DNA of 21,206 bases from a virus. The notes under the pieces were generated by a model. That model saw only the letters and a list, made by a program, of their open reading frames with translations. It did no database searches and had not been told where the DNA came from. Positions 1 through 21,206 of this stretch are shown in pieces; position 1 is the first letter of the stretch; each line of letters starts with the position of its first letter. Where the stretch lies: the IMG/VR virus record IMGVR_UViG_3300030106_004651, positions 1,815-23,020 of that record. One strand, written 5' to 3'. Position numbers and translations under genes: made by a program.

Positions 1-1289
1 CCGTCAAAATTATTTTTTATATTTCTAATATTATTATGATGAATTAGTAATTGGTCACTACCACTTGTGATTCCAACAAAAGATGCACTTAGAGCTGTCT
101 CGGATTCAATTTGTTCTATCTTGTACTTAAAGTTTTCTAATCTTCTTTGTGCTGAAGAAAAATTGATGAAGTTCTCGTATTGCTGATATTCAATATTCAA
201 ATCAACAGGTTTCTCACTACCACTAATATATTTATCAATAATTCCATCTTTCAATCTTGAGTCATTAGTGACCAAATCATTAAAACTTTTTAAAGACACC
301 TCTCTTTTAGTTATCGGAGAATCCTCTGCGGGGGTCTCAGGGATTTTTAAAACAGTCACATCCTCTTGTCTTTCAAAGGGAACTAATTCTACTGTCTGTG
401 TTAATTGTGGAATAATTTCTTTTACCAGATATACTGTATCTTTTGTCTCAATATCTTCAGGTAATGGTTCATATAGTTTGAATACTGCAGAGTATGGGTA
501 TTCATCAAACGTTGTATTATCTGTCTTAACGTTGGTGACAAGTTGCATTTTGTCATCACCGAAATGTAAAAACGTATTTAGGTCTCTTCTGTCGTTAATC
601 CTATAGGTTAGTTTGAAATTATCTATCCCACCAACTGGGTCAAAGTTTAATTCAGGTTCTTGAGCATAATTATCAAATATAGTTCTCAGACTTGGACTAA
701 ACTTACCAAGATTTGTTGCGGAGTCATATTCATCAACCGTTATATTCAAACCAGCGTAGTTTGGTGTTCCTCTTGGGTCTGGAATACCTTCGAACAAAAT
801 CTCAACTGGAAATGGAATTAGAAAATCTATTTCCTGACCTGCACCCCCTGGGTCAGGGTCGGATTCACCCCCACTTCCTCTTCCAACTAAACCATCATCA
901 AAGCCAAAACCGGAATTTGATATTCCACCACTTTCATCTATGTAGTATAGATAATACTGAATAATATAGACATTTGTAGCAGTTACTCTATCCGGCACAT
1001 TACCGAATATATTTCCAATGTTTATTACATCTGATGCTCCGTTAAAACCTGTTTTTTCTTGTGAGGTAAATACTATATTTCCCGATGCTCCGTCGGTAAC
1101 AGTATAGTAATATGTGGCAAGCTTACTTGGAGCGGGCATATCATAGGTCGATTGGATGTATTCAAGATTTACGGTAAAATTGATATCGTCCGTAGTATTA
1201 GCTACACCATAGTAGGCTCCCTCTGGAGTTGACGGTAATAGACCCTCAATAGTGAATGGTGTGTTTGGACCTGAGTATGGTTCAGCCAT
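1..1289 (-). CDS. virion structural protein, C-terminus cut by window edge
   Basis: The minus strand stays open from an ATG at 1289 to the left edge (about 429 codons, no stop), so the C-terminus lies outside the window. The protein begins MAEPYSGPNT and is rich in Gly, Asn, Thr, Asp and aromatic residues with alternating beta-type segments. Around residues 135-150 there is a low-complexity Gly/Ser/Asp/Pro linker, which looks like a hinge between two domains. No catalytic motif, signal peptide or membrane segment was seen. It starts 8 nt after the stop of the 500-residue gene upstream in transcription, with an AGGAAA ribosome site, so it is co-transcribed with the baseplate block. Position and composition suggest a baseplate-periphery or tail-fibre-network protein; this is inference, as no family was recognised. 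Confidence 0.8.
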   Translation of the reverse strand, partial: MAEPYSGPNTPFTIEGLLPSTPEGAYYGVANTTDDINFTVNLEYIQSTYDMPAPSKLATYYYTVTDGASGNIVFTSQEKTGFNGASDVINIGNIFGNVPDRVTATNVYIIQYYLYYIDESGGISNSGFGFDDGLVGRGSGGESDPDPGGAGQEIDFLIPFPVEILFEGIPDPRGTPNYAGLNITVDEYDSATNLGKFSPSLRTIFDNYAQEPELNFDPVGGIDNFKLTYRINDRRDLNTFLHFGDDKMQLVTNVKTDNTTFDEYPYSAVFKLYEPLPEDIETKDTVYLVKEIIPQLTQTVELVPFERQEDVTVLKIPETPAEDSPITKREVSLKSFNDLVTNDSRLKDGIIDKYISGSEKPVDLNIEYQQYENFINFSSAQRRLENFKYKIEQIESETALSASFVGITSGSDQLLIHHNNIRNIKNNFD

Positions 1290-1297
1290 AATATTTC

Positions 1298-2800
1298 CTA
1301 ATCATCTGTCCAGCGAGTTCTTACTATACATGGATAGTGTATTGTCTTTGTCAGGCCTGTTGACTGAGTCAAGGTTAGCATCACACCTACGGCTATATCT
1401 CCCCCATATAAATTTATCTCTAAAGAACAGCCTGTTGGGGTGTCGGGCAGACCATCGTATTCAAAGGTTGCCTCCAAAGGTTTTGCTGGGTTTGTTACGG
1501 TTGCGTAGTTAACGGTAGGGCTATCGGGTGTGCTTATTCCTACCTCACCTACCCATTCATCTCTACCTAGTTGCTCTGGGTCGAAAGCTCTGAATCTATG
1601 CCAACCTCTTGTGGTGCTACCCCCACCAGTGTCCCAATCCCAACCTGTAACAGCCCAAGTATAGGTTGTCGGAACGTTTGGCAATGCACTATTAGAGGTT
1701 AAGATTATAGTCCCGGTTCTAGATGGTTCACCCTTTCTACCATAGGTTTTTATGATTGGATAACGATATCTGGACTGTTGTAGGATTGAAATATTTTTCA
1801 TTACGGAAGGTAAATCTCCGGGTTCATTATTATATGCTAGACCAGCATTAAGCTCTTCGATATTGATTACTCCTGTAAGTGCTGACCCATTCGTTCCACC
1901 CTCATCAAAACCCTTGAATACATTGTAATGTTCCGTGAGATTTAAATCCAAGTCCTCAACAAACGTTAAGTTGGAAAAAAATGTAACACCTCCTGATAAA
2001 TTCTCGGTTATTACTGACTCATCACCTTCAAGAAGTTCAATAAAAAAACTTGGTTGTAGGTCATCTGTTTCAATTTCAAAATTTCTGGTTGGAGCATCAC
2101 CAGTAAATACTGGTTCAGGCGGTGTGTAACTAGTTATAAGTGCTTGGTCGGAAACTAATGCTCCACCCGGTAAGTTTTCTTCAATGACTGGGTTTACTGG
2201 AGTGCCTTGTATAGCTTGTAACTGAAACTCATTTGTGTCGAGTGGGTCGTCTCCGATTTGATTAAATTTTATTCTAGCATTCAACGGTGTTTTCCTATAC
2301 TCACGTTGCATTAAATAAAAATCCTCAATGTACTTTGGGTCAGATATACTCTGTGGTAACAATCTTATTTCTCTTCTACTCGGTGATATCTCATGAACAA
2401 AATATTTGTACTCCTTAATCATATCCTCTGTATCAATCGTAGGGTCATATGGTCTGTTTAGAATTTGACCTTGTTTATTCACTAGAACATTTTCATAGGA
2501 ACCTGCATATTTTCTTAAAAAATTATATTTTACTATAAACTTACCTCTATCGTAACCTAGCCTTCGTAGAATATTACCTTGTTTCAAAGAAATATTACCG
2601 TTATCTTTAAGTAAATAATCATCAGGATTAACGATAGAACTTTCTAGAAAGTTCGCATTCGAATCATGTATTAGTGCCTCGATGTAGTCGTTTTGATTTG
2701 AAAGGAACGGCCCACCGATATAGTTGAAATTTGGACTATTTAGGTCTATAGTCAGACCCGCCGCTAGTAATTCCTTATCTTTTTGATTTATTCTTGCCAT
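1298..2800 (-). CDS. virion structural protein (baseplate/fibre region), 500 aa
   Basis: A 500-residue protein of unknown family in the tail operon. Residues 70-110 contain a short charged module (NGNISLKQG, then GYDRGKF and YNFLRKYAGS), followed near 135-150 by HEISPSRREIRLLP. This looks like a small conserved beta domain seen in tail-associated proteins, but I cannot name it. The middle is acidic, and the C-terminal half is rich in Gly/Thr/Trp with beta-sandwich character (for example TTYTWAVTGWDWDTGG near 380-395). There is no signal peptide or membrane segment. Its start codon shares a base with the stop of the preceding gene, indicating translational coupling. A structural role follows from location and composition; a receptor-contact role is possible but unproven. 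Confidence 0.8.
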   Translation of the reverse strand: MARINQKDKELLAAGLTIDLNSPNFNYIGGPFLSNQNDYIEALIHDSNANFLESSIVNPDDYLLKDNGNISLKQGNILRRLGYDRGKFIVKYNFLRKYAGSYENVLVNKQGQILNRPYDPTIDTEDMIKEYKYFVHEISPSRREIRLLPQSISDPKYIEDFYLMQREYRKTPLNARIKFNQIGDDPLDTNEFQLQAIQGTPVNPVIEENLPGGALVSDQALITSYTPPEPVFTGDAPTRNFEIETDDLQPSFFIELLEGDESVITENLSGGVTFFSNLTFVEDLDLNLTEHYNVFKGFDEGGTNGSALTGVINIEELNAGLAYNNEPGDLPSVMKNISILQQSRYRYPIIKTYGRKGEPSRTGTIILTSNSALPNVPTTYTWAVTGWDWDTGGGSTTRGWHRFRAFDPEQLGRDEWVGEVGISTPDSPTVNYATVTNPAKPLEATFEYDGLPDTPTGCSLEINLYGGDIAVGVMLTLTQSTGLTKTIHYPCIVRTRWTDD

Positions 2801-3534
2801 TAGTCTATTGGGTCTCCATCGGGTATATTGTTGATATTAGATATCGAAAGGGTAACTAATTCAGAAAATGCATAAGCACTACCCCAAAAGGTAGCTAACG
2901 TGGGAAATATCCTCTTCTGATTATTTTCAATCAACCACTTTCGGGTATCATCCGTAGAATCACTTGTTATTATATTACCATTGCTTACACCATCGGGTAG
3001 ACTTTCTGCCACCAATGATTTTGATAACTCATTTATGTTTCTATCTATGACATTTTCAAGTTTTGAATCCTTATAGTTTGGATAGTTTTCTCGTTTTTTC
3101 TCACTAGCTTGGTCTAATAAATCTTTTATGTATTGTGGGACATCCTGATAAGTATATTGTGCTGGAGCACCAAGTGACTCCTGAGGTGGACCAGAACCAG
3201 CACTGAATCCTGCTAGGTTTTCTGTATTGTTCATGAAAGCATTGAAGTCTGCATTCAATATACTTAAAAGGTAATTACTTTCTTGACCATCAATAGATGA
3301 TACTAACAAATTATATGCATAATCGGAAAAGTTAGCTTCCTCTAATCCAAGGCCTGTTGTTATATCCTCAAACGACACAAAATCAACACCAGGTTTTTTG
3401 AATGGTATCGGATTTTCATTATTATCTCGATTTGCTGCTGACCTTGCAATCCTATCGAAAAATTCTCTGGTTGGCCCTGCAAGATATTCTTGATAAAATT
3501 GTACGTCTTGTAATTCTTCTGGTTTATAAGGCAT
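2800..3534 (-). CDS. hypothetical tail-module protein, 244 aa
   Basis: A 244-residue, acidic and Asn/Ser-rich protein between the DNRLRE-like protein and the 500-residue structural protein, overlapping both neighbours by one base. It starts MPYKPEELQDVQFYQEYLAG and looks mostly helical in its N-terminal 60 residues, with a flexible Gly/Pro/Gln linker near 115-130 (FSAGSGPPQESLGAPAQ). No recognised enzyme motif, membrane span or signal peptide was found. Co-translation with baseplate genes suggests a virion or tail-assembly protein, perhaps an adaptor that attaches a fibre-like protein to the wedge. I do not recognise its family, and this role is inference from position only. Confidence 0.72.
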   Translation of the reverse strand: MPYKPEELQDVQFYQEYLAGPTREFFDRIARSAANRDNNENPIPFKKPGVDFVSFEDITTGLGLEEANFSDYAYNLLVSSIDGQESNYLLSILNADFNAFMNNTENLAGFSAGSGPPQESLGAPAQYTYQDVPQYIKDLLDQASEKKRENYPNYKDSKLENVIDRNINELSKSLVAESLPDGVSNGNIITSDSTDDTRKWLIENNQKRIFPTLATFWGSAYAFSELVTLSISNINNIPDGDPID

Positions 3535-4661
3535 TAGATTGTAACCTTGAATGTAAAATCATCCTCGAAGAATTGGTCTGTCTCATCAACCGTGTTACTA
3601 CCACTTTGTATCCTAAATGCTAAACTATAGTATCTTTCAGGTTGATAACCTTCTAGGTCAAGATTAAAATAATTACCACTACTATCACAACTCAGTAGTG
3701 ACGAGGTACTAAATGGAACGATTACATCGTTGGTTTCAGCATCTCTAATCGAATAAAAAGAAGAACCACTCGGTAAAGATTTTACTGTTAGGTTAGATGG
3801 AGTTGTGGAGTAGGATGCATCTGGAAATCTCGCCCTACCAACCACTCTAAATTTTGCTTTTGAATTTTCTTTATATTCTTCTCTGAGACCTTTCATGTAA
3901 ATCACCATGTCCTCAATGTCGGTTTTAGACAATAGTTCTAATGTGCCTTGTTCCCATTTTGAATCATACCACACAGTCTCTAATGTGGGTGGATATTTTG
4001 TATGAGTATCGGATGAAAAGAAAGAAAAATTTCCAAGTTTAGTCGTAGAACCCTCATCAGTATTAGAATCAGTATTACCAACACTTCCACTTCTCTTTAT
4101 CATAAATCCGTGATTAGTATATGAACCACTCAACCATTTATCCACAATATCTGTAACATCCATTCTGAGGTCTGAACTCTTATGGTCAAAGTTTACCCTA
4201 CCTTCATTTCCACTACCACTTATCCACGCTCCACCGGATGCACTTACTGTATTTGAACCAGAATATGTCGGGCCCCAAAGAGTACCATCGGTCTCCCCAA
4301 ATCTATATTGCCAACTACAACCCTCTTCTACAACAGGGTTGTCGTAAGACCTACCATCACCCATTGTCCAGGATTGACTTACTGGGTAAGCATAAAGACT
4401 TTGTGATGTAGCAAGTGATGTTGGTTTAGCATCGAATAAATTTAGATAGAATCGAGGAACTGACCCACCAAGTCTACCATCCTGTATGGACTTAGAAATT
4501 TCTGTTAAGTCGAATCTAATGACGATTCTAGATGTATTTATTACAGCTCCAGTATCACTAACATCTTTTCGTACCTCTAATATTTCATCTAGTCCACTAT
4601 TCATACTACGACTTACTTCATATAGTGTTGCGTCCTTATCCGCAAATGTAAAAAAATGCAT
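3534..4661 (-). CDS. tail protein with DNRLRE-like carbohydrate-binding-type domain
   Basis: A 375-residue beta-rich protein. Residues 1-235 follow the layout of the DNRLRE family: an opening of the type 'KDATLYE' (9-14), a strand pair of the type 'RIVIRFDLTEI' (45-55), a Trp-containing 'SQSWTMGDG' segment (95-103), a Trp/Gly-rich middle, 'MDVTDIVDKWLSG' (167-179) and 'NHGFMIK' (183-189), and a closing 'PPTLETVWYD'. DNRLRE domains occur in secreted adhesins and glycan-degrading proteins and act as carbohydrate-binding or fibre modules. Residues about 245-375 look like a second beta domain. The gene starts 3 nt after the stop of gp6, so the protein is probably a virion component; receptor or surface-glycan binding is inference. 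The family call is from motif layout, not a search. Confidence 0.7.
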   Translation of the reverse strand: MHFFTFADKDATLYEVSRSMNSGLDEILEVRKDVSDTGAVINTSRIVIRFDLTEISKSIQDGRLGGSVPRFYLNLFDAKPTSLATSQSLYAYPVSQSWTMGDGRSYDNPVVEEGCSWQYRFGETDGTLWGPTYSGSNTVSASGGAWISGSGNEGRVNFDHKSSDLRMDVTDIVDKWLSGSYTNHGFMIKRSGSVGNTDSNTDEGSTTKLGNFSFFSSDTHTKYPPTLETVWYDSKWEQGTLELLSKTDIEDMVIYMKGLREEYKENSKAKFRVVGRARFPDASYSTTPSNLTVKSLPSGSSFYSIRDAETNDVIVPFSTSSLLSCDSSGNYFNLDLEGYQPERYYSLAFRIQSGSNTVDETDQFFEDDFTFKVTI

Positions 4662-4664
4662 TTA

Positions 4665-6653
4665 TTACTCCCTTATACCTAGATTGTCACCTAGAACTTT
4701 TCCTCTTATATCCGTGTTGGGATATTTGATTTCAAAGATACTGGGGTCTAGTGATGGATATAATATACCCTCACGAAGAGCACTTGATATATTATAAAAA
4801 TTACCACTATAACCATCTGCTATACTAAATTTGTTCGTAACAACAATTGGTAAATTATTTGGATTATTATCAGATGGTGGCACCACAGTAGCAACACCAT
4901 CCACTAGTGATAGTTCGTAGGCAATATCAGATAACACAAGAGGTTGTCCGATTTGCCATCTATCTGTGTCGAAAAAATCCTTTATAGTCGTGACACATCT
5001 TAGTAGAACATCTTGTTTATTGAATCCTACTTTTGTTAGTATTGCAAAATCTATACCTAAATTTATAATGTAGGCATCTTTAATGTTTATTGCATCAGTC
5101 ACCATTCTAAACTGTGATAAATAAGTTTTCAAATTATTCTTTACCGTATCACTTAGTGTGGTTAATTTTTTATTAGAGTCATATCCTAATGTATACATAT
5201 TCATAGCAAGAGGGTTTGGTATTCTACCTGTCTGGAGAGACAAGACTGTTGAACCGATGTCAGCTTCTGTGATAGTCCTCTCTAATTGTTCGGTTACAGC
5301 TGACTTGTTTAATTGGTCGTCTTGAACAAAGTGAACCTTCGACACACTACCGAACTTAGCTGGAAGGGAATATGCTCTGACTATATAATCCTCTTTGGTG
5401 ACATTTCTCTGTTGAGCCTGGAAATGAGCAAGAGCGTTTTCTCTTACATCTCTTACCGTCTGTCCAGCACTACCACCCTTAGCAGGTTCTGGGTTTGTAA
5501 AAGCTACTGAGTTCTTACTATCCTCTACTAGAGCTGCAGAAAGTAAACTATCATTAATTTCAAATGTAATGTCTGAAATGTCAGTTATATCACCTGAGTT
5601 TACATTATCATCTAGACCACCACCAAAAGCATATCTTATTGTTAGAGTGGTATTCGACGGTGCTAGTCCAAAGGTTTTTGTTTTAAGAAAGTTACTTGGG
5701 TCAAAAGCATCAGTAAGAAAACTTGGACTACCTGGTAAACTCGAACCCACACTAGTTGGATTCGGTATAATCTCTTCGTCTGGGTTATCCGATACTCCAG
5801 CACCGAATCTCATAATTGTTTTGTCATTCTCATCAATAAATGTAGTAAATCTTCGAGATGTCTTTTTCAGTTTAAGTATGTAAGGAGCAGTCTGTCCATC
5901 TACTGCAGCTACTGGGTCATTATCCACATTGTTTTCCATTTCATCAAAAACCGTATCTCGTGCTAGAGAATCTACCTCATACCAGGTATTTCCATCACTA
6001 TCAGTACAGGATATTATCTCAATCACATCTTCATTGGACAACTTTATCTGAGAGTATTTTTCCGCAGCACCAAAGTCAAAAAATTCAGATGTAATTGTAC
6101 CACTTTGTACTTTTACTTGTTTTTTTAATAAAAATTTTGTTGGAACACCACCATTGGTTTCAAATATTGTTTGTTCAACCTGATTAGATAAATCAGATGA
6201 TTTAAAATTACAATCTTCTAAAGTTCTAAACACAGTTCCATTGGAAACAGCTTTTATGGTAGCACCAGCTTTTATATTTAGAGCATATCGTAAGTCAGCA
6301 TTGTCATTAAGAGCCGGTACAGTTTGGAAGACATCTAGTACTGCATCAGCAGCTGATGTTGTATTTGGTTTATAACCAAAAGACTGAGCAATGTTATATA
6401 CATTTTGTTTTTCTTCTGCATATGCTAATAGAGACTCTTTGAACTGACTATCGATATAATACGATAGGACATCACCAACGTATGCAGCCATCTCAATGAA
6501 CATCATACCAGGGGAAGCTTCATTGAAGTCATTATATGTATTTGGAAAATATTGTTTTGCAAATTCAATTAAGTTTGCTCTGAAATCATTGAAATCTTTA
6601 TTCAGATAATTGACCGATTTTACAACATCTTTTTTTACACTTGTACGAGCCAT
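4665..6653 (-). CDS. 6: baseplate wedge protein, T4 gp6-like
   Basis: A 662-residue homologue of the T4 gp6 / P2 gpJ baseplate wedge family, which dimerises to form the ring that holds the baseplate together and triggers sheath contraction. The diagnostic N-terminal block is present: YLNKDFNDF (16-24), FAKQYFPNTYNDF (31-43), then SPGMMFIEMAAYVGDVLSYYID (47-68). The central J-like core includes the segment VTKEDYIVRAYSLPAKFGSV and the KVHFVQDD strand after it. The length matches T4 gp6 (660 aa) closely. It lies just downstream of the gp25 gene in the same operon, the usual pairing in T4-like and P2-like phages. The start at 6653 is preceded by a weak AAGGAAT site, 4 nt from the ATG. The identification is strong. 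Confidence 0.93.
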   Translation of the reverse strand: MARTSVKKDVVKSVNYLNKDFNDFRANLIEFAKQYFPNTYNDFNEASPGMMFIEMAAYVGDVLSYYIDSQFKESLLAYAEEKQNVYNIAQSFGYKPNTTSAADAVLDVFQTVPALNDNADLRYALNIKAGATIKAVSNGTVFRTLEDCNFKSSDLSNQVEQTIFETNGGVPTKFLLKKQVKVQSGTITSEFFDFGAAEKYSQIKLSNEDVIEIISCTDSDGNTWYEVDSLARDTVFDEMENNVDNDPVAAVDGQTAPYILKLKKTSRRFTTFIDENDKTIMRFGAGVSDNPDEEIIPNPTSVGSSLPGSPSFLTDAFDPSNFLKTKTFGLAPSNTTLTIRYAFGGGLDDNVNSGDITDISDITFEINDSLLSAALVEDSKNSVAFTNPEPAKGGSAGQTVRDVRENALAHFQAQQRNVTKEDYIVRAYSLPAKFGSVSKVHFVQDDQLNKSAVTEQLERTITEADIGSTVLSLQTGRIPNPLAMNMYTLGYDSNKKLTTLSDTVKNNLKTYLSQFRMVTDAINIKDAYIINLGIDFAILTKVGFNKQDVLLRCVTTIKDFFDTDRWQIGQPLVLSDIAYELSLVDGVATVVPPSDNNPNNLPIVVTNKFSIADGYSGNFYNISSALREGILYPSLDPSIFEIKYPNTDIRGKVLGDNLGIRE

Positions 6654-6665
6654 TTTTATTCCTTA

Positions 6666-7094
6666 TTAATAAGTCGTGGTGGTGAATCCAGCATCTAGAG
6701 TAATTGATTGATATGTGTCTGAGTTCAAAGTAGTTGAAAAAGATACCTGTACAAACACTTTGTTTTTGTTACCATCATCCGATAATGTCTGAACATTCTG
6801 AATATTGATATACGGTAACCACCTACTTGTTGCTCTTCTGACCTCTTCTTCGATTTTTATTGGTAAATTTTTATCATCGGGTTCAAATATGAGAGCCCTT
6901 AGATTACTACCAAACTCAAGTTGTCCAACCCTTTCACCGACTTGAGTCAATAATAAATTTCTTAAATTATGTCGGGCCTGTTGCAAGGAATTTTTGGTCA
7001 GAGCAAAATCATTGTTATTATCACTACGAAGTGGGAATGAAAGACCAACATATTTTCTTGGGTCTAAATCTATTTCCTTTGCACTCTCCGGCAT
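6666..7094 (-). CDS. 25: baseplate wedge protein, T4 gp25-like
   Basis: A 142-residue protein of the gp25/VgrG-associated lysozyme-fold family (GPW/gp25), which binds gp6 and nucleates sheath assembly at the baseplate. The family signature is clear: GLSFPLR (17-23), LLLTQVGERVGQLEFGSNLR (47-66), then ALIFEP (67-72) and a C-terminal block with EEEVRRATSRWLPYI. The conserved R-x-G-x-x-x-FG pattern is intact. Length is close to T4 gp25 (132 aa). The order gp25 then gp6 in the direction of transcription is conserved among contractile-tail phages, and the 12-nt gap to gp6 indicates a single transcript. An upstream AAGGAG site supports the ATG at 7094. Confidence 0.94.
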   Translation of the reverse strand: MPESAKEIDLDPRKYVGLSFPLRSDNNNDFALTKNSLQQARHNLRNLLLTQVGERVGQLEFGSNLRALIFEPDDKNLPIKIEEEVRRATSRWLPYINIQNVQTLSDDGNKNKVFVQVSFSTTLNSDTYQSITLDAGFTTTTY

Positions 7095-7106
7095 TTTTTA
7101 TACTCC

Positions 7107-7541
7107 TTATTTCTTTTTATTCATTACACTCATTAATTCACTATAATCTCTTGTGAGAGCATTAGTGACATGGTCTGGAACCTGGTCAACAGAACGTCCT
7201 GCTTTTTTGATTGTATCTACAGCTACCAAATCTCTTTTCATCTCATCAGTCTTACCATACCCCATCAACTCTGACATCCTAGAGGAATTGAATGTACCAC
7301 CTAGTGTTGGATACTCATCATTAGGTTTTTGAGATTTAGTTAGTCCAACTGTTTCATTTAAAACATCATTTAGACTTTTGTTCTTAGTATATTGGACTTC
7401 TTTTTTTGGTTTAGGAGTCTGAGGTATGATGTCCGACAAACTACTAGCAGTCTCCTCTTTGATAAATATCTTTTTAACTTCTTTTTTCACTTCTTTACGG
7501 ACTACTTCTGTGATTATTTTCATAAGGTCTTTTTTAGTCAT
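7107..7541 (-). CDS. conserved small tail-module protein, 144 aa, function unknown
   Basis: A 144-residue basic protein (many Lys in residues 1-30, KKEVKKEVKK type) that starts as a charged helix or coiled coil and becomes a flexible linker. The C-terminal half carries the ordered blocks NDVLNETVGL, EYPTLGG, MSELMGYGK and ALTRDYSELM. These blocks look like those in small proteins encoded between gp5 and gp25 in marine T4-like phages, as best I recall. No catalytic motif or membrane segment was seen. Its position between the spike and gp25 genes suggests a baseplate assembly factor or a minor virion component; this is inference. Confidence 0.75.
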   Translation of the reverse strand: MTKKDLMKIITEVVRKEVKKEVKKIFIKEETASSLSDIIPQTPKPKKEVQYTKNKSLNDVLNETVGLTKSQKPNDEYPTLGGTFNSSRMSELMGYGKTDEMKRDLVAVDTIKKAGRSVDQVPDHVTNALTRDYSELMSVMNKKK

Positions 7542-7549
7542 AGTAACTC

Positions 7550-8620
7550 CTATTTGGTTTTAACTGTTCTACTTAATACTTGTTTTGATTTTATTTTTGT
7601 TTTAATACTTGTTAAAGCTGCCTTGAAAGCGGGTATACCTGGTGCAACAACTGGTGAACCAGGTGATGGGCCAGTTACCATTAAAGTTGCAGATTGAGCA
7701 AATGCAGTTTCAACTGCCGATATCATATCATCTAATAAATTTATCAAATCATCTCCTTTTACCACGGGCTGTAACTCTGCGGTCTCAGTGCTACCTAGTT
7801 GAACTTCATCACCACTTACATTAAAGTTAGGTGTATCAACGGTAATATTATTTATACATCTTAGTTTAATATTATCTCTACCACTTATAAATATACCGTC
7901 GGATTTTATTAATATTTTTTTATTTTCAATTTGTTCACCGTCAAATAATTCTGAATCATCTTGAGCGTTATAGGGTAGACCATTGTCTAATAGATATATC
8001 GAGGAACCATCTCTCTCGATGTCTTCCTTAACGGGTTGATTTGGAGAATCCGGTATTTCACTTTTCTGACCACATCTGATTTTTATATTAGGCGAGTTAT
8101 CTGATGTGTTGCATCCAAATTTTATTGATTGACCGAATCGTCCACTATAGACTATCTCACCTTCATTAACGGTTACAGGTCTAATATCTTTTCTTTCAAA
8201 TGTTTTACCGTATTTGGTATTCGTTGTATTTGATGAACCCTCTACAATACCGGGTTGAGCATTTTCGTTTACTGAATTAGTACGATTTATTATACCAAAA
8301 TAATAATGTTGATTATTATAATCCCCTACAAGGACATGCTCACCTTTTAAGGGAATGTGTTTCATGTTTGGAAACAACGGTAAAACCACACCACCCTTTA
8401 TGTCTTGAGTAGGTTCATTTATAAATTTTCCCAATATAGCACCTTGTGTGTATCCATCTAGATTTGTCTTCTCTACTTCCATTGGTTCGAGTTCAAAGAA
8501 CTCGGCACTATTGAGTTTGAGTATTTTCTTGATATAGGCACTAATCTGCTGAGGATTAGGTACACGAGGAAAAGGTATCCCATCGCTGATATCTTTTCTC
8601 TTCTTACGCCAGTAAGCCAT
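7550..8620 (-). CDS. 5: baseplate hub/spike protein with OB-fold, gp5/gpV-like
   Basis: A 356-residue spike-type protein. Residues about 49-117 form the expected OB-fold with GAILGKF, VVLPLFPNMKHIPLKGEHVLV and HYYFGIINRTNSVN, close to the pattern of marine T4-like hub proteins. Residues about 225-290 show short alternating hydrophobic/polar repeats (KKILIKSDGIFISG, NIKLRCINNITVD, FNVSGDEVQLGS), the sort of sequence that builds the triple beta-helix of the membrane-piercing spike. The lysozyme domain of T4 gp5 is absent: there is no room for it and no E-D-T type active site. The C-terminus is helical and basic. It lies at the head of the baseplate block, directly upstream of gp25 and gp6 in transcription. 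The symbol is by functional analogy. Confidence 0.8.
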   Translation of the reverse strand: MAYWRKKRKDISDGIPFPRVPNPQQISAYIKKILKLNSAEFFELEPMEVEKTNLDGYTQGAILGKFINEPTQDIKGGVVLPLFPNMKHIPLKGEHVLVGDYNNQHYYFGIINRTNSVNENAQPGIVEGSSNTTNTKYGKTFERKDIRPVTVNEGEIVYSGRFGQSIKFGCNTSDNSPNIKIRCGQKSEIPDSPNQPVKEDIERDGSSIYLLDNGLPYNAQDDSELFDGEQIENKKILIKSDGIFISGRDNIKLRCINNITVDTPNFNVSGDEVQLGSTETAELQPVVKGDDLINLLDDMISAVETAFAQSATLMVTGPSPGSPVVAPGIPAFKAALTSIKTKIKSKQVLSRTVKTK

Positions 8621-9016
8621 TTAATCTGCCTTTATTTTATTTTCTATCTTATTATGAATGTTATCTGATTCAATTTGTATGTCTTTAATAGTATCTTCGA
8701 TTCCTGATAATAACTGTTGTTTTTCTTCATCCGATAGACCGTATTCATCCTCAGCACCTGCTTTACCCTCAGCAGATATAAGTCTTTGGACTATACCAGC
8801 CATTTTGACTAGTTGGTCATCGTTACGGACATTTATCTCAAGATATTCTTTTATCATAGGTACGATTTGAACTGCGGTATCGCCGTCTTTTATGAATTGA
8901 ACTAATTCCTTAGTCAGAACATCAAGTTGTTTACGATTGTATTCTGTATTTTTATATATATCCTCGAATAATGATGATAAAGATTTTCCCTCGAAGATTT
9001 CATAGTCTATACTCAT
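8621..9016 (-). CDS. small helical tail-module protein, 131 aa, unknown
   Basis: A 131-residue acidic, almost entirely helical protein (SLFEDIYKNTEYNRKQLDVL, IVPMIKEYLEINVRNDDQLV) ending in a charged Lys/Asp/Glu-rich helix. It resembles the small proteins that precede the gp5-like gene in marine T4-like phages, but I cannot assign a T4 counterpart with confidence. It is the first gene of the minus-strand tail operon and abuts the spike gene without a gap. No exact TATAAATA octamer lies upstream on this strand, so its promoter was not identified; the AT-rich stretch 9017-9120 is the likely place. A chaperone or assembly role for the spike is plausible but unproven. Confidence 0.75.
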   Translation of the reverse strand: MSIDYEIFEGKSLSSLFEDIYKNTEYNRKQLDVLTKELVQFIKDGDTAVQIVPMIKEYLEINVRNDDQLVKMAGIVQRLISAEGKAGAEDEYGLSDEEKQQLLSGIEDTIKDIQIESDNIHNKIENKIKAD

Positions 9017-9042
9017 TTTAAGCCTAAATAAGTTTATTCAAC

Positions 9043-9050
9043 TATAAATA
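9043..9050 (+). promoter_or_regulatory. T4-type late promoter octamer (distal)
   Basis: The exact octamer TATAAATA, the consensus -10-like element read by gp55-type late sigma factors, lies in an AT-rich spacer pointing at the plus-strand gene at 9169. A gp55-type sigma is encoded at 9618-10382, so the reader of this site is present in the same window. Confidence 0.6.
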
Positions 9051-9074
9051 TAGTGTTGATGAAAAATACGGATA

Positions 9075-9082
9075 TATAAATA
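9075..9082 (+). promoter_or_regulatory. T4-type late promoter octamer (proximal)
   Basis: A second exact TATAAATA, 32 nt after the first and in the same orientation. Transcription would start around 9088-9092, giving a leader of about 80 nt ahead of the 9169 gene. Two tandem exact octamers in front of a single small gene suggest strong late expression. Confidence 0.65.
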
Positions 9083-9123
9083 TATACGGAATAATATTAA
9101 AATATTTTTTTATAGTTATATAT

Positions 9124-9147
9124 AAGGGTTTTTCGGAACCCTTTTTT
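9124..9147 (+). terminator. leader hairpin with T-run (terminator-like)
   Basis: A 7-bp stem AAGGGTT / AACCCTT (9124-9130 with 9037-type mirror at 9137-9143) closes a loop TTTCGG and is followed by T residues to 9147, the form of a rho-independent terminator on the plus strand. It lies between the late promoters and the start of the only plus-strand gene, so it would act inside the leader, as an attenuator or a 5' stabilising hairpin. On the minus strand the T-run is poor, so it is a weak terminator in that direction. Confidence 0.65.
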
Positions 9148-9168
9148 GTTAACTAACGGAGAATAAAC

Positions 9169-9390
9169 ATGAAGGAAATCATAACAATGGTCAAAGGATA
9201 CACGGATGACTTAGCTCATCTACTGATGTCTTTTGTAGCCATAGGTGCTGTATCCGAAGTCATTTTTGGAAGTGGTATCTTTGGTGTCAATGTTATTGGT
9301 AACCTGACATCAATCATAAACAAGTTCGGCGAATCTGGTTTCGCTGGACTCGTCGCCTTGTTGGTGTTGGTGGGTTTATTTCGTAAGTAG
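9169..9390 (+). CDS. small membrane protein, 73 aa, late-expressed
   Basis: The only plus-strand gene in the window. The 73-residue product has a short N-terminal amphipathic segment, a first hydrophobic stretch at about residues 18-34 (LLMSFVAIGAVSEVIFG), a Gly/Asn-containing middle, and a second at about 58-71 (GFAGLVALLVLVGLF), ending in Arg-Lys. Two short membrane spans or re-entrant helices are likely. A CGGAG ribosome site lies 8 nt before the ATG. Two late-promoter octamers and a hairpin precede it, and a strong terminator follows 46 nt after the stop, so it is a single-gene late unit. It could be a holin-like protein, a small virion membrane-interacting protein or an inner-membrane accessory; I do not recognise the family. 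Confidence 0.8.
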   Translation: MKEIITMVKGYTDDLAHLLMSFVAIGAVSEVIFGSGIFGVNVIGNLTSIINKFGESGFAGLVALLVLVGLFRK

Positions 9391-9429
9391 GTACGAAATA
9401 GTTTGATAATCCTACACTATCAAACACAC

Positions 9430-9460
9430 AAAAAAGGGGAACGAAAGTTCCCCTTTTTTT
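9430..9460. terminator. bidirectional rho-independent terminator
   Basis: A perfect 7-bp stem GGGGAAC (9436-9442) with GTTCCCC (9447-9453) around a GAAA tetraloop. It is flanked by six A residues on the left and seven T residues on the right, so it works on both strands. It ends the plus-strand 73-residue gene and would also stop minus-strand transcription that passes through gp55 and tRNA-Ala, insulating the two convergent units. Confidence 0.92.
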
Positions 9461-9476
9461 ATATATGAATTGTGAG

Positions 9477-9536
9477 CCACCCACCTCGGAGGCCTTTTAA
9501 CTCATGTTAGACATAAGAACCTCGGAGGTAGGGTGG
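9477..9536. repeat. 60-nt imperfect palindrome / large hairpin
   Basis: The left arm CCACCCACCTCGGAGG (9477-9492) pairs with the right arm CCTCGGAGGTAGGGTGG (9520-9536), with one G-G mismatch and one bulged A. The core ACCTCGGAGG also occurs as a direct repeat at 9483 and 9519. The 27-nt apical region holds a small nested hairpin, ATGT-TAG-ACAT (9504-9514). The element is more GC-rich than its surroundings and sits between the bidirectional terminator and the 3' end of tRNA-Ala. It may be a processing or stop signal for the tRNA transcript, or a small structured RNA. Confidence 0.7.
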
Positions 9537-9539
9537 TAG

Positions 9540-9612
9540 TGGAGCTGACAGGATTCGAACCTGCGACCCCCACAGTGCAAGTGTGGTGCTCTCCCAACTG
9601 AGCTACAGCCCC
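9540..9612 (-). tRNA. tRNA-Ala (anticodon UGC)
   Basis: A 73-nt cloverleaf on the minus strand. The acceptor stem GGGGCTG/CAGCTCC contains the G3-U70 wobble pair that alanyl-tRNA synthetase reads. The D-arm is GCTC/GAGC, the anticodon stem CCACA/TGTGG encloses the loop CTTGCAC (anticodon TGC), and the T-arm is GCAGG/CCTGT with loop TTCGAAT. The discriminator base is A. The 3' CCA is not encoded (the next bases are CTA), so CCA addition would rely on the host nucleotidyltransferase. It lies 5 nt downstream of the gp55 gene and probably shares its transcript. Confidence 0.96.
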
Positions 9613-9617
9613 TTTGT

Positions 9618-10382
9618 TTAAAATATTGAACCAGTATTCGAGGTGTCAATTTTTCCGTTAGATGAGAATTCGTTCATCATATTCATGTAGTAGTTTTTCA
9701 TCTGATTGATTACTCTTGTGATATGTTGTGTGTTGGAACCAGTCATCTCACGAATCATAATATATAGAGCCTTCTTGTTGAAGTTTTCTATATTCTGTCT
9801 CCTACGAAAAAGTTCTAAGACCGAATCTGCAACCAATATATCCTTTTGTCTTCTGAATATATTCGTAATATTATTGTCCCAATAATCCAACATCTGTTCA
9901 ACGAACTCGATGTTGAATTCATCATTCTCACTCAAAGATGCCTCAGAGGTAAGATTTCTTTTATAGTCCAATACATCTAACTGGTCATGGATTTTCATCT
10001 TTTTATAATTATTATTATTATGTAAAATTAACCAATTCTTACCAACTACGGAAAAGTATGAGAATGCTCTTCCCTTATCAGGTTGATATTTAGGCATCTG
10101 CATAACCAAGAATGCAACAACCTCATGTTTTACTTCTTCAATCGGATAATCAAAATAATAAAATTTAAAAGTATGGATTAAGTTCTCAGCTAGTTTGTTG
10201 AAAGCAAACTGAATATGTTCCTTATAAATTTTATTCTGTATATGTGGTTTATCCACATTTGCATTATAACGAATAATTGCATTCTGTACAGGTGTACCGA
10301 AATAAATTTTACTCTTCTTCTTTCTTTTTTTCTTCATCATTGGTTTTGGTTTACTTGAACCTGAAACTACAGATGTGTTCAT
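9618..10382 (-). CDS. 55: late-transcription RNA polymerase sigma factor, T4 gp55-like
   Basis: A 254-residue sigma factor of the gp55 family, which directs host RNA polymerase to TATAAATA late promoters. The region-2-like core is clear: YYFDYPIEEVKHEVVAFLVM (75-94), MPKYQPDKGRAFSYFSVVGK (96-115), NWLILHNNNNYKKMK (116-130) and HDQLD. The C-terminal part is helical and charged, ending in DTSNTGSIF, a short hydrophobic tail of the kind that contacts the sliding clamp in T4. It is longer than T4 gp55 (185 aa), mostly through a basic N-terminal extension (KKKRKKKSK near 17-25). Its start overlaps the stop of the 83-residue gene by one base. Two exact TATAAATA sites at 9043 and 9075 give it local targets. 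Confidence 0.87.
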   Translation of the reverse strand: MNTSVVSGSSKPKPMMKKKRKKKSKIYFGTPVQNAIIRYNANVDKPHIQNKIYKEHIQFAFNKLAENLIHTFKFYYFDYPIEEVKHEVVAFLVMQMPKYQPDKGRAFSYFSVVGKNWLILHNNNNYKKMKIHDQLDVLDYKRNLTSEASLSENDEFNIEFVEQMLDYWDNNITNIFRRQKDILVADSVLELFRRRQNIENFNKKALYIMIREMTGSNTQHITRVINQMKNYYMNMMNEFSSNGKIDTSNTGSIF

Positions 10383-10633
10383 TATTCTTCTCCTATATAA
10401 CTTTGTAATTGATTTACTGTTTGTTTAATTTGTTTAAATATTGCTCCGATTTCATCATCGGATTCAAATACACCTCTTGAATCAATATCTTTTAATTCCT
10501 CTTGAATTGTTTGAATTGTATTTGAAAAGTTTTCTACCCATGTCTCTAAAAGTTCTGTTTTTTTATTTAGATTCCAAATCACATAACCCTCGGTAATGAC
10601 AAGTAATCCCAGTACGATTTCTAATATCATCAT
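10382..10633 (-). CDS. small membrane-anchored coiled-coil protein, 83 aa
   Basis: An 83-residue protein of unknown family. Residues 2-20 are hydrophobic (ILEIVLGLLVITEGYVIW), consistent with an N-terminal membrane anchor. The rest is an acidic helical region with heptad-like spacing (TIQTIQEELKDI, IGAIFKQIKQTVNQLQSYI) and a mid-protein break SRGVFESDDEI. It overlaps the HD-hydrolase gene upstream by 4 nt (ATGA) and the gp55 gene downstream by 1 nt, so all three are translated together. A role next to the late sigma factor is possible, but nothing in the sequence identifies it as the T4 co-activator gp33. Confidence 0.75.
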   Translation of the reverse strand: MMILEIVLGLLVITEGYVIWNLNKKTELLETWVENFSNTIQTIQEELKDIDSRGVFESDDEIGAIFKQIKQTVNQLQSYIGEE

Positions 10634-11406
10634 TTATCTCCAAATAATTCTTCAAATAAATCTTTTGATTTTTTTGATAATTGTTCAGATGTTTCTTCCA
10701 TAGTGACTGCTTTCTTTATATTGTCAACCCTACCTTGAACCTTGATTTCTTCTTTAGTGTTTTCTCTTATCCAGTCTTCATATTCAATTCTTGTAGTTGC
10801 CATGTCTGCTTGATGTAATATGTGGGGCATATTTGTTTTCAATTTTTTCTCTGGTGCATATGCTTTTAGATATTGTATATTACCCTCATCATACATACCA
10901 TCGGTCAGTTTTATTCCAATCATCTCATTCATAGTAATCTTAACACCAAACTGATTCAGTATCCAAATACCTCTATCAGGTGGTGTCATGAATTGTAACT
11001 CTGGATTATTCACATAATATTTACCTTGATTTTTAATATGCCACTCAGACTCATTTGGAATATAATGGTCTGATTCCAAATCACCGACTTTTCCTAAGTC
11101 ATGATGTAGAGCAGCAAACACTAGTTCCTCTTCAGTATAGTTATCAACTATTGCTCCATTATCCTTCCACAACTTGTGAAACTCTTTACTGAAATGAACT
11201 ATGTTTAAAATATGTTTTACATATCCACCTGGTGTGCAGAGGTGAAAATGTTCTTGACCGGAAGCTGGAGCTACACACATTCTATCCTCAAAGTGTTTAT
11301 ACATCTTGAGTAGATTTTCTTTTCGCTCACCGTCAAAAGTATCCTCTATTAGTTTTATTAGTTCGTTCCAATTTTCTTGGATTTGTTCGGGGGTAAATTG
11401 TATCAT
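10630..11406 (-). CDS. HD-domain metal-dependent phosphohydrolase
   Basis: A 258-residue protein with the HD-superfamily signature H...HD...D: GGYVKH with H65, ALHHDLGKVGD with H102-D103, and HILHQADM with D201. These residues bind one or two metals in nucleotide and phosphoester hydrolases. The intervening segment (IGIKLTDGMYDEGN) is typical of stand-alone phage HD hydrolases. The substrate cannot be read from the sequence; nucleotides, dNTPs or cyclic nucleotides are all possible. It lies 9 nt downstream of the dpdA gene in the same operon and overlaps the next gene by 4 nt, which suggests a link with nucleotide supply during DNA modification (for example trimming dGTP or GTP pools), but that is inference. 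Confidence 0.82.
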   Translation of the reverse strand: MIQFTPEQIQENWNELIKLIEDTFDGERKENLLKMYKHFEDRMCVAPASGQEHFHLCTPGGYVKHILNIVHFSKEFHKLWKDNGAIVDNYTEEELVFAALHHDLGKVGDLESDHYIPNESEWHIKNQGKYYVNNPELQFMTPPDRGIWILNQFGVKITMNEMIGIKLTDGMYDEGNIQYLKAYAPEKKLKTNMPHILHQADMATTRIEYEDWIRENTKEEIKVQGRVDNIKKAVTMEETSEQLSKKSKDLFEELFGDK

Positions 11407-11415
11407 TTTGTTCTC

Positions 11416-12600
11416 CTATTCAAAAAATGAGTGTTGTTTGACCTGAGTGTCTTTTCTGAAGTTACTCATCTTTGTGTAAAGTTGTTTATATTTTTCAAAT
11501 ACTTTTGTTGGTGAGTCATTCTTGACCATCTCATCAAGTGATTTCAAAAGATTATACATATCAGTTGATAGAACTTGAGTCAATATATGGTCATGACTAT
11601 GTACATAATACTCTGCTTTATCTATTGCTTCTTTGAATACCATGAAGTTGTGTAATCTCATTGCAGTTGTACATTGACTTTTCCACTCTATGGTGTCTTC
11701 CCAAGTAAGAGCTTCTCTGAGATATTCTCTATCGAACTCTGTGGAAACTGGTAGATATTTAAACACTTGGTCTTTAAAGGTATCATCATGTTTAGGAATA
11801 TTTATAGATTGAAAAGATGCTTTCTTGAAATTGTAATCCAAGTAGTAACCACCAAAAACCACAGACCTATCAGGTGATGAACTGTCTGTTGTTACGATTA
11901 CATCAGAACCTACTTCGCTTAATGACTTTTGTAATTGATTAAGTAGTAGGAAATCAGACACCTTAGATATACCCAAGATATGAAAATATTTATTTGTCTT
12001 TTTTAGATGTTCCTTACCATTGAGTAGAGATAGAACACCTGACATGAAAGCATATATGTTACGACCACCACCACCGACAGCCCAACCTTGAAACGGAAAC
12101 TGTTGTACTTGGTCGTACCAATGTTGATACTCAATTTCATTAGTACCTTGCACGACGTTTAGAAAGTCTACCTTACCGGTCTGTTTGTCTGCAAAGTACT
12201 TGAAGTTTTCTTTACTAATCTTAAGACACTCCTCATACATACCCTCGTATTTTATCTTTGGTGGTATATCAAGATTCATTGCAATATCTGAATTATTTTC
12301 CAACCAGATAAATACCTTTTCCAATAAAGACTTGTCCCACTTTAGAGCTCCTGATGCAATCTGAAACCCACCGGAATCACCCATGACAAGATTATCTTTT
12401 GTGAATCCATGTTCCCCATAGAGGTCATCATGTCTGAGAAAGTGTCCTGCAGATATCAAGAACTCTGTATGTCTATATTTCTCTGGAAAATCTTTGGAGT
12501 AAAATCTTGATGTAAGACCATTCTTTAATTTTAAATCTTTTCTCAATGCCTGACCAAAACCAGCAACAGAGAAAGATGGAAAGTATTTAAATTTACTCAT
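11416..12600 (-). CDS. dpdA: DpdA-type DNA guanine transglycosylase (TGT family)
   Basis: A 394-residue member of the tRNA-guanine transglycosylase superfamily, most like phage DpdA, which exchanges guanine in DNA for a 7-deazaguanine base such as preQ0. Visible TGT elements: GDSGGFQ with D75 (base-binding/catalytic Asp), NSDIAMNLDIPP with D111, the WAVGGGG loop (173-179, counterpart of the TGT GGLAVGE loop), HILGISK (207-213) and TTDSSSPDR with D239 as the likely nucleophile. The C-terminal CxCxxC-type zinc site of bacterial tRNA TGT was not seen, which fits a DNA-acting phage enzyme. It lies in one operon with folE, queC, queE and queD, which make its substrate, and overlaps the phosphoribosyltransferase gene by 4 nt. 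The DNA target is inferred from context. Confidence 0.88.
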   Translation of the reverse strand: MSKFKYFPSFSVAGFGQALRKDLKLKNGLTSRFYSKDFPEKYRHTEFLISAGHFLRHDDLYGEHGFTKDNLVMGDSGGFQIASGALKWDKSLLEKVFIWLENNSDIAMNLDIPPKIKYEGMYEECLKISKENFKYFADKQTGKVDFLNVVQGTNEIEYQHWYDQVQQFPFQGWAVGGGGRNIYAFMSGVLSLLNGKEHLKKTNKYFHILGISKVSDFLLLNQLQKSLSEVGSDVIVTTDSSSPDRSVVFGGYYLDYNFKKASFQSINIPKHDDTFKDQVFKYLPVSTEFDREYLREALTWEDTIEWKSQCTTAMRLHNFMVFKEAIDKAEYYVHSHDHILTQVLSTDMYNLLKSLDEMVKNDSPTKVFEKYKQLYTKMSNFRKDTQVKQHSFFE

Positions 12601-12998
12601 GTCAAGTAATCCTGTATTTCTTCACTATCATCTAACTCCCAGGGATAGACAATCCATTTATCACCCTTTTCGTGTATCCAATAATCCGGAACAACTATGG
12701 ATTGTTTGTGATAATGAAATGTACAAATTATATTGTGTTTATTTTGAAAATCTTTCAAGGTATTACCAGTATCTGCAATATCATCAACGACCAATATCTT
12801 TTTATCAGTTACTATTTTTCTATCGTAATAGTCCATTAGTAATGGTAAGTTTAATTTGTGGGATAATGACACTGCAATTGGTAAACCACCACGGGGTAAA
12901 CCGTACACTGCACCGACATCTAATTTATTCCGATTATACCAATTAGTAATAGAATTGATATAGACCTCGTATTGTTCCCAGTTTATAAATTCTTTCAT
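12597..12998 (-). CDS. phosphoribosyltransferase
   Basis: A 133-residue type I phosphoribosyltransferase. The PRPP-binding motif is at about 70-80 ([11 protein letters not shown]) and the N-terminal PRPP loop at about 31-38 (VYGLPRGG). These enzymes transfer ribose-5-phosphate from PRPP to a base, usually a purine. The protein is shorter than bacterial Hpt or Gpt (about 150-180 aa). The base specificity is not evident; guanine, hypoxanthine or xanthine are likely choices. It lies between folE and dpdA with 4-nt overlaps on both sides. DpdA releases free guanine as it inserts preQ0, so salvage of that guanine back to GMP, and thus to the GTP that FolE needs, would close a cycle; this is inference. 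Confidence 0.87.
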
Positions 12999-13624
12999 TT
13001 CAAATCCCTTATAAAGTTATAAAATTCTTCCCTTGCTCTATCGGAGTTTTTGAAAGCGTCACTTAGTTTTGCAGTTTTCATAGTTGCATCATGTTTGACA
13101 CCACGAACACAAGCACACATATGATTTGCCTCTACCATCACACCTACACCCAAATTATTCTCAGTAACTCTCTCGATGTGTTTGTGTATCTGCATTGTGA
13201 GATTCTCTTGTACTTGTGGTCTACGAGAGTAGAATTCAACAATTCTGTTCAGTTTACTCAGACCAATTATCTTACCGTCCATACTGGGTAGATAAGCAAC
13301 ATGAGCTTGACCTATGAATGGAAGATGATGATGTGAACACATTGAATGTACCTTGATATTACCTTGAAAAATAATTCCATCATACTTGTCAACATTATCA
13401 AAAGCTGTAATCTTAGGGGCCTCATTATAACATCCAGCAGCAAGGTCATTGACAAATGATTTCGCAACCCTCATCGGTGTATCGGAACTATTGGGGTCAT
13501 TTCTCCAATCTATGTTTAGAGCATCCATATAATGACCATAGTGGACAGCAGCTGCTTCAATCATCTTTTGTTTTTCTTCTTCACTTAATGGTCTGTTACC
13601 ATTTGCATATTTCAATTTACTCAT
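12995..13624 (-). CDS. folE: GTP cyclohydrolase I
   Basis: A 209-residue FolE that converts GTP to dihydroneopterin triphosphate, the first step to preQ0. Zinc ligands and active-site residues are visible: MCSHHHLPF with C96, H99 and H100, and HMCACVRGV with C170. The core [20 protein letters not shown] (117-136) and QENLTMQI segments are standard for the family, and length is close to bacterial FolE (about 220 aa). It overlaps queC by 4 nt upstream and the phosphoribosyltransferase by 4 nt downstream. In this setting it feeds QueD and the deazaguanine route rather than folate, since no other folate gene is present here. Confidence 0.97.
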
Positions 13625-14340
13625 TTACTATCCTTATATTTTGTGACATCTTTAATGTTTGCTTTTTGGAATGCTAGAATCCTATCTTTACATGCCCCAC
13701 ATTTACCACAACCATCCCCATTATAACAAGATATAGAATTTTCGAAAATATATTCAAAATTTAAATTTAATGATTTACATATTTCATGAGATTCTTTTAT
13801 TATATTGAATTTCTTTTTATCTACATACGGTAGGTAAAGATTTATATTCTCAGTATTGACATTACCTACCTTGAACGCATCTTCTAATTTTTCATAAAAC
13901 TCTGGTGTACAATCAGGTGGTATAATATTACCATCTCCAGCATGTACACCTAAAGAAACATCCACTCTAGTATTTGACTCTTTTGCTATAGATACTGCGA
14001 ACCCATAAAGAACAGATGAGAAGATAGCATTTCTATTTGGAACAAAATTCATCTTCATCTTTTTCTCATCTGTTTTACCCGTGGGTACATCAACATCAGA
14101 GCTCGTCAATGAAGAATTAAACGAACCAAATACGGATGACAAATCAACTCTTTGATTCGGTATTTTATATCCCTCGTACTCTAGATAATTTAAGATACGA
14201 GCTAATCCATCGAGTTCGACTTTATTCTTTTGTCCATAATAATAACTTATTGTATGGATGTCATAACCTTTCTCAATAAGATGTAGTAACAAAGCTGTTG
14301 AGTCTAAACCACCACTAAGACTTAGAATTGATTTATTCAT
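13621..14340 (-). CDS. queC: 7-cyano-7-deazaguanine (preQ0) synthase
   Basis: A 239-residue QueC, the ATP-dependent enzyme that turns 7-carboxy-7-deazaguanine into preQ0. The PP-loop SGGLDST is at 9-15, and the C-terminal zinc site has four cysteines C205, C211, C214 and C217 ([13 protein letters not shown]). The segment [13 protein letters not shown] (about 92-104) is the standard QueC nucleotide/substrate region. Length matches bacterial QueC (about 230 aa). No glutamine amidotransferase domain is fused to it, so this is plain QueC, not the Gat-QueC of phages that make archaeosine-type DNA. Its start codon overlaps the stop of the preceding gene by one base. Confidence 0.97.
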
Positions 14341-14690
14341 TATTCTCCAATCAAATCTTTTAATTTTACTAAAAATCCCATTGAGGTATTACTATCCCCA
14401 CCGGGTACTCGTCGAGGTTTCAATTTGGTTATCTTTTCTTTTAATCTATCCACACTTATTGTAAAACACTCGTCATCATGAACAAAATAAGTCCAATAGT
14501 CTGCCTGTGTTGTCCTTATACCTGATGGTTTATTCCTTGATTCATATTCGATATAAACATTACCAGTCTGTCTGGTTTTTCTATCATATTTTACCTCAAT
14601 GGTGGATTCTGAGAGCATTTTGTGAAATTTAGTCTCACCTTTTAATATACCCTCTTTCAAATCATATTTAAAATCCGAGTTATATTCCAT
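14340..14690 (-). CDS. putative PD-(D/E)XK nuclease-like protein, 116 aa
   Basis: A 116-residue protein with a block resembling the nuclease core of a small phage-borne PD-(D/E)XK family: FKYDLKEG with D10, STIEVKYDRK with E32-V-K34, then TGNVYIEYESR (42-52), PSGIRTTQADYW and a hydrophobic strand. In this family the ExK pair and upstream acid bind metal. The protein is short and lacks an obvious extra DNA-binding domain. It overlaps queC by one base downstream and the small membrane protein by 11 nt upstream, so it is translated within the preQ0 operon. Nuclease activity is inferred from motif layout only; it could be an inactive relative or a DNA repair factor. Confidence 0.6.
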   Translation of the reverse strand: MEYNSDFKYDLKEGILKGETKFHKMLSESTIEVKYDRKTRQTGNVYIEYESRNKPSGIRTTQADYWTYFVHDDECFTISVDRLKEKITKLKPRRVPGGDSNTSMGFLVKLKDLIGE

Positions 14691-14916
14691 TTTTATTCCA
14701 ATTCAAATAACCGTAAACATTCAATCCCATAAGAACTACTGCTAGTAGGACTTGTGGGTTAGCATTTATCTTTACCGAGTAAACCAACATAAATAAGTTA
14801 CCGAGAAACCAAACTATCCAGGATAAATCAAGTTTCTTTGCGTTTAAGTAATATCCGAACAGTATACAAACTGTCCCTAACCATCCTATTATATCAAACA
14901 CCACGAATGTCTCCAT
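14680..14916 (-). CDS. small multi-pass membrane protein, 78 aa
   Basis: A 78-residue hydrophobic protein with about three predicted membrane spans: DIIGWLGTVCILFGYYLNA, LSWIVWFLGNLFMLVYSV and PQVLLAVVLMGLNVYGYLNW. The layout resembles short PnuC/SemiSWEET-like or CBU_0592-like small membrane proteins, but the family is not certain. Its start overlaps the end of queE by 23 nt. The ATG at 14916 has no good ribosome site; a GTG at 14904 (giving 74 aa) is preceded by GGAG with suitable spacing and may be the true start. A transport role for a nucleobase, nicotinamide riboside or queuine-like precursor is possible from its setting but speculative. Confidence 0.7.
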   Translation of the reverse strand: METFVVFDIIGWLGTVCILFGYYLNAKKLDLSWIVWFLGNLFMLVYSVKINANPQVLLAVVLMGLNVYGYLNWNKNGI

Positions 14917-15643
14917 ATGCTATTATGTGTAAACGGTCAGAATAATTATAACCTTGTTTTTGACAAATATCCATTAACCAAACTCTTCTTTCTTTTAATT
15001 GTTCCGGAGTAAGTCCTTCGGGCATCAACCAAACTTTATTATTAGGTATACCCAATTCATCCTGTATATAATCCAATTCCTGTAAATCGTTCCAACTTGA
15101 TATTACTGGTTTTAGTTGATAATCCGGATGATTATAAATGAGCTGCTCCATTGCTTCATAGTTACATCTCCACTTTTCATGTAACCGTTTATCTTTTTCT
15201 GTGACCTCACGATTTGCATAATCCATCCATGTACCGGGTTTAGGTGTTGAGTTCGAGAGTTTAGGTGATAAAGATATACAATCAGCAACTGTCTGTACAA
15301 ACTCACTACCCTCGGTCTCAATTGTTATTATGTGGTTGTATTTTTTTCCAATGATACATAACTCTTGTAATAACTCTGCGTGTATGGTAGGGCCACCACC
15401 GGTAATCATTGTGTGTTTTACATTAGGTTTTTCCTCATAGAACTTAACAATATCATCTAATGTGAACTTACCCTTTTCCGGTTTCCAAGATGCATAAGGT
15501 GTATCACAAAAGGAATCAGCAAACTGACACCTTAGTCTACAGCCAGTAACTCTGATTAGAATATGTGGAATCCCTATATACTTACCCTCTCCTTGTAGAC
15601 AGGTATACAGTTCTCCAATTGGTTGTAACTTTTGGTAATTCAC
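14894..15643 (-). CDS. queE: 7-carboxy-7-deazaguanine synthase (radical SAM)
   Basis: A 249-residue QueE that rearranges 6-carboxytetrahydropterin to 7-carboxy-7-deazaguanine. The N-terminus has the family's ELYTCLQGEG (11-20), IPHILIRVTGC (25-35) and a [4Fe-4S] cluster motif C35-x3-C39-x6-C46 followed by DTPYA. The usual radical-SAM spacing is Cx3Cx2C, so there is a four-residue insertion before the last cysteine. The SAM-binding motif reads TGGGPT instead of TGGEP. The start is a GTG at 15643 without a ribosome site, but a sigma70 promoter lies directly upstream, suggesting a leaderless message. The protein N-terminus fits the family length, so a later start is unlikely. The 3' end overlaps the membrane-protein gene. 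Confidence 0.94.
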   Translation of the reverse strand: MNYQKLQPIGELYTCLQGEGKYIGIPHILIRVTGCRLRCQFADSFCDTPYASWKPEKGKFTLDDIVKFYEEKPNVKHTMITGGGPTIHAELLQELCIIGKKYNHIITIETEGSEFVQTVADCISLSPKLSNSTPKPGTWMDYANREVTEKDKRLHEKWRCNYEAMEQLIYNHPDYQLKPVISSWNDLQELDYIQDELGIPNNKVWLMPEGLTPEQLKERRVWLMDICQKQGYNYSDRLHIIAYGDIRGV

Positions 15644-15649
15644 GATAGT

Positions 15650-15678
15650 AATATACGACTTTTTTTAATCAATGTCAA
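15650..15678 (-). promoter_or_regulatory. sigma70-type promoter of queE
   Basis: On the minus strand, TTGACA (15678-15673) is followed after exactly 17 nt by TATATT (15655-15650), a perfect -35 and 5/6 -10 element. Transcription would begin near 15643, the first base of the queE GTG start codon. The promoter sits in the 46-nt gap after the ParB-like gene and would drive queE through dpdA with host polymerase, independent of the late sigma factor. Confidence 0.8.
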
Positions 15679-15689
15679 GCACTTTTTTT

Positions 15690-16928
15690 TTAATAAGTTT
15701 CAATTATACTTCCAAGTGAAGCTGGAATACAATGAACATTTTTAGTTTTTCTATCTAATTTAAGCTTACCTGCAAATTCCATTAGTTGGACTTTTTGTAA
15801 CTCTTTTATATCCATATTTGCTGAATGACCACCTACAGCCTTTTTCCACACATCGGATTTTAAAATACCGTATGCACAATAGAAATCCTCATAATCTGAT
15901 GTAAACCCTAATAACAAATAATAACCAGCTTTAGGTTTTCTTGTAGTAAATTTGAGTTTATTACCATCTTTTATTATACAAGTCTTAACCTCAATACTAC
16001 CATTTAAAAAAGGTATGTCTATATCTTCTAGCCTTTGTCTACTGTCTGCTTTTGCAATAGCTTTATTGATAGCGTCAAGTTTACCATACTTAAAATTAAT
16101 ACAATCAGTTATTGCATTAGTGAATATTTCATGAGCAAAACCACCTAAAACATTTTGTTGTATGTTATCAAAAATATTAATATCTTTACCATCTCTACCG
16201 TTAAAAGAAATATTTTCTATTTGAGACATGACATTACTAACAGCACTTGCAGCAAAAACAATATCTTGTTTAGTCAATAATTCATCAAGAACAGTCGATG
16301 TTTTTAATTTAGCGTTATTTGCGGCATTCTTCCTATCTTTTAACATAGCACTGTGAGCATAACCAGGTGACATAGCAGAGCCATTTGTCTTTAACACTTT
16401 GACAAATTTACTACGACCATAAGTTTCATCATTATATAGTTCACGAAGTTGAGAGTACATATTGAAACTCATTTGAACCGTAGGACAAATAATTTCTTTA
16501 ATAACTTTATCTGTACATCTTTGACCTTTAGTAGCTTCGTAAGATTCAGATGCAGTTTTAATTTGATTATACTGACGAGCAATATCGGATGGTCTAGTTT
16601 GATTTTCCGCCATCAATGACATCATGTTATCAAAACCTCGTTGTGGTTTATCTACTATGGAAAATTGAACAGGTATTGTATCATGACCTAATTCGATAGT
16701 TAATTTATAACGAGTATGACCTGACTTTATAGTACCATCTTTATATATAACAATCGGATTTTTTAAACCCTTTAATCTTATATTGTTCTTTAAAGCTTTA
16801 TAATAATCACTATCATTTTCACCATATAAAACAGGATTATCAGGGTCTGATTTAACTTTATCGATGTTCATTATTGCATCGACTCGTTCTGTATTTTTAG
16901 TTATAAGGGGGTGTGTAAATTTAGACAT
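15690..16928 (-). CDS. ParB-like N-domain protein with putative nuclease C-terminus
   Basis: A 412-residue protein. Residues about 20-95 form a ParB/sulfiredoxin-like domain: VKSDPDNPVLYGE, LKGLKNPIVIYKDGTIKSGH and the GHTRY box (G70-H71-T72-R73) in the place of the ParB box II / Srx GxHR nucleotide-binding motif. Residues about 295-365 resemble a PD-(D/E)XK core: acids D302 and D304, then GSIEVKT with E313-V-K315, followed by alternating hydrophobic strands (YYLLLGF, FYCAYGIL). The middle is helical and Lys/Asn-rich. The gene lies inside the preQ0/DpdA cluster between queD and queE, with a 115-nt leader and GGAG ribosome site. A ParB-like partner, DpdB, is needed for preQ0 insertion in bacterial dpd systems, so a DpdB-like role is possible; a nuclease selective for unmodified DNA is the alternative. 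Both are inference. Confidence 0.75.
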   Translation of the reverse strand: MSKFTHPLITKNTERVDAIMNIDKVKSDPDNPVLYGENDSDYYKALKNNIRLKGLKNPIVIYKDGTIKSGHTRYKLTIELGHDTIPVQFSIVDKPQRGFDNMMSLMAENQTRPSDIARQYNQIKTASESYEATKGQRCTDKVIKEIICPTVQMSFNMYSQLRELYNDETYGRSKFVKVLKTNGSAMSPGYAHSAMLKDRKNAANNAKLKTSTVLDELLTKQDIVFAASAVSNVMSQIENISFNGRDGKDINIFDNIQQNVLGGFAHEIFTNAITDCINFKYGKLDAINKAIAKADSRQRLEDIDIPFLNGSIEVKTCIIKDGNKLKFTTRKPKAGYYLLLGFTSDYEDFYCAYGILKSDVWKKAVGGHSANMDIKELQKVQLMEFAGKLKLDRKTKNVHCIPASLGSIIETY

Positions 16929-17043
16929 TGTAAGTCTCCTATGTTAGTTATTGGCGCCTGGTGTTGGGTTCGAGTTACCACAGACTTAAAGGCTGCCGTT
17001 ATTAATTGTTAATAAGTATATTAAAATATTTCAAAATATGCTT
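16929..17043 (-). promoter_or_regulatory. structured leader between queD and the ParB-like gene
   Basis: The largest non-coding gap inside the modification module (115 nt). It holds a perfect 7-bp inverted repeat TTATTAA-TTG-TTAATAA (16999-17015), then a relatively GC-rich stretch (about 16950-16998 on the plus strand) with GGCGCC and CAACACCAG-type self-pairing. In the message, AAGTCT in this stretch is complementary to AGACTT, which overlaps the GGAG ribosome site of the ParB-like gene, so the site could be hidden. No preQ1 riboswitch signature was seen. A convincing promoter was not identified. Confidence 0.45.
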
Positions 17044-17487
17044 TTATTTTTCAATATGATATTCTGCCATGTTGTCATTATGTTCCCAGCACTGAACCTT
17101 ATGAACCGACACCCTACCGTTGGTTTCTTTGTCCACAATATCCTGTAGGTAGAGTGCAACATACTCAGCAAACTTCTCACAACCCACACCGTTGGGTAGA
17201 ACTCTTAGGTCTATGATACCTCGGTCATCCATCTCTTTGAATAACTCTAACTCCGGGTCATCAGCAGCTATACAGGTGGTATGGTCAAACATATTTTTCA
17301 ACCACTCCTTGACACCGTTTCGTTTGAAGCATCCGAAGTCAATCACCCAACCATTTTCGTCGAGCTCACCCTCGAACCAAACCTTGAAACAAAATGCATA
17401 TCCGTGAATCTTATTACAATGAGAATCAGCTCTCCATTGTCTAAAAGCTGTGCTGTATCCGATGAATCGTTTATAACTTCTATTCAT
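17044..17487 (-). CDS. queD: 6-carboxytetrahydropterin synthase, divergent
   Basis: A 147-residue QueD-type protein (6-pyruvoyl-tetrahydropterin synthase fold) that would convert dihydroneopterin triphosphate to 6-carboxytetrahydropterin. Recognisable features are SHCNKIHGYAF with the catalytic-type C24, GWVIDFGCFK (46-55), MFDHTTC with D68-H69, and a C-terminal CWEHND with E135. Two zinc-ligand positions are altered relative to E. coli QueD: the first His (AAHR) is replaced within STAFRQW, and the HGH pair reads HGY (H28-G29-Y30). H23 lies nearby and could substitute. It is the first gene of the module in transcription order, 17 nt after the 3D-domain gene. Context with folE, queE and queC supports the call. 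Confidence 0.85.
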   Translation of the reverse strand: MNRSYKRFIGYSTAFRQWRADSHCNKIHGYAFCFKVWFEGELDENGWVIDFGCFKRNGVKEWLKNMFDHTTCIAADDPELELFKEMDDRGIIDLRVLPNGVGCEKFAEYVALYLQDIVDKETNGRVSVHKVQCWEHNDNMAEYHIEK

Positions 17488-17504
17488 ATCTATAACCTTT
17501 GATT

Positions 17505-18005
17505 TTAATTACTACTAGCAAACAAATCTGTTTTTAGTATTTTTGCCTTTTCAAATTTATATGGTTTCACTCCAGGAGATTCCAGTATATCTATGCAGTT
17601 TACGAATCTTGGATTCATGGTATCTTTAACCTGATACACACCATCCTTGAAAGGTGTACCCTTGAGAAGTATAAAGTCACCGTAGTCTAACCACCCACCC
17701 CAACGTTTCAAAAGATTTCTACTCACCGCTATAAATTTATAATTAGACGCTTGTTCCGTCTTGATACGCGTTCCATCTGCGAGAATGTTCGGTGTAGAAT
17801 CAGTTTGCCAACGTAATGGTTGATACATAGTTACTGTAACGTTCATACCTTCTAATTCATACTTGTTCAACTTTTTTTGAAGTGCAATGTTTTCTCTAAC
17901 ATATTCACTCAGTTGAACATTTTTGTTTTCCAACAATTTTGTTGATATCCATCCGTTAGTGAAAGTTATCAACACAATGGCTAAGGCTAATTTATCTTTG
18001 TTCAT
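17505..18005 (-). CDS. membrane-anchored 3D-domain (double-psi barrel) protein
   Basis: A 166-residue protein with an N-terminal hydrophobic anchor (LALAIVLITFTNGWIS), a helical linker and a C-terminal 3D domain, the double-psi beta-barrel named for three conserved Asp residues and found in MltA-type lytic transglycosylases and Sps/Rpf-like cell-wall proteins. Visible elements are TVTMYQP, ADGTRI, FIAVSRNLL, YGDFILLKG and the signature VKDTMNPRFVNCIDIL. I chose the ATG at 18005 because GGAGAG lies just upstream; an ATG at 18017 would add four residues. The protein would face the periplasm, where it could act on peptidoglycan or modulate the envelope, in lysis or superinfection exclusion; this is inference. 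Confidence 0.78.
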   Translation of the reverse strand: MNKDKLALAIVLITFTNGWISTKLLENKNVQLSEYVRENIALQKKLNKYELEGMNVTVTMYQPLRWQTDSTPNILADGTRIKTEQASNYKFIAVSRNLLKRWGGWLDYGDFILLKGTPFKDGVYQVKDTMNPRFVNCIDILESPGVKPYKFEKAKILKTDLFASSN

Positions 18006-18061
18006 TAATCTCTCCATCCTATATAAGTATTATTTATTATTTGTAAATTCATATTTTTTTG

Positions 18062-18478
18062 TGGAGCTGGGGGGAATCGAACCCCCGTCCAGTTTGTTTC
18101 TTCTAAAAAGTCATTCACAGCTTAGTTCAGTTTCAATAAGAAGTAACTGACAAACCACTTGTAACTTTACTCAGAGTTACCAACTGGTAGTTTCTTTAAT
18201 CTCTAACTTCAATCCTAACTAAAGAGATTGTGTCTAACTTTTTTTATGACCGAGTGTTAGACAACTCAGTAACTTAAGCAGCGTATGCGTAAGTTGGTTG
18301 GTCTTCAACTGAAGAAACCATAGGTGAGTAATCATACTCAGCTAGGTGCCAATCAATGACCAACCCTTCTAGCGATTGTTCGCCAATTAGGTTGTGTGAG
18401 TCTTTTGTAACGAGATATTGACTCAATCTCTGCTGCACTCTGTTATCAGATAACACCTGTCGATACCTTAACAGCCCC
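18062..18478 (-). ncRNA. ssrA: tmRNA (transfer-messenger RNA), phage-encoded
   Basis: A complete one-piece tmRNA of about 417 nt. The 5' end GGGGCTG pairs with CAGCTCC at the 3' end (G3-U wobble, the alanine identity element), followed by discriminator A. The 5' domain has the conserved ATCGACAGG and GAGTGCAGC segments. The T-arm is GGGGG-TTCGATT-CCCCC. Pseudoknot PK1 is explicit: GAGAT pairs with ATCTC and the enclosed TGAGTC with GACTCA. The tag frame opens about 12 nt later at position 95 of the RNA (E. coli: 90). After the tag stop come stable hairpins such as TGTCTAAC/GTTAGACA and AATCTCT/AGAGATT, in the place of PK2-PK4. The 3' CTAAGCTGTGAATGA stretch matches the conserved tmRNA end. 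The CCA is not encoded. tmRNA rescues stalled ribosomes by adding a degradation tag. Confidence 0.95.
18274..18384 (-). other. tmRNA tag reading frame, 36 codons
   Basis: The resume codon is inferred as GGC (Gly) at 18384-18382, preceded by TAATT in the place of E. coli TAGTC and 12 nt after pseudoknot PK1. The frame runs 36 codons to TAA at 18276-18274. The tag begins GEQSLEGL and ends PTYAYAA, the small hydrophobic end (cf. YALAA) recognised by ClpXP-type proteases. Known tags are mostly 8-35 residues, so this is at or above the usual upper length. A GCG-AAC-AAT-CGC frame starting one base earlier stops at once and was rejected. Confidence 0.78.
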
Positions 18479-18484
18479 ATATCT

Positions 18485-18622
18485 TTACCAATCCTCTGTA
18501 TTATATTCATCAAAAGGATTGTCTAGATGTTCTCTTATACTATCAACAACCTCTTGGACTAACTCCCAATCGTTTGATTCAATAGCTTCATCTAGTTGAT
18601 GTAATATTTCTTCTAAATCCAT
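18485..18622 (-). CDS. tiny acidic protein, 45 aa, abutting the tmRNA
   Basis: A 45-residue open frame with a good GAGGAG ribosome site 5 nt before its ATG at 18622. The product begins MDLEEILHQLDEAIESND and ends in DEYNTEDW; it is strongly acidic and predicted helical. The stop is 6 nt before the 5' end of the tmRNA, so the two are likely on one precursor transcript and the tmRNA 5' end would be made by processing. No family was recognised. The ribosome site and full use of the gap between genes support it being real. Confidence 0.68.
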   Translation of the reverse strand: MDLEEILHQLDEAIESNDWELVQEVVDSIREHLDNPFDEYNTEDW

Positions 18623-18650
18623 ATTTACTCCTCGTAAATTAAATATCTAT

Positions 18651-19103
18651 TTAAATTTTTATCGTTGTTTTCAACTGACCAAATCCACCCTCGTAAGCTC
18701 CACCGACAACTATCTCATACTCCCCAGCTGGGATGTCAATAGTTCGTTCTGTTTTATATAATTTCCACACATAGGTAAAATCCCTATATCTACCATCAGG
18801 CCAAGGGTCTCTAGTAAACGGTTGCTCATGAACTAATCTATTGGAATTTACATGGTAAATCCAAAGTTTAGTATTGCTTGAATTCACTCTATATCTTATC
18901 TTAACAATATCTCCGTCATCACCGTTCCATTTCTCATGAGTATCCTTCCATGCCATCAACGGAAATATATTGAATGAATCCTCATTCACAATAAAATCCT
19001 CTTTGATAATCTCTTTGGGTTTTGTAAGATAGATAAGAGATAAAGTTATGAATATTAGGACTACGACTATTCTCTCGACTAATTCGGTATCCAATCTAAT
19101 CAT
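18651..19103 (-). CDS. membrane-anchored beta-rich protein, 150 aa, unknown
   Basis: A 150-residue protein with an N-terminal hydrophobic anchor (about residues 9-27, VERIVVVLIFITLSLIYL), then a segment rich in charged residues, and a C-terminal beta-sandwich pattern (IVKIRYRVNSSNTKLWIYHV; TIDIPAGEYEIVVGG; GQLKTTIKI) like the FlgD/Ig-type fold. It would be exported and anchored with its domain outside the cytoplasm. Its start overlaps the end of the peptide-deformylase gene by 8 nt, so it is translated with it. No enzyme motif was seen and I do not recognise the family. Confidence 0.75.
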   Translation of the reverse strand: MIRLDTELVERIVVVLIFITLSLIYLTKPKEIIKEDFIVNEDSFNIFPLMAWKDTHEKWNGDDGDIVKIRYRVNSSNTKLWIYHVNSNRLVHEQPFTRDPWPDGRYRDFTYVWKLYKTERTIDIPAGEYEIVVGGAYEGGFGQLKTTIKI

Positions 19104-19728
19104 TTATTGTCCATCCTTGTTTTAACAGGTTGTGTGCTTTTTTGTACTTCATAATCTTTACTGCTGAACCTTTCTTGATTGTAACTAGCTGATTACGACC
19201 AATTTTTTTCTCAGCTTGAATTGTTGTGTCTCGTTGTCTATCCATTATTCTCATTCCATTTAAATGGTCTATCTCGTGCTGGACACAGACTGCTTCAAGA
19301 GTTCTAAGTTCAGCATTTTGTTTAGTCTTGTCTTTTTCCCAACTACCTTTACTATCATCAGATATATTAGGAACCCCACTAAAATACCAATCACTTTCTG
19401 ATTGTTCAGTTGATATCAATACGTCTCGGAATCTTTTGGTTTGTACTCCTTTCCCAGGAAAAGATAAACAACCTTCATAAAAAGGTATCTCGTTGAATGC
19501 TTCAAGAATCTTAGGGTTGATAAGAACCAAAGGCTCAATGACATTAACCACGGCAACTTGTGCATCAATTCCCACTTGATTAGCTGCCAACCCAATACCG
19601 TCCCCTCTTTTGTTAAGTATTTGAAATAGTTCTTCTGCAATTTCCATTCCTTCTTCAACTGACACCTCTCTTAGTTTTTTTTGTATTAGGGTATTTTCTT
19701 CTTTGAAACAATTTATAACGTTTTTCAT
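19096..19728 (-). CDS. def: peptide deformylase
   Basis: A 210-residue Def that removes the N-formyl group from new proteins. All three motifs are intact: GIGLAANQ (44-51), EGCLSFPG with C87 (metal ligand), and QHEIDHLNG with H151, E152 and H155. Length is greater than E. coli Def (169 aa) because of an insertion of about 30 residues (roughly 109-140, containing WYFSGVPNISDDSKGSWEK) between motifs 2 and 3 and a C-terminal tail. Deformylases occur in several marine phages, where they may support rapid host or phage protein turnover. It overlaps the upstream gene by 4 nt (ATGA) and the downstream membrane protein by 8 nt. Confidence 0.96.
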   Translation of the reverse strand: MKNVINCFKEENTLIQKKLREVSVEEGMEIAEELFQILNKRGDGIGLAANQVGIDAQVAVVNVIEPLVLINPKILEAFNEIPFYEGCLSFPGKGVQTKRFRDVLISTEQSESDWYFSGVPNISDDSKGSWEKDKTKQNAELRTLEAVCVQHEIDHLNGMRIMDRQRDTTIQAEKKIGRNQLVTIKKGSAVKIMKYKKAHNLLKQGWTIND

Positions 19729-20243
19729 TTTACCTTTAGGGTTTTCAATTCTTTTTCTGAAAAGTTCTGAAAATATTTTGTATTAAGTAATTTCTTGTGT
19801 GCTTGGTTAAGAGCATCACGAGTTGCTATATTGATTAAAAAGTAAGGTGATTTTTTTCTCGTCTCCTCACCACCAGCTGTATGTTCTTCGAAGGGTGAGA
19901 AACATAAAGCCTTATAGTTTGTTTTCTTTAAAAACATCTGTATTTCTTTTTGATAGGAACGTCTATCCACATCCCTCCAGTCAAGTCCATCGGTATCTAG
20001 ACAAATAACTATAGCAGAGTCGTATTTTGAATCATCGAATTTTTTCCATACGTCCTTGAAACTAAACTCGTCAGGTCTCCAAATCTCCACCAAAAGTTTA
20101 TTACCCTCAAGTTCAGCTTTGAGAAATGGACAGACAGGCATCCCACCAAATGCATCACTGGGATTCTGAAGATATTCAAAATAGTATTGAATCTCATCTC
20201 GGATTTGAATATCCGATTTATCAAATAATTCTAGCTGATACAT
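19725..20243 (-). CDS. conserved hypothetical protein, 172 aa
   Basis: A 172-residue, mostly soluble protein of unknown function. Clear blocks are FGGMPVCPFLKAEL (33-46), the acidic strand-loop SAIVICLDTDGLDWRDVDRR (near 76-95), and the charged block FSPFEEHTAGGEETRKKSPY near 115-134. The CLDTDGLDWRD segment may bind a metal, but no known family was recognised. Its stop overlaps the start of def by 4 nt, and it is preceded by the zinc-ribbon gene with 3 nt between them. Co-expression with deformylase is likely. Confidence 0.78.
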   Translation of the reverse strand: MYQLELFDKSDIQIRDEIQYYFEYLQNPSDAFGGMPVCPFLKAELEGNKLLVEIWRPDEFSFKDVWKKFDDSKYDSAIVICLDTDGLDWRDVDRRSYQKEIQMFLKKTNYKALCFSPFEEHTAGGEETRKKSPYFLINIATRDALNQAHKKLLNTKYFQNFSEKELKTLKVK

Positions 20244-20246
20244 TGA

Positions 20247-20543
20247 TTATTTCAAGTCTCTTCTGTCTTCTCTGAGAACACACTTGTATTCCCTAAGTGA
20301 TTCACAAGTTCCACACCAGATAGGAGTCATACTTTTTGTATTAGAGTAAAAAGTAAGATGGTCTTCGATGTGTTTTCGGACTAGTAGTAAATCATCTTGT
20401 TTATATCTATATAGTAGACCTAGTTCTCTATCCTTTGGATTCTCTCCACACTCTGGACAATCACCTTTTTTATGTTTTTTTGTCTTATGCTTTAATACAA
20501 AAGACCCATCTCGTTTCTTAACCAGATTATCTTTGAATCCCAT
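20247..20543 (-). CDS. zinc-ribbon protein, 98 aa
   Basis: A 98-residue basic protein with two CxxC knuckles, CPEC (C29, C32) and CGTC (C77, C80), separated by a helical segment of 44 residues (KQDDLLLVRKHIEDH), which together would bind a zinc ion. The N-terminus is rich in Lys/His (KHKTKKHKKGD). It may bind nucleic acid, but no family was recognised. The ATG shares one base with the stop of the 52-residue gene upstream. Confidence 0.78.
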   Translation of the reverse strand: MGFKDNLVKKRDGSFVLKHKTKKHKKGDCPECGENPKDRELGLLYRYKQDDLLLVRKHIEDHLTFYSNTKSMTPIWCGTCESLREYKCVLREDRRDLK

Positions 20544-20701
20544 TATGAGTTCAACACCTCTTTTATATCCTTGATGTTACCACCAACTTTATTGACATAG
20601 AGCTTTGCATCACTCTGGTCTTTTGCTAGAAATGTAAAACCCTGGTTGGTCGTCCATTTCTTGTAATCATTGAACTGACCAGATTTTTTTTTCTTTGACA
20701 T
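20543..20701 (-). CDS. small basic protein, 52 aa, unknown
   Basis: A 52-residue open frame from ATG at 20701 to TAA at 20543. The product begins MSKKKKSGQFNDYKKWTTNQ and ends KDIKEVLNS, with a basic N-terminus and a short alpha/beta-type remainder. A GGAGG ribosome-site sequence (within TTCGGAGGATAAATG) lies just before the ATG, and the gene fills the space exactly between its neighbours with a one-base overlap downstream, which supports it being real. Family unknown; nucleic-acid binding is possible from the charge. Confidence 0.72.
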   Translation of the reverse strand: MSKKKKSGQFNDYKKWTTNQGFTFLAKDQSDAKLYVNKVGGNIKDIKEVLNS

Positions 20702-21136
20702 TTATCCTCCGAACTTATGGTTTAAAAAATCTTTTTGTTTCTGATGTGCTTTTTTCAAAGCTGCCTTTTTCTCTGCTTGTCGTGCTAGTAGAATCTCTTG
20801 TTTCGTCCTACGTTTCACAGTTTTCTTTTTTGGTTTCACCTTAGTTGGGGGTAGCGTGCCCTTCAGTTTTGGTTGTTCCTTACCGAGATGAAAAACATTT
20901 CCGTCTTTATCCACAAATTCTTTCATGAAATGCCACCCAGCTGGTCTGCCGGTCGGTTTATATGCCGACTTAGGTTTGTCTGGAAAACCGACCATACCCA
21001 TCAAAGCTTTACTACCGATAACGGACTTTGCCTGTGTACTAACATTAGCAACGGGCTCACCGGTGATTTTACAATCCATATAAGGGATACCATCTATAAA
21101 GTATCCACCATTTTTTTCAAATGTACTCTGTGACAT
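20702..21136 (-). CDS. conserved basic hypothetical protein, 144 aa
   Basis: A 144-residue protein with an ordered N-terminal part carrying GRPAGWHFMKEFVDKDGNVF (63-82) and KGTLPPTK, and a Lys/Ala/Gln-rich, helical, strongly basic C-terminal half (TVKRRTKQEILLARQAEKKA and onward). The GWHFMKEFVDKDGNV block resembles proteins of marine T4-like phages, as best I recall. No enzyme motif was seen. An AAGGAG ribosome site lies before the ATG at 21136, and the tRNA-Cys gene is 26 nt further upstream, so the transcript may begin with that tRNA. Nucleic-acid binding is plausible. Confidence 0.75.
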   Translation of the reverse strand: MSQSTFEKNGGYFIDGIPYMDCKITGEPVANVSTQAKSVIGSKALMGMVGFPDKPKSAYKPTGRPAGWHFMKEFVDKDGNVFHLGKEQPKLKGTLPPTKVKPKKKTVKRRTKQEILLARQAEKKAALKKAHQKQKDFLNHKFGG

Positions 21137-21162
21137 AAGAACTCCTTTTTATTTAATAGTTG

Positions 21163-21206
21163 AGTGCTGGGTGAGAATCGAACTCACATAAACGGGTTTG
21201 CAATCC
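21163..21206 (-). tRNA. tRNA-Cys (anticodon GCA), 5' part outside the window
   Basis: The 3' part of a tRNA on the minus strand, cut by the right edge. It shows the anticodon loop TTGCAAA (anticodon GCA), a variable region, the T-arm GTGAG-TTCGATT-CTCAC, the acceptor 3' strand CCAGCAC, and discriminator T, which is the Cys identity base. The base pair closing the anticodon loop would be A-C rather than A-T. CCA is not encoded. The missing 5' half should begin GTGCTGG. Confidence 0.88.

Follow-up and report, generated by a model that had tools for sequence, protein, structure and literature searches.

A probable autonomous operon for modifying DNA with 7-deazaguanine in an uncultured contractile-tailed phage, with an exchangeable tailoring slot in its relatives

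The DNA analysed here (the window, 21,206 nucleotides) is part of the viral contig IMGVR_UViG_3300030106_004651, a fragment of 23,020 bases. T4-type baseplate genes (gp6-like and gp25-like) are present on the same contig, the source of which is a contractile-tailed phage, a myovirus. Beside them lies a block (Table 1) in which the frames of DpdA, FolE, QueC, QueE and QueD are all full-length and on one strand (-), between positions 11416 and 17487. The first-pass annotation had placed FolE, QueD, QueE and QueC together with a DpdA-type gene in one block, and this holds, all five genes being intact and having family matches and a conserved order; its gene list was incomplete, as the PRT, 116-aa, PnuC-like and ParB-N proteins of the block were not included. 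From QueE to DpdA there are seven genes, each overlapping the next by 1-23 bp (4 bp for QueC/FolE, FolE/PRT and PRT/DpdA). Because every gene overlaps the next, QueE through DpdA looks like one operon-like transcription unit; gaps of 115 and 46 bases follow QueD and the ParB-N gene, respectively. The 258-aa HD-domain-like gene follows DpdA across its clade, and its participation in the pathway is doubtful. The late-promoter pattern TATAAATA did not occur more often than expected by chance, and Megablast of the whole window against phages gave no match. Outside the window, the contig comprises a further 1.8 kb, in which a long tail-type frame continues and nothing else is encoded.

Table 1. Genes of the block and the gene 3' of it, with positions in the window and supporting matches
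Feature	Position	Strand	Support
QueD, 6-carboxytetrahydropterin synthase, phage type	17044-17487	-	PTPS 1e-18; PHROG QueD 2e-36
ParB-N domain protein, 412 aa, variable cargo slot	15690-16928	-	PHROG ParB-like 4e-10
QueE, CDG synthase, GTG start	14894-15643	-	PHROG QueE 3e-42; Radical_SAM 3e-6; NCBIfam QueE models 1e-9 to 1e-15
PnuC-like membrane protein, 78 aa, resembles C-terminal part of PnuC	14680-14916	-	NMN_transporter 3.5e-6
116-aa protein, phrog_13596, facultative cargo	14340-14690	-	PHROG 1e-25
QueC, 7-cyano-7-deazaguanine (preQ0) synthase	13621-14340	-	PF06508 5e-42; PHROG QueC 2e-49
FolE, GTP cyclohydrolase I	12995-13624	-	Pfam GTP_cyclohydroI PF01227 6e-48; PHROG GTP cyclohydrolase 3e-59
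Phosphoribosyltransferase (PRT), Gpt/xanthine-guanine type, 133 aa	12597-12998	-	Pribosyltran 6e-11; NCBIfam xanthine PRTase 9e-8 (best)
DpdA-like DNA guanine transglycosylase (putative), 394 aa, TGT superfamily	11416-12600	-	TGT fold and catalytic aspartates
HD-domain-like protein, 258 aa, 3' of DpdA	10630-11406	-	phrog_5889 2e-12; MobH weak, 1e-3

Two further features of the window were recorded. A peptide deformylase gene (19096-19728; Pfam 8.5e-24), located about 1.6 kb upstream of QueD, is kept in many relatives. A 73-aa open reading frame on the + strand (9169-9390), opposite to the module, is 88-97% identical among relatives, above its neighbours, and is probably a small conserved gene.

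FolE, QueD, QueE and QueC were all recognised together by Pfam, PHROG and NCBIfam models. QueC contains the motifs SGGLDS and C...CGKCGAC and has no glutamine amidotransferase (Gat) domain. The cysteine motif of QueE is C35-x3-C39-x6-C46, which is kept in the relatives shown and represents a four-residue insertion in comparison with C-x3-C-x2-C. In QueD, the active-site Cys, Asp-His and Glu are kept, and two canonical zinc His are replaced by F and Y with respect to E. coli QueD. Since the QueDs of phages phiST, phiSM, immuto and MMDA13 carry the same F/Y pattern, the protein is considered a phage subtype rather than a damaged one, and the reading of this odd zinc site as a broken gene was dropped. 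No QueF, ArcS-like gene or Gat-QueC was found in the cluster on this 23 kb fragment, and no QueF above the cut-off was found among 20 related records; the weak QueF matches in three related records lay below the cut-off and probably represent FolE, a protein with the same T-fold.

The DpdA-like protein was below the cut-offs of the Pfam TGT (1.2e-4; 21.7 bits vs. 26.3) and TIGR00449 (18.4 bits vs. 47.6) models and matched the PADLOC DpdA model at 6e-4, and no solved structure was matched in sequence searches with the protein or its profile. An AlphaFold model (mean pLDDT 73.9, 19 sequences) was then compared with the PDB by Foldseek, and all 11 matches at E<=1e-3 were TGT-superfamily structures (best 7a4x, 2e-9, TM about 0.5). 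In alignments with E. coli Tgt and phage DpdAs, residues D75 (DSGGFQ) and D239 (TTDSSSP) fall at the positions of the two catalytic aspartates of Tgt, and only the His (H317) of the structural zinc site of Tgt is kept, its cysteines being absent. In profile comparisons (hhalign), the E-values were 4e-38 for PA5oct-type proteins, 2e-15 for the GR7B type, 5e-6 for DpdA2 of Vibrio phage nt-1, 1e-3 for E. coli Tgt and 0.07 for DpdA1, kinship to nt-1 DpdA2 thus being stronger than to DpdA1 or Tgt. Judged by these profiles, the protein groups with DpdA2-like proteins of large phages and not with tRNA Tgt or DpdA1, and it likely forms a separate subgroup, PA5oct-type proteins being far closer than nt-1 DpdA2; in the DpdA tree the outgroup branches are long, and the deep order was not trusted. 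The first-pass annotation had called the protein a DpdA-type transglycosylase and had named structure prediction and a position apart from tRNA-acting enzymes as its checks, and both agree with that assignment: the predicted fold matches TGT enzymes alone at significance with both catalytic aspartates kept, and the profile is nearer to DpdA2-like phage proteins than to Tgt. The substrate would accordingly be expected to be DNA rather than tRNA.

Related loci were collected by searching 2.9 million viral contigs for matches to the window DpdA (34 loci) and by a DpdA profile search (71 loci, on contigs of up to 126 kb); records of related phages carry L numbers below. Most of the 34 loci keep the order QueD-(variable)-QueE-PnuC-QueC-FolE-PRT-DpdA. 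The order QueE-(PnuC)-QueC-FolE-PRT-DpdA is complete in 20 other viral contigs, 17 of which include QueD, some of these contigs possibly representing the same phage population so that the counts are not independent. Because this gene order recurs in 20 other contigs, the operon is not a chance arrangement. The slot between QueD and QueE is empty in relatives or holds unrelated genes (helicase-like, HNH-like and unnamed), and the idea that it always encodes a restriction enzyme was dropped, as its contents are unrelated and many relatives have none. In the window, this hypervariable slot is occupied by the ParB-N protein, which has a possible nuclease-like C-terminal half. The 116-aa protein is absent from most relatives and is found at another place in L026.

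The step next to DpdA varies among these loci. Among operons with QueE in view, 21 have QueC, three have QueC together with an ArcS-like DUF5591 gene (Pfam 8e-11), two have a divergent QueC-like gene, three have a methyltransferase (281-aa) and 13 have a glycosyltransferase; the PnuC-like gene is kept in all 21 QueC-type operons. QueC and a GT4-type glycosyltransferase occur together in no locus, the two alternating. Five of the QueC-less records are 49 to 97 kb long, and QueC was not found anywhere in them, although they may be fragments. When the tailoring labels were placed on the DpdA tree, about 4 to 5 changes were counted by parsimony, a count inflated by near-copies, and a single QueC/glycosyltransferase swap is unlikely. 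In L069-L074, a SAM methyltransferase gene adjoins DpdA and QueC is missing (L070:5365-6210).

Very probably, the block is an operon by which a contractile-tailed phage modifies its DNA with 7-deazaguanine and which is complete in itself. Based on strong homology, FolE, QueD, QueE and QueC would convert GTP to preQ0. The TGT-fold DpdA would then swap guanine in finished phage DNA for preQ0 by means of D75 and D239. A precursor may be moved by the PnuC-like small protein. By analogy with phages CAjan and Rosebush, the modified guanines would block host restriction enzymes; the first-pass annotation had likewise described such phage systems as restriction-resistant, in line with the report that a dpdA knockout of CAjan loses both dPreQ0 and restriction resistance (PMC6884629). 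Each exchange by DpdA would free one guanine, which the PRT could return through GMP to GTP, the substrate of FolE, thereby closing a cycle.

Several lines of evidence bear on this last step. The PRT, encoded between FolE and DpdA, contains a PRPP-binding motif and has a PRTase family match, and its best family matches are xanthine and guanine PRTases, all below equivalog cut-offs (xanthine PRTase, the best, 31.9 bits vs. 138), so that its substrate is presumed from sequence to be guanine or xanthine. Matches to the PRT were found in 23 of 50,697 phage records, representing about seven phage types, six of which carry QueE-type genes, among them StAshley, with a FolE-PRT and, some 9 kb away, QueC, QueD and QueE; matches to the window QueE among phage records amounted to 130 in all. 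The near confinement of PRT relatives in cultured phages to 7-deazaguanine phages suggests guanine salvage. Moreover, the PRT accompanies QueC-, glycosyltransferase- and methyltransferase-type operons alike, which fits the handling of guanine, their common by-product. A different PRTase of the hypoxanthine-guanine type is present in L100/L101 (beside FolE) and L104/L106 (in the same block) (TIGR01203 5e-42 and 6e-41), with scores in L100 and L104 of 143.5 and 139.9 against the HGPRT cut-off of 150. The PRT is not essential, because it is absent from some glycosyltransferase-type operons (5 of 13) and from all three ArcS-type operons.

The salvage of DpdA-released guanine by the PRT is therefore proposed with modest confidence, and the main alternative is that the enzyme is part of general purine salvage that supplies phage DNA synthesis, its place here being due to chance. 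Genes of nucleotide metabolism are numerous in phages, and the PRT and Que genes of phiST are about 20 kb apart. Against a chance placement, FolE fusions in VpKK5 and MMDA13 carry an N-terminal domain homologous to the window PRT, and the FolE gene of Bhz54-type phages likewise has a PRT in its N-terminal part; in most other PRT-bearing phages the PRT adjoins FolE or DpdA, and its close homologs are nearly confined to 7-deazaguanine phages. Chance placement is thus rather improbable. No paper joining DpdA with a phosphoribosyltransferase was found in the literature search. Guanine salvage, if true, would provide a concrete answer to the fate of the guanine expelled by DpdA.

As for the inserted base, dPreQ0 at a fraction of G positions is the best prediction, because QueC is Gat-free and no QueF was above the cut-off in the 20 related records. 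In phages that combine DpdA with all four preQ0 genes and lack an amidotransferase, dPreQ0 has been reported at about 30% of G (PMC6884629). The prediction of dPreQ0 and the lack of QueF and Gat-QueC had both been put forward in the first-pass annotation and are retained here, the gene content being equal to that of the CAjan/Rosebush group, in which dPreQ0 was measured (PMC6884629). A different final base (such as dADG, dG+ or dPreQ1), produced by tailoring genes elsewhere in the phage genome or in the host, is conceivable for a 23 kb fragment, and L090/L092/L093 do have the ArcS-like DUF5591 gene beside QueC and DpdA. However, the tailoring genes of relatives lie inside the same block, and the window block contains none, neither QueF nor a Gat fusion, which makes another base unlikely. 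A role in auxiliary metabolism, with the gene products raising queuosine levels in the tRNA of host or phage and the TGT-like protein acting on tRNA, is very improbable: although the Que genes of Far-T4 phages were interpreted in this way in 2015 (PMC4360716) and the TGT superfamily is mainly tRNA-acting, the block lacks QueA, QueG and QueF (the last also missing above the cut-off in all 20 related records), its DpdA has no Tgt zinc cysteines and is nearer to phage DpdA2 than to Tgt, and a constant TGT-like gene combined with a variable last biosynthetic step resembles a base inserter with changing cargo, the constancy following by construction since relatives were found via DpdA. This evidence also speaks against interpreting similar operons as queuosine pathways.

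Besides the dPreQ0-type operons, the QueC-less relatives provide clues to other bases. A GT4-type glycosyltransferase gene lies beside DpdA in L083:6958-7989, L030:4341-5375, L103:7001-8008 and others, and the structures found with its model (pLDDT 86) are those of GT4 enzymes, BshA and MshA among them (7e-11). In L103, genes for a PfkB sugar kinase, a HAD protein, a cupin and a cytidylyltransferase are located between FolE and the glycosyltransferase, which suggests a dedicated sugar donor. A 115-aa protein, weakly QueD-like (hhalign 1e-4, probability 57%), is encoded in 11 of the 13 glycosyltransferase-type operons and could act on CDG; members of this family are seen in QueC-less 7-deazaguanine phages (phiST, L046:8022-8369; L083:5425-5769). 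Beside the PRT and glycosyltransferase of L083 lies a 263-aa protein (L083:5769-6560) with no Pfam match, the appearance of which suggests a putative 2-oxoglutarate oxygenase. In the cultured jumbo phage PA5oct (L040:5722-11050), DpdA, the glycosyltransferase (4e-98), a 125-aa QueD-like protein of the 115-aa type, a PRT-like protein and QueE are encoded together, all but QueE annotated as hypothetical. A glycosylated 7-deazaguanine is predicted for the glycosyltransferase-type relatives, and no description of such a base in DNA was found in the literature searched. It is tentatively proposed that these loci constitute a family with a constant DpdA and a swapped slot (QueC for preQ0; QueC with ArcS; methyltransferase; GT4 with sugar-nucleotide genes for glycosylated 7-deazaguanine), in which a guanine PRT would recycle the guanine displaced by DpdA across variants.

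With these findings, the known range of dPreQ0-type DNA modification would come to include a widespread group of contractile-tailed phages that have not been cultured. Phage 7-deazaguanine systems themselves are already known, and what is new here is the PRT link and the exchangeable tailoring slot in relatives. The replacement of QueC by a glycosyltransferase points to undescribed DNA bases, for which PA5oct is a cultured phage to look in.

Comparison with known systems reveals partial likenesses in several phage groups. In baseplate genes, Microcystis phage Mel-JY01 is the closest relative, and no Que gene is annotated next to them there. Clade 1 of the Far-T4 phages from Lake Pavin, compared by description, resembles the window in having Que genes, a GTP cyclohydrolase and a phosphoribosyltransferase within the structural module, and differs in that no DpdA was recognised and a role in queuosine auxiliary metabolism was assigned to the genes (PMC4360716). 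In Flavobacterium phage immuto (NC_055915), as in the window, a single block comprises QueD, QueE, PRT, FolE and a gene annotated as DpdA; among cultured phages its QueE (41.5%) and its PRT (40.5%) are the closest, and one of its baseplate proteins is related (38.9%). In contrast, a QueF is annotated in this phage, QueC is absent from the block, and the DpdA is short (264 aa) and unlike that of the window. Vibrio phage nt-1 shares the DpdA2 side of the family, with FolE, QueC and QueD-like genes nearby, but its DpdA (464 aa) has very low identity, an ArcS-like gene is present and no PRT was seen beside DpdA; its dPreQ0 content is only about 0.1% (PMC6884629). The cultured DpdA family closest by profile is that of the Pseudomonas phage PA5oct/Paride group, where the block also includes QueE and a PRT-like gene; the 540-aa DpdA, however, is followed by a GT4-type glycosyltransferase and the 125-aa QueD-like gene, with no QueC in a 12.7 kb stretch. 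Finally, the DpdA of CAjan (Escherichia) and of Mycobacterium phage Rosebush, which we take to be of the 9g type (DpdA1), differs from the DpdA2-like protein of the window, where a PRT and a PnuC-like gene are also present and the block lies beside myovirus baseplate genes. In gene content, these two phages (group 2 of Hutinet et al. 2019) have the same combination of DpdA with FolE, QueD, QueE and QueC and no amidotransferase, with dPreQ0 as the predicted product (PMC6884629).

Follow-up and report, generated by a model that had tools for sequence, protein, structure and literature searches.

Self-sparing phage nucleases and virus-encoded restriction-modification genes are already known in principle. 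During host-DNA degradation, EndoII and EndoIV of phage T4 attack unmodified DNA and spare the modified phage DNA, and Chlorella viruses encode restriction enzymes beside viral DNA modification. In the bacterial Dpd island (DpdA-DpdK), DpdA puts preQ0 in DNA, a ParB-like protein is present, and the mark reportedly guides restriction of unmarked invaders. GmrSD and BrxU unite a ParB-superfamily domain and a nuclease in one restriction effector, a layout also proposed for BREX-associated effectors (PMC12839542). Base modifications of phages, 7-deazaguanine among them, are commonly seen as shields against host restriction. One report describes ParBc proteins beside CmoX carboxymethylcytosine genes (PMC12783734).

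The locus analysed here lies in a 21,206-nucleotide stretch (the window) of a viral IMG/VR record of 23,020 bases (IMGVR_UViG_3300030106_004651) and encodes a 412-aa protein with a ParB/Srx domain and a PD-(D/E)XK nuclease-like region. It shares a predicted preQ0-type modification and a ParB-like protein with bacterial Dpd islands; in contrast to these it is phage-borne, its ParB protein is unrelated to DpdB by profile and is fused to a PD-(D/E)XK-like domain, and the cargo is a single gene in a variable slot. It differs from GmrSD and BrxU by a GHTR box and a PD-(D/E)XK-like cutter in place of DGQxR and HNH and by a carrier phage with its own modification, whereas sister slots, like those systems, also hold ParB-like/HNH-like combinations. 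The T4 enzymes belong to unrelated families, work alongside hydroxymethylcytosine and are no exchangeable cargo of a modification operon, and the Chlorella virus genes come from a eukaryotic virus and are methyltransferase-based, with site-specific type II enzymes. The CmoX-associated ParBc proteins resemble the 412-aa protein in their ParB domain, unknown role and phage modification neighbourhood; the modification is different, and the accessible part of that report mentions no PD-(D/E)XK fusion (PMC12783734). A literature search that covered subscription papers in part turned up neither a swappable nuclease slot nor ParB-PD-(D/E)XK fusions in phage que/dpdA islands.

The ORF listing of the window shows 412 open codons at 15690-16928 (minus strand) with an ATG start and an AGGAG ribosome-binding site, which lies in the 115-bp spacer towards queD (16929-17043); scanning this spacer for tRNA or other RNA found none. 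The GC3 of the gene is low (0.169). It is flanked, all on the minus strand, by queD on the left (17044-17487; Pfam PTPS, 1e-18) and by queE with a GTG start on the right (14894-15643; PHROG_2076, 2.6e-42). Past queE the island continues on the same strand with a small PnuC-like gene, a PHROG_13596 gene, queC (13621-14340; Pfam QueC, 4.6e-42), folE for GTP cyclohydrolase I (12995-13624; Pfam, 5.7e-48), a phosphoribosyltransferase gene (12597-12998; Pfam, 6.1e-11; xanthine PRTase-like, 8.8e-8) and a gene for a DpdA-like DNA guanine transglycosylase (11416-12600; Pfam TGT, 1.2e-4; PADLOC DpdA, 6e-4; weak matches to TGT-domain phage proteins). DpdA was the sole Dpd protein matched in the PADLOC scans. 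Together these matches bear out the modification cluster that a sequence-only reading of the window had placed around a gene between queD and queE. The remaining genes suggest a contractile-tailed, T4-like phage, and the carrier appears to be a marine-type phage with altered guanine in its own DNA as a disguise.

The N-terminal ParB/Srx domain comprises residues 21-88 (16665-16868, minus strand). PHROG_620 (ParB-like) matches it at 4.4e-10 over about residues 20-88 and several further ParB PHROGs match as well; Pfam ParB_N reached E 0.039 and 14.5 bits, under the family cutoff of 26.3. A GxxR box, G70-H71-T72-R73 (about 16710-16721), follows the DG pair D64-G65 and aligns with five ParB proteins. 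Both the ParB/Srx-like domain and the position of the GHTR box at residues 70-73 had been predicted in the sequence-only reading and were confirmed. The rest of the protein gave no family match.

A ParB-anchored scan of IMG/VR identified full-length relatives of two kinds, L209 (403 aa) and L234/L236 (439 aa), the latter apparently representing one phage type. A profile of two relatives matches the 412-aa protein at 6e-12, collinearly over residues 19-364, with 27.7 bits for the N-terminal part, 8.6 bits for the C-terminal part and 43.6 bits over the full length. By itself, the C-terminal part is weak in the HMM comparison (E 0.26; outscored by one of 5,000 shuffles). The family has three known members, two of them on short contigs. 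No full-length homologue was found among annotated phages or plasmids, and pattern scans of IMG/VR and bacterial genomes with the whole protein or its C-terminus revealed no relatives; one of these scans (600 stretches matched) also missed the known L209 and L236, so that its negative result carries little weight. Matches to a coiled-coil-like protein of Salmonella phage VB_ST-SA173 without a ParB box (E 1e-3) and, for the C-terminal half, to a Tunturi_2 protein without ExK and a Streptococcus Javan129 DUF1642 protein adjoining a methyltransferase were judged to be due to chance.

Downstream of the gene, both relatives carry a glycosyltransferase-like gene, joined in L236 by a TET-associated glycosyltransferase (Pfam TAGT, 3.7e-15) and in L209 by an N6/N4 DNA methylase (N6_N4_Mtase, 1.2e-16). 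dpdA is absent from both contigs over the few kb available. With the que/dpdA island of the window, the protein stands in all three known settings with genes whose probable role is to modify the carrier's own DNA. The glycosyltransferases beside the relatives were also compared with those beside dpdA in other phages as a possible single family, and are not clearly related (E 0.1).

The C-terminal region, residues 200-412 (15693-16331, minus strand), resembles PD-(D/E)XK nucleases. An alignment of the 412-aa protein with L209 and L236, at about 21-23% identity, showed the GHTR box and the motif D302-x10-E313-V-K315 to be invariant; the putative catalytic codons lie at about 16023-16025 (D302), 15990-15992 (E313) and 15984-15986 (K315) on the minus strand. 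The PD-(D/E)XK motif proposed earlier is present, and two relatives conserve E313 and K315; the acid in the aligned position, however, is D302 and not D304. An AF2 model computed from this three-sequence alignment has low confidence (mean pLDDT 42); a single-sequence model (mean pLDDT 34) was set aside. The model contains a helix at residues 261-281, strands at 303-307, 310-319, 335-343 and 348-356 and a helix at 358-364, with D302 immediately preceding the first strand and E313 and K315 on the second. A Foldseek search of the PDB gave no significant match (best E 0.23). VIA-align, run over Foldseek's 1,000 best chains, filled its eight best rows entirely with type II restriction enzymes, over residues 199-412 of the pLDDT-42 model, with Z of 7.3 for SfiI and BglI, 6.0 and 5.5 for NaeI and 5.2-5.5 for EcoRV. 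Since chance can produce Z values below 8, the case is built on all eight top rows being of one kind and on the conserved motif. Lower rows contained DpnI, the homing enzyme I-Ssp6803I, PvuII and RecU, mixed with unrelated structures. The fold comparison suggested in the earlier reading thus brought restriction enzymes to the top of VIA-align and nothing significant in Foldseek, both with a low-confidence model. We conclude that the C-terminal half likely adopts a PD-(D/E)XK restriction-endonuclease fold and that the protein is likely a nuclease.

Scans with dpdA, queE and queD yielded 39 distinct dpdA relatives. The queD-queE junction could be resolved in 34 distinct loci that carry dpdA. queD and queE abut or lie less than 300 bp apart in 28 of these junctions, and extra genes are found in six. 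The gene for the 412-aa protein occupies one junction of the 34. The other cargoes are a 208-aa protein with a 502-aa helicase-like protein related to a ResIII-type helicase (L004), a weakly ParB-like 354-aa protein with a 213-aa HNH-like protein (L005/L035 and L009), a 551-aa GHKL-like ATPase (L012) and a 217-aa relative of the 213-aa protein (L043); in L006, whose contig does not reach queD, a 474-aa HNH protein (PADLOC REase_II, 1.7e-4) is accompanied by the end of a 217-like gene. The labels HNH-like (213/217 aa) and GHKL-like, and 'GID..DVK' below, denote motifs read by eye and not family matches, and several cargoes have no family match at all. Among loci with the gene set of the window and a queE at least 76% identical, six of eight resolved slots are filled, the two empty ones being those of L013 and L037. 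The junction between queD and queE serves as a cargo slot: most relatives have nothing in it, and the clade of the window fills it with unrelated, partly restriction-like genes.

The right-hand border of the cargo is a sigma70-like promoter, TTGACA-17-TATATT, directly upstream of queE (15647-15689, minus strand). The same promoter precedes queE both in empty slots (L013, L037) and in filled ones (the window, L012, L006). L005 and L006 share 95.4% identity across 7 kb beginning exactly at the queE start codon, and their upstream cargo differs; this near-identity with different cargo points to recent swapping. Elsewhere in the islands we found a ResIII helicase (L043, 6e-7) and an HNH_4 protein (L047, 5e-7). 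In five loci a 'GID..DVK' PD-(D/E)XK-like protein adjoins queE; such conserved proteins with 'GID..DVK(T/S)N' in other dpdA phages lie at L049:6747-7310, L036:2265-2825, L033:3435-4019, L072:5695-6279 and L076:6725-7363. More distant phages carry small GIY-YIG-like or HNH-like endonuclease genes in the queD-queE gap (L197:4422-4892, L181:5730-6110). A 284-aa ParB-like protein follows a sigma-like gene at L021:11640-12494 and shares homology (3e-7) with the 354-aa protein in the L005 slot.

We consider it somewhat more likely than not that the 412-aa protein is a self-sparing phage restriction nuclease with 7-deazaguanine as the self-mark. Its ParB/Srx domain may contact DNA, sense NTP or both, and would be linked through a helical middle part to the PD-(D/E)XK cutter with D302, E313 and K315. 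The phage FolE, QueD, QueE and QueC would make preQ0, with which the DpdA-like enzyme would replace guanine in the DNA of the phage; the nuclease would cut unmarked DNA, either the host chromosome or co-infecting rival phages. Both the selectivity for unmodified DNA and the target, host or rival, are inferred. The 412-aa protein would then be one of several interchangeable restriction-like cargoes of the queD-queE slot. The earlier reading had offered two roles, a partner of DpdA or a nuclease sparing modified phage DNA, and the latter, a predicted activity, fits better with the PD-(D/E)XK signature, the restriction-enzyme matches, the restriction-like genes in sister slots and the modification partners of the relatives. 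Counting against it are the pLDDT and Foldseek values, VIA-align scores in the range open to chance, the C-terminal HMM score, a family of three, the absence of dpdA from the short stretches of both relatives, the slot cargoes that match no family and the homing-like genes of outgroup phages in the same gap. Levels of 7-deazaguanine in phages vary widely, from 0.1% of G in nt-1 to 15% in 6E351A (PMC12028318); that the mark protects its carrier is therefore assumed, and a level as sparse as that of nt-1 would protect poorly. More tentatively, a constant 7-deazaguanine mark may be combined with an exchangeable weapon slot, and the ParB-PD-(D/E)XK architecture may be re-used with other marks such as glycosylated pyrimidines or methylation. 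If so, phages with hypermodified DNA would carry true swappable restriction systems, in which one mark shields against many unrelated nucleases.

The role as a DpdA partner would make the protein a ParB-like NTPase aiding preQ0 insertion. Some bacterial Dpd systems require DpdB, a ParB-like ATPase (PMC12839542), an ORF beside dpdA in mycobacteriophage CRB2 has been suggested as dpdB (PMC6392294), and the gene of the window does sit in a que/dpdA island. However, neither NCBIfam DpdB (NF041060) nor PADLOC DpdB matches the protein, NF041060 is without a match in its own record and in 43 related records, and the box reads GHTR and not DGQHR. Islands with dpdA and an empty slot are common, and the co-occurrence with dpdA expected by the earlier reading is not seen: the gene accompanies one and is absent from 38 of the 39 distinct dpdA relatives, many of whose records are fragments. 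We regard this role as very improbable. A ParB-like DNA-binding protein with a degenerate, inactive nuclease domain, regulating for instance modification or transcription from the queE promoter, is improbable to a lesser degree. ParBc proteins of unknown function accompany phage DNA carboxymethylation genes (PMC12783734), and the 284-aa ParB-like protein of L021 has no evident nuclease motif; against this stands the retention of the putative active-site D, E and K in relatives that are so divergent overall.

The remaining two alternatives accept a nuclease and differ in what it serves. In a modification-dependent, type IV-like enzyme such as GmrSD or BrxU, the ParB domain would sense a foreign modification in the DNA of a rival phage, glucosylated hydroxymethylcytosine for example, and the PD-(D/E)XK domain would cut that DNA. 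GmrSD-family enzymes join a ParB-like domain and a nuclease (PMC12839542), the phages of the relatives carry several modification types, and DpnI and NhoI, both acting on methylated DNA, gave weak VIA-align rows. The protein has GHTR in place of the GmrS-type DGQ(Q/H)R box and a PD-(D/E)XK-like nuclease with no HNH (HNH/DUF1524) match in Pfam or PHROGs, and its three known neighbourhoods share a probable modification of the carrier's own DNA. We regard this alternative as unlikely, though less so than the two above. Slightly less credit goes to a selfish, free-standing homing-type endonuclease in an intergenic site with its own spread as the sole role. The small GIY-YIG/HNH-type genes in the outgroup gap (L197, L181) keep this reading alive, the cargo borders fall exactly between genes, the low GC3 suggests recent arrival, and I-Ssp6803I is a precedent for a PD-(D/E)XK homing enzyme. 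Yet helicases, GHKL-like ATPases and multi-gene modules, which make up the other cargoes, are not of homing type, the relatives are located elsewhere in their genomes beside modification genes, and no LAGLIDADG, GIY-YIG or HNH homing domain was found in the protein with Pfam, PHROGs and NCBIfam.

Should the island carry exchangeable nucleases that spare the mark, as in the preferred self-sparing reading, the modification would also be the self-mark of an offensive system. The presence of restriction-like genes in phage modification islands would then have an explanation, and the islands would offer a set of uncharacterised nucleases with selectivity for unmodified DNA. For some of the functionally unassigned ParB-domain proteins encoded near DNA-modification genes of phages, the same reading suggests a role that can be tested.

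Some further features of the islands and the window were observed. The phosphoribosyltransferase beside dpdA (12597-12998, minus strand) is purine-type, xanthine PRTase-like, and the 116-aa PHROG_13596 protein (14340-14690, minus strand) reads like a small PD-(D/E)XK protein ('IEVKYD...'). Many relatives have a GT4-like glycosyltransferase directly upstream of dpdA and a second PTPS-like ORF (L066:8291-9286; also L033, L036, L043, L047, L049, L071, L072 and L075), which suggests glycosylated 7-deazaguanine in the DNA of these phages; L047 (9474-11270) further holds nucleotidyltransferase-, kinase-, HAD- and cupin-like genes. The window also contains a tRNA-Ala(tgc) gene (9539-9612, minus strand) adjoining a late-sigma-like gene, and a phage-encoded tmRNA (18059-18478, minus strand; Rfam, 96 bits) with the tag EYDYSPMVSSVEDQPTYAYAA, near which lies a gene named by eye as peptide deformylase-like (19096-19728).
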